From Streptomyces sp. QL37 (GTDB lineage: Bacteria > Actinomycetota > Actinomycetes > Streptomycetales > Streptomycetaceae): DNA of 64,000 nucleotides. Positions 1-64,000 of this stretch are shown one piece after another (the first letter of the stretch is position 1; each line of letters starts with the position of its first letter). The notes below the pieces were generated by a model that made no database searches, was not told where the DNA came from, and saw only the letters and a program-made list of their open reading frames with translations. Location: contig NZ_PTJS01000001.1 of NCBI RefSeq assembly GCF_002941025.1, forward strand, positions 5,895,472 to 5,959,471. Direction: 5' to 3'. The position numbers and the translations under genes were made by a program.

Positions 1-1371
1 TTCTCCTTCCAGGTGTACGGCGGTGAGCCGGCCCCCGCGTCCACGACCCGCGCCAACCTCGCCCTGAACCACCCCGCCTTCGGCAACCTCTACCAGCACG
101 CCGGGAACTCGCCCGCGTACATCACCGACGGCGGGTGGCCCGCCGATCTCAAGGCCGACCGCTCGCGCTGGTCCTCCGACTGGAACGCCGACCGCTGGGT
201 CGGCGTCGATCTCGGCGCCACCTCCACCATCAGCAGCCTCGACCTGTACTGGGAGGCGGCCTACGCCGTCGACTACGAGATCCAGGTCTCCGACGACAAC
301 AGGAACTGGCGCACGGTCCACCGCCCGTCCGCCGCCGAGGTGGCCGCCAGACGCGCCGACGTGAAGTCCCCGGGCGACGCCGTCGGACGCCACGACACGA
401 TCACCCTGGCCACCCCCGCCACCGCCCGCTACGTCCGCATGCTCGGCAAGGAGCGCCGCTCCTTCTTCAACCCGGCCCCCTCAACCGCCCAGTTCGGCTA
501 CTCGCTCTACGAGTTCCAGGTCTGGGGCACCGGCGGCAGCGCCGCCGCGGCGTACCCGGCCCTGCCCGAGAACCCCGGCGGTGCGTACACCACGAAGTTC
601 TTCGACGACTTCACCGGGTCGGGCCTCGACCGGTCCAAGTGGCGGGTGGTGCGCACCGGCACGGAGATGGGGCCGGTCAACGGAGAGTCGCAGGCGTACG
701 TCGACTCACCGGCCAACATCCGCACGGAGAACGGCTCCCTGGTCCTGGAGTCGAAGTACTGCAAGGGCTGCACCTCCACGCCCAACGGCACCTTCGACTT
801 CACCTCCGGACGTGTCGACACCAACACCAAGTTCGACTTCACCTACGGCAAGGTCAGCGCCCGTATGAAGCTGCCCGTCGGGGACGGATTCTGGCCGGCC
901 TTCTGGATGCTGGGCAGCGACGTCGACGACCCGGCGGTCTCCTGGCCCGGCTCCGGCGAGACCGACATCATGGAGAACATCGGCTACGGCGACTGGACCA
1001 GCTCCGCCCTGCACGGCCCCGGGTACTCCGCCGACGGCAACATCGGCAAGCAGCAGACCTACCCGGCCGGCGGCCGGGCCGACCAGTGGCACACCTACGG
1101 CGTCGAGTGGACGCCCGAGGGCATGACCTTCACTGTCGACGACCGCGTCGTCCAGCAGACCTCCCGCCAGAAGCTGGAGTCCACCCGCGGCAAGTGGGTC
1201 TTCGACCACAACCAGTACGTGATCCTCAACCTCGCTCTCGGCGGTGCCTACCCGGCCGGCTGGAACAAGGTCACCCAGCCCTACTGGGGCCTCCCGCAGT
1301 CCAGCGTCGACCGGGTCGCGCAGGGCGGCGTCAAGGCGGAGATCGACTGGGTGCGGGTCGAACAGAAGTAG
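1..1371 (+). CDS. GH16 endo-beta-glucanase with discoidin domain (5' partial)
   Basis: The frame is open to the window edge, so the start lies upstream. The first residues (FSFQVYGG) look like the last strand of an F5/8 type C (discoidin) domain. A complete discoidin domain follows at about residues 20-175 of the fragment and ends YEFQVWG, so the full protein probably has two tandem sugar-binding domains. The catalytic GH16 domain covers about 195-456. Its signature ETDIMEN carries nucleophile E320, D322 and acid/base E325 (fragment numbering), as expected for a laminarinase-type enzyme cleaving beta-1,3 or mixed-linkage glucans outside the cell. The GH3 glucosidase begins 32 bases downstream, so the two are probably co-transcribed: this enzyme would release oligosaccharides and GH3 would trim them. 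The exact linkage specificity cannot be read from sequence. Confidence 0.9.
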   Translation, partial: FSFQVYGGEPAPASTTRANLALNHPAFGNLYQHAGNSPAYITDGGWPADLKADRSRWSSDWNADRWVGVDLGATSTISSLDLYWEAAYAVDYEIQVSDDNRNWRTVHRPSAAEVAARRADVKSPGDAVGRHDTITLATPATARYVRMLGKERRSFFNPAPSTAQFGYSLYEFQVWGTGGSAAAAYPALPENPGGAYTTKFFDDFTGSGLDRSKWRVVRTGTEMGPVNGESQAYVDSPANIRTENGSLVLESKYCKGCTSTPNGTFDFTSGRVDTNTKFDFTYGKVSARMKLPVGDGFWPAFWMLGSDVDDPAVSWPGSGETDIMENIGYGDWTSSALHGPGYSADGNIGKQQTYPAGGRADQWHTYGVEWTPEGMTFTVDDRVVQQTSRQKLESTRGKWVFDHNQYVILNLALGGAYPAGWNKVTQPYWGLPQSSVDRVAQGGVKAEIDWVRVEQK

Positions 1372-1403
1372 CCGCACCTACGACACACGGAAGAGAGCCG
1401 CAC

Positions 1404-4489
<3,086 letters not shown>

Positions 4490-4490
<1 letters not shown>

Positions 4491-4525
4491 CGACACAAAG
4501 CCGTGCAACGACACAAAGCCGTGTA
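4490..4525. repeat. Two tandem 18-bp repeats after the GH3 stop codon
   Basis: Unit acgacacaaagccgtgca is repeated twice with one mismatch (final ca versus ta), beginning at the GH3 stop codon. It is non-coding and lies just before the terminator hairpin. Confidence 0.8.
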
Positions 4526-4539
4526 ACAGCATAAAAGGG

Positions 4540-4575
4540 ACCCGGGCGGGCGACGCATTTGTCGCCCGTTCGGGT
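4540..4575 (+). terminator. Terminator hairpin after the GH16-GH3 unit
   Basis: Inverted repeat with arms built on CGGGCGAC / GTCGCCCG around a gcattt loop, extended by ACCCG / CGGGT with small internal mismatches. It lacks a strong T-run, as is common in Streptomyces. It ends 12 bases before the next gene. Confidence 0.6.
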
Positions 4576-4587
4576 TACTTTCGGAGT

Positions 4588-5982
4588 ATGCGGAAAAGGC
4601 TGTTCGCTCCCTTGTGGGCCTGCCTGCTGCTGATGGTCTCGGCGGTCGTGCTGGCGATGATCCCCGCTGCCCAGGCCGCCGCCCCCTCGACCATCGACGA
4701 TGTGGCCACCGCTCTGCGCGAGGACCCCGTCTACGTCGACCCGGCGGCGACCGGCCAGCTCTCGGCGTCCCAGGAGGCCGCCCTGGAGAAGAAGATCGAG
4801 GACGCCGACAAGCCGGTCTTCGTGGCCGTGCTGCCCGCGACGTCCGAGTACCCGCCCGAGAACCTCCTGCGGAACCTGCGCACCGACACCGGAGTCACCG
4901 GTGTCTACGCGGTCCGCCTCGGCGACGGCTTCGACGCGGGCGCCGACCCGCAGGTGATGCCGACCCGGGCCGTCGAGAACCTCACCACCGCCGTGAAGGC
5001 ACCCGGCACGGACACCGACGCCGCGACCCAGCTCAACGCCTTCGTCGACCGTGCCGTCGACGAGGCCCGGGGCAGCGCCCCGGCCTCCTGGTCCGGCGGC
5101 GGCGCGGACGACGGCGCGGAGAGCGGCGCCCCGGTGGCCGGTCTGATCGTCCTCGGCGGTGTGGTCCTGGTGGGCGGGGGCACCGCTTTCGCGGTGGTCC
5201 GCCGCAACAGGAAGCGCAAGGAGGAGGAGGAGCGGGCCGCCCTGGAGAAGCTCCGGGTCGTCGTGGACGAGGACATCACGGCGTACGGCGAGGCCCTGGA
5301 CCGGCTGGACTTCCATCCCGCCGAGAAGGGCGCGAACGACGCGATGCGCATCGACTACGAGCGCGCGCTCGACTCCTACGAGGACGCCAAGTCCCGCATG
5401 GGCAACGCGAACCACCCCTCCGACGTACGAGGGGTGACCCAGGCCCTGGAGGACGGCCGTTTCTCGCTCGCCGTCCTGGAGGCACGCCGCAAGGGCCGGA
5501 CGCTCCCCGCGCGCCGCCCGCCCTGCTTCTTCGACCCGCGCCACGGCCCCTCGGTGGCGGACGTCCTGTGGACGCCGTCCGGCGGAGCGGCCCGCGAGGT
5601 CCCGGTCTGCGGCGCCGACGAGGTGCGGCTGCGCGACGGCGAGGACCCCATGAGCCGCACGGTCGACGTGGGCGACGGCCGACGGCGCCCCTACTGGGAG
5701 GCGGGCCCGGCCTACGGCCCCTGGGCCGGCGGCTACTTCGGCGGCGGCCTGCTCCCGGGCCTGCTGGTCGGCACCATGCTCGGCTCGATGCTCTCCACCC
5801 CCGCGTACGCGGCCGAGTACGGCGGCGGTGACTTCGGCGGAGGCGGCGGGGGCGGTGACTGGGGCGGCGGTGACGTCTCGGGATCCGACTTCGACTCGTC
5901 CGGCTTCGGCGGCGGCGGCTTCGGGGACGGCGGCGGGTTCGGTGGCGGCGGCGGCGGCTTCGACGGCGGCGGCGGGTTCTAG
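4588..5982 (+). CDS. Membrane-anchored protein with glycine-rich C-terminus, unknown function
   Basis: 464 residues. The N-terminus is a signal peptide (MRKRLFAPLW then a hydrophobic run to about 30). An extracytoplasmic domain of about 150 residues is followed by one membrane segment (AGLIVLGGVVLVGGG, about 178-200). A charged KRKEEEE stretch and a helical cytoplasmic region follow. The last 100 residues have a short hydrophobic segment (LLPGLLVGTMLGSML) and a run made almost only of Gly with Asp, Phe and Ser. The layout recalls TPM/DUF2207-type membrane proteins, whose tails are also glycine-rich, but I do not recognise the family with confidence. No ligand-binding or catalytic motif is visible. 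It stands alone between a terminator and a convergent gene. Confidence 0.8.
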   Translation: MRKRLFAPLWACLLLMVSAVVLAMIPAAQAAAPSTIDDVATALREDPVYVDPAATGQLSASQEAALEKKIEDADKPVFVAVLPATSEYPPENLLRNLRTDTGVTGVYAVRLGDGFDAGADPQVMPTRAVENLTTAVKAPGTDTDAATQLNAFVDRAVDEARGSAPASWSGGGADDGAESGAPVAGLIVLGGVVLVGGGTAFAVVRRNRKRKEEEERAALEKLRVVVDEDITAYGEALDRLDFHPAEKGANDAMRIDYERALDSYEDAKSRMGNANHPSDVRGVTQALEDGRFSLAVLEARRKGRTLPARRPPCFFDPRHGPSVADVLWTPSGGAAREVPVCGADEVRLRDGEDPMSRTVDVGDGRRRPYWEAGPAYGPWAGGYFGGGLLPGLLVGTMLGSMLSTPAYAAEYGGGDFGGGGGGGDWGGGDVSGSDFDSSGFGGGGFGDGGGFGGGGGGFDGGGGF

Positions 5983-5994
5983 CCCCTCGGCACG

Positions 5995-6582
5995 TCAGGC
6001 CTTCCCGGCCGCACCCTCCCACGTCTCCGGCGCCCACATGCCCGAGCGCTTGAGCGACGCCGGGCAGTGCAGGTATATCTCGTCGATCTCCACGACCAGG
6101 GCCAGGTCGGGGCGCCGGCCCTTCACCGTCATCCCCTCGAAGAAGGACGCGTCCGTGAGGATCCGGGCCCGGCCGTTGATCCGCAGGACGGTCATCGCGC
6201 CGGGTATCAGGTAGAGCAGGCCCACGTGCGGGTTGAACAGGATGTTGTGGAAGCTGTCGCCACGGCGGTTGCCCGGCAGGTCGGGCAGGGCGAGCGTCCG
6301 CGAGTCCAGGACGTGGGTGAAGCCCGGTGCGCCGCCGCGCGGGGAGGTGTCGCAGTTGCCGTCGGCGTCGGACGTCGAGACGGCGCAGAACGGCGCGCGG
6401 GCCAGGAGGTCCAGGTCGGCCTCGGTGAGCTCCTCGTGCACCTTGTCGATGACGAGCGGCCACGGCGTGCCGAGGATCTCCCGCAGCTGCTCCGCCGACC
6501 TCAGGGGCACAGCCCCGGCCAAGGGGTCGTCGCCGGGGGAGGGGGCGTCGGCCGTGGCGGCCACGGGCGCGGCGTTCGACAA
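5995..6582 (-). CDS. FMN-dependent PPOX-fold flavoprotein, divergent from the iron transporter
   Basis: 195 residues with a TTG start (6582-6580) preceded by GGAG; no ATG fits the conserved length. The sequence carries the split-barrel signature of the PPOX-class DR_2398-like family: SDADG, SPRGGAPGF, LDSRTLALPD, PGNRRGDSFHNIL and RINGRA, which form the FMN phosphate pocket. Members are FMN-binding oxidoreductases of unsettled substrate. An iron box lies between this gene and the divergent siderophore permease operon, so expression is probably repressed by iron. I infer a role in reducing or handling ferric-siderophore or haem after import, by analogy with other split-barrel proteins such as HugZ; nothing in the sequence proves the substrate. 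Upstream GTG codons would give a longer protein overlapping the iron box and are less likely. Confidence 0.8.
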   Translation of the reverse strand: MSNAAPVAATADAPSPGDDPLAGAVPLRSAEQLREILGTPWPLVIDKVHEELTEADLDLLARAPFCAVSTSDADGNCDTSPRGGAPGFTHVLDSRTLALPDLPGNRRGDSFHNILFNPHVGLLYLIPGAMTVLRINGRARILTDASFFEGMTVKGRRPDLALVVEIDEIYLHCPASLKRSGMWAPETWEGAAGKA

Positions 6583-6636
6583 GGGATTCTCCGTACCTCG
6601 CGAGGGCGGGGGCACAGCAGCGGATCGCTGACCTGG

Positions 6637-6655
6637 CACTGTTAGGCTCACCTTA
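6637..6655. promoter_or_regulatory. Iron box (DmdR/IdeR-type operator) between divergent genes
   Basis: The 19-mer here contains GTTAGGCTCACCT and matches about 14 of 19 positions of the desferrioxamine-type consensus TTAGGTTAGGCTCACCTAA. Candidate -10 hexamers overlap it on both strands (TAGGCT forward, TAAGGT reverse), so one bound repressor dimer pair could shut both directions when iron is sufficient. Confidence 0.8.
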
Positions 6656-6699
6656 CTTATGCTCGCGGGTGCGCCCCGTCCCGGGGGCGCCGAGCAAGG

Positions 6700-7815
6700 G
6701 TGAGGAACAGTGCACAACCGCATGCCGCCTTCCCGGGTGCACCGGCTGTGAGCGGCCCGGTTCTCCAGGGCGCGGAGCAACGCGAGAGCGGGATACCCGA
6801 GCGGCGCCGTGCGCGCAGCCGCCCCGTGCTGGCCCTCGGACTCCTCGCCGCCGTGGCAGTCCTGCTGCTGACCGTGCTGGTGAGCCTCTCGGTCGGCTCG
6901 GGCGACGTGGCCCTCGGCGACGTACTCGACGGGGTGTTCGACCCGGACCTCGCGGTCAAGGGCCAGCTCATCGTCCAGGAAGTCCGCATCCCCCGCACCG
7001 TGGCCGGACTGCTGGCCGGCGCGGCGCTCGGCCTCGCGGGCACGGTCATGCAGGGCGTCGCCCGCAACCCGCTCGCCGACCCGCAGCTCCTCGGCGTCAA
7101 CGCGGGCGCCTCGGTCGCCGTGGTGTGCGCGATCAGCTTCTTCGGATTCACGGTCGCCACGCAGTACATCTGGTTCGGCTTCCTGGGCGCACTCCTCGCC
7201 GCCCTTCTCGTGTACGGCGTCGGATCGCTCGGCCGCGAGGGCGCCACCCCGGTGAAGCTGGCGCTGGCGGGCGCGGCGACGAGCGCCGTGCTCACGTCCG
7301 TGACCAGCGCGGTCCTGCTCCAGGACCGCGAGAGCTACGACCGGTTCCGCTTCTGGCAGCTCGGTGCGCTCACCGCCCGGGACGCGGACGTGCTGTGGCA
7401 GGTGGCCCCGTTCATCGGGGCCGGAGCCGTCCTCGCGCTGCTGCTCGGCCCGCAGCTCAACGCCCTCTCCCTCGGTGACGACCTGGCCCGCGGCCTCGGC
7501 CAGCGGGTGGGCCTCGCCCGGCTGACCTCGGCACTCGCCGTCGTGCTGCTGTGCGGCGCCGCGACCGTCGTCGCCGGCCCGATCGGCTTCGTCGGCCTCG
7601 CCGTGCCGCACGCCGCCCGGCTCATCACCGGCCCCGACTACCGCTGGGTGCTCCCGTACAGCATGGTGCTCGCCCCGGTCATGCTGCTCGTCGCCGACAT
7701 CGTCGGCCGTGTCGTCGCCCCGCCCGGCGAGGTGCAGGTGGGCGTGGTCACCGCCGCGATCGGCTGCGTCCCCTTCATCTGGCTCGTCCGGCGCGGGAAG
7801 CAGGTGGAGCTGTGA
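6700..7815 (+). CDS. Iron-siderophore ABC transporter permease (FecCD family)
   Basis: 371 residues from GTG 6700; GTG 6748 is an alternative that removes 16 poorly conserved residues. This is a FecCD/BtuC-type permease with about ten hydrophobic segments. Family hallmarks are RIPRTVAGLLAGAALGLAGT, the QGVARNPLADPQLLGVNAGAS loop region that contacts the ATPase, and GPIGFVGLAVPHAAR near the C-terminus. It would form a heterodimeric inner-membrane channel with the next gene, which overlaps by 4 bases (GTGA). It is first in a four-gene iron operon behind the iron box, so it is expected to be iron-repressed. The particular siderophore cannot be deduced; no siderophore synthetase is in the window. 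Confidence 0.93.
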   Translation: MRNSAQPHAAFPGAPAVSGPVLQGAEQRESGIPERRRARSRPVLALGLLAAVAVLLLTVLVSLSVGSGDVALGDVLDGVFDPDLAVKGQLIVQEVRIPRTVAGLLAGAALGLAGTVMQGVARNPLADPQLLGVNAGASVAVVCAISFFGFTVATQYIWFGFLGALLAALLVYGVGSLGREGATPVKLALAGAATSAVLTSVTSAVLLQDRESYDRFRFWQLGALTARDADVLWQVAPFIGAGAVLALLLGPQLNALSLGDDLARGLGQRVGLARLTSALAVVLLCGAATVVAGPIGFVGLAVPHAARLITGPDYRWVLPYSMVLAPVMLLVADIVGRVVAPPGEVQVGVVTAAIGCVPFIWLVRRGKQVEL

Positions 7816-8885
7816 CCGGGCCCCTCCTCGATGAGACCCCCGACGCCCGTCTCGCCGACGCCGTGAGCACGGTGGAACGGGTGCGCGGCAGGGGGCGCCG
7901 CCGCTCCGTGCTGGTGGCGGCCGGTCTGCTGACCGCCGTGGTGGCGGTGTTCGCCGTCTCGCTCAGCCTCGGCGACATGGTGATGCCGCTCGGCAAGGTC
8001 GTGGAGACCCTGTTCGGCGGGGGTGACGGCGGCTCACGGTTCGTCGTGCTGGAACTCCGCCTGCCCCGTGCCCTGCTGGCGATCCTCGTCGGCATCGGCT
8101 TCGGGCTCTCCGGGGCCGTCTTCCAGTCCCTGCTGCGCAACCCGCTGGCCAGCCCGGACGTCATCGGCATCAGTGCGGGGGCCAGCGCGGTCGCCGTCAC
8201 CGCGTCGCTGCTCTTCCAGGTCAGCGGACTCGCCCTGTCCGGGGGCGCCCTGGCCGGGTCGGTGGCCGCCGGCGCGGCCATCTACCTGCTCGCCTGGCGC
8301 CAGGGCGTCGCCGGCCAGCGCCTGGTGCTGATCGGTGTGGGCTTCGGCACCGGACTGAGCAGCGTGGTCTGGTACGTGATGGCCCGCTCCGACACGGCCG
8401 ACGCGCAGGAGGCGTACCTCTGGCTGACGGGCACCCTCAACGGCCGTTCCTGGGGCCAGGTGTGGCCGCTGCTGAGCGCTCTCGCCGTCCTCGTACCGCT
8501 CACCGCCCTCGCCGCCCGCGCACTGGGTCCCCTCCAGCTCGGCGACGACGCGGCGGCGGGGCTCGGCGCCCGCGTCGAGCCCGGCCGGCTGGCGCTGCTC
8601 GGCTGTGCGACAGCCCTGGCGGGCGTCGCGACCGCGGCGGCGGGGCCGGTCGGCTTCGTGGCGTTCGTGGCCGGGCCGATCGCACGCCGACTGGTCCCCG
8701 GCCGGGGTGCCGCCCTGCCCCACGCGGCACTGACCGGGGCCCTGATCGTCCTGGTCGCCGACCTCGGCGCCCAGCACCTGCTGCCCTCGGTCCAGCTGCC
8801 GGTGGGCGTGGTGACCAGCATCATCGGGGCCCCCTACCTGCTGCTGCTCCTGGCGCGCGCCAACCGTGGGGGCAGTGGTGGCTGA
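7812..8885 (+). CDS. Iron-siderophore ABC transporter permease, second subunit (FecCD family)
   Basis: 357 residues. GTG 7812 overlaps the previous stop (GTGA), the usual sign of translational coupling. The protein has a charged cytoplasmic lead (RGRGRRRS), then a FecCD-type membrane domain with LRLPRALLAILVGIGFGLSG, QSLLRNPLASPDVIGISAGAS and GPVGFVAFVAGPIARRL. These match the first permease in position but not in identity, as in FepD/FepG pairs. Together they form the channel for ferric-siderophore delivered by the lipoprotein encoded at 9785. It is followed by the ATPase gene with a short overlap. Confidence 0.93.
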   Translation: MTGPLLDETPDARLADAVSTVERVRGRGRRRSVLVAAGLLTAVVAVFAVSLSLGDMVMPLGKVVETLFGGGDGGSRFVVLELRLPRALLAILVGIGFGLSGAVFQSLLRNPLASPDVIGISAGASAVAVTASLLFQVSGLALSGGALAGSVAAGAAIYLLAWRQGVAGQRLVLIGVGFGTGLSSVVWYVMARSDTADAQEAYLWLTGTLNGRSWGQVWPLLSALAVLVPLTALAARALGPLQLGDDAAAGLGARVEPGRLALLGCATALAGVATAAAGPVGFVAFVAGPIARRLVPGRGAALPHAALTGALIVLVADLGAQHLLPSVQLPVGVVTSIIGAPYLLLLLARANRGGSGG

Positions 8886-9753
8886 CCTGCGGACATCAAA
8901 GACCGACGACATGGAAAGGCGTGGCCGCGCCGTGGCTGAGCACACCCTTCGAGCCCAGGACGTCCGCCTCGGCTACGGCGACCGGGAGATCGTCTCCGGC
9001 CTGGACGTGAGCATCCCGCCGGGGCGGATCACGGTCATCGTGGGCCCGAACGCCTGCGGCAAGTCGACCCTGCTGCGGGCGATGGCGCGGCTGCTCGCCC
9101 CCTCCGAGGGCGCCGTGCTGCTGGACGGCCGGAGCATCCAGGACACGCCGACGAAGGAGGTCGCCGCCGTGCTCGGCATCCTCCCGCAGAGCCCGTCCGC
9201 ACCGGAGGGGATCACCGTCTCCGACCTCGTCGGGCGAGGCCGTTACCCGCACCAGGGCTGGTTCCGCCGCTGGACCGCCGAGGACGACGCGGCCGTCGCC
9301 CAGGCACTGCTCTCGACCGGCACCCTGGATCTCGCCGACCGGCCGGTGGACGAACTCTCCGGCGGGCAGCGCCAGCGGGTGTGGATCGCGATGGCGCTCT
9401 CGCAGCGTACGGACATCCTGCTGCTGGACGAACCGACGACGTTCCTGGACGCCAGCCACCAGTTGGACGTCCTGGACCTGCTGACCGACCTGAACCACGA
9501 GCACGGCGTCACCATGGTGGCGGTGCTGCACGACCTGAATCTGGCCTGCCGCTACGCCGACCACATGATCGCCATGAAGGACGGGCGGATCGTGGCGGAG
9601 GGCCCGCCGTCCGAGATCGTGACGGAGTCCCTGGTCGGCGAGGTGTTCGGCATGCGCTGCTCGGTCATGGAGGACCCGGCGTCGGCCACGCCGATGGTGG
9701 TGCCGCTGGGCCGCCACCATGTGCGGGCCGCGGCTGTCCGCCCCGCGCCGTGA
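8878..9753 (+). CDS. Iron-siderophore ABC transporter ATP-binding protein (FepC-type)
   Basis: About 291 residues. GTG 8878 was chosen because GGGGG sits 5 bases upstream and it overlaps the permease by 8 bases; GTG 8866 or ATG 8911 are possible. All ATPase motifs are present: Walker A GPNACGKST, Q-loop LPQSP, signature LSGGQRQR, Walker B ILLLDEPT, D-loop and switch His in VLHDLN. The Walker A has the cysteine often seen in FepC-type ATPases (GPNACGKST). It energises uptake through the two FecCD permeases. A second iron box begins 8 bases after the stop. Confidence 0.93.
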   Translation: MADLRTSKTDDMERRGRAVAEHTLRAQDVRLGYGDREIVSGLDVSIPPGRITVIVGPNACGKSTLLRAMARLLAPSEGAVLLDGRSIQDTPTKEVAAVLGILPQSPSAPEGITVSDLVGRGRYPHQGWFRRWTAEDDAAVAQALLSTGTLDLADRPVDELSGGQRQRVWIAMALSQRTDILLLDEPTTFLDASHQLDVLDLLTDLNHEHGVTMVAVLHDLNLACRYADHMIAMKDGRIVAEGPPSEIVTESLVGEVFGMRCSVMEDPASATPMVVPLGRHHVRAAAVRPAP

Positions 9754-9760
9754 TCACCAC

Positions 9761-9779
9761 CCAGGTTAGGCTAACCTAA
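9761..9779 (+). promoter_or_regulatory. Near-perfect iron box overlapping the promoter of the binding-protein gene
   Basis: ccaggttaggctaacctaa matches 17 of 19 consensus positions and contains the perfect palindrome AGGTTAGGCTAACCT. It ends 5 bases before the ATG at 9785, leaving no room for a ribosome binding site. Candidate -10 hexamers TAGGCT (9767) and TAACCT (9772) lie inside it, so the repressor would sit directly on the promoter. The transcript is probably leaderless or nearly so. Confidence 0.9.
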
Positions 9780-9784
9780 CCGGC

Positions 9785-10804
9785 ATGAACGATTCCGCTC
9801 CACGCCCCCGCCGCACTCCGGTCCTGATGGCCGGCGTCGTCGCGGCCCTCCTCGTCGGCCTGGCCGCCTGTGGCTCCTCCGACGACGCCGACAGCTCCGC
9901 TTCCGCTTCCGCCTCGGGCGGGGCGGCCGAGGGCGCCTTCCCGGCGAAGGTCGCGACGAAGTTCGGCGAGGTCACCGTCGACAAGGCCCCCGAGCGCATC
10001 GTCGCTCTCGGCTGGGGCGACGCGGAGACGGTGCTGGCCCTCGGCGGACAGCCCGTCGGTGCCAGCGACTGGCTGGCGTTCGGCGGCGAGGGCGTCGGAC
10101 CGTGGGCCAAGGGCATGTACGACAAGAGCCCGCAGATGATCGGCACCCTGGAGCCCGAGTTCGAGAAGATCGCGGCACTCCAGCCGGACCTCATTCTCGA
10201 CACCAAGTCCAGCGGGGACCGTACGCGTCACGACACCCTCAGCAAGATCGCCCCGACCGTGGGCGTGCCGAAGGGCGCCGACCAGTACAAGCTCTCCTGG
10301 GAGAAGCAGACCGAGATGATCGCCGCCGCCATGGGCGTTCCCGAGAAGGGCGAGAAGCTGATCGCGGACACCGAGGCGAAGTTCGCGGACGCCGCGAAGG
10401 CGCACCCCGAGTTCAAGGGCAGCACGATCACGCTCGGCTCGCGTACCTCCGAGGGTTACGGCGCCTACGTCTCCGGCACCGGGCGGGTCGGCTTCGTCGA
10501 GCGCCTCGGCTTCGAGAACAACCCGGCCGTCGAGGCAGAGGCGGGAGAGGGCTTCTCGATCTCCGTCTCCAAGGAGAAGCTGGACCTCCTCGACGCCGAC
10601 CTGACGGTCATGGCCCCCATCGGCATCCCGGCCACCGACATCAGCGGCGACCCGCTGTACAAGGCGGTCCCGTCGGTGAAGGCCGGACACTCCGTCGTCT
10701 TCGACGACAAGGACATCAGCACGGCGTTCGCCACCGACTCGGTGCTGTCCACCGGCTACGCGCTGGAGAAGGTCGTCCCGCTCTTCGCGGAGAGGATGAA
10801 GTAG
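9785..10804 (+). CDS. Iron-siderophore substrate-binding lipoprotein (FepB/FhuD-type)
   Basis: 339 residues. The N-terminus is a lipoprotein signal (PRRTPVL, a hydrophobic run, then lipobox LAAC with Cys29), followed by a Ser/Ala/Asp linker and a periplasmic-binding-protein class III fold. PERIVALGWGDAETVLALG, the loop EPEFEKIAALQPDLIL and the C-terminal helix are typical of siderophore-binding proteins. It would be tethered outside the membrane to capture ferric-siderophore for the adjacent FecCD-ATPase complex. It is immediately preceded by its own iron box, separate from the one before the permeases, so it can be expressed independently of the permease transcript. No Shine-Dalgarno is present. 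Confidence 0.93.
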   Translation: MNDSAPRPRRTPVLMAGVVAALLVGLAACGSSDDADSSASASASGGAAEGAFPAKVATKFGEVTVDKAPERIVALGWGDAETVLALGGQPVGASDWLAFGGEGVGPWAKGMYDKSPQMIGTLEPEFEKIAALQPDLILDTKSSGDRTRHDTLSKIAPTVGVPKGADQYKLSWEKQTEMIAAAMGVPEKGEKLIADTEAKFADAAKAHPEFKGSTITLGSRTSEGYGAYVSGTGRVGFVERLGFENNPAVEAEAGEGFSISVSKEKLDLLDADLTVMAPIGIPATDISGDPLYKAVPSVKAGHSVVFDDKDISTAFATDSVLSTGYALEKVVPLFAERMK

Positions 10805-10813
10805 CACGCCGGA

Positions 10814-10840
10814 GCCCCGTGCCATCTGGTGGCGCGGGGC
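10814..10840 (+). terminator. Hairpin after the siderophore operon
   Basis: GCCCCGtGCCA and TGGcGCGGGGC arms around a short loop, starting 10 bases after the lipoprotein stop. No T-run follows. Confidence 0.5.
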
Positions 10841-10864
10841 CCGAACGGGTGACAGGCTTACGGG

Positions 10865-11815
10865 GTGAACCGTGACCGGGTGGAGAAGCAGCTGCTGGAC
10901 GGCCTGACCGTCGACACGAGCAGGCCCGAGCAGCCGATCCTGCTCGACGAGGCGGGCAGGCCGATCAGGACCTGGCGGGAGAACTACCCGTACGACCGCA
11001 AGCTCCGCCGCAAGGAGTACGAGCGGATCAAGCGCATCCTGCAGATAGAGATGCTCAAGCTCCAGCGGTGGACCAAGGACACCGGCGCACGGCTCGTCGT
11101 GGTCTGCGAGGGCCGGGACGCGGCCGGCAAGGGCGGCACCATCCAGCGCTTCACCGAGCGCCTCAACCCGCGTGGCGCGCGCATCGTGGCCCTGGACAAG
11201 CCCACGGACCGCGAGCGCGGCCAGTGGTACTTCCAGCGTTACGCGGCCCATCTGCCGGCACCCGGCGAGATCGTCTTCTTCGACCGCTCCTGGTACAACC
11301 GGGCCGGAGTCGAACGCGTCATGGGCTTCTGCACCCAGCCCGAGTACGAGCTCTTCCTCAGGCAGTGCCCGGACTTCGAGAAGATGCTCGTCGACGACGG
11401 CATCATCGTGGTCAAGCTCTGGTTCTCGGTCTCCCGTGCCGAGCAGCGCACACGCTTCGCCATCCGCCAGGTCGACCCCGTCCGCCAGTGGAAGCTCTCG
11501 CCCACGGACATCGACTCCCTCGACCGCTGGGACGACTACACCACGGCGAAGGTCGACATGTTCCGCGCCACCGACACCGAGCACGCGCCCTGGACCGTCG
11601 TGAAGAGCAACGACAAGCGCCGGGCCCGCCTCGAAGCGATGCGGAGTCTCCTCGCCCGCATCGACTACACGGCGAAGAGCGACGAGGCCGTCGGCAAGCC
11701 GGACCCCCTCGTCGTGGGCCCGGCCGCCACCCTGCTGGAACCGGGCGAGGAGGACACCGCCCTCTCGCCCACCCGCCTCGCCCCGCACTCCGAGGGACCG
11801 GGCGAACACCCCTGA
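10865..11815 (+). CDS. ppk2: Polyphosphate kinase 2 family protein
   Basis: 316 residues from GTG 10865. PPK2 proteins move phosphate between polyphosphate and nucleoside diphosphates or monophosphates. Walker A is GRDAAGKG at 83-90 and Walker B is FFDRSWYNR with D140; the lid region with arginines (QRTRFAIRQVDPVRQWKLS) follows. The single domain with the RRKEYERIKRILQIEMLKLQ helix fits class I, one-domain PPK2, which usually acts on NDPs. The last 50 residues are poorly conserved and acidic/proline-rich. The gene appears to stand alone; no phosphate regulon operator is evident upstream. Confidence 0.9.
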   Translation: MNRDRVEKQLLDGLTVDTSRPEQPILLDEAGRPIRTWRENYPYDRKLRRKEYERIKRILQIEMLKLQRWTKDTGARLVVVCEGRDAAGKGGTIQRFTERLNPRGARIVALDKPTDRERGQWYFQRYAAHLPAPGEIVFFDRSWYNRAGVERVMGFCTQPEYELFLRQCPDFEKMLVDDGIIVVKLWFSVSRAEQRTRFAIRQVDPVRQWKLSPTDIDSLDRWDDYTTAKVDMFRATDTEHAPWTVVKSNDKRRARLEAMRSLLARIDYTAKSDEAVGKPDPLVVGPAATLLEPGEEDTALSPTRLAPHSEGPGEHP

Positions 11816-11821
11816 CGGGTC

Positions 11822-12583
11822 TCAGCCGCGCTTGGCGGTGACGTCACCGTTGACGGTGGCCAGGGTCATGTCGTGCCCGTTCCGCTCACTGGCGGAGGGG
11901 AACGCCACGGAGGTCCTGCCGTTCCGCGTCGTCGCGTCCACGACGTACGCGGGGGCGTCGGCGGGCAGCGCCACCCGCACCGAGCCGTTGGTCGTGGCGG
12001 CGTCGACACGGGACGGTGCGGTGGTGCTGCCGAGCGTCACGTCCCCGTTGACCGTCTCCGCGTGCAGGCGCGCCGAGCTCAGGGCCCCGGCGCGCACGGA
12101 GCCGTTGCGGGTGGCCAGCCGGACGGTGGCGTCACCGAGGCCGGACCGGGTCACCGTCACGTCCCCGTTGACGGTGGTCAGGTCCAGCGCCGTCGCGACG
12201 CCGGCCACGTCGATCCCCGCGTTCCTGGCGGTGACCGTGACCGGGACGCCGGCGGGGATGCCGACCGAGGGCATGCGGGGGCACGGCCCGTCCTCGTGAT
12301 CCCCGTCCTTGTCGGGCCGGGGGCAGGACAGATCGAGGACCCAGGTGTCGTCGCGGTGCGACCAACGGCTCTCGATCCGCGCCTCGGTGACCGCCCGGTC
12401 GTCCCCGGCCGGACGCAGACGCACACCGTTGTCGGTCGTGATCACCAGCTGCGATCCCCGGCCCAGGGCGGGCGGGGCTCCGTCGAGCCGTGCGCCGGGG
12501 TCCCCGCCGCACGCCGCCAGGAGGGGGACGGCCGCCAGCAGTGCGGCCCATCGCGATCGATGCGTGAAAGCCGTGATGTCCAT
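11822..12583 (-). CDS. DUF4097-type beta-repeat lipoprotein
   Basis: 253 residues. Start ATG 12583 gives a lipoprotein signal ending LLAAC (Cys25). The mature protein has an early disulfide-prone region (CPRP and CPRMP cysteines), then a beta-helix-like series of NG turns about every 20-25 residues (TVNGDVT, TRNGSVR, TVNGDVT, TNGSVR, TRNGRTS, TVNGDVT). This is typical of the DUF4097/DUF4098 putative adhesin family. The protein would be anchored on the outer face of the membrane; its function is unknown. It converges with ppk2, with 6 bases between the stops. Confidence 0.82.
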   Translation of the reverse strand: MDITAFTHRSRWAALLAAVPLLAACGGDPGARLDGAPPALGRGSQLVITTDNGVRLRPAGDDRAVTEARIESRWSHRDDTWVLDLSCPRPDKDGDHEDGPCPRMPSVGIPAGVPVTVTARNAGIDVAGVATALDLTTVNGDVTVTRSGLGDATVRLATRNGSVRAGALSSARLHAETVNGDVTLGSTTAPSRVDAATTNGSVRVALPADAPAYVVDATTRNGRTSVAFPSASERNGHDMTLATVNGDVTAKRG

Positions 12584-12667
12584 GCCTGCTCGTTTGCCCC
12601 GCGCGAGGCCGCCCCATGGCAGGCGGTGAGGCGGAAGCCGGCGGGCTACAGGCTCTAGACTTCTTGA

Positions 12668-13180
12668 GTGATCGTCAGACTGGCGCGTGAACAGGACCTG
12701 GCCGGCTTCATCGCCCTTGCGGCCCAGGTCGAGGACTGGTTCGGGCCGATGGTGGAGGAGCCCGGCTTCCACCGCGCGGTGGAGGACCACATCCGCCGGT
12801 CCGCGGCGCTCGTCGCCGTCTCGTCGGACGGCGAGACCCTCGGAGGCCTGCTGTTCGGCGCGGAGGCACCGGTTCACCACGTGCACTGGCTCGTCGTCTC
12901 CGAGAAGGCGCGCGGGACCGGCGCCGGACGGGCGCTGATGGCGGACGCCCTCCGCAGGTACGTGCGGGGGCCGGGCACCGTCGAGGTGGTCACCTTCGGG
13001 GCCGACCACCCGGGGGCCGTGGAGAGCGGGGCGCGCGTCTTCTACGAACGCCTCGGCTTCATCCCGGCCGAGGCGGCCGAACCCGGCCCGGAAGGCGGTT
13101 CACGGCAGGTCTATCGCCTGAACGCCAGGGATGCCCCGAGCCGGCCACTGGGAAGTTACGGACACGAGGAACGGGCATGA
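12668..13180 (+). CDS. GNAT-family N-acetyltransferase
   Basis: 170 residues from GTG 12668. It has the GNAT fold: an N-terminal helix pair, beta-4 with HVHWLVVSEKARGTGAGRALM, where the RGTGAGRAL acetyl-CoA pyrophosphate loop is clear, and the C-terminal ARVFYERLGFIP motif. The substrate is not deducible; the acidic lead (QVEDWFGPMVEEPGF) resembles small-molecule or aminoglycoside-like GNATs of unknown specificity. The gene is divergent from the DUF4097 lipoprotein gene, and a large inverted repeat straddles its stop codon. Confidence 0.88.
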   Translation: MIVRLAREQDLAGFIALAAQVEDWFGPMVEEPGFHRAVEDHIRRSAALVAVSSDGETLGGLLFGAEAPVHHVHWLVVSEKARGTGAGRALMADALRRYVRGPGTVEVVTFGADHPGAVESGARVFYERLGFIPAEAAEPGPEGGSRQVYRLNARDAPSRPLGSYGHEERA

Positions 13181-13207
13181 CGCCCGCGATTCTGTCCGTA
13201 ACCTCCC
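13150..13207. terminator. Nested inverted repeat across the GNAT stop codon
   Basis: Outer arms 13150-13164 and 13193-13207 (GGGAAGTTACGGACA and TGTCCGTAACCTCCC, one mismatch) enclose a smaller hairpin CGGGCatgacGCCCG. The left arm is coding (end of the GNAT gene). It probably acts as a bidirectional terminator between the GNAT gene and the convergent cellulase gene. Confidence 0.6.
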
Positions 13208-13246
13208 AACCGGATTGAGGGCACGCTCCGGCGCCCCCGCCGCAGG

Positions 13247-14623
13247 TCAGCTCGTGGGGAAGCTGTCGGGAGTGCTGATCCGGCTCTTGAGCAGCGCCCC
13301 GGAATCGTTCAGCACGCCGCTGCTGCTGTAGTCACCGCCGTCGCAGGTGCCGGGCCGGAACGCCGCGCTGCTCTCGGGGGCGTCGGAGTAGGTCCAGTTC
13401 GCGTAGCTGATCTTCAGCTGATCGAGCAGGTCCAGCCAGGCCGTGGTGCTCGACCGGTCCATCGCCCCGCCTCCGGTTGCGCTCACCGTGCCGAACTCCG
13501 TGACGAACAGCGGCAGTCGGGAGGCCGCCCGGCTCAGAGCGGCGCGGTAGTTGTCCTTGTGGCTCGCGGCGTAGAAGTGGAACGCGTACATGATGTTCGC
13601 CGCGTTCACCGGACTGTTGATGACCTCGCTCTCGTTGGAGCCGTCCGAGACCCCGAGTGAGGACCAGCCGCGGGTGCCGACGATGACGACCGAGTCCGGG
13701 TCGGCGGCACGGACCACCGGGATGACCTGCTCGGCGTAGCTCTTGATGCCCGACCAGCTCACACCGTTGGGCTCGTTGGTGATCTCGTAGATCACGTTCT
13801 TCTTCTCCGCGTTGCGGGCGGCGACGGAGGCGAAGAACGTCTTCGCGCGGTCGAGGTTGTAGTTCGGGTCACCCGGCGTGAGGGTGTGGAAGTCGATCAA
13901 GGCGTACATGCCGCGGGCCTCGGCCATGTCGACGAGTCCGTTCACCCGTGCCGTGAACCCCGCCGGGTCGGTCTCGTAACCGTCCTCCTGCACGTACATC
14001 GAGATGCGCAGCAGGTCCGACTTCCAGTCGTTCGCCAGCGCGTCCAGCGACGCGGCGTTGTAGCAGGCGTCGAACCACTGGATGCCGTGCGTGCTCATGC
14101 CCCGCAGCTGGACGGGGCGGTCGTACTGGTTGCACAGGTTCACGCCGCAGACGTGGAGCTTCCCGTTGATGTCCACGGGGGTGCCGTCGGCCGGAGCGGG
14201 CGGGGGCTCCTCTTCGAGGGCGCCCGTGCAGGCGACTCCGTTGAGCTTGAACGCCGTGGGCTTCGGGTTGGCGCCCGTGAAGGTGCCCGAGAATCCCAGG
14301 TCGGCCGTCGCACCGGTGGCCAGCGCGCGGTTCCAGTCGACACCGACGGCGGTGACCGCGGAGCCGGACTGCGACCAGGTGGCGTTCCAGCCCTGGGCGA
14401 CCTTCTGGCCGGTGTCCGGCAGGGAGAATTCGAGCGTCCATCCGTTCGTCGGCGCACCCAGGTTGGTGACCTTCACTCCGGCCTGGAAGCCGCCCTGCCA
14501 CTGACTGGCGACGGTGTACTCGACCTTGCAGCCGGTGGCGGCAGCCGCCTCCTGGGGGCCGAGTGCTGCCGTGAGGCCCAGGACTGTCGCGCAGGTCGCC
14601 AGTAAGGCGAGTAGGCGTTTCAT
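13247..14623 (-). CDS. Secreted GH5 endoglucanase with N-terminal CBM2 (TTA codon in signal peptide)
   Basis: 458 residues. ATG 14623 follows AGGAGGAA and gives a signal peptide ending near AAAA at 34. Residues about 36-140 form a CBM2 cellulose-binding module (GCKVEYTVASQWQGGF, paired Cys, surface Trp). A short Pro/Glu linker leads to a GH5 catalytic domain with acid/base E284 (ITNEPNG) and nucleophile E376 (VTEFG). It would cleave internal beta-1,4-glucan bonds in cellulose outside the cell. Codon 7 (plus-strand 14603-14605) is TTA, which in Streptomyces depends on the bldA tRNA, so synthesis may be tied to development. A perfect CebR-type palindrome lies 39 bases upstream, implying induction by cello-oligosaccharides. 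Confidence 0.94.
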   Translation of the reverse strand: MKRLLALLATCATVLGLTAALGPQEAAAATGCKVEYTVASQWQGGFQAGVKVTNLGAPTNGWTLEFSLPDTGQKVAQGWNATWSQSGSAVTAVGVDWNRALATGATADLGFSGTFTGANPKPTAFKLNGVACTGALEEEPPPAPADGTPVDINGKLHVCGVNLCNQYDRPVQLRGMSTHGIQWFDACYNAASLDALANDWKSDLLRISMYVQEDGYETDPAGFTARVNGLVDMAEARGMYALIDFHTLTPGDPNYNLDRAKTFFASVAARNAEKKNVIYEITNEPNGVSWSGIKSYAEQVIPVVRAADPDSVVIVGTRGWSSLGVSDGSNESEVINSPVNAANIMYAFHFYAASHKDNYRAALSRAASRLPLFVTEFGTVSATGGGAMDRSSTTAWLDLLDQLKISYANWTYSDAPESSAAFRPGTCDGGDYSSSGVLNDSGALLKSRISTPDSFPTS

Positions 14624-14661
14624 AGCGTTCCTCCTCGTGCGAAGCGGAAACAGTGGGGGGG

Positions 14662-14675
14662 TGGGAGCGCTCCCA
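14662..14675. promoter_or_regulatory. CebR-type operator
   Basis: Perfect 14-bp palindrome TGGGAGCGCTCCCA, the known binding sequence of the LacI-family cellulose-utilisation repressor CebR in streptomycetes. It lies 39 bases upstream of the cellulase start, consistent with repression released by cellobiose or cellotriose. Confidence 0.9.
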
Positions 14676-14799
14676 AGGTCCATCGGGCCGAGACCGTACA
14701 CGGTGTGCGGATGCGCGTACAGACATCCGACCGGCTTCGGTGAGGAGCGGTGCGGGGCCGACGGTCACGTCGGGGCGGCGAGCTGGGAAGACGCGGCAG

Positions 14800-15633
14800 T
14801 CAGGTCCAGGACGATGTGCCGTGCACGGTGTCGGCCGACCGCACCGGGCACCCCGTGAGTTCCACGGCCGCCAGCACGGCACGGCGGGCCGCCGCGCTGT
14901 CCGCCGGCGGGAAGGCCACCCGGAGCTGATGGCCGTAGGCCGACTCGTACGTCAGGAGCCAGCCGGTGGCGTCCACGGCGAAGTGGTCCTGCCGCTGGCC
15001 GTCGTATTCGTAGCCGCCACGGTCGGACGTGGGGGCGAGCGCGTCGCGCAGGATCCGCAGGCGCTCGGCGTACGGGCGGGGCCCCTCGCCCAGCCGGACG
15101 TACACGTGGTCGAGCTCGACTCCGGGGTCGAACCAGGGGGCGAGCTCCGGCTCATGGTGCAGGAGGCCGGAGGTGATGGTGCGATTCGTCAGGCCGTCGA
15201 GGAGCGCGCCGGCCCCGCAGTCGAACCGCTCGTAGTCGTCGTCGCGTGACCAGATCACCACGGGCCAGGACTCGGGAGGCCCTTCGGTCAGCCAGCAGAC
15301 GTGCGCCGCACTCTCCGTCACCGCCCAGGCGAGCAGGCCGCCGGGCTCGGGGAAGAGGGGGTAGGGGTAACGCTCGGGGGAGAAGTCGCGCAGCGGACCG
15401 TAGTCGTCCAGGAGGTCCGCCGTGAGCGGGACCGGGTTGTCGTCACCGAACGGGGTGCACAGGCACAGCGCGCCCCAGAAGTCTCCGCGTCCGTACGTCT
15501 CGACCAGCTGCTTGTAGTCCTCGGGCAGCCGGGTGCCCAGCGTCCTCTCCGCCTCCGCCCAGTCGCCGTGGCCGTCGACCACCACGGCGGGAGGGCGTAC
15601 CCGTCCGGTGATCCGGGAGAGTGGGCCGGTCAC
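14800..15633 (-). CDS. SMI1/KNR4 (SUKH) family protein
   Basis: 277 residues from GTG 15633. The N-terminal half shows the SUKH pattern: WAEAERTLGTRLPEDYKQLVETYGRGDF, then LLDDYGPLRDF, a loop with YPLFPEPGGLLAWAV, and CWLTEGPPESWPVVIWSRDDD. A second half (140-277) has a separate alpha/beta region with VRLGEGPRPYAERLRILRDAL and VDATGWLLTYES. SUKH proteins are often immunity or regulatory proteins, but no toxin gene is adjacent here, and many Streptomyces copies stand alone. I cannot assign a partner. Confidence 0.75.
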   Translation of the reverse strand: MTGPLSRITGRVRPPAVVVDGHGDWAEAERTLGTRLPEDYKQLVETYGRGDFWGALCLCTPFGDDNPVPLTADLLDDYGPLRDFSPERYPYPLFPEPGGLLAWAVTESAAHVCWLTEGPPESWPVVIWSRDDDYERFDCGAGALLDGLTNRTITSGLLHHEPELAPWFDPGVELDHVYVRLGEGPRPYAERLRILRDALAPTSDRGGYEYDGQRQDHFAVDATGWLLTYESAYGHQLRVAFPPADSAAARRAVLAAVELTGCPVRSADTVHGTSSWT

Positions 15634-15643
15634 GCGTGCACGT

Positions 15644-15895
15644 TCAGACGGCGGAGGCGACGAACGCGGCCCAGGCGGCCGGGGGCACGGTCAGCACCGG
15701 GCCGTCGGTGACCTTGGAGTCGCGGATGTGCACGGCGGAGGGGTGCGCGGCGACCTCTACGCAGTTGCCGCCCTGGTCGCTGCTGTAGCTCGATTTACGC
15801 CAGTCGTAGGCGACTTCGAGGCACGCGCCGCCTTGGTCACTGCTGTAGCTGGACTTGAACCACGAGAGATCCGTGCCGTGTGCTGCGCGAGTCAT
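15644..15895 (-). CDS. DUF397 small protein with duplicated KSSYSSDQGG motif
   Basis: 83 residues. DUF397 proteins occur by the hundred in streptomycetes next to XRE regulators and anti-sigma-like ATPases (whiJ/abaA-type loci). The usual pattern WRKSSYSSxxGxxCVEVA occurs twice here, at residues 12-28 and 32-48 (KSSYSSDQGG both times), before the single IRDSK and WAAFV motifs, so the N-terminal half has been duplicated. Its ATG overlaps the XRE stop by 4 bases (ATGA), so it is translationally coupled. The presumed role is modulating the partner repressor, as inferred for WhiJ systems. Confidence 0.88.
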   Translation of the reverse strand: MTRAAHGTDLSWFKSSYSSDQGGACLEVAYDWRKSSYSSDQGGNCVEVAAHPSAVHIRDSKVTDGPVLTVPPAAWAAFVASAV

Positions 15896-16713
15896 GACTC
15901 TCCAAGCAGGTCGTCCAGTAGGCGCGCGCTGTTCTCGACGGAAAGCGCCTGCGAGCGCAGCATCCCATATTTCTGCTGGAGGACACTGACGTCATCCGGA
16001 TCGTCATGGAGCACGCTGGTCAGCTGGGCCTCCACATAGGCCAGATGGTCGTGGTCCGGTGTTTCGAGCAGGACCATCGGGCCCGCCAGACCCGCGTGCT
16101 TGGGGAGCTTCGTGGGCATGATCTGCAACCCCAGGAAGGGGAGTTCCATGCACCGGCGAAGGTGCTGGATCTGCTCCCGCCGCATGGCGGAGTCTCCGAT
16201 CTCGCTGCGCACGATGCTCTCCTCCAGGATGAAGTGGAGCATCGGCCGTGGCCTGCGTTCGAGGAGCTTCTGCCGGTCGAGCCGGGCCGCCACCCACTCC
16301 TCCCGCTGCTCCTCTTCGAGGGGTGGGAACAGGCACGAGAATACGAAGCGTGCGTACGCCTCGGTCTGGAGGAGCCCCGGGACGACCTGGTTCTCGTACC
16401 AGAGCAACGTCACCGCCTCCTGCTCGTACTCCACGAAGTCCTGTACGAACGCCGGGAACCGCTCCTTCTGCGGCACCTTCGCCACCGCGACCCCCAACGC
16501 CCCCTTTGTCTCCAGCAGTTCGTCCAGCTGCGCCGCGAAGTCCGCCTGGAGTGCGCGGCGGCCCTGTTCGATCGAGGCGATCGTGTCCTCGCCCACGCAG
16601 AACCGGTCGGCCAGCGACGTCTGCGTGTGCCCGGCCGCGCGCCGGAAGGCGGCGAGCTGGGCGCCGATGACATGCCAGGACGTGACCCGCTTGTTCCTCT
16701 TCACCGAGTGCAT
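15892..16713 (-). CDS. XRE-family regulator with DUF5753 (WhiJ-like)
   Basis: 273 residues; ATG 16713 follows GGGGAAAGG at good spacing. An N-terminal helix-turn-helix (IGAQLAAFRRAAGHTQTSLADRF and DTIASIEQGRR, about 15-65) precedes a DUF5753 ligand- or partner-binding domain. That domain includes LWYENQVVPGLLQTEAYAR, RLDRQKLLERRPRPMLHFILEES and LPFLGLQIMP. Proteins of this build, such as WhiJ, repress development or antibiotic genes and are paired with a DUF397 protein. Here the partner follows with an ATGA overlap, and an anti-sigma-type ATPase gene lies divergently, giving the full trio. The target is probably the shared 110-bp divergent promoter region, by inference. Confidence 0.88.
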   Translation of the reverse strand: MHSVKRNKRVTSWHVIGAQLAAFRRAAGHTQTSLADRFCVGEDTIASIEQGRRALQADFAAQLDELLETKGALGVAVAKVPQKERFPAFVQDFVEYEQEAVTLLWYENQVVPGLLQTEAYARFVFSCLFPPLEEEQREEWVAARLDRQKLLERRPRPMLHFILEESIVRSEIGDSAMRREQIQHLRRCMELPFLGLQIMPTKLPKHAGLAGPMVLLETPDHDHLAYVEAQLTSVLHDDPDDVSVLQQKYGMLRSQALSVENSARLLDDLLGES

Positions 16714-16825
16714 GACGTGCCTTTCCCCGTACGCGAGCCCCGCCGGACCCGTCAGCGCTCGTACAAACGCGGTGTACGACCTGACGCGGTGACCCACAGT
16801 AGTGACGTTCTGTGACAGTCGTCCC

Positions 16826-17272
16826 GTGAACGAGACAACGCAACTCGCCTCCTTCCGTGAGGCGTTCTACCGCCGCGAGCGCAGGTCGGTGCCGCTCGTG
16901 CGCCAGTTCGTCCGGGAGGCTCTGGTCGACTGGGCGTGCGAGGTGGACCTCGACGACGTACTCCTCTGCGTGAGCGAGCTGGCGACCAACGCGCTGGTCC
17001 ACGGCGTCCCGCCCGGGAGGGGCTTCCGGACCCAGCTCACCTGGGGAAAGGTGCTCCGGATCGAGGTGCACGACAGTGGCGGGGGCCAGGTCGGGGAGGT
17101 GGTGGACGCTGGGCCCCTCGCCGAGTACGGGCGTGGGCTCACGCTCGTCGGGGCGCTCGCCGATGCGTGGGGGGTGGGGGAGCGGGACCCTGGGAAGACC
17201 GTCTGGTGCGAGTTTGCTGGTTCGGCAAGCATGTTTGTCGAATCGTCGCCGTGCGCGCACCATCTTCCGTAA
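16826..17272 (+). CDS. Anti-sigma-factor-like ATP-binding protein (HATPase_c, RsbW-like)
   Basis: About 148 residues from GTG 16826; GTG 16802 would add 8 residues and neither has a good ribosome binding site. The fold is the GHKL ATPase of RsbW/SpoIIAB-type proteins: N-box ELATNALVHG, G1 box IEVHDSGGG and G2 box GRGLTLVGALADAWG. A central Cys-containing helix (DLDDVLLCVSE) replaces part of the usual contact surface. Such proteins can bind and hold sigma factors or phosphorylate STAS-domain antagonists, but in whiJ-type loci their target is unknown. It is divergent from the XRE-DUF397 pair. Confidence 0.82.
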   Translation: MNETTQLASFREAFYRRERRSVPLVRQFVREALVDWACEVDLDDVLLCVSELATNALVHGVPPGRGFRTQLTWGKVLRIEVHDSGGGQVGEVVDAGPLAEYGRGLTLVGALADAWGVGERDPGKTVWCEFAGSASMFVESSPCAHHLP

Positions 17273-17287
17273 CAGGAGGTGTTCCGC

Positions 17288-18328
17288 ATGAGCGAGACGA
17301 ACCAGCGGTACGACGTAGTGGTGATCGGCGGCGGGGCCGCCGGGCTGAGCGGGGCGCTCGCCCTGTCCCGGGCGCGGCGTTCCGTGCTTGTGATCGACGC
17401 GGGGAGCCCGCGCAACGCCCCCGCGGCCCACGCGCACAACTACCTGGGCCGGGAGGGTGTCCCGCCCCTGGAGCTGCTGGCCATCGGCCGGGCGGAGGCG
17501 GCGGAGTACGGGGCGGAGATCGTCCAGGGCCGCGTGGTCTCGGCCGAGAAGCTGTCCGACGGCTTCCGCGTCGTGCGGGAGGACGGGAGCACCGTCCACG
17601 CCCGTCGTCTGCTCGTGACCACCGGGATCGTCGACGAGCTGCCGGACGTGGAGGGCCTGGCCGAGCGCTGGGGCAGCGAGGTGCTGCACTGCCCGTACTG
17701 CCACGGGTGGGAGGTGCGGGACAGGCCGGTCGGCATCCTGGCCAGCAGCCCCATGGCCGTGCACCATGCGCTGCTCTGGAGGCAGTGGACCGACGACGTG
17801 ATGCTGTTCCGGCACGACCAGCCCGACTTCAGCGACGAGGAGTACGAGCAGTTCGCCGCGCGGGGCATCTCCGTGGTGGACGGCGAGGTGGCCGCGGTGG
17901 AGGTGGCCGACGGCCGGCTCACCGGTGTGCGGCTGGCCGGGGGCACGGTGATCCCGCGCGAGGCGCTCGTGGTCCAGCCGCGCTTCACCGCGCGGTCGGC
18001 GGTCCTGGAGAGCCTCGGCCTGGTGCCGACCGAGATGGTGATGGGCGACCAGGTCATCGGCACGTACATCGCGGCCGACCCCGCGGGGGCTACCGATGTG
18101 CCCGGTGTCTGGGTGGCGGGCAACGTCGCCAACCTCATGGAGCAGGTCGTCGGAGCGGCGGCAGCCGGGCTGAAGGCGGCCTCGATGATCAATATGGACC
18201 TCGTCACCGAGGACACCCGCCGCGCGGTCGACGCCCGCCGCGCGCCCTTCTCGGCCGAGGCCGAGCGCCAGGTCTCCGAGCGTGTGCTCGGAGACCGCCG
18301 TCACGGACTTCAGGAGACCTCACGATGA
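17288..18328 (+). CDS. Thioredoxin-reductase-like FAD/NAD(P) oxidoreductase
   Basis: 346 residues; AGGAGGT is 7 bases upstream of ATG 17288. The N-terminal FAD-binding motif is VVVIGGGAAGLSGALAL (GxGxxG at 14-19). The redox pair is C135-P-Y-C138 (HCPYCHGWE), as in small thioredoxin-reductase-like proteins. The NADP domain lacks a textbook GGGDSA motif and reads ILASSPMAVHHALL, so it may take electrons from another donor or bind NADPH weakly. The C-terminal GVWVAGNVANLMEQVVGAAAAG is the second FAD contact. The methyltransferase gene overlaps by 4 bases, so the two act together. The substrate is unknown; similar pairs are common in actinomycetes. Confidence 0.88.
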   Translation: MSETNQRYDVVVIGGGAAGLSGALALSRARRSVLVIDAGSPRNAPAAHAHNYLGREGVPPLELLAIGRAEAAEYGAEIVQGRVVSAEKLSDGFRVVREDGSTVHARRLLVTTGIVDELPDVEGLAERWGSEVLHCPYCHGWEVRDRPVGILASSPMAVHHALLWRQWTDDVMLFRHDQPDFSDEEYEQFAARGISVVDGEVAAVEVADGRLTGVRLAGGTVIPREALVVQPRFTARSAVLESLGLVPTEMVMGDQVIGTYIAADPAGATDVPGVWVAGNVANLMEQVVGAAAAGLKAASMINMDLVTEDTRRAVDARRAPFSAEAERQVSERVLGDRRHGLQETSR

Positions 18329-18963
18329 CCACCGACAGCACCCGTACCGACGCCGAGATGTGGGACGAGAAGTACCGCGAGAGCGACCGGATCTGGAGCG
18401 GGAACCCCAACGTCGCCCTCGTCCGTGAGGTGGAGGGCCTCCAGCCGGGACGGGCCCTCGACCTCGGGTGCGGCGAGGGCGCGGACGCGGTCTGGCTCGC
18501 CCGGTGGGGCTGGCGGGTCACCGCCACGGACATCTCGCGGGTGGCCCTGGAGCGGGCGGCGGTCCACGCGGCCGAGGCCGATGTCGCCGACCGGATCGAC
18601 TGGCAGTGGCACGACCTGGGGGCGTCGTTCCCCGAGGGGGAGTACGACCTGGTCTCCGCCCAGTTCCTGCACTCGATGGGCGACCTGCCCCGCGAGGAGA
18701 TCCTGCGCAGGGCGGCCGAGGCGGTCGCCCCCGGGGGCGTACTCCTGATCGTCGGGCACGCCGGCTTCCCCTCGTGGGAGCACGACCACCCGGACATGGA
18801 GCTGCCCACGACGGACGAGGTCCTCGCCTCGCTCGAACTGCCGGACGGGGAGTGGGAGGTGCTGCTCAGCGAGGAGCACGAGCGGATCCAGAACGACCCC
18901 GAGGGCAACCCCACCACCCGCACGGACAACGCGCTGAAGGTCCGCCGTCACGCGGGCCGCTGA
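18325..18963 (+). CDS. Class I SAM-dependent methyltransferase
   Basis: 212 residues. ATG 18325 overlaps the previous stop (ATGA), and CAGGAGA lies 7 bases upstream. Motif I is ALDLGCGEGADAVWLA, the acidic ribose contact is ATDIS, and motif IV is YDLVSAQFLHSM. This is a Methyltransf_25-type Rossmann fold. The aromatic N-terminus (MWDEKYRESDRIWSGNPN) is typical of the TehB/UbiE-like small-molecule group. Translational coupling to a dithiol flavoprotein suggests a shared role in modifying thiols, electrophiles or metalloids, which is inference only. Confidence 0.88.
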   Translation: MTTDSTRTDAEMWDEKYRESDRIWSGNPNVALVREVEGLQPGRALDLGCGEGADAVWLARWGWRVTATDISRVALERAAVHAAEADVADRIDWQWHDLGASFPEGEYDLVSAQFLHSMGDLPREEILRRAAEAVAPGGVLLIVGHAGFPSWEHDHPDMELPTTDEVLASLELPDGEWEVLLSEEHERIQNDPEGNPTTRTDNALKVRRHAGR

Positions 18964-18967
18964 CGCC

Positions 18968-19014
18968 GAGCGCCCGCCGTCCTCCCCGGAAGGGGAGGGC
19001 CGGCGGGCGCGCTC
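18968..19014. terminator. Strong bidirectional hairpin
   Basis: Arms GAGCGCCCGCCG plus CCTCCCC and their complements enclose a GGAA loop, with one bulge. The hairpin lies between the convergent methyltransferase and yceI genes. Confidence 0.8.
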
Positions 19015-19026
19015 GGTCCGGGAGGG

Positions 19027-19644
19027 TCAGGCCTGCGGGGCGGCCTTGATGGCGGAGATGTCGAAGTTCAGCTTGACCTTGTCGCCGACCAGCACGCCGC
19101 CGGTCTCCAGCGCCGCGTTGTAGGTCAGGCCCCAGTCGGAGCGGAGGATCTCGGCGCTGCCCTCGAAGCCCACGCGCTGGTTGCCGAAGGGGTCGGTGGC
19201 GGAGCCGTTGAACTCCAGGTCGATGGAGAGCGGGCGGGTGACGTCCTTGATCGTGAGGTCGCCGGTGACGCGGTAGGTGTCCCCGCCGAGCTGCTCGGCC
19301 CCGGTGGAGCGGAACGTCATCAGGGGGAACGTCTCGGCGTCGAAGAAGTCGCCGCTCACCAGGTGGCCGTCGCGGTCGGCGATGCCGGTGTCGACGCTGG
19401 AGATCCTGACGTCGATGGAGGCGGAGGAGTTGGACGGGTCGGAGCCGTCCAGCTCCAGGGTGCCCTCGTGCTCACCGAAGGAACCGCGCACGTTGGTGAC
19501 CATGGCGTGGCGCACCGTGAAACCGATGCTGCTGTGGGCCGGGTCGATCGTGTAGGTGCCGGTCAGCGCGGCCAGCGCGGGGTCCACCGCGAGGGTGGCG
19601 GTGGCGGTCGGGGCGTCGTTGTTCTTGCGGTTGAACAGAGCCAT
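19027..19644 (-). CDS. YceI-family lipocalin-like protein
   Basis: 205 residues; AGGAGGAGCC precedes ATG 19644. YceI proteins are eight-stranded barrels that bind isoprenoid-type lipids such as polyprenols. Hallmarks seen: GTYTIDPAHSSIGFTVRHAMVTNVRGSF, DVRISSVDTGIADRDGHL, FPLMTFRS, GDLTIKDVTRPL and RSDWGLTYN. There is no signal peptide; the first 20 residues are polar, so it is probably cytoplasmic. A clear promoter with operator-like inverted repeats lies upstream (19687-19743), typical of MarR-regulated yceI genes, but no MarR gene is adjacent. Confidence 0.92.
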   Translation of the reverse strand: MALFNRKNNDAPTATATLAVDPALAALTGTYTIDPAHSSIGFTVRHAMVTNVRGSFGEHEGTLELDGSDPSNSSASIDVRISSVDTGIADRDGHLVSGDFFDAETFPLMTFRSTGAEQLGGDTYRVTGDLTIKDVTRPLSIDLEFNGSATDPFGNQRVGFEGSAEILRSDWGLTYNAALETGGVLVGDKVKLNFDISAIKAAPQA

Positions 19645-19686
19645 GGCTCCTCCTCGGGGGACGGATTCAGACGAGCGGTCGTCGAG

Positions 19687-19743
19687 AAGGTTGATTTAAC
19701 CTTCAACGACTTCGACTGTAGACCCATCTTGTTCAAAGTTCAA
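19687..19743 (-). promoter_or_regulatory. yceI promoter with two inverted/direct repeat operators
   Basis: On the minus strand, -35 TTGAAC (19738-19743) and -10 TACAGT (19715-19720) are 17 bases apart. GTTCAA is directly repeated over the -35. The inverted repeat AAGGTTgatttAACCTT (19687-19703) lies at the predicted start of transcription. The layout suggests a repressor, probably MarR-type. Confidence 0.65.
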
Positions 19744-19771
19744 CATCTGGGGTCCAGGTCGTCCGGAATGC

Positions 19772-19927
19772 ATGGAAAGCTGGTCGGGGCCGCCGGTCCT
19801 GGCGCGGATGCGGGAGGCCCTGAGCCTGGACGCCGCCGACGCTTTCGAGGTCCGCCTCGGCGCCCTCGCTCGGGCCGGCCCCGGCCCGAAGGGTCCAGCA
19901 CGCCGACCGTGCCGGACCACCCCTTAA
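19772..19927 (+). CDS. Possible 51-residue small protein or gene remnant
   Basis: ATG 19772 to TAA 19927. The first 40 codons end in G or C almost throughout and encode a plausible amphipathic segment (VLARMREALSLDAADAFEVR), while the last codons lose this bias. There is no good ribosome binding site. It could be a genuine small protein, or the remains of a longer gene truncated upstream of the DUF1266 gene. No family recognised. Confidence 0.3.
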   Translation: MESWSGPPVLARMREALSLDAADAFEVRLGALARAGPGPKGPARRPCRTTP

Positions 19928-19936
19928 AGTTTGCCC

Positions 19937-21211
19937 ATGGGTTTGACAGCAGGTCACGACGGAGGGGTCCTGCCCGGTCCGCCGCCCCCGGCGCAGGGCT
20001 GGCAGGCGCCGAGCGCGGTCGAGCGGGGGCTGTACGAGGCGAAGGCGCGCGGCGACTGGCCCGCGTACTACGACCTCGTCGCCCGGGCCGACCTGTACAT
20101 GTTGCAGTCGCGGGCGTACGTCGACGCGAACCCGGGCAACACCCGCTTCCATCCCTACTGGAACCCGCAGACCCAGAGCATGTGCCTGGCCGTCCATACC
20201 GGCGGCATGCTGCCGCCGCCCGTCGCCGACCCGGTCTACAACTGCTACGACCTGGGCTGGTTCGCAGAGGTCTGGGACCAGCACGACCCGCCCTACCTCG
20301 TCGTCAACCCCGGCAGCCCCTGCGAGGGCATCCTGCCGGCCGGTCCGGAGGGCCGCGCCCTGTGGCAGCGCCACTCGGCCCCGGTCGAACTGCCGGGGCT
20401 GGCCCAGGACGTCGTCCACACCCTGGAGGTGGGCGGGCCGCGCAGCGGTCCCGTCGCCTTCGGTCTCGCGGCCGGCGCGCACATCAACGTGCGCAACGGA
20501 CGCTACTGGAACTCGATGGCCCACCACGGCAGCGGCTACCGCACCGAGAAGAACACGCTGGAACGCTGGTGGGGCGTCAGTACCCGCGAGGACTGGCAGG
20601 ACACGCAGGAGCGGCTGCTGCGCGCCGGGATGGTCAGCGGCGTCTGGGAGTTCGTCCTGCAGCTGCGCCGCTCCATGACCCTGGACTTCGCGGGCCCCGT
20701 CGACGTCGACCACTGGCGCCAGGCCGCGGCGAACGTGGTGCGCCGACGCACCGAGGCCGCCGCCGAACCCCGCCTGACCGCGGACGGCGTCACCCGGGGC
20801 CACACCGTCACCGCCGCGGAGCTGGAGGGCCAGGTGACCGGCGTGCAGCGGCTGATCGGCCGCATCGCCCGCTACGAGGCGCGGTTCCGCGCCGACGGCC
20901 TGCTGCCCGAAGGGGGCTTCGTCCAGAGCGTCGAGGCCTGGGACTACGGCCGGGCTTCAGGCATGGCCCGCTGGGGCCTCGCCGCCCGGCTGTGTTCCCT
21001 GCGGGAGGCGGAGGCGGCGGTGGTCCGCGCCGGCCGTCTCGTCCAGCTCAACTACCGCTCGTGGGAAGGCTTCTCGGCCGCCTACGTCCTTGGCCGCTGC
21101 CTGCACTTCGACGAGGAGGAGTTCGGCGAGTGGTACGAGACCGTCCTCGCCACCCACCGCGCCCTGACCAGCGACCCGGCCAGCCCCTGGCGCACGCTCT
21201 CCTGGGCCTGA
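19937..21211 (+). CDS. DUF1266-domain protein
   Basis: About 424 residues from ATG 19937 (TTG 19931 is possible). The N-terminal half is an alpha/beta region of SseB-like character (LQSRAYVDANPGNTRFHPYWN, LAVHTGGMLPPP, LVVNPGSPCEGILPA). The C-terminal 190 residues match DUF1266: WWGVSTREDWQDTQERLLRA, EAWDYGRASGMARWGLAARLC, then RSWEGFSAAYVLGRCLHFDEEEFGEWY. The domain is found widely in bacteria and in contact-dependent and secretion-linked loci, but its function is unknown. No signal peptide is present, and no toxin or secretion gene is adjacent. Confidence 0.78.
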   Translation: MGLTAGHDGGVLPGPPPPAQGWQAPSAVERGLYEAKARGDWPAYYDLVARADLYMLQSRAYVDANPGNTRFHPYWNPQTQSMCLAVHTGGMLPPPVADPVYNCYDLGWFAEVWDQHDPPYLVVNPGSPCEGILPAGPEGRALWQRHSAPVELPGLAQDVVHTLEVGGPRSGPVAFGLAAGAHINVRNGRYWNSMAHHGSGYRTEKNTLERWWGVSTREDWQDTQERLLRAGMVSGVWEFVLQLRRSMTLDFAGPVDVDHWRQAAANVVRRRTEAAAEPRLTADGVTRGHTVTAAELEGQVTGVQRLIGRIARYEARFRADGLLPEGGFVQSVEAWDYGRASGMARWGLAARLCSLREAEAAVVRAGRLVQLNYRSWEGFSAAYVLGRCLHFDEEEFGEWYETVLATHRALTSDPASPWRTLSWA

Positions 21212-21359
21212 GGCGCCCAGCCTCGGTGGGGGCTCGGCCGTGGTGGCTCCGGGCCGGGCGGAAGCAACTGCACGGGCCTCGGCCGCCCTCTGGCGGACGC
21301 GCGTAGAGCTGGGGCACTATCTCCCTGCCCGTAATTGTCATGAGCAGGAGGAATCCCCC

Positions 21360-21884
21360 ATGCTGACCCGTCCCAGACTCCGCTCGGCCCTCACCGCTCT
21401 CGCCCTCGTCCTCGGCGCTCTCTTCGCGCCCGGCGTCGGCGTCCTCGGCGGCGGCGCCACCGAGGCGCACGCCGTCACCAAGCTCACCCACTCCCAGGCG
21501 ACCTCCCGCTTCAGCTCGTCGGGGATCACCTGGTCGTCCTCGGGCGGCTGTTCCAACCGCAACGTCTCCACCTGCACGTCCTTCGACCAGCTCAACCTGA
21601 CCAGCGCCCAGGGCGCCCAGACCCTCAAGAGCGCCACGGGCTGCGCCCTGAACATCACCGGGGGCACCGAGACCGGGCACGCCAGTGGCACGTACTCGCA
21701 CTGGAACGGCTACAAGCTCGACTTCGGCAAGACCACCTGCCTGACGAACTACGTGAAGGGCACATTCGCCTACATCGGTGTGCGGGGCGACGGCGCACCG
21801 CAGTACCAGTCCGGCTCCGGCAACGTCTACGCGGACGAGGGCAACCACTGGGACGTGACGTACTACAACTGCGGCGGCTGCTGA
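21360..21884 (+). CDS. Small secreted protein with LAS-metallopeptidase-like motif
   Basis: 174 residues; GCAGGAGGAA precedes ATG 21360. The signal peptide cleaves near AHA-V (38). The mature domain has six cysteines (64, 72, 95, 127, 171, 174). It carries the zinc-site pattern of M15/M74 LAS peptidases: GGTETGHASG, then S-H114-x2-G-x3-D121, and H163-W-D near the C-terminus. The spacing H-x6-D and the later HWD match D-Ala-D-Ala carboxypeptidases and MepA-like enzymes, although the domain is short. I infer a secreted peptidoglycan or peptide hydrolase; it could also be an inactive binding domain of that fold. The gene is monocistronic and ends in a strong terminator. Confidence 0.7.
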   Translation: MLTRPRLRSALTALALVLGALFAPGVGVLGGGATEAHAVTKLTHSQATSRFSSSGITWSSSGGCSNRNVSTCTSFDQLNLTSAQGAQTLKSATGCALNITGGTETGHASGTYSHWNGYKLDFGKTTCLTNYVKGTFAYIGVRGDGAPQYQSGSGNVYADEGNHWDVTYYNCGGC

Positions 21885-21898
21885 ACGCCGTACGCACA

Positions 21899-21934
21899 GA
21901 GCGGTGCCCCGTCCGGCGGGACGGGGCACCGCTC
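21899..21934. terminator. Perfect bidirectional terminator hairpin
   Basis: 16-bp perfect arms GAGCGGTGCCCCGTCC and complement around a GGCG loop, between the convergent secreted-protein and M20 genes. Confidence 0.88.
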
Positions 21935-21946
21935 GTCGTGGCGGGC

Positions 21947-23716
21947 TCAGACCTGCGGCTCCAGCGCAGGCCCGAGCGAGGCGAACTTCTCCTTGCTGAC
22001 GACCCGGCGCGGCGGCCAGGTGATGTTCTCCGGCGGCCAGCTCTGGCCCGTCTTCTTCAGGAACCAGGCGGGCGGCTCGTACATCGGCGGCTCGTAGCCC
22101 TTGGGCAGCGCGGTCTTCCAGGTCAGGCCCTCGGTCCGCTTCTCGAACTCCTCCTTGACGCCCCGCAGCAGCTCCGGCTTCACCAGGAGGTCGACAGCCG
22201 TGGCCGCCAGATAGGCCGCCGCGGCCTTGATCGCCGCGTGGGCGGGCGCCGATCCCGCGCAGGACGCGGTCGACCAGGTGTGCATCTTCGACCCGATGGG
22301 GGCCACGGCCGCGCCCATCGAGACCGTCGGCACCTGCCAGCTGATATCGGCCACATCGGTGGAACCGCCGCCCATGAAGACGGGGTTGGGCGGGGCCAGC
22401 TCTCCGATCTTGTCGTGCAGGCCGCTCTCCGGCAGCCCCAGCGAGGCCTGGAGCTCCTTGGCCAGGCGCTGGGCGTTCTCGGAGAAGACCGGGGGCCCGA
22501 TCTGCCGCATGTTGTCGTACATCAGCTCGGCGAACGCCCTGGAGGGGAGCTGGTTCCAGCACGCCGAGGTGATCCGGTGCCGCACCGACGTGCGGCTGGC
22601 GGTCGCGGCCGCCTCCGAGACGGCGATGACCTTGTCCAGCAGCGAGGTGACCCGCTCGACGCTGCCCTCACGGACGTAGTAGGAGATCTCCGCGATCTCC
22701 GGCGTCACGTTGGGGATGTCGCCGCCGTTGTTGATCACCCAGTGCAGCCGCGCCGAGGGGGCCATGCTCTCCTCGCGGAGGAACTCCGACATGGTCGCCA
22801 TCATCACGGCCGCGTCCAGCGCGCTCTTGTTGCCCAGCGGGGTGCCGCCGTGGCCCGCGACACCGAGGAAGGTGAAGGTGACGGCCGTCATCGCGTTCGA
22901 GGTGCCCCAGCCGGTGGCGTTGCCGGTGGAGGGGTGCCAGTCGAGGAAGGCGTCGAGCCCGTCGTAGACGCCCTGGCTGACGGCGTACGTCTTGCCGATC
23001 AGCTGCTCCTCGGCGGTGGAGCCGAAGAACTTCACCGTCACATCGAGCTTGTGGCGCCGGGACGCCTCCGCGACCGCTGCCGCGGCGGCCGCCGCGGCGG
23101 TCCCGAGCGCGCAGTGGCCGCAGCCGTGACCGGCTCCGTAGCCCGGGGCGAAGGGGTCGTGGACGTACTCCTTCGGGTCGTGCTCGCCCACCCCCTTGTT
23201 CTGGGACAGGCCGGGGAGGGCGTCGTACTCACCGCTGAAACCGATGACGGGGCCGCCCTTGCCCCGGGTGTACGTGGCGGTGAAGGCGGTGGGGAAGCCC
23301 GCCGTGCCGAACTCGACCTCGAAGCCGGCCTTGCGCAGGAAGTCGGCCTCGGCGAGGGAGGAGTTCCACTCCCGCAGGCTCAGCTCCGCGTGCTCCCAGA
23401 TCTCGTCGTTCAGCCCGTTGATCCGGGACGCGTTCCGCTCGATCCAGCCGAGCGCCGTCCGCTTGGCCGCCGAGTCCTCGGCGAGCCCCTCGGGCGGGGT
23501 GTACGAGGCGGCGTCCACCGCTACGCCGGCGGCCTCGTCGGAGGCCGCCGCCATCGCCGGATCGGCGGTCGCGCCCATCGCCGTGGTGGCGATTCCGGCG
23601 GCCCCGAGCATCTGCATGATCCGGCGACGGCTCAGCCCGTCGCCCGTGTGTACCGCATGGTCGTGGTCGCTGGGGTCGTGCAGGTCACACACGGGCGCCT
23701 CCGGGTCCGATGGCAT
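21947..23716 (-). CDS. Tat-exported M20-family amidohydrolase (AbgB-like)
   Basis: 589 residues. A twin-arginine signal (SRRRIMQMLGAAG at about 29-41) indicates export of a folded, metal-loaded enzyme. The M20D catalytic domain shows GFSGEYDALPGL, metal ligands in YGAGHGCGHCALG, the STAEEQLIG Glu base region, DWHPS, and the dimerisation-domain GVAGHGGTPLGNKSALDAA. GGGSTDVADISW and the late THxW-like SKMHTWS complete the set. Related enzymes cleave N-acyl or p-aminobenzoyl-glutamate amides. A C-terminal extension of about 70 residues rich in Pro/Trp (PPMYEPPAWFLKKTGQSWPP) is outside the family core. The first 25 residues are His/Asp-rich; a later start would also keep the Tat motif. Confidence 0.88.
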   Translation of the reverse strand: MPSDPEAPVCDLHDPSDHDHAVHTGDGLSRRRIMQMLGAAGIATTAMGATADPAMAAASDEAAGVAVDAASYTPPEGLAEDSAAKRTALGWIERNASRINGLNDEIWEHAELSLREWNSSLAEADFLRKAGFEVEFGTAGFPTAFTATYTRGKGGPVIGFSGEYDALPGLSQNKGVGEHDPKEYVHDPFAPGYGAGHGCGHCALGTAAAAAAAAVAEASRRHKLDVTVKFFGSTAEEQLIGKTYAVSQGVYDGLDAFLDWHPSTGNATGWGTSNAMTAVTFTFLGVAGHGGTPLGNKSALDAAVMMATMSEFLREESMAPSARLHWVINNGGDIPNVTPEIAEISYYVREGSVERVTSLLDKVIAVSEAAATASRTSVRHRITSACWNQLPSRAFAELMYDNMRQIGPPVFSENAQRLAKELQASLGLPESGLHDKIGELAPPNPVFMGGGSTDVADISWQVPTVSMGAAVAPIGSKMHTWSTASCAGSAPAHAAIKAAAAYLAATAVDLLVKPELLRGVKEEFEKRTEGLTWKTALPKGYEPPMYEPPAWFLKKTGQSWPPENITWPPRRVVSKEKFASLGPALEPQV

Positions 23717-23918
23717 GTACAGGTACAGTGCCCGGCACTCTCCATTCCGGTTGTTGCGAAGTCAATAGGCCGGGATGTCCCCGGGGTTACGCGTTCCGGA
23801 GCCTGCCCCGGCGCGAACCGGACGCGAGGCGTCGGACCGGCGTGCGGAGCCGGGGCGACAACGCGGAGCCCCGCCGGCCGCGACTGCGGACGACGGGGCG
23901 GATCGTGCGGGGGGTGGG

Positions 23919-25145
23919 TCAGGAACCCACGCTCACCGTGAAGCGGCGGGGGTTGCCGTCGTGCGCCGCCCCCGACACGTCCGGCTCGCCGTCCGGGCGT
24001 ACGTCGTCGTAGGGGAAGGCGTAGCCGATCGGCGAGTTCGCGTGGACGACGCGTGACCAGTGGTTCGTCACCGCGCCCTTGTAGTAGTCCGCCACCGAGG
24101 TGCCGTTCGGCTGGCTGGGGTGGCTGAGCATGATCGAGCGGTTGAATCCCGCCGCGATCCTGGCCAGCAGCGCCTTCTTGTCGTCGGAGTCACCGGGATT
24201 GTTGGTGAAGGGGCCGTGGTTGCAGGTGAAGATGTCCTTCGAGGTCGGCTTGACGAACGTGTGGCCGCCCTCGAACGTCAGGGTGTCCCCGCTGACCCGG
24301 CCTGCGAGAGTGCCCCGGCCGCCCTGCAGATCGATCCGCAGGTCGGTGGAGCGGTACCTCTCCCAGACCTCGTCGATCTGCGCGGTGAAGAGGTCGCGGA
24401 ACGGCATCTCGGCGGGGCGGTCGAAGAACGGCGCCATGAGGTTCTGCGGCGAGACGACCCGCAGGACCTGCCCGTCCGAGCCGCGGGTGACCAGCTTGTC
24501 CCAGGGCTGTCCGTCGGAGGCCGCCTGGGCCGTGAGGTCGTCGGCGATGCGCTGGACCGCGCCGTCGGGGAGCGGGGCCACCGTGTGTGTGGCGTCGCCC
24601 TCGAGGGTCAGTCCGATCGGCAGCGCCGTCACCAGGTCGACGTAGCTGATGTTCGCGTACAGCTGCTGCGGGTTGAAGGTGAACTCGCAGAACGACCAGG
24701 TCCTGCTGTAGTTCGGGTCGGTGGGCGTCGCGAAGGCCGGCTCGACCAGGGACGGGCCCGGGTTGAGGTAGAAGTCCAGCTTGTCGTCGCGCACGAAGTA
24801 GACCCGCGCCCCGTACATCTGGGGCAGGGTCAGGACGACCGGGCCGGCGCCCGCGGCCTTCAGTGGGATGGCGCAGTCGACCGGCAGCGGGGTCTGCGGG
24901 GCGCCGGGGGAGTCGGGGCGGTAGACGCTGCCGTCGGGGCGCAGGAGCACCCAGCGGTCGGTGCCCTGCTCGTGACCGGTGACGTAGGCGTGCACCGTGC
25001 CGGGCAACGAACGGTTCTCCAGAGCCAGTTCGCAGGTCGCGGGGGCGGCCGACGTACGCGGGCTCAGGGCACTGCCCCAGAGGGGGTAGGTGAGCGCGGT
25101 CGCGGACGCGGCGGCGCCCGTCAGGAACATTCTGCGCGAAATCAC
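23919..25145 (-). CDS. GH64 beta-1,3-glucanase, Tat-exported
   Basis: 408 residues from GTG 25145. The twin-arginine signal SRRMFLTGAAAS is at the extreme N-terminus. The mature chain matches GH64 (laminaripentaose-producing beta-1,3-glucanase, thaumatin-like core): LENRSLPGTVHAYVTGHE, WVLLRPDG, GARVYFVRDDKLDFYLNPGPSLVEP, SFCEFTFNP, ANISYVDLVTALPIGL and TCNHGPFTN. The conserved Glu in WSFCEFTF and Asp in SYVDLV sit where the catalytic pair of S. matensis LPHase lies. It would break fungal or algal beta-1,3-glucan into pentaose units. A perfect LacI-type palindrome lies 128 bases upstream. It complements the GH16-GH3 pair at the left end. Confidence 0.92.
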   Translation of the reverse strand: MISRRMFLTGAAASATALTYPLWGSALSPRTSAAPATCELALENRSLPGTVHAYVTGHEQGTDRWVLLRPDGSVYRPDSPGAPQTPLPVDCAIPLKAAGAGPVVLTLPQMYGARVYFVRDDKLDFYLNPGPSLVEPAFATPTDPNYSRTWSFCEFTFNPQQLYANISYVDLVTALPIGLTLEGDATHTVAPLPDGAVQRIADDLTAQAASDGQPWDKLVTRGSDGQVLRVVSPQNLMAPFFDRPAEMPFRDLFTAQIDEVWERYRSTDLRIDLQGGRGTLAGRVSGDTLTFEGGHTFVKPTSKDIFTCNHGPFTNNPGDSDDKKALLARIAAGFNRSIMLSHPSQPNGTSVADYYKGAVTNHWSRVVHANSPIGYAFPYDDVRPDGEPDVSGAAHDGNPRRFTVSVGS

Positions 25146-25747
25146 GGAGGAACTCCCGAGGTGTGGGGGGCCGCAGACAGGGATCAGGTGTGGTGCGGGG
25201 AGGTGGAGCGGTGGGGCCGTCTGCGGTGCGCACCACTCTCGCGACGGCTCCGGTGAGCGTCAAGAGTTAGGACTGAGAGCGCTCTCAAGAAGTTGCCGTT
25301 CTTCACAACTCGACGCCGTGGAAGGCCTTTTGGCCACGCATGGTCCCTCGCTGTACGCGTGGAGTGAACAGGTGTCGAACGCGGCCGCGGCCGGAGCCCG
25401 GGCGGAGGTGCCCGAGCGGTCGGAGGGTGCCGCCGCATCCGCCCCTCGGCGGGATGGGAAACTGTGACACCGGGGCCTGTCCGCGTGACCGGAATCCGGC
25501 GGCGTCCCCCTGCCATTCCGGTGGGTCCGGTCGGCCGCCCCGGTGGATCCGCGGCGTGGCGCGCGGAGCGGTGTGTGGCCGGGGACACATTCCTCGCTTT
25601 GTCGGAGCCCTACAACGCGGAAGCCCTGTGAGCTGGCAGATGGGATGCATGGTGCACCGCTTCTGTCAGGTGCCACCAGGAAACCGGGCAGGAGACTGTT
25701 CGGTGTGGACGGCAGGAATCACGCGGTCGGGTTCGTAGGGTCGACGT
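25146..25747. other. 602-bp non-coding region between GH64 and accB
   Basis: It contains the GH64 upstream region with the palindrome at 25274-25287 and, at its right end, the accB leader. I see no reading frame with convincing codon bias, no RNA gene and no repeat. The AT-richer stretch at 25630-25745 probably holds the accB promoter, but no clear -35/-10 pair stands out. Confidence 0.5.
25274..25287. promoter_or_regulatory. LacI-family operator upstream of the GH64 gene
   Basis: Perfect 14-bp palindrome TGAGAGCGCTCTCA. It differs from the CebR box at 14662 only at the third position of each arm, counted from the ends (TGAGAG versus TGGGAG). Probably the operator of a beta-1,3-glucan or laminaribiose repressor paralogous to CebR. 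Confidence 0.7.
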
Positions 25748-27331
25748 ATGACCGTTGTGGACGAAATCCCGGGCGAGCCGAGCGACACGCGTGGCCGGGT
25801 GGCCGAACTGCTGGCACTGCGTGAGCAGGCCCGGCGTGGACCGAGCGACCGGGCGACCGAGGCGCAGCACGCCAAGGGCAAGCTGACGGCGCGCGAGCGC
25901 ATCGAGCTGCTGCTGGACGAGGGATCGTTCAAGGAGGTCGAGCAGCTGCGCCGCCACCGGGCGACCGGCTTCGGCCTGGAGGCCAAGAAGCCGTACACCG
26001 ACGGTGTCATCACCGGCTGGGGCACGGTCGACGGCCGGACGGTCTTCGTCTACGCGCACGACTTCCGGATCTTCGGCGGGGCGCTGGGCGAGGCCCACGC
26101 CACGAAGATCCACAAGATCATGGACATGGCCATCTCGGCCGGTGCCCCGCTGGTCTCGCTGAACGACGGTGCCGGAGCCCGCATCCAGGAGGGCGTCAGC
26201 GCGCTCGCCGGATACGGCGGGATCTTCCAGCGCAACACCCGGGCCTCCGGTGTCATCCCGCAGATCAGCGTGATGCTCGGCCCGTGCGCGGGCGGCGCGG
26301 CCTACAGCCCGGCGCTGACCGACTTCGTCTTCATGGTCCGCGAGACCTCGCAGATGTTCATCACCGGGCCGGACGTCGTCAAGGCGGTCACCGGCGAGGA
26401 GATCACCCAGAACGGCCTCGGCGGCGCCGACGTGCACGCGGAGACCTCGGGCGTCGCGCACTTCGCGTACGACGACGAGGAGACCTGCATCGCCGAGGTC
26501 CGCTACCTGATCGGCATGCTCCCGTCCAACAACCGGGAGAACCCGCCCGTCGTCCCGAGCGACGACCCCGCCGACCGGCGCGGCGACGTCCTCCTGGACC
26601 TGGTCCCGGCCGACGGCAACCGCCCGTACGACATGCACAAGGTCATCGAGGAGCTCGTCGACGACGGCGACTTCCTGGAGGTCCACGAGCGCTGGGCCCG
26701 CAACATCGTCTGCGCCCTGGCCCGGCTCGACGGCCAGGTCGTCGGCATCGTCGCCAACCAGCCGCAGGCGCTGGCCGGTGTCCTGGACATCGAGGCGTCC
26801 GAGAAGGCCGCGCGATTCGTCCAGATGTGTGATGCGTTCAACATCCCCATCGTCACTCTGCTGGACGTACCCGGCTTCCTGCCCGGCGTCGACCAGGAGC
26901 ACGGTGGAATCATTCGGCACGGCGCGAAGCTGCTCTACGCGTACTGCAACGCCACCGTGCCGAGGATCTCGCTGATCCTGCGCAAGGCCTACGGAGGCGC
27001 GTACATCGTCATGGACAGCCAGTCCATCGGCGCCGACCTCACCTACGCGTGGCCGACCAACGAGATCGCGGTGATGGGCGCCGAGGGCGCCGCCAACGTC
27101 ATCTTCCGCCGGCAGATCGCCGACGCCGAGGACCCCGAAGCCATGCGGGCCCGCATGGTCAAGGAGTACAAGGCCGAGCTGATGCACCCCTACTACGCGG
27201 CCGAGCGCGGCCTGGTCGACGACGTCATCGACCCCGCCGAGACGCGCGAGGTCCTGATCGCCTCGCTCGCGATGCTCCGCAACAAGCACGCGGACCTGCC
27301 GTCCCGCAAGCACGGCAACCCCCCGCAGTAG
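25748..27331 (+). CDS. pccB: Acyl-CoA carboxylase beta (carboxyltransferase) subunit
   Basis: 527 residues. This is the carboxyltransferase half of propionyl/acetyl-CoA carboxylase, moving CO2 from biotin on the separate alpha chain to acyl-CoA to make methylmalonyl- or malonyl-CoA for fatty acid and polyketide synthesis. Two crotonase-fold halves are visible. The N half has DGAGARIQEGVSALAGYGGIF and GPCAGGAAYSPALTDF. The C half has LLDVPGFLPGVDQEHGGIIRHGAKLLYAY and RKAYGGAYIVM. The residue after KAYGG-AY and the DVPGF loop carries the Asp that sets acyl length in PccB/AccB proteins. The epsilon subunit follows 64 bases downstream. Choice between pccB and accB naming is uncertain. Confidence 0.95.
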   Translation: MTVVDEIPGEPSDTRGRVAELLALREQARRGPSDRATEAQHAKGKLTARERIELLLDEGSFKEVEQLRRHRATGFGLEAKKPYTDGVITGWGTVDGRTVFVYAHDFRIFGGALGEAHATKIHKIMDMAISAGAPLVSLNDGAGARIQEGVSALAGYGGIFQRNTRASGVIPQISVMLGPCAGGAAYSPALTDFVFMVRETSQMFITGPDVVKAVTGEEITQNGLGGADVHAETSGVAHFAYDDEETCIAEVRYLIGMLPSNNRENPPVVPSDDPADRRGDVLLDLVPADGNRPYDMHKVIEELVDDGDFLEVHERWARNIVCALARLDGQVVGIVANQPQALAGVLDIEASEKAARFVQMCDAFNIPIVTLLDVPGFLPGVDQEHGGIIRHGAKLLYAYCNATVPRISLILRKAYGGAYIVMDSQSIGADLTYAWPTNEIAVMGAEGAANVIFRRQIADAEDPEAMRARMVKEYKAELMHPYYAAERGLVDDVIDPAETREVLIASLAMLRNKHADLPSRKHGNPPQ

Positions 27332-27395
27332 TCGCCGGCCGCAGCGGCGACCCCGCCCACCTTCCGCGACCACTGCCCAGAAGACGGAGACATCC

Positions 27396-27599
27396 ATGAG
27401 CGTCACCCCCGCCGATTCGGTCCTGCGCGTCGAGAAGGGCCAGGCCGGCCCCGAGGAGCTCGCCGCCATCACCGCGGTCCTGCTCGCCCGTGCGGCCGCA
27501 CAGCCCGACGCGCCCGCCCGCCGCGGCCGCAGCACCGCCGGATGGCGCCGCCTGGAGCGCACCCCCGGCTTCCGCGCCCCGCACAGCTGGCAGGGCTGA
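27396..27599 (+). CDS. accE: Acyl-CoA carboxylase epsilon subunit
   Basis: 67 residues; AGAAGACGGAGA precedes ATG 27396. It has the epsilon pattern: an N-terminal VLRVEKGQAGPEELAAITAVLLAR helix pair, an Arg/Ala-rich linker and the C-terminal GWRRLERTPGFRAPHSW. This actinobacterial subunit stabilises the alpha-beta complex and raises activity. The position directly behind the beta gene supports the call. Confidence 0.92.
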   Translation: MSVTPADSVLRVEKGQAGPEELAAITAVLLARAAAQPDAPARRGRSTAGWRRLERTPGFRAPHSWQG

Positions 27600-27647
27600 G
27601 GAACGGCCGCTGAGGCCGCCCCAGGGCCCACCGGGCCCCCTTCACGC

Positions 27648-27687
27648 CGAAGGCCCCGTACTCCTCGCAAGGAGTGCGGGGCCTTCG
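27648..27687. terminator. Perfect hairpin between accE and cvnD
   Basis: Arms CGAAGGCCCCGTACTCCT / AGGAGTGCGGGGCCTTCG with one mismatch and a CGCA loop, between convergent genes. Confidence 0.88.
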
Positions 27688-27705
27688 CCGTGTGCGGCGG
27701 CGGGG

Positions 27706-28287
27706 TCAGCGCAGGCGGGCCATGAGGGCGTGCTCGACCAGGGTGATCAGCGCGCTCTTGGCGTCGGCGCGGTGCCGGGCGTCCGTGGTGAGGATCGGGG
27801 TGTCCGGGCCGATCTGGAGGGCTTCGCGTACTTCGTCGGGTGTGTAGGGCTGGTGTCCGTCGAAGCCGTTGAGGGCGATGACGAAGGGGAGGCCGCTGTT
27901 CTCGAAGTAGTCGACGGCTGGGAAGCAGTCGGCGAGGCGGCGGGTGTCGACGAGGACGACGGCGCCGATGGCGCCGCGGACCAGGTCGTCCCACATGAAC
28001 CAGAAGCGGTCCTGTCCGGGGGTGCCGAACAGGTAGAGGATCAGGTCCTGGTCCAGGGTGATGCGTCCGAAGTCCATGGCCACCGTGGTGGTGGTCTTGT
28101 CCCCGGTGTGGGTCAGGTCGTCGATGCCCGCGGACGCGGACGTCATCACGGCTTCGGTGCGCAGCGGATTGATCTCCGAGACGGCACCGACAAACGTGGT
28201 CTTACCCACGCCGAAGCCCCCTGCCACCACGATCTTCGCCGAGGTAGTGGAGCGGGCCGCTCCGCCGCTAGAGCTTGCGAAGTCCAC
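27706..28287 (-). CDS. cvnD: Conservon GTPase-like protein CvnD, copy 1
   Basis: 193 residues. A small G-protein-like member of the conservon: P-loop GGFGVGKT at 23-30, a TPGQDRFWFMWDD switch-II region, and ALNGFD replacing NKxD, followed by TTDAR. CvnD is thought to associate with the membrane-bound CvnA-B-C complex as a GTPase switch. Its start lies 20 bases inside cvnC. The block 27806-28242 matches the second cvnD with a single mismatch, far more than the rest of the two conservons, so it has probably been homogenised. It ends 18 bases from the terminator. Confidence 0.93.
   Translation of the reverse strand: MDFASSSGGAARSTTSAKIVVAGGFGVGKTTFVGAVSEINPLRTEAVMTSASAGIDDLTHTGDKTTTTVAMDFGRITLDQDLILYLFGTPGQDRFWFMWDDLVRGAIGAVVLVDTRRLADCFPAVDYFENSGLPFVIALNGFDGHQPYTPDEVREALQIGPDTPILTTDARHRADAKSALITLVEHALMARLR
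27806..28242. repeat. Near-identical cvnD block, left copy
   Basis: 437 bp identical to 33088-33524 (direct repeat, offset 5282) except at 28192. Flanking cvnD sequence drops to scattered differences. It is a possible substrate for recombination that would delete one conservon. Confidence 0.9.
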
Positions 28288-28957
28288 TGAGCACCCTTTC
28301 GAGCAGTGTCACATCTGGCTGGCCGCCGGCGGCCTCGTCGCCGCCGGGCTGATGGATAGCGACGAGTCCGGCCTCGGCCAGGTCGGCGACGAGGATCCGG
28401 GCAACGCCGAGGGGGATCGAGAGAAGGGCCGAGACCTCGGCCACCGACTTGATCTCGATGCAGAGCCGGCAGATCCGCTGGTGCTCGGGCAGCTGCCCTT
28501 GCAGCCGGGCAGGATCGGCCGTGGTGCTGACCAGCGCCTCGATGGCGAGCTGGTACCGCGGCCGGGTCCGGCCGCCGGTCATGGCGTACGGACGGACCAA
28601 CGGGTTGTGCGCCGCGGGCTTCGAAGGCTGGGGGGCCTGGCGCTGGACCGGCTGGATGCGCGACGGCGGAGCCTCGTACCGCTGCGGAGGCTGCTGCTCG
28701 TGCTGCGGCTGCTGGTAGTGCTGCGGCTGCTCGTGCTGCGGGTAGTGCGGCTGCTGCTGCGGCCACCCGGAGCCCGGCTGCTGAGGCTGCTGCTGCCAGT
28801 TGCCCTGCTGGGGCTGCTGGTAGGGCTGATACGGCTGATAAGAGTCTTGCGAACCCTGTCTGCCGGGCATGGAGGGGTTGTCGAAACGATTGTCACCCTG
28901 CTCACCCGGAACCCGCTGACCGCCCTCGTACGGGTGTCCGCCTGTGGGTGCTGCCAC
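28268..28957 (-). CDS. cvnC: Conservon DUF742 protein CvnC, copy 1 (long, Gln/Tyr-rich N-terminus)
   Basis: 229 residues. The C-terminal 115 residues are DUF742, a winged-helix-like fold: VRPYAMTGGRTRPRYQLAIE, LPEHQRICRLC, VAEVSALLSIPLGVARILVADL and DVTLLERVLSGLRKL. The N-terminal 110 residues are low complexity, rich in Gln, Tyr and Pro (QPYQPYQQPQQ), and absent from the second copy, which is 135 residues long. In conservons CvnC bridges the sensor-like CvnA/CvnB and the CvnD GTPase. Two cysteines lie between helices (RICRLC versus RICHLC in copy 2). It overlaps cvnD by 20 bases. Confidence 0.92.
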   Translation of the reverse strand: MAAPTGGHPYEGGQRVPGEQGDNRFDNPSMPGRQGSQDSYQPYQPYQQPQQGNWQQQPQQPGSGWPQQQPHYPQHEQPQHYQQPQHEQQPPQRYEAPPSRIQPVQRQAPQPSKPAAHNPLVRPYAMTGGRTRPRYQLAIEALVSTTADPARLQGQLPEHQRICRLCIEIKSVAEVSALLSIPLGVARILVADLAEAGLVAIHQPGGDEAAGGQPDVTLLERVLSGLRKL

Positions 28958-29046
28958 GTTTCCTCCTCCGACTGCCGTTCGCCATCCCAGTGGTGCCGCG
29001 CCACCGCACCTTATGGCGCGGTGACGAGAAACGCACTGTCTGTCTA

Positions 29047-29469
29047 TTAGTTAAGAAGACTTCCCTGGAGTTCGGCGCGGAGATCCGGGGTAAGAACACT
29101 TCCTGCACGGTCCACGAGAAGTGCCATTTCGTACCCAACCAGACCGATATCGGCGTCCGGGTGGGCGAGGACGGCGAGTGAGGATCCGTCAGAGATGGAC
29201 ATGATGAAGAGGAATCCTCGCTCCATCTCCACAACGGTCTGATTCACGGCACCGCCTTCGAAGATCCGTGAAGCACCCGCGGTGAGCGACGTCAGACCGG
29301 AGGCGACAGCCGCCAGCTGATCGGCGCGGTCCCGTGGGAAACCCTCGGACATCGCCAGCAGGAGTCCGTCGGCGGAGACCACCACCGTGTGCGACACCCC
29401 AGGGGTGTTGTCCACGAAGTTGGTGATCAACCAGTTCAGATTCTGCGCCGCCTGGCTCATCGGGCTCAC
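29047..29469 (-). CDS. cvnB: Conservon roadblock/LC7 protein CvnB, copy 1
   Basis: 140 residues from GTG 29469; AGGAG lies 7 bases upstream and straddles the cvnA end, supporting this start over the ATG 9 bases later. Roadblock/LC7 fold (NLNWLITNFVDNTPGVSHTVVVSADGLLLAMS, GGAVNQTVVEMERGFLFIMSISDGSSLAVLA). It resembles MglB-type regulators that stimulate small GTPases, which fits a role acting on CvnD. The protein is almost the same as copy 2 but the genes differ at many silent sites. Confidence 0.93.
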   Translation of the reverse strand: MSPMSQAAQNLNWLITNFVDNTPGVSHTVVVSADGLLLAMSEGFPRDRADQLAAVASGLTSLTAGASRIFEGGAVNQTVVEMERGFLFIMSISDGSSLAVLAHPDADIGLVGYEMALLVDRAGSVLTPDLRAELQGSLLN

Positions 29470-29470
29470 A

Positions 29471-32400
29471 CTAACGCTCCTGGTTGTAGGTATTACTTGC
29501 GTCCGACCCCGCGGTCCGTCCCCGCAGGACACCACGCCGCAGGTTGCTCAACCTGCCGCGCACGTCCTCAGGGGCGCGGGAGACCTGTGGGCCGCCCTGC
29601 TGGGTCTGCTCCGCCGTGCCCTCGACCAGATTGGCCTTGGGCACGCGCCGGGGGAGTCCGGAAGGGGTGATCCCGCCCGCCTTCGGATCCCGGAGCTTCT
29701 CGGCCCGCTCCCAGCGCTCGTCGTTCGACGAACGCCAGTCGTCGGGCCGTTCCCCGTCGGCATGCTCCGCCTGCTGCGGCTGCTCCGGCCGCTGCCGCTG
29801 CCGCTGCTCGGGTGCGGCAGGCTGATCGTTTCCGCGGCCGGTGGGCTGCCAGTGCTGCTGGCCCGCACCCCGGCGCGGGAGGCCCGCCTCGGTCAGGTCC
29901 TGACCGGGGTTCGGGGTGGGCCCCGGGCGGTCGAAGCCTACGTGGTCCTGTGTCTCCGCGGGAGCGCTCGGGACCGCTTCCGCTTCGGGCTGCGCCTGGG
30001 GCTCGAACGCCCCCTGGTAGGAACCCTGGCCCGCCCAGTCGCCCTGGTGGGGGAGCCCCTCCTGCGGGGAGAACTGGTCGGTGTACTGCTCCTGCCGGGC
30101 GTCCGGAGCGGCGTACGCGGCTTCCGCGTAGGTGTTCTGCTGCGGGTCCTGGTAGCCGTTCCCGCCGGCGTACGGGTCGTAGCCGCCCTCGTAACCGGGC
30201 TGCGCGTACTCCTGCTGCTGCTGGGCGTACTGCTCCTGCGGGTACTGCTCCGGGGCGTACTCCTGCCGCTGCCCGGCGCCGTCGTCCTGGAACGATGGAC
30301 GCTCGCCGCCCGCCAGGGCCGCCCGCCGCTCCTCACGCATGAGTGAACGGTTCACCGGGTCCAGCTGCGGCGAGTCGGCCACCGAGGTGTCGTAGCGCGA
30401 GTCGTCGAAGCCGAGCTCCGCCGCCGTGCGCATCGGAACCTGCTGCGGCATCGGGTCGAACGTCTGCTCCTGCCCGGCCATGATCGAGGAGACCGTGAAG
30501 TCGTCCTGCGGGAGCCCTTCGCCACCGCCACCGTGGGTGATGGCGTCCGGCAGCATGACCAGCGACGTGGTCCCCGCCTGCTCGCCCGAGGGGCGCAACT
30601 GGACGCGGATGCCGTGCCGGTCGGCCAGCCGGCCGACCACGAACAGACCCATCCGCTGCGACACCGCGGCGTCCACGGTCGGCGGGTTGGCCAGCTTGTG
30701 GTTGATGTCCGCGAAGTCCTCGGCGGTGAGACCGATCCCCTTGTCGTGGATCTCGACCATGACGCGGCCGTCGGGGAGCCGGGTCGCGGTGACCCGGACC
30801 TTGGTCTGCGGCGAGGAGAACGTCGTGGCGTTCTCCAGCAGCTCGGCCAGCAGGTGCACGAGGTCGGTCACGGCCTGGCCGTGGATCTCGCTCTCCGGGA
30901 CACCGGTGAGCTCGATGCGCTCGTAGGACTCCACCTCGGAGGAGGCGGCCCGCAGCACGTCGACGAGCGGCACCGGCTGGTTCCAGCGGCGGCCGGGCTC
31001 CTCGCCCGCGAGGACGAGGAGGTTCTCGCCGTTACGGCGCATACGGGTGGCCAGGTGGTCCAGCTTGAAGAGGCTCTCCAGCTGGTCCGGGTCGGCCTCG
31101 TTGTTCTCCAGGTCGGTGATGAGGGTCAGCTGGCCCTCGATCAGCGACTGGTTGCGGCGCGACAGGTTGGTGAAGATCGCGTTGACGTTGCCCCGCAGCA
31201 TGGCCTGCTCGGCGGCGAGCCGGACGGCCTCGCGGTGCACCTGGTCGAAGGCGCGGGCGACCTCGCCGATCTCGTCCTGGCTGTTGATCGGGATCGGCTG
31301 CACCCGGGTGTCCACCCGGCCCGGCTCGGTCCGCGACAGCTGGTCGACCAGCATCGGCAGGCGCTGCTCGGCGATGCCGAAGGCGGCCGTACGCAGCTGG
31401 CGCATCGAGCGGCTCATCTGGCGGGCCATGAGACCGGCGATGATGAAGGCGGCCAGCAGCGAGATGATCACGATCGCCGCGTTGACGATGGCGTCGTTCC
31501 TGGCGTCGGTCGAGATCTCCGCCGCCTCGGTCACGGCCTTGTCGACGAGCTCGTTCTCGACCGTCGTGTAGCCGTCGAACTTCGCCGTGGCCGCGGCCAT
31601 CCAGGTCTCGGGCGTGATGCCCTTGGCCTTCAGGGCGTCGGGCTGCTTGCCCTGGCCGATCTGCTGGGCCATGCCGTCGAAGACCGAACCGTCGACGCTC
31701 GGAGGCGCCACGAACGGCTTGCCGGCGGCCTTGGCCTGCGCCTCGGCGGCCTTCAGCTGCTTGGCGCCCTCGGCGGCCTTGCCGGCCATGACCTGCTTGA
31801 GCCGTGCGGCGTCGGCCTCCGTACCACCGGAGACGAACTCGCCGAGGGCGATCTGCTCCAGGTAGTTGTACGAGCTGAACGCGGTGACCTGGCCGTTGAA
31901 GTTGCGCTCCTCCTGGCTCGGACGCACCAGCAGGTGCATACCGATCGAGCGCTGGAGCGATTCAGCGGCCTTGGCCAGCTCGATCGCGTAGACCGTCCGG
32001 CCGTAGCTGGTGATGTTGCCGGTGCCCAGGCCGAGCTCGTTGGAGAACTCCATCAACGAGTGCTGGACCTTGGTGTAGCCCTCTTCCGTCTTCACCGGGT
32101 CCATCGCCTCGGCGTAGGCGGCCTTGCGCAGCTCGGGGAGGAGCGGCTCCTCCACCTTGAACAGCTTCAGACGGCGGTGGAGGCCTTCCTTGTCCGGCAT
32201 GTTCTGCACGGCGTCGTCGAACTTCGCCGCGGCCGCGTCCGTGGTGGCGCGCACCTGCTCCACCTCGGCGGCGGTGCGCTTGTTGGACAGCAGCGGTTCG
32301 GCGGTGAGGTCACGCTCGTTCAGCAGCGCCTGTCCGTAGGCTGCCGCCGCCCGGACGACCAGGGCCGTCTTCTCGGCGTCCTGCGCCTCGTTCCAGGTGT

Positions 32401-32638
32401 CGATGGAGCCCTTCACCTGGAAGCCGCCCATGACAAGACCGACGAGTGCGGGGATCAGGAGAATCGCGTTCAGCCGGGTGGGTACCCGCCAGTTCCGCGG
32501 TGACAGCCGACTGGTGCTGCCGCCTGTCGGTCCCGCCTCGGACGACGTGTCCGCGGGCGGGGACAGCGCGGCGCGCGGCGGCGGCGTGAAGTTGCCCCGC
32601 TCCGGCTGGGCCGCGGAGCCCTCGTTGCTTCGCCTCAC
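29471..32638 (-). CDS. cvnA: Conservon sensor-kinase-like protein CvnA with NIT domain, copy 1
   Basis: 1055 residues from GTG 32638. A short basic and Pro-rich lead precedes TM1 (about 57-75). The outside domain (75-380) is the helical nitrate/nitrite-sensing (NIT) type, followed by TM2 (383-405) and HAMP. A helix carrying FKLDHLATRMRRN is the H-box-like segment, and a HATPase domain spans about 565-702 (N-box LLAELLENATTF). The last 350 residues are disordered, rich in Gln, Tyr, Pro and Glu, ending near DVRGRLSNLRRG. CvnA is thought to sense an external signal and pass it to CvnB-C-D rather than to a response regulator; none is adjacent. cvnB follows after one base. Confidence 0.93.
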   Translation of the reverse strand: MRRSNEGSAAQPERGNFTPPPRAALSPPADTSSEAGPTGGSTSRLSPRNWRVPTRLNAILLIPALVGLVMGGFQVKGSIDTWNEAQDAEKTALVVRAAAAYGQALLNERDLTAEPLLSNKRTAAEVEQVRATTDAAAAKFDDAVQNMPDKEGLHRRLKLFKVEEPLLPELRKAAYAEAMDPVKTEEGYTKVQHSLMEFSNELGLGTGNITSYGRTVYAIELAKAAESLQRSIGMHLLVRPSQEERNFNGQVTAFSSYNYLEQIALGEFVSGGTEADAARLKQVMAGKAAEGAKQLKAAEAQAKAAGKPFVAPPSVDGSVFDGMAQQIGQGKQPDALKAKGITPETWMAAATAKFDGYTTVENELVDKAVTEAAEISTDARNDAIVNAAIVIISLLAAFIIAGLMARQMSRSMRQLRTAAFGIAEQRLPMLVDQLSRTEPGRVDTRVQPIPINSQDEIGEVARAFDQVHREAVRLAAEQAMLRGNVNAIFTNLSRRNQSLIEGQLTLITDLENNEADPDQLESLFKLDHLATRMRRNGENLLVLAGEEPGRRWNQPVPLVDVLRAASSEVESYERIELTGVPESEIHGQAVTDLVHLLAELLENATTFSSPQTKVRVTATRLPDGRVMVEIHDKGIGLTAEDFADINHKLANPPTVDAAVSQRMGLFVVGRLADRHGIRVQLRPSGEQAGTTSLVMLPDAITHGGGGEGLPQDDFTVSSIMAGQEQTFDPMPQQVPMRTAAELGFDDSRYDTSVADSPQLDPVNRSLMREERRAALAGGERPSFQDDGAGQRQEYAPEQYPQEQYAQQQQEYAQPGYEGGYDPYAGGNGYQDPQQNTYAEAAYAAPDARQEQYTDQFSPQEGLPHQGDWAGQGSYQGAFEPQAQPEAEAVPSAPAETQDHVGFDRPGPTPNPGQDLTEAGLPRRGAGQQHWQPTGRGNDQPAAPEQRQRQRPEQPQQAEHADGERPDDWRSSNDERWERAEKLRDPKAGGITPSGLPRRVPKANLVEGTAEQTQQGGPQVSRAPEDVRGRLSNLRRGVLRGRTAGSDASNTYNQER

Positions 32639-32987
32639 TCGACCAACAACCTCTCGGCGTCGGCACCTACGTCGTGCCGGATTATCGTTCAGGAGCCGTA
32701 CTACTGGGTAGTTCGAGGCATTGCAGCACGCGGAGCGGTCGCGTTCCAAACAGTCGGAATGAGTGATTCCGACTGTGACCCGGCGTCGATAAAACGGGCA
32801 TAAAGAGCGAGCCCCGTCAAAAGGCGAGGCTCGTATGAGCGCAGTGGTACCGATCGTGCGCGTCGGGTGTTGATCGGGCTCCAATTCTCTGTCGAAATGT
32901 TATGAACACGGGGGCGGATCGTGTCAAAGGACACAGGCCGCCCCCGTGTGACTACAGCAAGTTCCGTAGATCGCTACCGACTTGCGG
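32639..32987. other. 349-bp gap between the two conservons
   Basis: It holds the promoter region of the left conservon and the terminator of the right one (32907-32948). It is AT-richer than its surroundings around 32660-32900. No coding frame or further repeat is seen. Confidence 0.6.
32907..32948 (-). terminator. Two-tier terminator hairpin after the right conservon
   Basis: Outer arms CACGGGGGCGG / CCGCCCCCGTG enclose a second stem GTGTC-aaag-GACAC. It lies 40 bases after the cvnD stop, so the two conservons are separate transcripts. Confidence 0.85.
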
Positions 32988-33569
32988 CTACTTCAGCCGG
33001 GCCATCAACGCGTGTTCGACCAGGGTGATCAGGCCGCTCTTGGCGTCCGCCCGGTGCCGGGCGTCCGTCGTGATGATCGGGGCGTCGGGGCCGATCTGGA
33101 GGGCTTCGCGTACTTCGTCGGGTGTGTAGGGCTGGTGTCCGTCGAAGCCGTTGAGGGCGATGACGAAGGGGAGGCCGCTGTTCTCGAAGTAGTCGACGGC
33201 TGGGAAGCAGTCGGCGAGGCGGCGGGTGTCGACGAGGACGACGGCGCCGATGGCGCCGCGGACCAGGTCGTCCCACATGAACCAGAAGCGGTCCTGTCCG
33301 GGGGTGCCGAACAGGTAGAGGATCAGGTCCTGGTCCAGGGTGATGCGTCCGAAGTCCATGGCCACCGTGGTGGTGGTCTTGTCCCCGGTGTGGGTCAGGT
33401 CGTCGATGCCCGCGGACGCGGACGTCATCACGGCTTCGGTGCGCAGCGGATTGATCTCCGAGACGGCACCGACGAACGTGGTCTTACCCACGCCGAAGCC
33501 CCCTGCCACCACGATCTTCGCCGAAGTGGTAGCGCGGGCCGTCCCGCCGCTAGAGCTTGCGAAGTCCAC
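32988..33569 (-). CDS. cvnD: Conservon GTPase-like protein CvnD, copy 2
   Basis: 193 residues with the same P-loop GGFGVGKT (23-30), TPGQDRF and ALNGFD motifs as copy 1. The proteins differ only near both ends (for example TARATTS versus AARSTTS at 10-16, IIT versus ILT, KSG versus KSA, final K versus R). Between codons about 16 and 161 there is one nucleotide difference, and it is silent. It overlaps cvnC by 20 bases, just as in copy 1. Confidence 0.93.
   Translation of the reverse strand: MDFASSSGGTARATTSAKIVVAGGFGVGKTTFVGAVSEINPLRTEAVMTSASAGIDDLTHTGDKTTTTVAMDFGRITLDQDLILYLFGTPGQDRFWFMWDDLVRGAIGAVVLVDTRRLADCFPAVDYFENSGLPFVIALNGFDGHQPYTPDEVREALQIGPDAPIITTDARHRADAKSGLITLVEHALMARLK
33088..33524. 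repeat. Near-identical cvnD block, right copy
   Basis: Partner of 27806-28242; 436 of 437 bases the same. The abrupt edges inside the gene point to gene conversion rather than recent whole-gene duplication. Confidence 0.9.
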
Positions 33570-33957
33570 TGAGCACCCTTTCGAGCAGTGTCACATCCGG
33601 CGCGCCGCCGGCCTCTCCGTTGCCCGGCTGGTGGATGGCCACCATGCCGGCTTCCGCCAGGTCCGCCACGAGGATCCGTGCCACACCGAGGGGCATGGAC
33701 AGCAGGGCCGAGACCTCGGCCACCGACTTCACCTCGCGGCACAGGTGGCAGATCCGCTGGTGCTCGGGGAGCAGGGTCCCCAGGTGGGCGGGGTCCGCTG
33801 TGGTGCTGACCAGTGCCTCTATCGCGAGCTGATAGCGAGGCCGGGTCCGGCCGCCGGTCATGGCGTACGGACGGACCAGCGGCTGGTCACCTTCACCGTC
33901 GTACGACGCGTGGTGCAGTGCGCCGTACGGATCGGGTGAGGCGGGTGGCGGGGTCAT
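33550..33957 (-). CDS. cvnC: Conservon DUF742 protein CvnC, copy 2
   Basis: 135 residues, a minimal DUF742 protein with only about 20 residues before LVRPYAMTGGRTRPRYQLAIE. Otherwise it is close to copy 1 (LLPEHQRICHLCREVKSVAEVSALLSMPLGVARILVADLAEAGMVAIHQPG). The lack of the Gln/Tyr-rich N-terminus is the main difference between the two conservons at this position. A 134-base gap separates it from cvnB. Confidence 0.93.
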   Translation of the reverse strand: MTPPPASPDPYGALHHASYDGEGDQPLVRPYAMTGGRTRPRYQLAIEALVSTTADPAHLGTLLPEHQRICHLCREVKSVAEVSALLSMPLGVARILVADLAEAGMVAIHQPGNGEAGGAPDVTLLERVLSGLRKL

Positions 33958-34091
33958 AAATCCTCCGGGCGTGACAGCAGGGTGTCGGCTTGCCGTCTGA
34001 AGGTGGCCGGTGAGGGGCTGTGTCGGCCGGACGGGTGAGGGTTTTGAGTAGTACCTGGGGGGATCGCGTCAAGTGGCTGCCGCATGGCCGT

Positions 34092-34514
34092 CTAGTGGAG
34101 CAGACTTCCTTGTAGTTCGGCACGGAGATCAGGGGTGAGGACAGTCCCCGCACGGTCGACGAGAAGTGCCATCTCGTACCCGACGAGACCGATGTCCGCG
34201 TCCGGGTGTGCGAGAACGGCGAGTGAAGAGCCGTCGGAGATGGACATGAGGAAGAGGAAACCTCTCTCCATCTCCACGACCGTCTGGCTCACGGCGCCGC
34301 CTTCGAAGATCCGTGAGGCACCCGCGGTCAGCGACGTCAGACCGGAGGCGACAGCCGCCAGCTGGTCGGCGCGGTCGCGCGGGAAACCTTCGGACATCGC
34401 CAGCAGCAGGCCATCCGCGGAGACCACCACCGTGTGGGACACCCCTGGGGTGTTGTCCACGAAATTGGTGATCAGCCAGTTCAGATTCTGCGCGGCCTGA
34501 CTCATGGGGCTCAA
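34092..34514 (-). CDS. cvnB: Conservon roadblock/LC7 protein CvnB, copy 2
   Basis: 140 residues from TTG 34514, which directly follows the cvnA stop (TAG-TTG) with AGGAG 6 bases upstream; the ATG at 34505 has no well-placed site. Roadblock/LC7 domain as in copy 1, with about four amino-acid changes (GGAVSQ, FLFLM, RAGTVL, final H). Role as for copy 1: presumed partner and activator of the CvnD GTPase. Confidence 0.93.
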   Translation of the reverse strand: MSPMSQAAQNLNWLITNFVDNTPGVSHTVVVSADGLLLAMSEGFPRDRADQLAAVASGLTSLTAGASRIFEGGAVSQTVVEMERGFLFLMSISDGSSLAVLAHPDADIGLVGYEMALLVDRAGTVLTPDLRAELQGSLLH

Positions 34515-37500
34515 CTAACGCTCCTGCTGGTGAGTGGGGCCGAGTTGGAAACTGCCGGTAGACGAGCCGGTGTTGGCCTGTCGTCCCTGCTGGATGCCCC
34601 GGCGGAGATTGGTCAGACGCCCGCGTACGTCATCCGGCGCACGCGAAACCTGAGGTCCGGACTGATGATTCTGCTGTTGAGCAGTGCCCGGCACCAAATT
34701 GGCACGTGGGACACGGCGCGGCAGTCCGGAAGTGGTGATCCCGCCGGCGGCGGGCTTCTTGACCCGCTCCGCCTGCCGTACGAGGTCGTCGTTGGGCGAA
34801 GCGCGCCATGAACTGGTGGCTCCGGTGTCGGCCGCACCACGCCGCGGCATGGGCGGAGGCGGGTTGCCGGCGGGCTGGGGAGCGGCCGGTGCCTGCGGTT
34901 CCGCGGCGGGCGGCTGCTGGCCACCCTGCTGCGGTCCGTGGAACCAGTTCGTCTCCAGCGTGTCGTAGAGCGGCGTACGCCCGTCACCGGGACCGGCCGG
35001 CGGCAGCACCTCGGGCTGCTGGGGCAGGGCCGGGCGCTGCGGCAGTTCACCCGCGGAGGGGACGGGCGGACGCGGTGCGCCGAAGTCGGCGTTGTCGCGG
35101 CGGCGCGGTGCCGGAGCCTGCGGGCCCTGGGCGCCGAAGGCCTGGTCCTGCTGGGGGCGGTTGCCGAAGCCCTGGTCCTGCGGCGGCTGGGCGTTGAAGT
35201 CCGGGCGGGCGAACTGCGCGGTGCTCGCCGGGTCCTGCCCCTGCGGGACGTGGGGAGCCTGCGGCGCCTGCGGTGCCGAGAAGTCCGGGCGGGCGAACTC
35301 CGCCGTGGCACCGGGGCCCTGACGGTCGTTCATCGGCGGACGCTGGTTCTGCGGGCTGAACGGCTGGTTCGGTGCGGAGGTGCCCGGCCTGGTGAACCGG
35401 CCGGCCTCGTGCTCCTCGTGACCACGCGGCGAGTCCGGCTGTGCCCGGCGGGGGGCACCCTGCTCCTCGACACCCCAGCTCGTGCTCTGCGGGCGCTGCG
35501 GCTGCGGGTTGCCGCCGGGCAGCTCGGCCCGGGGACCGCCGGAGGGCGGGAGCTGGCGGCCGGGACCGCCGGGCTGCTGCGAGCCGCCCTGGCCGGGCTG
35601 GTTGCCCTGGCCGGGCTGGGGCTGCTGCGGAGCCTGGCGTCCGGGCTGGCCGCTCTGCGGGCCGGAGTGGCCGAAGAGATTGGGCCGGCCCGAGTCCGCA
35701 CCGGCCGAGGGGTCCTGCGGGGGGCGTGCGCCGGGCCGGGCACCGCCGGCGAAGGCACCGGCGAGGCCGCCACCCTGACGCGGAGCCTCGGAGCGGCCCT
35801 GGCCGGGCAGACCGGGGCCCTGCTGGCCCGGGTTCTGCTGGCCGGAGCCCTGCTGCGGCGGACGCGGTCCGCCGTCGCGGGTGGGCAGTGCGGCGTCGCG
35901 CGTGGGCAGCGCGGCCCGGGGGGCCGAGCCCGATCCGACCTGGCCGCGCGGGGCGGCCGAGCCGAGTCCCTTGGCGGGGGCCGCCGGGGGACCGGAGAGA
36001 CCGGGGCGCTGGGCGGACGCGGCGGGAGCGCCGCCGCCGGCGAGGAGCCCGCCCGGGGCGCCCTGCTGGCCCTTGCCCTGCTGGCCCGGCTTCGACGGCT
36101 GCTTGCCGCCGTGCGCGACCTCCATGGGCAGCATGACCAGCGCGGTCGTACCGCCGGAGTCGGAGGGCCGCAGCTGGATGCGGATGCCGTGACGCAGGGA
36201 CAGCCGGCCGACCACGAAGAGACCCATGCGGCGGGAGACGGAGACGTCCACGGTGGGCGGCGAGGCGAGCCGCTCGTTGATCGCGGCCAGGTCCTCGGGG
36301 GAGAGGCCGATGCCGGTGTCGTGGATCTCGACGAGCACACGCCCGTCGGGCAGCGCGTGACCGGTGACCCGGACCTTCGTCTGCGGCGAGGAGAACGACG
36401 TGGCGTTCTCCAGCAGCTCGGCGAGGAGGTGCACGAGGTCGTTGACGACGCGGCCGGCGACCTCGGTGGCGGGCACCGCGGCCAGTTCGATGCGCTCGTA
36501 CTGCTCCACCTCGGAGGCGGCGGCACGGAGCACGTCGACGAGCGGCACGGGCCGGGTCCAGCGGCGGCCGGGCTCCTCGCCCGCGAGGACGAGGAGGTTC
36601 TCGCCGTTACGGCGCATGCGGGTCGCGAGGTGGTCGAGCTTGAAGAGCGAGGACAGCTGGTCCGGGTCGGCCTCGCGGGACTCCAGCTCGGAGATGAGCG
36701 AGAGCTGACGCTGGATGAGGCCCTGGCTGCGGCGCGAGAGGTTGGTGAACATCGCGTTGACGTTGCCTCGCAGCAGCGCCTGCTCGGCGGCCAGTCGGAC
36801 CGCCTCGCGGTGCACGTCGTCGAAGGCCGCGGCCACCTGGCCGATCTCGTCCCGGGAGTGCACACCGACCGACTCGACGGAGGTGTCGACGTCCTGCGGG
36901 TCCGTCTCGGAGAGCTGACGGACGAGCTCCGGCAGCCGGTCCTGGGCGACCCGGGTCGCGGTGTCCTGGAGCCGCCGCAGGGAGCGGATCATGGACCGCG
37001 CCACGACGAAGGCGCCGACCAGCGACACACCGAGGACGATCAGGATGATCGCACCGTTGAGGATCGCGTCGCGCTGCGACTCCTCCTTGAGCTCGCGGGC
37101 CTTGCTCTCCATCTCACCGAGGAGCGTCTCCTCGATGGTCTTCATGGCCTGGATCTTGTTGGAGCTCTGGTCGTACCAGTCCATGTACGTGCGCGTCTTG
37201 CCGCTGCCCTCCATGCCCAGAGGGCTGTCGAGCACCTTCTTCGCGTACATGTCGGCGGCGGTTATCTCGGGATTCCCGTTGTCCAGCGGTGCCAGCAGCT
37301 CGGCGGAGCTCTTGCCGGTGGACTCGTAGGTCGTCTCGAAGGTCTTGAGGGTCGTGCTCGCCTTGCCGAGGGCGTTGCGGCCGAACGCCTGGTCGTTGTC
37401 GTTCAGGTGCGTCTTGTTGCTGTCGCCGCCGGGCAGGGCCGCGGCGATGATGGCGCGCTCGACGGAGGCGTACTCCTTCGAGGAGGAGAAGGCGGCCAGC

Positions 37501-38288
37501 GCACGCGTCCGCTTGATCATCTCCGGGCTGCTGGTGGCCTGTGCCATGTCCTGCGAAAGGCTCAGCAGCGACGTGATCAGCTGGCTGTACTGGTCGATCG
37601 TGTTGAGACTCGGGCTGTCGCCGGCGTACGCGTCCTTGCGGATGCTGGTGATGTTGCCCAGCTGCGTGCCGATCTGGCTGACGCTCGCGTGGATGCTGTC
37701 CAGGGCCGCGTCGCCGGGGGTGTTGCCGATCTCGTCGGTCGCCTCGAAGAAGGCGGCCTTCGCGCGGTCGGTGCGCTCCCGGGGCTGGGTGACCTTGTAG
37801 TCGGTGGCCTTCACGCCGTTCGACAGGGGGCCGGCCGACCGGTCGCGCTCCTCCTGGAGCGCGTTGGCGAGCGCGGTCGCCTTCTTGGTCATCTGGGTCA
37901 GCAGCTGCATGTGCTCCAGCTGGTCCATGTCGTTCATGGACTCGTTGATCCGCAGTCCGCCCAGCGTGGTCGCCGCGACCACGGGGAGGGCGAGCAGGGA
38001 GACCAGGCGGGTGCTGATGCGCCAGTTGCGCAGCGCCAGCCGTGAGCCGGCGGAGGTGGGACCGGCCGGCTTCAGGGGCGGAGGTGTGGCTTCCGCGCCG
38101 GCGACGCCCGTCGTGCCGGAGCGCTGGGCGCGGTCGCCGCCGTCACCGGAGGCACCGGGATTCTGGGCGTGCTGGGGCGAGGAACCGCGGTCGTTACCGC
38201 CGCGCGGTTCCTGATCCGCCTGGGTTTCCCCTCGGCCCTGGCGGGGCTGGGGCGACCCCATGCCATCCCTCTTGAAACGTCCCTGCAC
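34515..38288 (-). CDS. cvnA: Conservon sensor-kinase-like protein CvnA with NIT domain, copy 2 (extended tail)
   Basis: 1257 residues. GTG 38288 was chosen because the resulting MQGRFKRDG start is the usual one for this family. A disordered N-terminus of about 90 residues is followed by TM1 (93-113), the NIT-type sensing domain (115-408), TM2 (410-430), HAMP, the FKLDHLATRMRRN segment and a HATPase domain (about 590-722, N-box LLAELLENATSF). The last 530 residues are very rich in Pro, Gln, Gly and Ala and include repeated FARPDF units (TAEFARPDF, TAQFARPDF), much longer than copy 1. Both tails end in a conserved basic segment (DVRGRLTNLRRG), a candidate docking site. No response regulator gene is nearby. 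Confidence 0.93.
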   Translation of the reverse strand: MQGRFKRDGMGSPQPRQGRGETQADQEPRGGNDRGSSPQHAQNPGASGDGGDRAQRSGTTGVAGAEATPPPLKPAGPTSAGSRLALRNWRISTRLVSLLALPVVAATTLGGLRINESMNDMDQLEHMQLLTQMTKKATALANALQEERDRSAGPLSNGVKATDYKVTQPRERTDRAKAAFFEATDEIGNTPGDAALDSIHASVSQIGTQLGNITSIRKDAYAGDSPSLNTIDQYSQLITSLLSLSQDMAQATSSPEMIKRTRALAAFSSSKEYASVERAIIAAALPGGDSNKTHLNDNDQAFGRNALGKASTTLKTFETTYESTGKSSAELLAPLDNGNPEITAADMYAKKVLDSPLGMEGSGKTRTYMDWYDQSSNKIQAMKTIEETLLGEMESKARELKEESQRDAILNGAIILIVLGVSLVGAFVVARSMIRSLRRLQDTATRVAQDRLPELVRQLSETDPQDVDTSVESVGVHSRDEIGQVAAAFDDVHREAVRLAAEQALLRGNVNAMFTNLSRRSQGLIQRQLSLISELESREADPDQLSSLFKLDHLATRMRRNGENLLVLAGEEPGRRWTRPVPLVDVLRAAASEVEQYERIELAAVPATEVAGRVVNDLVHLLAELLENATSFSSPQTKVRVTGHALPDGRVLVEIHDTGIGLSPEDLAAINERLASPPTVDVSVSRRMGLFVVGRLSLRHGIRIQLRPSDSGGTTALVMLPMEVAHGGKQPSKPGQQGKGQQGAPGGLLAGGGAPAASAQRPGLSGPPAAPAKGLGSAAPRGQVGSGSAPRAALPTRDAALPTRDGGPRPPQQGSGQQNPGQQGPGLPGQGRSEAPRQGGGLAGAFAGGARPGARPPQDPSAGADSGRPNLFGHSGPQSGQPGRQAPQQPQPGQGNQPGQGGSQQPGGPGRQLPPSGGPRAELPGGNPQPQRPQSTSWGVEEQGAPRRAQPDSPRGHEEHEAGRFTRPGTSAPNQPFSPQNQRPPMNDRQGPGATAEFARPDFSAPQAPQAPHVPQGQDPASTAQFARPDFNAQPPQDQGFGNRPQQDQAFGAQGPQAPAPRRRDNADFGAPRPPVPSAGELPQRPALPQQPEVLPPAGPGDGRTPLYDTLETNWFHGPQQGGQQPPAAEPQAPAAPQPAGNPPPPMPRRGAADTGATSSWRASPNDDLVRQAERVKKPAAGGITTSGLPRRVPRANLVPGTAQQQNHQSGPQVSRAPDDVRGRLTNLRRGIQQGRQANTGSSTGSFQLGPTHQQER

Positions 38289-38868
38289 TAGCGTCGCAAC
38301 CTCTGGACCAGGCGTCCCTCCGCGCGTACGCGATGGGACGGTGTCGGCGTCGTGGGGCGCTGGACGCGCCCCATGGTGGTCGTGAGTGACCGGCGTACTT
38401 CCCCCTCCCGCCGCCACTCGGCGCTGCGTTGCGCCCCTGCGCGCTGGGCCTGAAACCCGCGGCGGTGCGTGGAATTCCAGCACAGTGGAGGATCTCCAAC
38501 AAGGCCCGCGTGCCGGGCTGTGACCTGGATGACACGGTGTGATGACCGGGTAACAAGGCGTGGAGCGTGTTCAGGGGCAAAGCGGTCAATTAAGGGTGAC
38601 GACCCGCGGGGCGGCAGGTGTCCCAGACGCCATGATCGGGAGCGGAATAGGAGATTCAGAGCCGTATTGTCTGGTTTGGATCCCATGATCAACTGCCTGC
38701 AATGGGTGGTTTGTCACCAAGTTCGTGAGCAAACTCACATGATGATCGCCGTCTCATCCCGGCCAAGGCGGGGAATCGGATGTTTAGCCTGGCGCTTTAC
38801 AGGGACAGCGAATCCGACAACCGGCGCACCTCCGGGCAGCGCCCCAGCGGCAAGGACGCATACGGCAG
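38289..38868. other. 580-bp region upstream of the right conservon
   Basis: No convincing reading frame. The stretch 38600-38790 is AT-richer and probably holds divergent promoters for cvnA (leftward) and the small ANPRRT protein (rightward). No clear operator or RNA gene is seen. Confidence 0.5.
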
Positions 38869-39051
38869 ATGAAGACGACGATGATTTTCCGCAACATCGC
38901 CAACCCCCGGCGCACCACGCTGGCGCACCTCGAGGACGCCGAGGCGCTGCGGACGCCGGAGCGGCGGGAGCACGCCGTCGACCTGCCCACCCAGACGGCC
39001 AACCCGCGCCGCACCATCCTCATGGAAGCCCCGGCCGCGGCGGCGAAGTAG
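38869..39051 (+). CDS. 60-residue protein with duplicated ANPRRT motif
   Basis: ATG 38869, with AAGGAC 11 bases upstream. Nearly all third codon positions are G or C, so it is probably translated. The octapeptide motif occurs twice, ANPRRTTL (11-18) and ANPRRTIL (44-51), separated by an acidic/basic helix-like stretch (HLEDAEALRTPERREHAVD). There is no signal peptide, cysteine or membrane segment. I recall similar short proteins in streptomycetes but know no function. The repeated Arg-Arg-Thr motif could be a docking or phosphorylation site (RRT is a basophilic Ser/Thr kinase-type sequence) or a recognition motif. It is divergent from the conservon and upstream of the FAH-gltX pair. Confidence 0.6.
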   Translation: MKTTMIFRNIANPRRTTLAHLEDAEALRTPERREHAVDLPTQTANPRRTILMEAPAAAAK

Positions 39052-39153
39052 CGACCGCCCCCACCGCGTGATGCGCGAGGCCGAGCCCTTCACGCGCGCT
39101 AGCCTGGAGCGTCAGTCTTCAGTCAGCCAGCAAGTGAGGGGCGACAGCATCCC

Positions 39154-39930
39154 GTGCGCATCGCCAGGTTCTCCATCGACGGCAATGTCGCCTTCGGCGC
39201 GGTCGAGGGCGACAGCCCCGACAGCCTCGTCCTCGACATCATCAAGGGCATCCCGTACGCCGACTTCGAGCTCTCCGGGACCAAGGTCCCGCTGAAGAAG
39301 GTCCGGCTGCTGCCGCCCGTGCTTCCCAACAAGGTCGTGGCCATCGGCCGCAACTACGCGGAACACGCCGCCGAACTCGGCAACGAGGTCCCGGATGTGC
39401 CCGTCGCCTTCTTCAAGCCCACCACCTCGGTGATCGGCTCCGGCGACGCCATCGAATACCCCTCCTTCTCCGAGGAGCTGCACCACGAGGCCGAGCTGGC
39501 CGTGGTGATCGGCCGCATGTGCCGGGAGGTCCCGCGCGAGCGCGTCAAGGACGTCGTCTTCGGCTACACCTGCGCCAACGACGTCACCGCACGCGACGTC
39601 CAGCGCCGCGAGAGCCAGTGGGCCCGGGCGAAGGGCTTCGACACCTCCTGCCCGCTCGGCCCCTGGGTGGAGACCGACGTCGACCCCGGCAACCTGGCCA
39701 TCCAGGCCACGGTCAACGGCGAACAGCGCCAGCTCGGCCGGACGAGCGACATGGTCCGCTCCGTCGAGGACCTGGTCGTCCACATCTCGGAAGCCATGAC
39801 GCTGCTCCCGGGCGACGTGATCCTCACAGGGACCCCCGCAGGGGTGGGCCCCCTGCACGTCGGCGACGAGGTCGCCGTCACCATCGAAGGCATCGGCACT
39901 CTCACCAACAAGGTGATCAAGCGTGGTTAA
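39154..39930 (+). CDS. Fumarylacetoacetate hydrolase family protein
   Basis: 258 residues from GTG 39154. The FAH C-terminal catalytic fold is clear: [27 protein letters not shown], metal-binding E-x-E in [38 protein letters not shown] and [15 protein letters not shown]. Bacterial members act on acylpyruvates, oxaloacetate or 2-hydroxyhepta-dienedioates with a divalent metal, so the exact substrate is open. The N-terminal 60 residues are the short FAH lead domain. The gene overlaps gltX by 8 bases, an arrangement common in actinomycetes although no metabolic link is obvious. Confidence 0.9.
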
Positions 39931-41395
39931 CGGACCTGTCCGAGTACGTTTCTGTCCCTCCCCGACCGGTAACCCCCACGTGGGCCTGGTCCGGACAGCT
40001 CTCTTCAACTGGGCCTTCGCACGGCACCACCAGGGCACCCTGGTCTTCCGTATCGAGGACACCGACGCGGCCCGCGACTCCGAGGAGTCCTACGAGCAGC
40101 TGCTCGACTCGATGCGCTGGCTCGGCCTCGACTGGGACGAGGGTCCCGAGGTCGGCGGCCCGCACGCCCCGTACCGCCAGTCGCAGCGGATGGACCTCTA
40201 CAAGGACGTCGCCGGGAAGCTCCTGGCCGCCGGGCACGCGTACCACTGCTACTGCACCACCGAGGAGCTCGACACCCGCCGCGACGCAGCACGGGCCGCC
40301 GGCAAGCCCTCGGGTTACGACGGCCACTGCCGGGACCTGAGCGACGAGCAGAAGGCGGCGTACGAGGCCGAGGGACGCACCTCGATCGTCCGCTTCCGGA
40401 TGCCCGACGAGGCGATCACCTTCACCGACCTGGTCCGCGGCGAGATCACCGTCCAGCCGGAGAACGTGCCGGACTACGGCATCGTCCGCGCCAACGGCGC
40501 CCCGCTCTACACGCTGGTCAACCCGGTCGACGACGCGCTGATGGAGATCACCCACGTCCTGCGCGGCGAGGACCTGCTCTCCTCCACCCCGCGCCAGATC
40601 GCGCTCTACCGGGCGCTGATCGAGCTGGGCGTCGCCAAGGACACCCCGGCCTTCGGCCACCTGCCGTACGTCATGGGGGAGGGCAACAAGAAGCTCTCCA
40701 AGCGTGACCCCCAGGCCTCGCTCAACCTCTACCGCGAGCGTGGCTTCCTGCCCGATGGGCTGCTCAACTACCTCTCGCTGCTCGGCTGGTCCATCGCCGA
40801 GGACCGCGACATCTTCGGCCGCGACGAGCTGGTCGCCGCGTTCGACATCGCGGACGTCAACGCCAACCCGGCGCGCTTCGACCTGAAGAAGGCCGAGCAC
40901 ATCAACGCCGAGCACCTGCGCATGCTCGACGTGAAGACCTTCACCGAGGCCTGCGGCCCCTGGCTGAAGGCCCCCTTCGCCCCCTGGGCGCCCGAGTCCT
41001 TCGACGCGGAGCAGTTCGCCGAGATCGCCCCGCACGCCCAGACCCGTGTGACGGTTCTCTCGGACATCACGGCCAACGTCGACTTCCTCTTCCTGGACGA
41101 GCCCGTCGAGGACGAGGCGTCCTGGACGAAGGCGATGAAGGAGGGCTCCGACGCGCTTCTCGTCACCGCCCGCGCCGAACTGCTCGCCGCCGAGTGGAAC
41201 GCCGAGGCGCTCAAGACGGCCGTTCTCACCGCCGGTGAGAAGCACGGTCTGAAGCTCGGCAAGGCGCAGGCCCCGGTCCGCGTCGCCGTCACCGGCCGCA
41301 CGGTCGGGCTTCCGCTCTTCGAGTCCCTGGAGATCCTGGGCCGCGAGAAGACGATCGCCCGCATCGACGCCGCGCTGGCGAAGCTCGCCGCGTAG
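39923..41395 (+). CDS. gltX: Glutamyl-tRNA synthetase
   Basis: 490 residues from GTG 39923. A class Ic synthetase that charges tRNA-Glu, and in Gram-positives usually also misacylates tRNA-Gln for the amidotransferase GatCAB. The HIGH-type motif is HVGL (19-22) within [20 protein letters not shown], and the KMSKS-type motif is KLSKR (257-261). The C-terminal anticodon-binding domain covers about 330-490. Two tRNA-Gln and three tRNA-Glu genes lie about 1 kb downstream, so the enzyme and its substrates are linked. Confidence 0.97.
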
Positions 41396-41407
41396 CGCCC
41401 GGTTCAC

Positions 41408-41449
41408 ACGACGGGGTGGCCGCCCGAGCCGGGGCGGCCACCCCGTCGT
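41408..41449. terminator. gltX terminator hairpin
   Basis: 18-bp arms starting ACGACGGGGTGGCCGCCC and ending with the exact complement, with a 6-base loop. Confidence 0.88.
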
Positions 41450-41481
41450 CATGTGGGGAGTGCCCCGGTAATCTGGCCGGC

Positions 41482-42201
41482 ATGCCGATCCGAGCGGTTC
41501 TCTGGGACATCGACGACACGATCTTCGACTACTCGGGAGCCGATCGTGCCGGCATGCGTAAGCACCTGGAGCACGAAGGCTTTCCCGAGGGCTACACCAC
41601 CCTTGAGCAGGCCCTCGACGCCTGGAAGGCCATCACGGACGTCCAGTGGGCGCGTTTCGCCGCAGGTGAGCTCGACTTCCAGGGGCAGCGGCGCGAGCGC
41701 GTGCGGGCGTTCCTGGGGCGGCCGCTGAGCGAGGCCGAGGCCGACGAGTGGTTCGGCCGGCACGCCACCCACTACGAGGCCGCGTGGGCGCTCTTCCCGG
41801 ACGCCGTGCCGGTCCTGGACCGGCTGGCGGGGAGCTATCGCCATGCGGTCCTGTCCAACTCCAGCATCCACAACCAGGACCGCAAGCTGCGCGCCCTCGG
41901 CGTGCGGGACCGCTTCGAGGCGGTGGTCTGCGCCGTCGAGCTGGGCATCTCCAAACCGGACGCGGGAGCGTTTCACGCGGCCTGCGAGGCGCTGTCCCTG
42001 GACCCGCACGAGGTGGCGTACGTGGGGAACGAACCCGACATCGACGCGGGCGGCGCGGTGGCCGCCGGGCTGACGGGGATCTGGCTGGACCGTGAGGGGC
42101 GGGGCGGGCGACCCGAGCTCGTACGGATCACGGGGCTGGAGGAGCTTCCCGGGCTGCTGGCGGGCGATACCCGTTTTGGAGCGCCGGACACCTTCAGGTA
42201 A
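41482..42201 (+). CDS. HAD-superfamily hydrolase
   Basis: 239 residues from ATG 41482. Motif I is WDIDDTIFDY with the nucleophile and acid/base Asp pair, motif II HAVLSNSS, motif III lysine in ELGISKPDAGAF, and motif IV VGNEPDIDAGGAVAAG. The helical cap between motifs I and II is the C1 type, as in phosphoglycolate phosphatase or haloacid dehalogenase relatives. A small phosphorylated metabolite is the likely substrate; it cannot be named. Its last codons contain the predicted promoter of the tRNA array. Confidence 0.9.
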   Translation: MPIRAVLWDIDDTIFDYSGADRAGMRKHLEHEGFPEGYTTLEQALDAWKAITDVQWARFAAGELDFQGQRRERVRAFLGRPLSEAEADEWFGRHATHYEAAWALFPDAVPVLDRLAGSYRHAVLSNSSIHNQDRKLRALGVRDRFEAVVCAVELGISKPDAGAFHAACEALSLDPHEVAYVGNEPDIDAGGAVAAGLTGIWLDREGRGGRPELVRITGLEELPGLLAGDTRFGAPDTFR

Positions 42202-42204
42202 TGT
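42176..42204 (+). promoter_or_regulatory. Predicted promoter of the tRNA array
   Basis: -35 TTGGAG (42176-42181) and -10 TAATGT (42199-42204) with 17-base spacing, overlapping the HAD stop codon and about 80 bases before the first tRNA. Confidence 0.5.
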
Positions 42205-42286
42205 TCTTCCTGCGCCGCCCGAGCGGGCCGAAAGATCCGGCCGGGAAGCGCAGACAGAAACAGGACCCCCAGGGGTTGCGTTTCAG

Positions 42287-42358
42287 TGGGCTATGGTGTA
42301 ATTGGCAACACTACGGTTTCTGGTACCGTCATTCTAGGTTCGAGTCCTGGTAGCCCAG
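42287..42358 (+). tRNA. tRNA-Gln (CTG), copy 1
   Basis: Acceptor TGGGCTA / TAGCCCA, anticodon stem ACGGT...ACCGT with loop TTCTGGT (anticodon CTG), and T-arm with GGTTCGAGTCC. The discriminator base is G. CCA is not encoded. Confidence 0.95.
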
Positions 42359-42377
42359 CGCAAGACTGAAGTAACAA

Positions 42378-42450
42378 GCCCCCGTTGTGTAGCGGCCTAG
42401 CACGCTGCCCTCTCACGGCAGTAGCGCCGGTTCGAATCCGGTCGGGGGTA
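42378..42450 (+). tRNA. tRNA-Glu (CTC), copy 1
   Basis: Acceptor GCCCCCG / CGGGGGT with discriminator A. Anticodon stem CTGCC...GGCAG with loop CTCTCAC (anticodon CTC), and T-arm GGTTCGAATCC. Confidence 0.95.
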
Positions 42451-42536
42451 CAGATCCTTCCCGCGAGAACATCTGGGTCGCACCCACGTTCCTGCGGTGA
42501 AAATATCCGGCTACTGCCGGGTGGAGGATCGCCAGG

Positions 42537-42609
42537 GCCCCCGTTGTGTAGCGGCCTAGCACGCTGCCCTCTCACGGCAGTAGCGCCGGTTCGAATCCGG
42601 TCGGGGGTA
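42537..42609 (+). tRNA. tRNA-Glu (CTC), copy 2
   Basis: Same 73-base sequence as copy 1, preceded by an unrelated 86-base spacer and followed after 8 bases by the second tRNA-Gln. Confidence 0.95.
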
Positions 42610-42617
42610 CTTCACCA

Positions 42618-42689
42618 TGGGCTATGGTGTAATTGGCAACACTACGGTTTCTGGTACCGTCATTCTAGGTTCGAGTCCTGGTAGCCCAG
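42618..42689 (+). tRNA. tRNA-Gln (CTG), copy 2
   Basis: Same sequence as the tRNA at 42287 (anticodon CTG); part of the duplicated cassette. Confidence 0.95.
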
Positions 42690-42708
42690 CGCAAGACCGA
42701 AGTAACAA

Positions 42709-42781
42709 GCCCCCGTTGTGTAGCGGCCTAGCACGCTGCCCTCTCACGGCAGTAGCGCCGGTTCGAATCCGGTCGGGGGTA
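42709..42781 (+). tRNA. tRNA-Glu (CTC), copy 3
   Basis: Same sequence as copies 1 and 2 (anticodon CTC); last gene of the array, 13 bases before the terminator. Confidence 0.95.
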
Positions 42782-42794
42782 CAACACTGTAGTA

Positions 42795-42830
42795 GCGAAA
42801 GGCCCTTCACCCCGGTGAGGGGCCTTTCGC
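42795..42830. terminator. tRNA array terminator
   Basis: Arms GCGAAAGGCCCcTCACC-type (GCGAAAGGCCCTTCACC / GGTGAGGGGCCTTTCGC) with one mismatch and a 2-base loop. It also serves the convergent MerR gene. Confidence 0.9.
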
Positions 42831-42841
42831 GTGTGCGCCCC

Positions 42842-43483
42842 TCAGAGCCCGTACCGCTCGGCGGACTCCTCGGCCTGTGCCAGCCGGCGCAGCGACGCCA
42901 GCAGCGGCTCGTACAGCACGGCCGACGCCACGGCGGCCTCCACCTGTTCGGCCTCCGTGGGGTATTGCTCCAGCGCGTCCAGGTCCCGCACCGCCACCTC
43001 CCGCATGAGGCGGGCCTGTTGGGCGAGGTAGGTCACATCGCAGGGGTAGTCGAGGCGGATGAGCGTGGCCAGCGAGGCCACCAGCGAGCGGTGTACGGGG
43101 GAGAGTTCGCCGAGCTCCAGCGCCGTGGTCCAGCCGAGTTCCCTGAGCAGCCTGGCGACTTCGGCGCGTGCGGTGGCCGTCTCCGGCGCTTCCTCGTCGG
43201 GTTCGGGGCCGTGGGGCAGCGCCCACAGGGCGGCGCCCAGCCGGATCGTCCGGCCCAGCGACTCGTCGTCCACGTGCGCCAGCACCTCGCGGGCCGTGGC
43301 CACCGGGAGGCCTCCGACCTGGAGCAGAGCGCGCACCAGGCGCAGCCGGCGCAGATGGCCCTCGTCGTAGTCGGCCTGTGTGGCGCTGATGCGGGCGCCG
43401 GCGGGGAGCAGCCGCTCGCGCAGGTAGTACTTGACCGTCGCGGTGGGGACACCGCTCCGCTCGCTCAGTTCCGACAGCCGCAT
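42842..43483 (-). CDS. MerR-family transcriptional regulator
   Basis: 213 residues from ATG 43483. An N-terminal MerR winged helix-turn-helix (MRLSELSERSGVPTATVKYY, REYLL-type RERLLPAG, then DYDEGHLRRLRLVRALLQVGGLPVATAREVL) covers residues 1-75. The C-terminal 140 residues form an all-helical domain with DESLGRTIRLGAALWALPHG and RSLVASLATLIRLDYPCDVTYLAQQARLMREVAVRDLDALE. It lacks the cysteines of metal sensors, so a small organic ligand is more likely. Possible targets are its own promoter or the divergent small frame at 43580. Confidence 0.88.
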   Translation of the reverse strand: MRLSELSERSGVPTATVKYYLRERLLPAGARISATQADYDEGHLRRLRLVRALLQVGGLPVATAREVLAHVDDESLGRTIRLGAALWALPHGPEPDEEAPETATARAEVARLLRELGWTTALELGELSPVHRSLVASLATLIRLDYPCDVTYLAQQARLMREVAVRDLDALEQYPTEAEQVEAAVASAVLYEPLLASLRRLAQAEESAERYGL

Positions 43484-43579
43484 CCTCTGTGCCTTCCCTT
43501 GTGCCGCACCGCTGGGTGGCGCCACCGTCCCACCCTTGGACAACTGTCCTCTCCAATGATGCGACGAGGGTGGTGAGCC

Positions 43580-43792
43580 GTGTTCGCGATGCCGCGGATG
43601 CTGTGGGAGTTGATCCACGCCGGCCTGCGGGCCCGCGCCGGCGACCGACGTGCTGCCGCTGGAGAAGAGGGGGCCGCCGGGCAGCCGGCGGCTTCGCGCA
43701 CCGCGCGTCCCGGGAGCGGGCACCGGGGGGTTCCGGGGAGCTGGCACCCGAAAGGGTTCCGGGGGCTGACACCGGAAGAGTTCCGGGGCTGA
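43580..43792 (+). CDS. Doubtful 70-residue small protein divergent from merR
   Basis: GTG 43580 with GAGGGTGGTGAG upstream. The first 25 codons have strong G/C third positions and encode a hydrophobic helix (MPRMLWELIHAGLRARAGDRR). The rest is low complexity and runs through the tandem repeats at 43718-43808, which makes a real C-terminus unlikely. It may be a small regulator-controlled peptide or chance. Confidence 0.25.
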   Translation: MFAMPRMLWELIHAGLRARAGDRRAAAGEEGAAGQPAASRTARPGSGHRGVPGSWHPKGFRGLTPEEFRG

Positions 43793-43808
43793 CACCGGAA
43801 GAAGGGGG
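43718..43808. repeat. Imperfect tandem repeats of about 24 bp
   Basis: Four degenerate units of the form ggCACCgGaAGagTTCCGGGGCT (starts 43718, 43743, 43768, 43791), the last truncated. Each has CACCGGAA and TTCCGGGG elements that partly complement one another, so folded structures are possible. Confidence 0.75.
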
Positions 43809-43875
43809 CCGCCACGGCGCTGGGGCGGCCTCGGTGAAGGAACAAGAAGCGGCGACGAATCGCTCTGCGCGGGCT

Positions 43876-44592
43876 TCAGCCCGTGCGGCGCAGGGCCTCG
43901 CTCAGTCGCGCGGCCGAGTCGATGATGGCCTGCGCGTGCATCCGGCCCGGGTGGCGGGTGAGGCGCTCGATCGGCCCGGAGACGGACACCGCGGCGACGA
44001 CCCGGTTCGACGGCCCGCGGACCGGGGCGGAGACCGAGGCCACGCCCGGCTCGCGCTCGCCGATCGACTGGGCCCAGCCCCGCCGCCGTACGCCCGAGAG
44101 GGCCGTTGCCGTGAAACGGGCCCCCTGGAGGCCCCGGTGCAGACGCTCCGGTTCCTCCCAGGCCATGAGGATCTGGGCGGAGGAACCCGCCTTCATCGTG
44201 AGCGTGGAGCCGACCGGCACGGTGTCCCGCAGTCCGGACAGCCGCTCCGCCGCAGCCACGCAGATCCGCATGTCGCCCTGCCGGCGGTAGAGCTGCGCGC
44301 TCTCGCCGGTGATGTCGCGCAGATGTGTGAGTACGGGTCCGGCCGTCGCCAGGAGACGGTCCTCGCCGGCCGCGGCCGCGAGCTCCGCGAGCCGGGGGCC
44401 GAGAATGAAACGGCCCTGCATGTCCCTCGCCACCATGCGGTGGTGTTCGAGTGCCACGGCCAGTCGGTGTGCCGTGGGCCGTGCGAGCCCTGTCGCCGCG
44501 ACCAGCCCGGCGAGGGTGGCCGGACCGGACTCCAGGGCGCTCAATACCAGAGCTGCCTTGTCGAGAACGCCGACGCCGCTAGAGTTGTCCAT
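43876..44592 (-). CDS. ndgR: IclR-family regulator NdgR
   Basis: 238 residues from ATG 44592. N-terminal winged helix ([43 protein letters not shown]) and C-terminal IclR effector domain ([45 protein letters not shown]). Sequence and the position divergent from leuCD match NdgR/AreB, the actinomycete regulator of leucine biosynthesis that also affects nitrogen metabolism, thiol stress and antibiotic production. It probably binds the 170-bp shared upstream region and controls both itself and leuCD. Confidence 0.92.
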
Positions 44593-44617
44593 ACGACGAT
44601 ACTCGCGTCTCACTCTG

Positions 44618-44632
44618 TGAAACGCAAGTTCA
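44618..44632. promoter_or_regulatory. Candidate NdgR operator between ndgR and leuC
   Basis: TGAAACGCAAGTTCA is an imperfect palindrome (TGAA...TTCA), with a related GAAGTTGCGAAC about 10 bases further on. It lies 26 bases upstream of the ndgR start in the divergent gap. Assignment rests on position and symmetry only. Confidence 0.35.
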
Positions 44633-44765
44633 ATTTTCCCCGGAAGTTGCGAACCTGTACGTGCGGCCTTACAACGGCCCGCGGCCACCGCCCCGCTCGG
44701 GGGTCCGGACGGCGGCACCCGAATCTCTAGTTGGGCCGGCGAAGACGCCGGCCGGAGGGAAAGCG

Positions 44766-46190
44766 ATGGGTAGGACACTCGCGGAGAAGGTCTGGGACGA
44801 CCACGTCGTCCGGCGCGCCGATGGCGAGCCCGACCTCCTCTTCATCGATCTGCACCTGCTGCACGAGGTGACCAGCCCGCAGGCGTTCGACGGCCTGCGC
44901 CAGGCCGGACGGCCGGTGCGGCGTCTCGACCTCACCATCGCCACCGAGGACCACAACACCCCGACCCTCGACATCGACAAGCCGATCGCCGACCCGGTCT
45001 CCCGCGCCCAGCTGGAGACCCTGCGCAAGAACTGCGCGGAGTTCGGCGTCCGGCTGCACCCGCTGGGAGATGTCGAGCAGGGCGTCGTGCACGTGGTCGG
45101 ACCCCAGCTGGGCCTGACCCAGCCCGGCACCACGGTCGTCTGCGGCGACTCGCACACCTCCACCCACGGCGCGTTCGGGGCGCTGGCCTTCGGCATCGGC
45201 ACCAGCCAGGTCGAACACGTCCTGGCCACCCAGACGCTGCCGCTGGCCCGCCCCAGGACCATGGCGATCACGGTCGAGGGCGAACTCCCCGACAGCGTCA
45301 CCGCCAAGGATCTCATCCTGGCCATCATCGCCCGGATCGGAACCGGCGGCGGCCAGGGCTACATCCTCGAATACCGCGGCTCCGCCATCGAGAAGCTCTC
45401 GATGGAAGCCCGGATGACCATCTGCAACATGTCGATCGAGGCCGGCGCCCGCGCGGGCATGATCGCCCCCGACGAGACCACCTTCGACTACCTGCGGGGG
45501 CGCGACCACGCTCCCCGGGGCGAGGAGTGGGACGCGGCGGTGGAGTACTGGAAGACGCTCCGCACCGACGACGACGCCGTCTTCGACGCCGAGGTGTTCA
45601 TCGACGGCGCCGAGCTCGCGCCGTTCGTCACCTGGGGCACCAACCCCGGCCAGGGCGCGCCCCTGTCGGCCAACGTCCCCGACCCCGCTTCGTACGAGGA
45701 CGCCTCGGAGCGCCACGCCGCGGAAAAGGCCCTGGAGTACATGGGGTTGACCGCCGGGCAGCCGCTGCGTGAGATCAATGTGGACACGGTGTTCGTAGGT
45801 TCCTGCACCAACGGGCGCATCGAGGACCTGCGCAACGCGGCCTCGATCCTGGACGGCCGCAAAGTCGCCGACGGCGTACGGATGCTGGTCGTCCCGGGCT
45901 CCGTCCGGGTCGCCCTGCAGGCGGTCGAGGAGGGCCTGGACAAGGTCTTCACCGCCGCCGGCGCCGAATGGCGGCACGCGGGCTGCTCGATGTGCCTCGG
46001 CATGAACCCCGACCAGCTGGCCCCCGGTGAGCGCTCCGCCTCCACCTCGAACCGGAACTTCGAGGGCAGGCAGGGCAAGGGCGGACGCACCCATCTGGTC
46101 TCCCCGCAGGTCGCCGCCGCCACCGCCGTGCTGGGCCATCTGGCCTCGCCCGCCGACCTGTCCGACGCCCGTACGCCCGCCGGAGTCTGA
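44766..46190 (+). CDS. leuC: 3-isopropylmalate dehydratase large subunit
   Basis: 474 residues; GGAGGGAAAGCG precedes ATG 44766. An aconitase-family [4Fe-4S] enzyme that isomerises 2- to 3-isopropylmalate in leucine synthesis with LeuD. Cluster cysteines are in [10 protein letters not shown] and [14 protein letters not shown]; substrate-binding motifs include [31 protein letters not shown] and [12 protein letters not shown]. leuD starts 5 bases after the stop. It is divergent from ndgR, its probable regulator. Confidence 0.97.
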
Positions 46191-46195
46191 GAGCC

Positions 46196-46789
46196 ATGGA
46201 AGCATTCACCACACACACCGGCCGGGCCGTCCCGCTGCGCCGCAGCAACGTCGACACCGACCAGATCATCCCCGCGCACTGGCTGAAGAAGGTCACCCGC
46301 GACGGCTTCGAGGACGGGCTCTTCGAGGCCTGGCGCAAGGACGAGAACTTCGTCCTCAACCGCCCCGAGCGCAAGGGTGCCTCGGTCCTGGTGGCCGGTC
46401 CCGACTTCGGCACGGGCTCCTCGCGTGAGCACGCGGTCTGGGCCCTGCAGAACTTCGGCTTCAAGGCCGTCATCTCCTCCCGCTTCGCCGACATCTTCCG
46501 TGGCAACTCCCTGAAGAACGGTCTGTTGACCGTCGTCCTCGACCAGAAGGTCGTCGACAGCCTCTGGGAGCTGACCGAGGCCGACCCGACGGCCGAGGTG
46601 ACCGTCGACCTGGAGAAGCGGCAGGTCCTCGGCGGCGGAATCACGGCCGACTTCGAGCTCGACGAGAACGCCCGCTGGCGGCTGCTGAACGGCCTCGACG
46701 ACATCAGCCTCACTCTTCAGAACGAAGCGGACATTGCGACTTACGAGGCGGCCAGGCCGTCCCACAAGCCGCGTACAATTGACGCCTGA
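46196..46789 (+). CDS. leuD: 3-isopropylmalate dehydratase small subunit
   Basis: 197 residues. The swivelling aconitase domain: [35 protein letters not shown], then [37 protein letters not shown], where the GSSREHA loop binds substrate carboxylate. Together with LeuC it forms the active site. It begins 5 bases after leuC, so the two are co-translated, and a terminator follows 18 bases after the stop. Confidence 0.97.
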
Positions 46790-46807
46790 GCAGCGCTTTT
46801 CCCGAAC

Positions 46808-46837
46808 TGCGCCCCCTGCCGCAAGGCAGGGGGCGCA
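46808..46837 (+). terminator. leuCD terminator
   Basis: Perfect 13-bp arms TGCGCCCCCTGCC / GGCAGGGGGCGCA with a GCAA tetraloop. Confidence 0.9.
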
Positions 46838-46893
46838 GTCGCTTGTTGAGACCCCCTCGGGCGACAACTCGCCCCAGATGGCACAATCGGTGC

Positions 46894-47121
46894 ATGGAAC
46901 GCGACAGCCAACTCGAGCTCTATGGCCAAGTCGCCGACCGATTGAAAGAAGCACACGCAAAGGTGCGCGAACTGCAAGTCCCGGAGGGCGTACGGATGGC
47001 GCTGTCCCGGAAGCTGCTGGTCGTCACGGCCGCGGCTAAGCACGATCTCCCAGGCGCGGCAAGGCGTCTGGACCGGTTGATGAAGGACCTCGACGAGGGC
47101 CGATTCCCCGAAGGTGACTGA
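46894..47121 (+). CDS. Conserved 75-residue helical protein of unknown function
   Basis: ATG 46894 starts MERDSQLELYGQVADRLKEAHAKVRELQVPEGVRMALSRKLLVVTAAAKHDLPGAARRLDRLMKDLDEG. It is predicted to be almost all helix with heptad-like spacing in the first half (LYGQVADRLKEAHAKVREL). No signal peptide or catalytic motif. I recognise it as a small actinobacterial protein usually found between leuD and the HU gene, but know no function. Confidence 0.82.
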   Translation: MERDSQLELYGQVADRLKEAHAKVRELQVPEGVRMALSRKLLVVTAAAKHDLPGAARRLDRLMKDLDEGRFPEGD

Positions 47122-47183
47122 CTCTGCGGACAGCGCAGCGGTCGACTTCGTTGCGGCACTAGGGTGATTAGCCCGTTTCGTGT

Positions 47184-47212
47184 TTGATTTGCGGTATATA
47201 TCTGCCTAACGT
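47184..47212 (+). promoter_or_regulatory. Predicted hupS promoter
   Basis: -35 TTGATT (47184-47189), 17-base AT-rich spacer (contains TATATAT), -10 TAACGT (47207-47212), about 52 bases before the GTG start. Confidence 0.6.
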
Positions 47213-47263
47213 GCGAAAAAGCCTGAACAGTTTCGTTCCGGCAATGTCTCCGAAGGGGAAGAC

Positions 47264-47914
47264 GTGAACAAGGCGCAGCTCGTAGAAGCGATTGCCGACA
47301 AGGTCGGCGGCCGTCAGCAGGCCGCGGACGCAGTCGACGTGGTACTCGACGCGATCGTCCGTGCGGTCGTCGCGGGGGACCGGGTCTCGGTCACCGGCTT
47401 CGGATCGTTCGAGAAGGTCGACCGTCCCGCCCGGTACGCCCGTAACCCGCAGACGGGCGAGCGCGTACGGGTCAAGAAGACCTCCGTGCCCCGCTTCCGT
47501 GCGGGACAGGGCTTCAAGGACCTGGTGAGCGGCTCGAAGAAGCTCCCCAAGAACGACGTGGCCGTGAAGAAGGCCCCCAAGGGCAGCCTCTCGGGCGGTT
47601 CTTCCACCCGTACGACGGCGAAGGCGGCCGCGAAGAAGGCCACCGCCAAGAAGGCCACGGCGCGCAAGACCACGGCGGCCGCGAAGAAGGCGACCCCGGC
47701 GAAGAAGACCACCGCCAAGAAGACCACCGCGGCGGCCAAGAAGACCACGGCGGCGGCGAAGAAGACGGCCCCGGCGAAGAAGACGACGGCCACCAAGAAG
47801 ACCGTCGCCGCCAAGACGGCGCCCGCCAAGAAGACCACGGCGAAGAAGGCGCCCGCGAAGAAGACCACGGCACGCAAGACCACAGCCAAGAAGGTCACCG
47901 CACGCAAGAAGTGA
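47264..47914 (+). CDS. hupS: Lysine-rich HU-family nucleoid protein
   Basis: 216 residues from GTG 47264 with GGGGAAG upstream. Residues 1-93 are an HU domain (MNKAQLVEAIADKVGGRQQAADAVDVVLDAI, VTGFGSFEK, ARNPQTGERV). A 120-residue tail follows, made almost only of Lys, Ala and Thr in repeats such as AKKTTAKK, resembling histone H1. This two-domain form is the HupS/Hlp type of actinomycetes, which in Streptomyces compacts spore chromosomes and protects DNA. It is bounded by its own promoter and a strong terminator. Confidence 0.95.
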   Translation: MNKAQLVEAIADKVGGRQQAADAVDVVLDAIVRAVVAGDRVSVTGFGSFEKVDRPARYARNPQTGERVRVKKTSVPRFRAGQGFKDLVSGSKKLPKNDVAVKKAPKGSLSGGSSTRTTAKAAAKKATAKKATARKTTAAAKKATPAKKTTAKKTTAAAKKTTAAAKKTAPAKKTTATKKTVAAKTAPAKKTTAKKAPAKKTTARKTTAKKVTARKK

Positions 47915-47944
47915 GACCGGGCACCGCTCGTTCCTCATACGCGC

Positions 47945-47976
47945 CGGGCCGGGCTCCCCTCGGGGAGCCCGGCCCG
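47945..47976. terminator. hupS terminator
   Basis: Perfect 15-bp GC arms CGGGCCGGGCTCCCC and complement with a 2-base loop, between convergent genes. Confidence 0.88.
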
Positions 47977-47995
47977 CGGGCTGTTCAGGGCGCCT

Positions 47996-48199
47996 TCAGA
48001 GCGTCTGCAGCGTCACCAGGGTGATCCGGAGCGAGGCGCCCTCGCCCTCGGTCTCGATCCGCACCCGCTGCCCGGGGCGCAGCAGCCGCAGCCCTCCCGC
48101 GTCGAACGCGGGTGCGTCGAAGTCCACCGGGGTGCCGTCGTCGAGAAGCACGCTGCCGGTGCGGGTCGCGGAGTCGTACGTGAACGAGGTCGCCTGCAT
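47996..48199 (-). CDS. 67-residue beta-rich small protein (cold-shock/S1-like)
   Basis: ATG 48199 starts MQATSFTYDSATRTGSVLLDDGTPVDFDAPAFDAGGLRLLRPGQRVRIETEGEGASLRITLVTLQ. The strand pattern, the GSVLLDDGTPVDFDAPAF phrase and RPGQRVRIE resemble an OB-fold cold-shock domain lacking the aromatic RNP residues, so nucleic-acid binding is uncertain. The cofC stop lies 10 bases upstream in the same direction, so they are probably co-transcribed. Confidence 0.75.
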   Translation of the reverse strand: MQATSFTYDSATRTGSVLLDDGTPVDFDAPAFDAGGLRLLRPGQRVRIETEGEGASLRITLVTLQTL

Positions 48200-48209
48200 G
48201 AGCGGCAGC

Positions 48210-48893
48210 CTATCGGTCCGCCGCGGGCGCCACGGGGGCCGCCAGCGCGGCGGTGAACCGCCCCACACCCAGTGCCAGCGCGGCCTCCAGGTCCTCCCCC
48301 GTGTCCACGTCCCTGCGGACCGAATCGATGCCCGGCAGCGAGATCTCCACCGCCCCCGACGCCAGGTGCCTCGCCCGCGACGCCCCGCCGAAGGCCGGAC
48401 GCAATTCCACCCCGGGCGCCGCGGAAAGAAATGTGGTGCCGATTCCCTGGGCGTCACCGACAAATGCGCGGGGAAATACCGCGGAGAATTCGAGCACCCG
48501 CGCCAGATCATCCGGCCGCAGCGCGGGCAGATCCGCGTTCAGCACGGCGACCGCCGCACCCCCGCGCCGGCCCCGCGCCGACCGCGCGCCGTGCTCCATC
48601 GCCGCGTCGAGCCCGGCCGCCGGGGTGTCCGCCACCGTCCGCGCGCCGAGCGCCGTGAGCGCCGCTCCGGCCGCCGGGTCGTCCGTGACGACCACCACAT
48701 CCCGCACCGCCGGGCAGGACAGCGCGGCCGCCACGGTGTCCTGCGCGAAGGCCAGGGCCAGGCGCGGACGCAGATCCCCGCCCACCGCCCGGCCGAGCCT
48801 GCTCTTGGCCCGTACGAGCGGTTTCAGCGGGACGACCAGGGACCAGGGGCCGGTCGGGTCGGTGTTCGTGGCGATCTCCCCCTCCGTACGCAT
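48210..48893 (-). CDS. cofC: 2-phospho-L-lactate/phosphoenolpyruvate guanylyltransferase
   Basis: 227 residues from ATG 48893. CofC/FbiD activates 2-phospholactate (or PEP in actinobacteria) with GTP to begin assembly of the coenzyme F420 side chain. The nucleotidyltransferase motifs are SLVVPLKPLVRAKSRLG, VVVVTDDP, AAVAVLNADLPALRPDDL with the metal-binding Asp, and GIGTTFLSAAPG. The other F420 genes (fbiA, fbiB, fbiC) are not in the window; in actinomycetes cofC is often unlinked. It is divergent from plsC. Confidence 0.9.
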   Translation of the reverse strand: MRTEGEIATNTDPTGPWSLVVPLKPLVRAKSRLGRAVGGDLRPRLALAFAQDTVAAALSCPAVRDVVVVTDDPAAGAALTALGARTVADTPAAGLDAAMEHGARSARGRRGGAAVAVLNADLPALRPDDLARVLEFSAVFPRAFVGDAQGIGTTFLSAAPGVELRPAFGGASRARHLASGAVEISLPGIDSVRRDVDTGEDLEAALALGVGRFTAALAAPVAPAADR

Positions 48894-49041
48894 CAGCCCT
48901 TATTCTCGCCTGCCGGTACGACAACCCGGAGGTCCGCCCCCACGGGTGAGGCGTACGGTGTTCTCCACACAGCAGGGGCCCAGGGGCGAGGCAGCACAGC
49001 CCGAGCCCCGCGCAGCTCAGTTCCTAGAGGAAGGCGTCCGA

Positions 49042-49794
49042 GTGTCCCGCCGCAGAATCGGCTTCTGGTACCGCCTGGCGGCGGTCATCGCAAAACCGCC
49101 CCTGGTGGTTCTGTTCAAGCGCGACTGGCGGGGAATGGAACACATTCCGGCCGATGGCGGATTCATCACCGCGGTCAACCACAACTCCTATCTGGACCCG
49201 CTGTCGTACGGACATTTCCAGTACAACACCGGACGCGTGCCGCGGCTTCTCGCGAAGGCCGGACTCTTCAGGACGCCTTTCGTCGGAATGATCCTGCGCG
49301 GCACCGGCCAGATCCCCGTCTACCGGGAGACGACCAACGCGCTCGACGCCTTCCGCGCCGCCGTGGACGCCATCGAGCGGGGCGAGTGCGTCGCCTTCTA
49401 TCCGGAAGGCACGCTCACCCGCGACCCCGACATGTGGCCGATGGCCGGCAAGACCGGTGCCGCCCGCGTCGCGCTGATGACCAAGGCCCCGGTCATCCCC
49501 GTCGCGCAGTGGGGCGCCAACCTGGCGATGCCTCCCTACGCCAAGGAGAACAAGTTCCAGCTGTTCCCCCGCAAGACCCTGCGGGTGCAGGCCGGTCCGC
49601 CGGTCGACCTCTCCCGTTACTACGGCCTCGAACCGACGCCCGACGTCCTGCGCCGGGCGACCGAGACCATCATGGCCGCGATCACCGCCCAGCTGGAGGA
49701 GGTGCGTGGCGAGAAGGCCCCCGCCGAGCTCTACGATCACCGCAAGGCCCGTGCCGAACAGCGGCGCAAGGCAGAGGGAAAGGGAACGACGTGA
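49042..49794 (+). CDS. plsC: 1-acyl-sn-glycerol-3-phosphate acyltransferase
   Basis: 250 residues; GTG 49042 follows AGAGGAAGG. PlsC-family motifs: H47-x4-D52 (NHNSYLD), the GTGQIPVYRE substrate-phosphate block and PEGT at 121-124 (FYPEGTLTRD), then VPVAQWG-like VIPVAQWGAN. It would add the second acyl chain in phosphatidic acid synthesis at the inner membrane face. gpsA, which makes glycerol-3-phosphate, overlaps by 4 bases, so two early steps of phospholipid synthesis are coupled. The Lys/Arg-rich C-terminus (HRKARAEQRRKAEGK) is disordered. Confidence 0.93.
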   Translation: MSRRRIGFWYRLAAVIAKPPLVVLFKRDWRGMEHIPADGGFITAVNHNSYLDPLSYGHFQYNTGRVPRLLAKAGLFRTPFVGMILRGTGQIPVYRETTNALDAFRAAVDAIERGECVAFYPEGTLTRDPDMWPMAGKTGAARVALMTKAPVIPVAQWGANLAMPPYAKENKFQLFPRKTLRVQAGPPVDLSRYYGLEPTPDVLRRATETIMAAITAQLEEVRGEKAPAELYDHRKARAEQRRKAEGKGTT

Positions 49795-50801
49795 CGCACC
49801 CCGCGAAGGCGGCCGTCTTCGGAACCGGCTCATGGGGTACGGCCTTCGCCATGGTCCTCGCCGACGCCGGCTGCGAGGTCACCCTCTGGGGACGACGCGC
49901 CGAGGTCGCCGAGGCCGTCAACACCACCCGCACCAACCCGGGCTATCTGCCGGGCGTGGAACTGCCCGCCTCGGTCCGCGCCACGACCGATGCCGCCGAG
50001 GCGCTGCACGGCGCCGACTTCGCCGTCCTCGTCGTTCCCTCCCAGACCCTGCGCGCCAACCTCGCCGACTGGAAGCGGCATCTGGAGCCCGGCACGGTGC
50101 TCGTCTCCCTGATGAAGGGCGTCGAACTCGGCACCGCCAAGCGGATGAGCGAGGTCATCGAGGACGTCACCGAGGTCTCCCCGGACCGGATCGCCGTCGT
50201 CACCGGCCCCAACCTCGCCAAGGAGATCGCCGAACGCCGCCCCGCGGCCGCCGTCGTCGCCTGCTCGGACGAGAACGTCGCCCAGCGCCTCCAGGCCGCC
50301 TGCCACACCCCGTACTTCCGGCCGTACACCAACACCGACGTGGTCGGCTGCGAGCTCGGCGGCGCCGTGAAGAACGTCATCGGCCTCGCCGTGGGCATCG
50401 CCGACGGGATGGGCCTCGGCGACAACGCCAAGGGCTCCCTCATCACCCGCGGCCTCGCCGAGACCACCCGGCTGGGACTCGCCATGGGGGCCGATCCGCT
50501 CACCTTCTCGGGACTGGCAGGACTCGGCGACCTGGTGGCGACGTGCTCCTCGCCGCTCTCGCGCAACCACACCTTCGGCACGAACCTCGGGCGGGGGATG
50601 ACACTCCAGGAGACCGTCGCCGTCACGAGTCAGACCGCCGAGGGCGTCAAGTCCTGCGAGTCCGTGCTCGATCTGGCGCGCAGGCACGGCGTCGACATGC
50701 CGATCACCGAGACGGTCGTCGGCATCGTCCACGAGGGCAAGCCGCCGGTGGTCGCCCTCAAGGAGCTGATGTCGCGCAGCGCCAAGCCCGAGCGACGCTG
50801 A
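49791..50801 (+). CDS. gpsA: NAD(P)-dependent glycerol-3-phosphate dehydrogenase
   Basis: 336 residues; GTG 49791 overlaps the plsC stop (GTGA) and has AGGGAAAGGGAA upstream. It reduces dihydroxyacetone phosphate to sn-glycerol-3-phosphate. Nucleotide-binding GTGSWGTAFA (11-20), then LVVPSQTLR, VSLMKGVE, VTGPNLAKEI, and the catalytic Lys in ELGGAVKNVIGLAVGIADG, with GLGDLVATC and SRN near the C-terminus. Complete and ordinary in length. Confidence 0.97.
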   Translation: MTHPAKAAVFGTGSWGTAFAMVLADAGCEVTLWGRRAEVAEAVNTTRTNPGYLPGVELPASVRATTDAAEALHGADFAVLVVPSQTLRANLADWKRHLEPGTVLVSLMKGVELGTAKRMSEVIEDVTEVSPDRIAVVTGPNLAKEIAERRPAAAVVACSDENVAQRLQAACHTPYFRPYTNTDVVGCELGGAVKNVIGLAVGIADGMGLGDNAKGSLITRGLAETTRLGLAMGADPLTFSGLAGLGDLVATCSSPLSRNHTFGTNLGRGMTLQETVAVTSQTAEGVKSCESVLDLARRHGVDMPITETVVGIVHEGKPPVVALKELMSRSAKPERR

Positions 50802-50835
50802 CTCGAGCCCTACCAGCAGGTACGCTCATCGCGAT

Positions 50836-52020
50836 ATGAGCAGCCAGAACCTCCCCCAGAGCCCTGAGAGCCCGCTGAGCTCCGAGCAGAGCTCCGAGCC
50901 GGGCCGCAAGCCGCGCGTGGCCGTCGTGTTCGGCGGCCGCAGCTCCGAACACGGCATCTCGGTCGTCACGGCCGGTGCCATCATGAGCGCCATCGACCGG
51001 ACGAAGTACGACGTCCTGCCGATCGGCATCACGCGGGACGGCCGTTGGGCCCTCACGTCCGACGATCCGGCCCGCATGGCCATCACGGACCGGCAGGTGC
51101 CCGACGTGGACCAGCTGGCCGACTCCACGCGGGGCGCGGTGACGATCTCCGTCGACCCCGGCAACCGGGACGTCGTCGTCAGCGAACCCGGTGCGGTGCC
51201 CACGGTCCTGGGCGAGGTCGACGTCGTCTTCCCCATGCTGCACGGCCCCTACGGCGAGGACGGCACGCTCCAGGGCCTCCTGGAGCTCTCCGGCGTCCCC
51301 TACGTCGGCGCGGGTGTCCTGTCCTCGGCCGTCGGCCAGGACAAGGAGTACATGAAGCGGGTGTTCACCTCCTTCGGGCTGCCGGTCGGCCCGTACGAGG
51401 TCGTCCGCCCCCGGGAGTGGGAGTCGGACCGCCCCGCCGCCCGCAAGCGCATCATGGAGTTCGCGGCCGAGCACGGCTGGCCGCTCTTCATCAAGCCCGC
51501 CCGCGGCGGTTCCTCCATGGGCATCACCAAGGTCGACGACGCCGCCGGGCTCGACGAGGCGATCGAGGAGGCCCGCCGCCACGACCCCAAGTTCCTCGTG
51601 GAGTCCCTGCTGCGCGGCCGGGAGATCGAGTGCGGCGTGCTGGAGTTCGAGGACGGACCACGCGCCAGCGTGCCCGCGGAGATCCCGCCCGTCACGGCGC
51701 ACGACTTCTACGACTTCGAGGCCAAGTACATCGACTCGGCGGCCGGCCTGGTGCCCGCGCCGCTCACCGAGGATCAGACCGCCGAGGTGCGACGGCTCGC
51801 CGTCGAGGCGTTCGAGGCGGCCTCCTGCGAGGGCCTCGTGCGCGCCGACTTCTTCCTCACCGAGGACGGCACGTTCGTCATCAACGAGATCAACACCATG
51901 CCGGGCTTCACCCCGATCTCCATGTTCCCCCGCATGTGGCAGGCGAGCGGCGTGGAGTACCCGGAGCTGGTCGACCGGCTGATCACCTCCGCGCTGAACC
52001 GCTCCACCGGCCTGCGCTGA
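50836..52020 (+). CDS. ddlA: D-alanine--D-alanine ligase
   Basis: 394 residues. ATP-grasp enzyme making D-Ala-D-Ala for peptidoglycan. N-terminal VAVVFGGRSSEHGISVVTAG, then FPMLHGPYGEDGTLQGLLELSGVPYVG, the ATP-grasp KPARGGSSMGITKV, EIECGVLE, and the metal-binding RADFFLTEDGTFVINEINTMPGFTPISMFPRMW. The substrate-specificity loop reads FYDFEAKYI, with the Tyr expected for D-Ala rather than D-lactate ligases, so it is not a VanA-type resistance gene. It follows gpsA by 34 bases. Confidence 0.97.
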   Translation: MSSQNLPQSPESPLSSEQSSEPGRKPRVAVVFGGRSSEHGISVVTAGAIMSAIDRTKYDVLPIGITRDGRWALTSDDPARMAITDRQVPDVDQLADSTRGAVTISVDPGNRDVVVSEPGAVPTVLGEVDVVFPMLHGPYGEDGTLQGLLELSGVPYVGAGVLSSAVGQDKEYMKRVFTSFGLPVGPYEVVRPREWESDRPAARKRIMEFAAEHGWPLFIKPARGGSSMGITKVDDAAGLDEAIEEARRHDPKFLVESLLRGREIECGVLEFEDGPRASVPAEIPPVTAHDFYDFEAKYIDSAAGLVPAPLTEDQTAEVRRLAVEAFEAASCEGLVRADFFLTEDGTFVINEINTMPGFTPISMFPRMWQASGVEYPELVDRLITSALNRSTGLR

Positions 52021-52028
52021 GCATCATC

Positions 52029-52056
52029 GAGGGCTGTCCCGCTCGGGACAGCCCTC
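52029..52056. terminator. Hairpin between ddlA and the DUF3515 gene
   Basis: GAGGGCTGTCCC / GGGACAGCCCTC perfect arms with a GCTC loop. It overlaps the last two bases of the convergent gene. Confidence 0.88.
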
Positions 52057-52543
52057 AGAGACTGTCGGGGACGGTCTTCTTCACGGGCACGGCGAACGCG
52101 GACAACGGGGTGATGTCATGGGCGTACTCCGTCCCGAGCGTCACCTCGACATACGCCTTGCGGTAGGTGGTCGTGAACCGCGGCCCGGCGTCATCGGACT
52201 GCTCCAGCAGCCAGTTGACGCCGTCCGCGTCGACGGCCTTCGACTGGGAATCATCCATCCTCGCGGGCCGGGGGACACCGCAGCGCAGTACGATCGCCCC
52301 GTCCCCCCAGCCGGCGGTCAGGTCCGAATCCGGTGAGGGATCACTCCGTTCCAGATCGTCCACGGTCTCCGGCAGTTCCTCGTGCAGTTCCCCGCAGTAC
52401 CCGGCGGCCTCCGGCGACGGCGTGGGAACCGCCACCGAGGGCTGGTCACCACCGGCGGAACAGCCCGCCACGGCGACGACCCACAGGGCGGCGGACAGGG
52501 CGAGAACACGGGAACGGGGGGACCGGCGGCGGGTGTGAGTCAC
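52055..52543 (-). CDS. DUF3515 lipoprotein
   Basis: 162 residues. Basic n-region, hydrophobic core and lipobox VAGC (Cys28) mark a lipoprotein. The mature part fits DUF3515: AAGYCGELHEELPETVDDLERSD, AGWGDGAIVLRCGVPRPARM, then GVNWLLEQSDD and a final strand set with FTTTYRKAYVEVTLGTEY. A conserved Cys pair may form a disulfide. This actinobacterial family sits near ddl and thiL in many streptomycetes; function unknown. Confidence 0.88.
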   Translation of the reverse strand: MTHTRRRSPRSRVLALSAALWVVAVAGCSAGGDQPSVAVPTPSPEAAGYCGELHEELPETVDDLERSDPSPDSDLTAGWGDGAIVLRCGVPRPARMDDSQSKAVDADGVNWLLEQSDDAGPRFTTTYRKAYVEVTLGTEYAHDITPLSAFAVPVKKTVPDSL

Positions 52544-52563
52544 CGGACCAGCGTAGACAGGGG

Positions 52564-52797
52564 TCAGAGGTGGACGACCGGGCAGGTCAGGGTACGCGTG
52601 ATGCCGTCCACCTGCTGGACCTTGGCGACCACCATCCGGCCGAGCGCGTCCACCGTGTCGGCCTGCGCGCGCACGACCACGTCGTAGGGGCCTGTCACGT
52701 CCTCTGCCTGGATCACTCCCGGGAGCTTTGCGATGGTCTCGGCGACGGTCGACGCCTTGCCCACCTCGGTCTGGATGAGGATGTACGCCTGTACCAC
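52564..52797 (-). CDS. Stand-alone Lrp/AsnC ligand-binding (RAM) domain protein
   Basis: 77 residues; GGAGGT lies 3-8 bases before GTG 52797. Only the RAM domain is present: VQAYILIQTEVGKASTVAETIAKLPGVIQAEDVTGPYDVVVRAQADTVDALGRMVVAKVQQVDGITRTLTCPVVHL. There is no DNA-binding helix-turn-helix. Such single-domain proteins form alpha-beta sandwich dimers or higher rings, bind amino acids and may modulate full-length Lrp proteins. It lies 20 bases after the DUF3515 start in the same direction. Confidence 0.9.
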   Translation of the reverse strand: MVQAYILIQTEVGKASTVAETIAKLPGVIQAEDVTGPYDVVVRAQADTVDALGRMVVAKVQQVDGITRTLTCPVVHL

Positions 52798-53117
52798 GGA
52801 ACCTCCAGGGCGGCCACGAGGATCATGTGGGGGAAAGGGACGCCACGTTATCGCGTTGCCCCGGGCCGCGGGGAGACCTACGGGCCGGTTGACGCCCACA
52901 GCGTGGCGTACGCACCACAGAAGTTGACGTATCTCTTGACGGTACCGACAGCAGTTGGGGCTCGCGACCGCAAGCCCACCGGTGCGGAAGGGCGACAGCG
53001 ACGCCCGTACACCCCGGGGCCACCGGTTTCCGTGGGCCGTCCGCCCGCGGTCCGGACCTCCGGCCGCTGAAGCAGCCCGGACGGGTGTCCGGTGCGATAG
53101 ATGAGAGGTGAGACTCG
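52798..53117. other. 320-bp gap upstream of thiL
   Basis: Two TTGACG hexamers (52923 and 52936) are visible on the plus strand but without a convincing -10. No coding frame, TPP riboswitch (no CTGAGA thi-box pair) or RNA gene is seen. Confidence 0.5.
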
Positions 53118-54086
53118 GTGAAGGGAACCGTGGGCGAGTTGGGGGAGTTCGGGCTCATCAGAGAGCTCACGTCCCGGCTCACCACCACTCCGGCGGTACG
53201 GCTGGGACCCGGCGACGACGCCGCGGTCGTGGCCGCTCCCGACCGCAGGGTCGTGGCCAGTACGGACATCCTGCTGGAAGGGCGGCACTTCCGCCGCGAC
53301 TGGTCGACGGCGTACGACGTCGGCCGCAAGGCCGCCGCCCAGAACCTCGCCGACATCGCCGCCATGGGCGCGGTGCCCACGGCGCTGCTGCTCGGGCTCG
53401 TCGTGCCGTCCGACCTGCCGGTCACCTGGGCCGCCGAGCTCATGGACGGACTGCGTGACGAGTGCCAGGTCGCCGGTGCGGCCGTCGTCGGCGGCGACGT
53501 CGTGGGCGGCGACACCATCACCGTCGCGATCACCGCGCTCGGCGACCTGCGCAACCACGAACCCGTCACCCGGGCCGGCGCCCGGCCCGGCGACGTCGTG
53601 GCCGTCACCGGGTGGCTCGGCTGGTCCGCCGCCGGATTCGCCGTGCTCTCCCGGGGATTCCGCTCGCCGCGCGCCTTCGTCGAGGCGCACCGGCGCCCCG
53701 AACCGCCGTACCACGCGGGCCCCGCGGCCGCCGGCCTCGGCGCCACGGCCATGACCGACGTCAGCGACGGGCTCGTCGCCGACCTCGGGCACATCGCCGA
53801 GGCCAGCAAGGTCCGTATAGACCTGCGGTCCGGGCTGATCGACATCCCCTCGCAGATGTCCGACATCGGGCAGGCCGTCGGGGTCGACCCGTTGCAGTGG
53901 GTGCTGACCGGGGGAGAGGACCACGCGATCGTGGCGACGTTCCCCGCCGATGTGAAGCTCCCCGCGCGCTGGAAGGTCATCGGAGAGGTACTCAACCCGT
54001 CGGCGCTGCCCCAGGTCACCGTGGACGGGGCGCCCTGGACGAGCAAGGGCGGCTGGGACCATTTCGGATCCATCGAGGACGCCTAG
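53118..54086 (+). CDS. thiL: Thiamine-monophosphate kinase
   Basis: 322 residues from GTG 53118. Phosphorylates thiamine monophosphate to the diphosphate cofactor. PurM-type ATP-binding fold: GELGEFGLIRELTSRL, GPGDDAAVVAAPDRRVVASTDILLEGRHFRRDW with clustered Asp for Mg-ATP, KAAAQNLADIAAMGAVPTALLLGL, VGGDVVGGDT, DVSDGLVADLGHIAEAS and LTGGEDHAIVAT. Complete. thiD follows 39 bases downstream, so the pair handles the last steps of thiamine supply. Confidence 0.96.
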   Translation: MKGTVGELGEFGLIRELTSRLTTTPAVRLGPGDDAAVVAAPDRRVVASTDILLEGRHFRRDWSTAYDVGRKAAAQNLADIAAMGAVPTALLLGLVVPSDLPVTWAAELMDGLRDECQVAGAAVVGGDVVGGDTITVAITALGDLRNHEPVTRAGARPGDVVAVTGWLGWSAAGFAVLSRGFRSPRAFVEAHRRPEPPYHAGPAAAGLGATAMTDVSDGLVADLGHIAEASKVRIDLRSGLIDIPSQMSDIGQAVGVDPLQWVLTGGEDHAIVATFPADVKLPARWKVIGEVLNPSALPQVTVDGAPWTSKGGWDHFGSIEDA

Positions 54087-54125
54087 GGCGCCGCTTCCCC
54101 GACACGCCCTAGTAGATTCCGGGGC

Positions 54126-54935
54126 ATGACCGCACCTGCCCCGATACCGCCCCGTGTCCTCACCGTCGCCGGATCCGACTCCGGCGGCGGTGCGGGCATC
54201 CAGGCCGACCTCAAGACGATGCTGGCCCTCGGCACCCACGGAATGAGCGTGCTGACCGCGGTGACCGCCCAGAACTCGCTGGGCGTGCAGGGAGCCTGGG
54301 AGCTGCCGGCCGACGCCGTGCGCGCCCAGTACCGCAGCGTCGTCGACGACATCGGAGTCCAGGCCGTGAAGACCGGCATGCTGTCCTCGGCCGCGCTCGT
54401 CGACACCGTCGCGGAACTCCTCGCGGGGACCGGCGCCCCCGTCGTGGTCGACCCCGTCGGGGTCTCCAAGCACGGGGATTCGCTGCTGGCCGCCGAAGCC
54501 CTCGACTCCGTACGCACGAAGCTGCTGCCCGTCGCCACGGTCGCCACCCCGAACCTCGACGAGGTGGCCCAGCTCACCGGCGTCACCGTCACCGACGAAC
54601 CGGGGATGCGCAGGGCCGCCGCCGCGATCCTCGGCCACGGACCGCGCTGGGTGGTGATCAAGGGCGGCCATCTGCCCGGCGAGGCCGTGGACCTGCTGAC
54701 GGACGGCAGCGAGGAGCACTGGCTGCGCGCCCCGAGGCTGGACAACCGGCACACCCACGGCACGGGCTGCACCCTCGCCTCCGCCATCGCCTGCGGACTC
54801 GCCCGCGGCCAGGACGTCCCGACCGCCGTAAGGGGCGCGAAGGAATACGTCACCGGCGCGATCCGGGCCGGCTTCGCGCTGGGCGGCGGGATCGGCCCCG
54901 TCGACCACGGCTGGCGCACCCGCACCGCCGGCTGA
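54126..54935 (+). CDS. thiD: Hydroxymethylpyrimidine/phosphomethylpyrimidine kinase
   Basis: 269 residues. Ribokinase-family enzyme that phosphorylates HMP and HMP-P for thiamine synthesis. Visible: [22 protein letters not shown] at the N-terminus, [57 protein letters not shown] and the anion-hole [20 protein letters not shown] with the catalytic Asp/Cys region. Pairs with thiL just upstream. Confidence 0.96.
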
Positions 54936-55130
54936 CCTCCCGCCCGGAAACGCCATCCCCGCGAGGTAGGCGTGCCGATGTATCCGGTCCGGCGGGAACG
55001 GCCAGGGGGACGGACGCCGCCAGGACGCCCGGCGGTGACGACGAACCGGTGAGGGACGTAGGCACGGCTGCGTGAAGCCGCCCGCCGGACGGTCGGCGAA
55101 GCCAGGCCGCCGAGCGGACGTAGAGCACAG

Positions 55131-55166
55131 CAAAAAGCCGGTCCACCGAGGTGGACCGGCTTTTTG
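55131..55166. terminator. Strong bidirectional terminator with A/T tracts
   Basis: Perfect arms CAAAAAGCCGGTCCACC and complement with a 2-base loop, ending in TTTTT on the plus strand and on the minus strand as well. Serves thiD (plus) and rpmB (minus). Confidence 0.93.
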
Positions 55167-55198
55167 GGCAACCGGAAGGCTGCGCTACGACGGGAACG

Positions 55199-55384
55199 TC
55201 AGCGCGCGACCTTGCCGGCCTTGATGCACGAGGTGCAGACGTTGAGCCGCTTCGGCGTCCGACCGACCACGGCACGCACGCGCTGGATGTTGGGATTCCA
55301 GCGACGGGACGTACGGCGGTGCGAGTGCGAAATGTTGTTGCCGAAGCTCGGCCCCTTGCCGCAAACGTCGCAGTTGGCAGCCAC
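55199..55384 (-). CDS. rpmB: 50S ribosomal protein L28 (zinc-ribbon form)
   Basis: 61 residues from GTG 55384. [40 protein letters not shown] is the L28 signature. Both CxxC pairs (CDVC and CTSC) are present, so this is the zinc-containing C+ form; in streptomycetes a cysteine-free paralogue under Zur control usually replaces it in zinc starvation. Confidence 0.97.
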
Positions 55385-55422
55385 GGGTCACTCCAAAGAC
55401 TTCAGATGCACTTACAGTGAAT

Positions 55423-55436
55423 TCCGGCGCGCCGGA
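55423..55436. promoter_or_regulatory. Perfect palindrome in the rpmB/DAK2 divergent region
   Basis: TCCGGCGCGCCGGA, a 14-bp perfect palindrome flanked by AT, 39 bases upstream of rpmB. It could be an operator or chance in GC-rich DNA; no family match known to me. Confidence 0.3.
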
Positions 55437-55641
55437 TTCATTTTACTGAAGTGGCGGTACCGGAGGAATGGCCCGACTCTCGTCGGGCAACCGAAGCAGC
55501 ATACAACGGCTGCGTCGGAGATACGAAACTACCACGGCTCCACGGGCTCTCCGTCCCGCACCTGCACCCGCCGGGCCCGCGCACGGCGGCTACCCTGCGG
55601 TGCAGCCAGCCCCCCCACGGCCGCCCCAAGGAGGACCAACG

Positions 55642-57264
55642 GTGCCGCAGTCGCCCGACGATCTCGACGCCGTCGCGGTGCGCACCTGGTGCTCACTGGC
55701 CCTGGAGGCCCTGGGCCGGGAGCGGGTGGCCATCGACGCCATCAACGTCTACCCCGTCGCCGACGGGGACACCGGCACCAACCTCTATCTCACCGTCGAG
55801 TCGGCGGCCGCTGCCGTCGAAGCTGTCTTCGCCGCCCATGAGACCGGCTCCACCGTGCCCGGCCCCGCCGACGCCGTACGGGCCATGGCGCACGGCGCGC
55901 TGATCGGGGCCCGGGGCAACTCCGGGACCATCCTGGCCCAGCTCCTGCGCGGCATGGCCTCCGTGCTGTCCGAGTCGGGTGACGCCCGTCACCTGCGGAC
56001 CGCGCTGACGGAGGCCGCCGCGGCGGCGCGGCTGGCCGTGGCCCATCCCGTCGAGGGCACGGTCCTCACCGTCGCCACCGCCGCGGCCGAGGCGGCCGCG
56101 GCCACCGAAGGGAGCGCCCGGCTCACCGAGGTGGCCGAGGCGGCGTACGAAGGGGCGCGCACCGCCCTGGCGGCCACCCCCGGCCAGCTCGCCGTCCTCG
56201 GGCGGGCGGGCGTCGTCGACGCCGGCGGGCAGGGCCTGCTGACCGTGCTCGGCGCACTGCTGGAAGCGGTCGGCGGGCGGGTGCGGGAGCGCGCCGTCGC
56301 CCCCGGCCCCGAAGTCCTGCCGCTGACCGGCGACTGCGCGGACGCGGGCCCGGACAGCGGCCCGGCCTTCGAGGTCATCTATCTGCTGGAGGCCGCCGAC
56401 GACGCGGTCGCCCGGCTGCGGAGCCGGCTCGACGCCCTGGGGGACTCACTCGTCGTGGTCGGCGGCGACGGCCTGTGGAACGTCCACGTCCATGTCGACG
56501 ACGCCGGGGCGGCCGTCGAGGCCGGGGTCGAGGCCGGCCGGCCCTACCGGATCCGGATCACCCACTTCGCCGCCGACCGGGGCTCCGCCCACCGTGAACC
56601 CGCCCAGCGTGCGGTCGTCGTGGTCGTACCCGGCGACGGGCTGTCCGGCCTGTGCGCCGAGGCCGGGGCGACCACCGTGCTGGCGCGTCCCGGCGAGCCG
56701 CCCGCCAGCGGCGAACTGGTCGACGCCATCCGCCGGGCCCACGCCCGCGAGGTGGTCCTGCTGCCGAACGACGCACAGCTGCGCCACACCGCCGCCGCTG
56801 CCGCCGAACAGGCCAGGGGCGAAGGCATCCGCGTCGCCCTGGTCCCCACCCGCGCCGCGGTCCAGGGCATCGCCGCGCTCGCCGTCCACGAACCCGGCCG
56901 CAGCTTCGACGAGGACGTCGTCGCGATGACCTCGGCGGCCGGCGCCACCCGGTACGCCGAACTGGCCGTCGCCGAACGGCAGTCGTGGACCATGGCGGGC
57001 ATCTGCCAGGCCGGCGACATCCTCGGCCTGATCGACGGCGACGTCGCCGTCATCGGTGAGGACGTCCCCGGCACCGCCCGCACGGTCCTGGACCGGATGC
57101 TGTCGGCGGGCGGCGAACTCGTCACCCTGATCCTGGGGGAGGACGTGCCCGACGCCCTCGCCGACGAGCTGAGCGAACACGTCCGCGAGGGCTACCTCGC
57201 CGTCGACACGGTCGTCTACCGGGGCGGCCACCAGGCGGCGCCCCTGCTCATCGGCGTCGAGTGA
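55642..57264 (+). CDS. DhaL/DAK2-domain kinase (FakA/YloV-like)
   Basis: 540 residues; AAGGAGG lies 7 bases before GTG 55642. The N-terminal DhaL domain has the Mg-ATP aspartates in NVYPVADGDTGTNLYLT and the GARGNSGTILAQLLRG and GVVDAGGQGLL motifs. The C-terminal half is the DAK1-like/EDD-type domain (HVHVDDAGAAVEAG, VVLLPNDAQLR, VVPTRAAVQGIAAL-type run, DTVVYRGGHQAAPLLIGVE). In Firmicutes FakA phosphorylates fatty acids carried by a DegV protein FakB; no degV gene is adjacent here. The location before recG after rpmB copies the Bacillus rpmB-yloV-recG order. The fatty-acid role is inferred from family. Confidence 0.9.
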   Translation: MPQSPDDLDAVAVRTWCSLALEALGRERVAIDAINVYPVADGDTGTNLYLTVESAAAAVEAVFAAHETGSTVPGPADAVRAMAHGALIGARGNSGTILAQLLRGMASVLSESGDARHLRTALTEAAAAARLAVAHPVEGTVLTVATAAAEAAAATEGSARLTEVAEAAYEGARTALAATPGQLAVLGRAGVVDAGGQGLLTVLGALLEAVGGRVRERAVAPGPEVLPLTGDCADAGPDSGPAFEVIYLLEAADDAVARLRSRLDALGDSLVVVGGDGLWNVHVHVDDAGAAVEAGVEAGRPYRIRITHFAADRGSAHREPAQRAVVVVVPGDGLSGLCAEAGATTVLARPGEPPASGELVDAIRRAHAREVVLLPNDAQLRHTAAAAAEQARGEGIRVALVPTRAAVQGIAALAVHEPGRSFDEDVVAMTSAAGATRYAELAVAERQSWTMAGICQAGDILGLIDGDVAVIGEDVPGTARTVLDRMLSAGGELVTLILGEDVPDALADELSEHVREGYLAVDTVVYRGGHQAAPLLIGVE

Positions 57265-57315
57265 CACGTCGACAGGGGCGGCGCACGGAGACATCTGTCA
57301 GTGGCGTGGTGTGCA

Positions 57316-59535
57316 ATGGACCGCGTGTCCGCTTTCGATGAACCCCTGAAGAAGCTGCTCGGCGGAGCCACCGCGAAGGTGATGGCCGAACACCTCGACC
57401 TGCACACGGTCGGTGATCTGCTGCACCACTACCCGCGGCGCTACGAGGAGCGGGGCCGCCTCACGGCGCTCACCGAGCTCCCGCTCGACGAGCACGTGAC
57501 GGTCGTCGCCCAGGTCGCCGACGCGCGGATCATGATGTTCAACAACGGCCGCGGCAAGCGGCTGGAGGTCACCCTCACCGACGGGAGCGGCCGGCTCCAG
57601 CTGGTCTTCTTCGGGCACGGCGTCCACAAGCCGCACAAGGAGCTCCTGCCCGGCCGCCGGGCGATGTTCGCGGGCAAGGTCTCCGTCTTCAACAGGAAGA
57701 TGCAGCTGGCCCACCCCACGTACCAGCTCCTCGACACGAGGGACGAGGACGACCCGGCCGAGGTGACCGAGGCCGTCGACGCCTTCGCCGGGCAGCTGCT
57801 GCCGATCTACCCGGCCTGCAAGCAGCTGGACTCCTGGCGGATCGCCAAGGCCGTCGACACGGTCCTGCCCAGCGCGCGGGAGGCGGTGGACCCGCTGCCC
57901 CCGACGCTGCGCGAAGGGCGCGGCTTCGTGCCCCTGCCCGAGGCGCTGCTCAGGATCCACCGCCCGCACACCAAGGCGGACATCGCGGCCGCACGGGACC
58001 GGCTGCGCTGGGACGAGGCCTTCGTCCTCCAGGTCGCGCTCGCCCGCCGCCGCTACGCAGACACCCAGCTTCCCGCGGTGGCCCGCAGATCCGTCTCCGG
58101 CGGCCTGCTCGACGCCTTCGACGCCAAGCTGCCCTTCACGCTCACCGAGGGCCAGCAGAAGGTCACCGGAGAGATCTTCGGTGACCTGGCGACGGAACAC
58201 CCGATGCACCGGCTGCTGCAGGGCGAAGTGGGCTCGGGGAAGACGATGGTCGCCCTGCGCGCGATGCTCACCGTCGTCGACGCGGGCGGCCAGGCGGCGA
58301 TGCTCGCCCCCACCGAGGTGCTCGCCCAGCAGCACCACCGGTCCGTCACCGAGATGATGGGCGAGCTCGCCGAAGGCGGGATGCTCGGCGGCTCCGACCT
58401 CGGCACGAAGGTCGTCCTGCTCACCGGCTCCATGGGCACGGCGGCCCGCCGGCAGGCGCTGCTCGACCTCGTCACCGGCGAGGCCGGCATCGTCATCGGC
58501 ACCCACGCGCTGATCGAGGACAAGGTGCAGTTCCACGACCTCGGCCTGGTCGTCGTCGACGAACAGCACCGCTTCGGCGTGGAACAGCGCGACGCGCTGC
58601 GCTCCAAGGGCAAGCAGCCGCCCCACCTGCTCGTCATGACGGCCACCCCCATTCCCCGTACGGTCGCGATGACCGTCTTCGGCGATCTGGAGACCTCCGT
58701 CCTGGACCAGCTCCCCGCCGGCCGTTCGCCGATCGCCAGCCATGTCGTCCCCGCCAAGGACAAGCCGCACTTCCTCAGCCGCGCCTGGGAGCGCGTCCGC
58801 GAGGAGGTGGAGAACGGCCACCAGGCGTACGTGGTCTGCCCCCGCATCGGGGACGACGCCGACGAGGCCGAGAAGAAGAAGGGGAAGAGGAAGGCGGCCC
58901 CCGAGGACGACGCGGAGAAGCGGCCGCCGCTCGCCGTGCTGGACATCGCCGAGCAGCTCGCCAAGGGCCCGCTGGCCGGGCTGCGCGTCGAGGTCCTCCA
59001 CGGCAGGATGCCGCCCGACGACAAGGACGACGTCATGCGCCGGTTCGCCGCCGGCCAGGCCGACGTCCTGGTCGCCACCACCGTCATCGAGGTCGGGGTG
59101 AACGTCCCCAACGCCACGGCGATGGTGATCATGGACGCGGACCGCTTCGGGGTGTCCCAGCTGCACCAGCTCAGGGGCCGCGTCGGACGAGGCAGCGCTC
59201 CCGGCCTCTGCCTGCTGGTCAGCGAGGCCCACGAGGCGAGCCCCGCCCGCGCCAGGCTCTCCGCGGTCGCCGCCACCCTCGACGGCTTCGAGCTCTCCCG
59301 CATCGACCTCGAACAGCGGCGCGAGGGCGATGTCCTGGGCCAGGCCCAGTCCGGTGTCCGCTCCTCCCTGCGGGTGCTCAGCGTCATCGACGACGAGGAG
59401 GTCATCGCGGCCGCCCGCGAGGAGGCCGTCCGCGTCGTCGCGGACGACCCCGGCCTCGACCGCCTGCCGGAGCTGCGCACGGCGCTGGACGCCCTCCTCG
59501 ACAAGAACCGGGAGGAGTACCTCGACAAGGGGTGA
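57316..59535 (+). CDS. recG: ATP-dependent DNA helicase RecG
   Basis: About 739 residues from ATG 57316 (GTG 57325 also possible). RecG reverses stalled forks and branch-migrates Holliday junctions. The N-terminal wedge OB-fold covers about 60-155 ([27 protein letters not shown]). Helicase motifs: Walker A GEVGSGKT (303-310), TEVLAQQH, Walker B variant [11 protein letters not shown] (D415), TATPIPRT, then [12 protein letters not shown] and [10 protein letters not shown] lysine-rich insertion ([18 protein letters not shown]) between helicase domains is peculiar to actinomycete forms. A short gap separates it from the kinase gene upstream. Confidence 0.97.
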
Positions 59536-59624
59536 CCGGGCAGATCCCCGGCGACGCCATATCGTGGGGAGCACGGCACACGTTCCGTCCTGTGAGCCGC
59601 CCGCGACCCGAGGAACAGACACCC

Positions 59625-60209
59625 ATGACCCGCGTGATCGCCGGCTCGGCCGGCGGACGCCGCCTGGCCGTCCCGCCCGGCACCGGCACCCGCCCCACAT
59701 CCGACCGTGCGCGCGAGGCCCTGTTCTCGACCTGGGAAGCGCTCCTGGGCACCCTCGACGGCGTCCGTGTCGCCGATCTCTACGCGGGCTCCGGCGCGGT
59801 GGGCCTGGAGGCGCTCTCGCGCGGAGCGGCCCACGCGCTGCTCGTGGAGGCCGACGCCAAGGCCGCGCGCACCGTCCGCGACAACATCCGCTCCCTCGGT
59901 CTGCCCGGCGCCGAATTCCGTGCGGGCAAAGCCGAGCAGATCGTGACGGGACCGGCGCCCTCGGACCCGTACGACGTGGTCTTCCTCGATCCGCCGTACG
60001 CCGTGACCGACGACGATCTTCGGGAGATCCTGCTCACACTCCGTGCTCAGGGGTGGCTCACGGGCGATGCCCTCGTCACGGTGGAACGGAGCACCAGAGG
60101 CGGAGAATTCAGCTGGCCCGACGGATTCGAGCCACAGCGGGCCCGCCGGTACGGCGAAGCCACGTTTTGGTACGGTCGCGCCGCCTCTACGTGCGAAGAC
60201 GCACGATGA
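59625..60209 (+). CDS. rsmD: 16S rRNA (guanine966-N2)-methyltransferase
   Basis: 194 residues; GAGGAA precedes ATG 59625. RsmD methylates G966 in helix 31 of 16S rRNA. Signature [40 protein letters not shown] motif [21 protein letters not shown] and the catalytic DPPY ([10 protein letters not shown]). Its stop lies just before coaD, matching the rsmD-coaD pairing of most bacteria. Confidence 0.95.
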
Positions 60210-60235
60210 CCGCACCGGAGAGCGAGGGAACCACG

Positions 60236-60715
60236 TTGCGCCGCGCCGTCTGTCCGGGGTCGTTCGACCCCATCACCAACGGACATCTCGACATCATCGG
60301 ACGAGCCTCGAAGCTGTACGACGTCGTGCACGTCGCCGTGATGATCAACCAGTCCAAGAAGGGCCTGTTCACCGTCGACGAGCGTATCGAGCTGATCCGC
60401 GAGGTCACGGCGGACTTCGGCAACGTGGAGGTCGAGTCCTTCCACGGCCTGCTGGTCGACTTCTGCAAGCAGCGCGACATCCCGGCGATCGTGAAGGGCC
60501 TGCGGGCCGTCAGCGACTTCGACTACGAGCTGCAGATGGCCCAGATGAACAACGGCCTCTCGGGGGTCGAGACGCTCTTCGTGCCGACGAACCCGACCTA
60601 CAGCTTCCTGTCGTCCTCCCTGGTCAAGGAGGTCGCCACCTGGGGTGGCGACGTGGCTCACCTGCTGCCGCCGACGGTCCACGAGGCCCTCGTGGAGCGT
60701 CTCGGCGAGAAGTGA
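60236..60715 (+). CDS. coaD: Phosphopantetheine adenylyltransferase
   Basis: 159 residues from TTG 60236, preferred because GAGGGAA lies 7-13 bases upstream and the length equals the family's. ATG 60206, which overlaps the rsmD stop (ATGA), would add 10 residues and may serve coupling. Fourth step of coenzyme A synthesis, adenylating 4'-phosphopantetheine. [20 protein letters not shown] holds the T/HxGH nucleotidyl-transfer motif; [19 protein letters not shown] and [18 protein letters not shown] follow. Confidence 0.95.
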
Positions 60716-60812
60716 TGCGCTGACCGGCCGTCACCAGGTGTCGGACGGGAGGCGACTGGCCTTACAGTCGTCCCGTCCGTCTCCAACAGCAGCAGAGAGT
60801 GGCGAGCACACG

Positions 60813-61922
60813 GTGGACGTGCAGAAGAAGCTCGACGAGATCGTCGAAACGGTCGGGAACGCCCGCTCCATGCCCATGTCGGCGTCCTGCGTGGTCAACC
60901 GGGCCGAACTGCTCGCGATGCTGGAGGAGGTCCGCGAGGCCCTGCCCGGTTCGCTGGCCCACGCCGAGGAGCTCATCGGCGGCCGTGAGCAGCTCGTCGA
61001 GCAGGCCCGGCAGGAGGCCGAGCGGATCATCGAGTCGGCCCGCGCGGAGCGCGGCTCGCTGATCTCCGGCACCGAGATCGCCCAGCGGTCCCAGGCCGAG
61101 GCGGACCGCATCCTGTCCGAGGCCCGCAGGGAGGCCGACGAGGTCCGCGGCGAGGCCGACGAGTACGTCGACAGCAAGCTCGCCAACTTCGAGGTCGTCC
61201 TCACCAAGACCATCGGCTCCGTCGACCGGGGCCGCGAGAAGCTCCTGGGCCGGAGCGAAGGCCTCGACGAGCAGGGCTACGAGGACCCGGACTTCGCCGA
61301 GGCCCCCGAGCGCAGCGCCGACCCCGAGACGCTCCGCCGCCGCGCGGACGACTACGTGGACACCAAGCTCGGCGCCTTCGAGGCCGTGCTCGCCAAGACC
61401 CTGGAAGCCGTCGGCCGGGGACGCCAGAAGCTGCACGGCCGGGTCGCCACCGACGAGCTCGGCGCGCACATGGCCGCCCAGGACGCCGCCGGCGGCGGGC
61501 AGCACACCAGCGACGAGGACCACTGGGCGGGCCTGGCGGAGCTCTCCGCCCCCGACCCGCGCCGGAGCCCCCAGCAGCCCTCGTACGCGGAACCCGCGCA
61601 GCCGGACTACGCGCCGGTCGCCGACTACCAGGACCCCGCGCAGACCGGCTTCCCGGTCCAGGGGCAGCCCGATCCGCAGTACGCGCAGACGTACGGCTAC
61701 CAGGACCAGCAGATGCAGGACGGCTACGGCTACCAGCAGCAGCCCGACGCGTACGGCGCCTACCAGCAGCAGGCGTACGACCCGAACCAGCAGCAGGAGT
61801 ACTGGCCGCAGCAGGGCCAGGTCCCCGCCCAGCAGGGCGAGAACGCGCTCGACGAGACCAGTCTCTTCGACACCAGCATGATCGACCTGGAACAGCTGCG
61901 CCGCTACGAGCAGGGGCGCTGA
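60813..61922 (+). CDS. Coiled-coil protein of the cell-division-initiation type with Gln/Tyr-rich tail
   Basis: 369 residues from GTG 60813. The first 200 residues are predicted coiled coil with an ATP-synthase-b/DivIVA-like look (AHAEELIGGREQLVEQARQEAERIIESARAERG, AEADRILSEARREADEVRGEADEYVDSKLANFEVVL). The segment YVDSKLANFEVVLTKTIGSVDRGREKL is repeated as YVDTKLGAFEAVLAKTLEAVGRGRQKL. The tail (240-350) is rich in Gln, Tyr, Pro and Asp; the end is a conserved SLFDTSMIDLEQLRRYEQG. I know it as the streptomycete cell division initiation protein downstream of coaD; the exact role in growth is unproven. Confidence 0.85.
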   Translation: MDVQKKLDEIVETVGNARSMPMSASCVVNRAELLAMLEEVREALPGSLAHAEELIGGREQLVEQARQEAERIIESARAERGSLISGTEIAQRSQAEADRILSEARREADEVRGEADEYVDSKLANFEVVLTKTIGSVDRGREKLLGRSEGLDEQGYEDPDFAEAPERSADPETLRRRADDYVDTKLGAFEAVLAKTLEAVGRGRQKLHGRVATDELGAHMAAQDAAGGGQHTSDEDHWAGLAELSAPDPRRSPQQPSYAEPAQPDYAPVADYQDPAQTGFPVQGQPDPQYAQTYGYQDQQMQDGYGYQQQPDAYGAYQQQAYDPNQQQEYWPQQGQVPAQQGENALDETSLFDTSMIDLEQLRRYEQGR

Positions 61923-61941
61923 CCGAGCGGGCCGTACCGGA

Positions 61942-61971
61942 TTGGGAGCTGGGCGGTACGTCCAGTATCCT
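61942..61971 (+). promoter_or_regulatory. Predicted promoter of the DUF177-rpmF-rnc unit
   Basis: -35 TTGGGA (61942-61947) and -10 TATCCT (61966-61971) with 18-base spacing, about 90 bases before the DUF177 gene. Confidence 0.5.
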
Positions 61972-62058
61972 GGCTCTTCGGTCGCGTGTATGTCCGCGAT
62001 CCCGGCTGCCCTCTTTCCGTCAGGACAGGGGTGGCCCTCCCGAAGCCGCACCACGCAC

Positions 62059-62724
62059 ATGATTTCGAAAGCAGGAAAAGCCCTGAACGGCCACCTCGAC
62101 CACCGCAGCCCTCTCGTGTTCGATACGCGCGAGCTGGGCCGGCGTCCTGGTGCCATGAAGCGGCTGACCCGCACGGTGGAAGCTCCGAAGGACCTCGGTA
62201 TCGACGGGGTCATCGGTGTGCAGGAGAACGCGCCCCTGGCGCTGGACCTCCGCCTCGAATCGGTCATGGAAGGGGTGCTCGTCACAGGCACCGCCCGTGC
62301 GACGGCCGAGGGGGAGTGCGTAAGGTGTCTGGAGCCGCTGGCCCTCGAGGTCGAAGCGGACTTCCAGGAGATGTTCTCGTACCCTGACGCCGATGACCGG
62401 AACCGCAGCAGGACCGCGGACCCGGTCGACGACGCCGAGGACGACGAGGACAGGTTCTTTCTCGAGGACGACTCGTTCGACCTCGAGCCTGTGCTGCGTG
62501 ACGCGGTGGTGCTCGCACTGCCGCTGCAGCCGGTGTGCAAGGAGACCTGTGCCGGTCTGTGTTCCGAGTGCGGAATCAGGCTGGACGAGAATCCGGACCA
62601 CCACCACGATGCCGTCGACATCCGTTGGGCGGCACTGCAAGGACTCGCCGAGACCGTTCAGGACGGCGAGAAGGACAACATGGGCGGCGCCGAACCGGGC
62701 GTCGACGAGAAGCAGGAGAAGTAG
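62059..62724 (+). CDS. DUF177 (YceD-like) large-ribosome-associated protein
   Basis: About 221 residues if ATG 62059 is used; a non-canonical start near [23 protein letters not shown] is also possible, since AGGAAA precedes the CTG there. YceD/DUF177 proteins are encoded before rpmF in most bacteria and take part in 23S rRNA/ribosome metabolism. Visible: [48 protein letters not shown], an acidic loop ([11 protein letters not shown]) and the zinc-like cluster [13 protein letters not shown]. It lies 2 bases before rpmF. Confidence 0.9.
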
Positions 62725-62726
62725 CC

Positions 62727-62900
62727 GTGGCTGTTCCGAAGCGGAAGATGTCGCGCAGCAACACGCGCCACCGCCGGTCGCAGTGGAAGGCTGCGGTCCC
62801 CACCCTGGTTTCGTGCGAGCGTTGCCAGGAGCCGAAGCTCCAGCACATTGCGTGCCCGAGCTGCGGCACCTACAACAAGCGCCAGGTCCTCGAGGTCTGA
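62727..62900 (+). CDS. rpmF: 50S ribosomal protein L32 (zinc-ribbon form)
   Basis: 57 residues from GTG 62727. [22 protein letters not shown] is the L32 signature, and the CERC/CPSC pairs show the zinc-binding C+ form. It sits 2 bases behind the DUF177 gene and 19 bases before rnc, the standard yceD-rpmF-rnc order in actinomycetes. Confidence 0.97.
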
Positions 62901-62919
62901 GCGGCTGGTGAGAGGCCCG

Positions 62920-63741
62920 ATGTCTGAGTTGTCCAGCTCCAAGAAGACAGACAACATCAACACAGCCTCGTCCCACACGCTTCTGGAAGGGCGGCTCGGG
63001 TATCACCTCGAGTCCGCCCTTCTGGTGCGTGCGCTGACCCATCGCTCGTACGCGTACGAGAACGGCGGTCTGCCCACCAACGAGCGGCTGGAGTTCCTCG
63101 GGGACTCCGTGCTCGGCCTGGTGGTCACGGACACGCTGTACCGCACCCACCCCGACCTGCCCGAAGGCCAGCTGGCCAAGTTGCGGGCCGCGGTGGTCAA
63201 CTCGCGTGCACTTGCGGAAGTGGGCCGCGGCCTCGAACTCGGTTCCTTCATCCGGCTCGGCCGCGGTGAAGAGGGCACGGGTGGCCGGGACAAGGCTTCC
63301 ATCCTCGCCGACACCCTTGAAGCGGTGATCGGCGCCGTCTATCTCGACCAGGGCCTCAGTGCGGCCTCGGAGCTGGTCCACCGGCTCTTCGACCCGCTGA
63401 TCGACAGGTCCTCCAACCTCGGAGCCGGCCTGGACTGGAAGACCAGTCTCCAGGAGCTCACCGCGAGCGAGAGCCTCGGAGTCCCCGAGTACCTCGTCAC
63501 GGAGACCGGCCCCGATCACGAGAAGACCTTTACTGCTGCCGCTCGCGTCGGTGGTGTCTCGTACGGCACCGGCACCGGCCGTAGCAAGAAGGAAGCGGAG
63601 CAGCAGGCCGCCGAGTCCGCCTGGCGTGAGATCAGCGCCGCCGCGGAAGCGCGGGAGGCCGCGGCCAAGGCCGCAGCCGACGGAGGGATCGCCGACATCC
63701 CTGCCGACCCGTCGCCGCACTCGGACGCGGCTCCGGCCTGA
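62920..63741 (+). CDS. rnc: Ribonuclease III
   Basis: 273 residues from ATG 62920. Double-strand-specific RNase; in S. coelicolor the same gene (absB) is needed for antibiotic production. Signature [10 protein letters not shown] (54-63) with E58 and D62, and second acidic pair D131 and E134 in [18 protein letters not shown]. The double-stranded RNA-binding domain is at about 168-240 ([40 protein letters not shown]). The Ala/Glu-rich tail is disordered. A perfect terminator follows. Confidence 0.97.
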
Positions 63742-63748
63742 ACCGTCC

Positions 63749-63785
63749 GAGAGCCCCCCGGTGCCTTGTGCACCGGGGGGCTCTC
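63749..63785 (+). terminator. rnc terminator
   Basis: Perfect 16-bp arms GAGAGCCCCCCGGTGC and complement with a CTTGT loop, 8 bases after the stop. Confidence 0.92.
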
Positions 63786-63817
63786 GCTGTCTTCCCCCCT
63801 GTGCCGAAGGAGTCACC

Positions 63818-64000
63818 GTGCCCGAACTGCCCGAGGTCGAAGTCGTGCGGCGGGGTCTGGAACGCTGGACCGCAGGCCGCACCGTGCAGGACGTCGAGGT
63901 GCTGCATCCGCGTGCGGTGCGCCGGCACCTCGCGGGCGGCCCGGACTTCGCGGCCCGGCTCCGCGGTCTGCGCTTCGGCACGGCGATGCGCCGCGGCAAA
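63818..64000 (+). CDS. mutM: Formamidopyrimidine-DNA glycosylase (3' partial)
   Basis: First 61 codons from GTG 63818 (GAAGGAG upstream); runs off the window. [23 protein letters not shown] is the Fpg/Nei N-terminus, with catalytic Pro2 and Glu3 that excise 8-oxoguanine from DNA. PELPEVE with the following HPRAVRRH favours MutM over Nei. The rnc-mutM order is common to streptomycetes. Confidence 0.95.

Follow-up and report, generated by a model that had tools for sequence, protein, structure and literature searches.

The separation of the many conservons of one cell is approached here through the gene-by-gene pattern at a locus of Streptomyces sp. QL37 where two neighbouring conservons share a stretch of almost identical DNA. 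The window (the whole stretch of 64,000 nucleotides that was analysed, from contig NZ_PTJS01000001.1) contains two tandem conservons, which we name cvn1 (upstream) and cvn2 by position, as putative counterparts of S. coelicolor SCO5544-5541 and SCO5540-5537. The gap in numbering between SCO5544 and SCO5540, which a table in PMC9739842 gives as CvnA1 and CvnA2 of S. coelicolor, is compatible with tandem four-gene units. Both units of the window have Pfam matches for a kinase-like A, a roadblock B, a DUF742 C and a GTPase D in the conservon order A-B-C-D, the same order and the same four domain types as described for cvn1 and cvn2 among the G protein systems of actinobacteria (PMC13343842, PMC8510531, PMC9739842). 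CvnD and CvnB are co-evolving homologs of MglA (Group 2) and MglB (Wuichet and Sogaard-Andersen 2014, PMC4316618); a PDB sequence search returned only a weak match to Rab-18 (E 0.0044) and a plasmid search added nothing. The parts are the following:

34515..38483, minus strand: cvnA1, sensor histidine kinase-like (NIT, HAMP, HATPase; start codon uncertain)
34092..34505, minus strand: cvnB1, roadblock/LC7 protein, 137 aa (Robl_LC7; homogenised in some lineages)
33550..33957, minus strand: cvnC1, DUF742, 135 aa (Pfam; paralog identity kept)
32988..33569, minus strand: cvnD1, Ras/MglA-like GTPase, 193 aa, 582 nt (Pfam ATP_bind_1; 97% protein identity to CvnD2)
33088..33524, minus strand: nt 46-482 of cvnD1, its near-identical core (a single silent change relative to cvnD2; permutation)
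29471..32884, minus strand: cvnA2, sensor histidine kinase-like (NIT, HATPase; HAMP slightly below cut-off; start codon uncertain)
29047..29460, minus strand: cvnB2, roadblock/LC7 protein, 137 aa (Robl_LC7; 97% identical to CvnB1)
28268..28957, minus strand: cvnC2, DUF742 with a long Gln/Pro-rich N-terminus, 229 aa (Pfam; pairwise comparison)
27706..28287, minus strand: cvnD2, Ras/MglA-like GTPase, 193 aa, 582 nt (Pfam ATP_bind_1)
27806..28242, minus strand: nt 46-482 of cvnD2, its near-identical core (a single silent change relative to cvnD1; permutation)

In a pairwise comparison, cvnD1 and cvnD2 differ at 25 of 582 positions: nt 27, 28, 37, 39, 42 and 45, then nt 96, then 18 positions from nt 483 onward. 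The sole difference within the 437-nt core (nt 46-482) is a silent TTC/TTT (Phe) at nt 96, the 24 others all lying in the gene ends; by codon there are 13 silent differences (the stop codon counted there) and 6 replacements. An earlier note on this DNA had described 437 bp of cvnD as alike save one silent base, and its coordinates were reproduced exactly. When the 20 differences that fall in nt 1-576 were placed by site rates taken from other genomes, 13.3 were expected in nt 46-482 against the one observed, and a run of such length occurred in none of 100,000 draws, the longest drawn run being 381. The next best D match in the genome reaches 67%. Elsewhere the units do differ, as had also been claimed: the best segment of CvnA1 and CvnA2 shows 45% identity over 703 aligned positions, CvnC1 (135 aa) and CvnC2 (229 aa) are 88% identical across a common stretch of 111 positions, and cvnB1 and cvnB2 differ at 48 of 414 nt (43 silent and 4 replacement codons), their proteins being 97% identical, the same as CvnD1 and CvnD2, with the next best B of the genome at 52%.

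Related loci were then compared, the best 80 of 281 relatives being kept. A first set retained 80 of 137 loci (57 were left out as duplicate contigs or for fewer than two cvnD, a partial cvnD or N runs), and removal of L166, with an internal stop in the cvnD1 translation, left 79 pairs. An extended set, which gave the same result, retained 111 of 170 loci after removal of six duplicate contigs, those left out having a partial cvnD (37), fewer than two (18), N (3) or an internal stop (1). L139, with a truncated cvnD1, was excluded from the silent-difference analysis of 110 pairs (85 from Streptomyces) and is still among the 111 in the sister counts, the C, B and A tables, the identity profile, the site counts and the pairwise comparison; the C, B and A tables are limited to loci whose fetched DNA contained both copies (109, 108 and 31 of the 111, respectively). 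The dropped loci bias the sample against near-identical pairs, because draft contigs end where the two cores resemble each other most. This breakage could suggest that assembly collapse or polishing copied one core onto the other. However, breaks fell inside the cores at 32 of 80 loci, so that assemblers had met a real repeat, and single-contig or near-finished genomes give the same picture (L123 and L134, for example, have 0 core differences). The contig breaks in many draft cores argue for a real repeat, and we consider an artefact extremely unlikely.

Across genomes, the silent sites of the D core are closer between paralogs of one genome than between orthologs of different genomes. For the 85 clean Streptomyces pairs the silent difference is 0.110 within a genome and, between genomes, 0.263 for D1-D1, 0.241 for D2-D2 and 0.257 for D1-D2, without paralog signal; for the 25 pairs from other genera it is 0.134 within against 0.298, 0.281 and 0.292, respectively. 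In the core tree, D1 and D2 of the same genome group as sisters in 53 of the 111 genomes of Streptomyces and its family (47 of the 53 pairs are either identical or supported at 80 or more), and a D1 clade is rejected by the AU test (p 3.7e-07). Per genome pair, the core carries 26.4 genome-specific against 1.7 paralog-specific sites (110 genomes). These silent differences and sister pairs strongly support the gene conversion that the earlier note had proposed for cvnD. Codon bias or a constraint on DNA or RNA might instead fix the silent sites of the core, the protein of which is strongly conserved (1.5-3% amino acid difference); yet between genomes these silent sites differ by 0.24-0.26, against 0.11 within, and D1-D1 is as different between genomes as D1-D2. 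Since the very sites in question vary between genomes, this explanation is ruled out, and we give it next to no credence. Nor are pairs equally near-identical everywhere with no silent change, the pattern that would have spoken against conversion: within-genome core differences range from 0 to 53 of 435 (110 pairs, L139 excluded).

Sharp edges inside the gene had also been claimed, and these hold at nt 46 and 482 in the lineage of the window; they are not general, as in 4 of 79 genomes the identity of D1 and D2 runs from nt 1 as far as nt 572-576. Over all genomes, the D ends have, per genome pair, 9.3 sites that are genome-specific and 1.6 that are paralog-specific, and because they hold so little paralog signal the protected ends of the window's cvnD are not a general feature. 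A single recent local event does not fit either, as homogenisation recurs across the family and affects cvnB too.

The limits are drawn gene by gene. Core and flanks part as expected under conversion, the core clustering within strains and the flanks between strains: cvnC1 and cvnC2 are sisters within a genome in only 4 of 109 pairs, and a C1 clade, unlike the D1 clade, is not rejected (AU p 0.14). In Streptomyces, the C domain differs more at silent sites within genomes than between orthologs, has 3.6 genome-specific against 25.2 paralog-specific sites per genome pair, and is sorted by paralog (C1 and C2 are sisters in none of 78 genomes; best split 0.987). Outside the genus, C is converted with good support in three pairs; there is no absolute bar that protects C, because it was homogenised in a few genomes. 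cvnB lies between, with 24 sister pairs out of 108, of which 16 belong to the 25 pairs outside Streptomyces; a B1 clade is rejected (AU test), and in Streptomyces the homogenisation is weak (silent difference 0.293 within against 0.348 and 0.321 between). Conversion of B and D in common events would predict correlated within-genome distances; these are uncorrelated (Spearman -0.06, p 0.55, 108 pairs), and the two genes were therefore not homogenised together. For the cvnA kinase domain, no homogenisation was found in 31 Streptomyces pairs. Among orthologs this domain differs by 2.4-3.7% of amino acids, a conservation equal to that of the D core and B, yet it differs by 24% between paralogs, so what homogenises is not a matter of conservation alone. 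In the identity profile, and in the Streptomyces C and A kinase domains, the flanks keep paralog identity around bounded homogenised tracts.

The A tree also bears on the age of the duplication. The A2 kinase domains sampled form one clade (31 genomes, one row each, support 100), which places the duplication before the separation of the homogenised lineages, on a tree with a weakly supported root. A point against is that the A2 of L190 and L193 have long branches, their proteins being about equally close to A1 and A2. Of 20 fetched upstream stretches, all but that of L227 yielded a cvnA1 row (19). Recent tandem duplications that arose separately in many lineages could in principle replace conversion, and C1 and C2 do fall into one group in three genomes outside the genus (six rows, support 99); however, the A2 of those three (L186, L198, L209) lies inside the single A2 clade, and the sorting of Streptomyces C by paralog speaks against it too. 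Separate duplications are ruled out on the A tree, and we consider them very unlikely.

At the level of sequence, the comparisons demonstrate a homogenisation that is recurrent, limited gene by gene and younger than the duplication. The whole account, an old duplication followed by repeated conversion of D and in some lineages of B, with A and C mostly paralog-specific, is in our view very probably right. A single duplication would have produced the tandem conservons before most of the family radiated, and the direct repeats, spaced 4.9-6.7 kb at the loci studied, would since then have undergone homologous recombination that repeatedly overwrote one cvnD with the other copy and, in some lineages, one cvnB, the roadblock regulator of the GTPase; cvnA (the sensor) and, few exceptions aside, cvnC (the adaptor) would have retained paralog-specific sequence. 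The 437-bp match would be the outcome of the latest rounds in the lineage of the window. The route is probably a RecA-dependent, non-reciprocal conversion with its reach limited by the divergence of the flanks, and the mismatch guard may be NucS rather than MutS; in the host genome NucS is matched and MutS_V is not.

Two readings bear on why D and B are re-unified and A and C mostly are not. Neutral conversion limited by homology would need no exchangeability: B and D would have stayed alike enough after the duplication to go on recombining, A and C would already have passed a divergence threshold, and the edges would mark the drop in identity. The median within-genome divergence follows this order (D core 0.046, B 0.107, C domain 0.188), the cores stop where differences cluster, tracts between the Salmonella tuf genes are blocked by large sequence differences (PMC5485169), and NucS restricts recombination of diverged sequences in M. 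smegmatis (PMC8228993). Against it, the A kinase domain equals B and D in conservation among orthologs but was not homogenised, something must first have made A and, less strongly, C diverge between paralogs, and the three conversions of C show that recombination can reach this gene. We regard this explanation as quite possible, somewhat short of an even chance. Alternatively, selection may keep the operon an alternating mosaic, in which A and C are held apart and D and B repeatedly re-unified by conversion, with two sensory systems feeding one switch pool. Selection for an interchangeable switch is compatible with the data, and we hold the mosaic as a tentative possibility.

Our search of the literature on conservons found no report of such homogenisation of cvn genes, nor is homogenisation between conservons mentioned in the parts of PMC13343842, PMC8510531 and PMC9739842 cited above. 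PMC8510531 only speculates on cross-talk for Cvn8 and gives CvnD as the best conserved protein and CvnB as the second. PMC4316618 notes adjacent duplicated conservons and attributes unmatched pairs to the loss of one mglA; the term "gene conversion" does not occur in its main text. The duplicate tuf genes of Salmonella (PMC5485169) are likewise bacterial paralogs homogenised by conversion with within-gene tracts, but they are single genes 762 kb apart, whereas the present units are tandem operons of four genes that are homogenised one gene at a time between divergent neighbours, and conversion is read from sequence alone. No parallel in bacterial signalling was among the matches listed in the literature search.

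A practical consequence concerns draft genomes, in which cvnD may look absent or shortened because short-read assemblies often break here. Of 36 Streptomyces genomes in more than 10 contigs, 13 had fewer than two cvnD matches (E <= 1e-85), against 0 of 29 in 10 contigs or fewer (Fisher p 2.6e-4), although the 13 may include true losses. Short-read expression data may likewise fail to distinguish cvnD1 from cvnD2 in such strains.

For the cell, two neighbouring systems with a mostly different sensor and adaptor and a recurrently copied GTPase may have a common switch. Both sensor complexes would then use effectively one GTPase/roadblock pair, so that conversions of B and D would be tolerated or favoured and those of A and C mostly lost. 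The prediction is that Cvn1 and Cvn2 have an exchangeable GTPase and, in at least some genera, an exchangeable roadblock partner, and that the sensor and CvnC set them apart; in that case the remaining copy would buffer the loss of either cvnD1 or cvnD2 alone. If the mosaic reading is true, the sequence would by itself mark which parts of conservons confer specificity and which are interchangeable.

Two complete conservons lie head to tail on the minus strand of the window, cvn1 (unit 1) upstream of cvn2 (unit 2); their genes, with Pfam matches, and a downstream ORF that we take to be an acyl-CoA carboxylase beta subunit are as follows.

34515-38483, minus strand: cvnA1, unit 1 (NIT, HATPase, HAMP)
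34092-34505, minus strand: cvnB1, unit 1 (Robl_LC7)
33550-33957, minus strand: cvnC1, unit 1 (DUF742)
32988-33569, minus strand: cvnD1, unit 1 (ATP_bind_1)
29471-32884, minus strand: cvnA2, unit 2 (NIT, HATPase; HAMP score slightly below the cut-off)
29047-29460, minus strand: cvnB2, unit 2 (Robl_LC7)
28268-28957, minus strand: cvnC2, unit 2 (DUF742)
27706-28287, minus strand: cvnD2, unit 2 (ATP_bind_1)
25748-27331, plus strand: ORF downstream of the conservons

CvnC2 carries a Gln/Pro-rich N-terminal extension of about 90 residues that is absent from CvnC1. The tails of both CvnA proteins are long, low in complexity, and close with a common stretch that includes GLPRR, consistent with the LPxR motif that PMC4316618 describes for CvnA. 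The genome holds 12 CvnD and 13 CvnB matches, the best besides the cvn1/cvn2 pair reaching 67% (CvnD) and 52% (CvnB) identity. At C1:181968-184225 of the same genome a cvnD match (C1:182573-183091) is flanked on each side by a CvnB-like match, and this conservon may have a second roadblock gene.

The two cvnD genes differ at 25 of 582 positions, with one difference, silent and at nt 96, in nt 46-482 (the core; 33088-33524 and 27806-28242, coordinates from the earlier note that were exact on re-checking). When the 20 differences within the first 576 nt were placed by site rates from other genomes, 0 of 100,000 draws produced a run of 437 nt with one difference or none, the longest run drawn being 381. 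In 60 of 111 genomes a run test of this kind reached p < 0.01; six were too alike for testing. In 32 of 80 loci a contig breaks off within cvnD1 or cvnD2 (in 23, within both), and 31 of the 80 are contigs shorter than 6.5 kb. Among Streptomyces genomes, fewer than two cvnD matches at E <= 1e-85 occurred in 13 of 36 assembled into over 10 contigs versus 0 of 29 assembled into 10 or fewer (Fisher p 2.6e-4, on counts from rounded rows). These breaks and this shortfall indicate that assemblers met a true repeat, which speaks against an artefact of assembly. In the truncated locus L139 (genome G011, 524-2015), matches to cvnB1 and cvnC1 are absent from the fetched DNA and a remnant of cvnD1 that starts near codon 64 adjoins an ORF resembling, by eye, a subtilisin-like protease; this looks like loss of cvn1, or possibly misassembly.

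Using 80 loci around cvnA2 (the best 80 of 281 relatives) and regions from further genomes of the genus and family, we obtained cvnD pairs from 111 of 170 loci after removal of duplicates and incomplete loci: 86 from Streptomyces (window and L139 included) and 25 from its sister genera in the family. Within genomes the core differed silently by 0.110 (85 Streptomyces pairs, without L139), versus 0.263 (D1-D1), 0.241 (D2-D2) and 0.257 (D1-D2) between genomes, so that silent core sites retain no memory of paralogy. The control genes behaved in the opposite way in Streptomyces, with 0.319 within versus 0.272 and 0.238 between orthologs for the cvnC domain (84 pairs) and 0.243 versus 0.189 and 0.160 for the cvnA kinase domain (31 pairs). 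Streptomyces cvnB was intermediate (0.293 within versus 0.348 and 0.321 between; 83 pairs); outside the genus, homogenisation of cvnB was strong (0.106 versus 0.323 and 0.330; 25 pairs). There cvnC gave 0.313 versus 0.356 and 0.324, a weaker contrast than in Streptomyces. Distances of B and D were uncorrelated across 108 pairs, which speaks against a joint process.

Trees agreed with the earlier expectation, under conversion, that the core clusters within strains and the flanks between strains: by IQ-TREE, D1 and D2 of one genome were sisters in 53 of 111 (40 Streptomyces, 13 of 25 others; 47 of the 53 identical or supported at 80 or above) and the cvnC copies in 4 of 109, with the cvnB copies sisters in 24 of 108 (8 Streptomyces, 16 of 25 others). 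FastTree gave 54 (D), 26 (B) and 3 (C). Within a 24-genome sample, trees uniting all D1 cores (p 3.7e-07) or all B1 (p 2.5e-08) were rejected, and one uniting all cvnC1 was not (p 0.14). Per genome pair, genome-specific and paralog-specific sites numbered 26.4 and 1.7 in the D core (110 genomes), 12.4 and 8.9 in B and 3.6 and 25.2 in C of Streptomyces, and 35.6 and 1.2 in B and 13.1 and 10.6 in C outside it.

At three core sites the copies are alike within each genome and differ between the window and L123, a near relative; the gene ends of both share nine paralog-specific sites. Conversion has therefore acted after their split, with the ends untouched. Such sparing is not general, since the ends hold 9.3 genome-specific versus 1.6 paralog-specific sites per pair over all genomes. 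Gene conversion as first proposed is thus supported, but not as a single recent and local event: homogenisation recurs family-wide and extends to cvnB. Genome G133, with cvnD copies at 95% and 79% identity to the query, may have escaped homogenisation; the locus fetched from it contained N and was dropped.

The edges are nearly matched in close relatives (nt 43-482 in L123 and L124, 43-479 in L042), and in L044, L073, L089 and L157 the copies show no difference between nt 1 and nt 572-576. The last codon is paralog-specific (Lys in 64 of 79 D1, Arg in 78 of 79 D2), and past it the neighbours differ by unit, being cvnA2 or the presumed carboxylase ORF. Averaged over 50-nt steps in Streptomyces, identity is 0.83-0.95 in B and 0.83-0.98 in D; it is about 0.50-0.58 across the B-C spacer and the beginning of C, and 0.67-0.91 in the remainder of C.

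In a tree of CvnA kinase domains, whose root is weakly supported, the A2 genes form one clade (31 rows, support 100; those of L190 and L193 on long branches). The 15-16 kb fetched contained a single conservon in L218 and L219, which represent two genera of the family, and in L222 and L223, which represent two further families of the order. What fits these sequences best is one duplication that preceded the radiation of most of the family, followed by repeated homogenisation of D and B. The cvnC copies fall in one group in three sampled genomes outside Streptomyces and are sisters in L190, L191 and L193, so conversion does reach cvnC at times. Units of L191 (G071) are nearly identical at B (0.002), the C domain (0.033) and the D core (1/435), and conversion can thus extend across cvnC.

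In the most likely mechanism, direct repeats about 5 kb apart would recombine, a break in one cvnD would be mended from the other copy, and tracts would stop where the units diverge. A match to NucS, and none to MutS_V, was found in the host genome. In M. smegmatis, NucS restrains the recombination of diverged sequences (PMC8228993), and conversion tracts in Salmonella tuf are processive and halted by large differences (PMC5485169); by analogy, conversion in Streptomyces may follow this route under a NucS-type limit. Among the literature matches listed for conservon, cvn1, Streptomyces gene conversion, concerted evolution and duplication, none reported homogenisation between conservons, judging by the listings and by passages of the papers cited here, a scope that excludes subscription papers such as Komatsu 2006 and, for cvn1, Takano 2011; conservon and gene conversion together gave no match.

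Amino acid differences between orthologs are 2.4-3.7% (A kinase domain), 3.2 and 1.6% (D core) and 3.7 and 2.7% (B), which makes A no less conserved than D and B at this level; between paralogs, though, the A kinase domain differs by 24%, and the C domain by 15% versus 5.5% between orthologs. This points to paralog-specific function in A and, less strongly, C, and to hardly any in B and D. PMC8510531 credits Komatsu and co-workers with the finding that CvnB9 and CvnC9 are bound by CvnA9 and themselves bind CvnD9, and cross-talk between conservons is speculated upon there. In our reading of these sequences, Cvn1 and Cvn2 would run on one effectively common GTPase/roadblock pair, an arrangement that selection may favour or that homology alone may permit.
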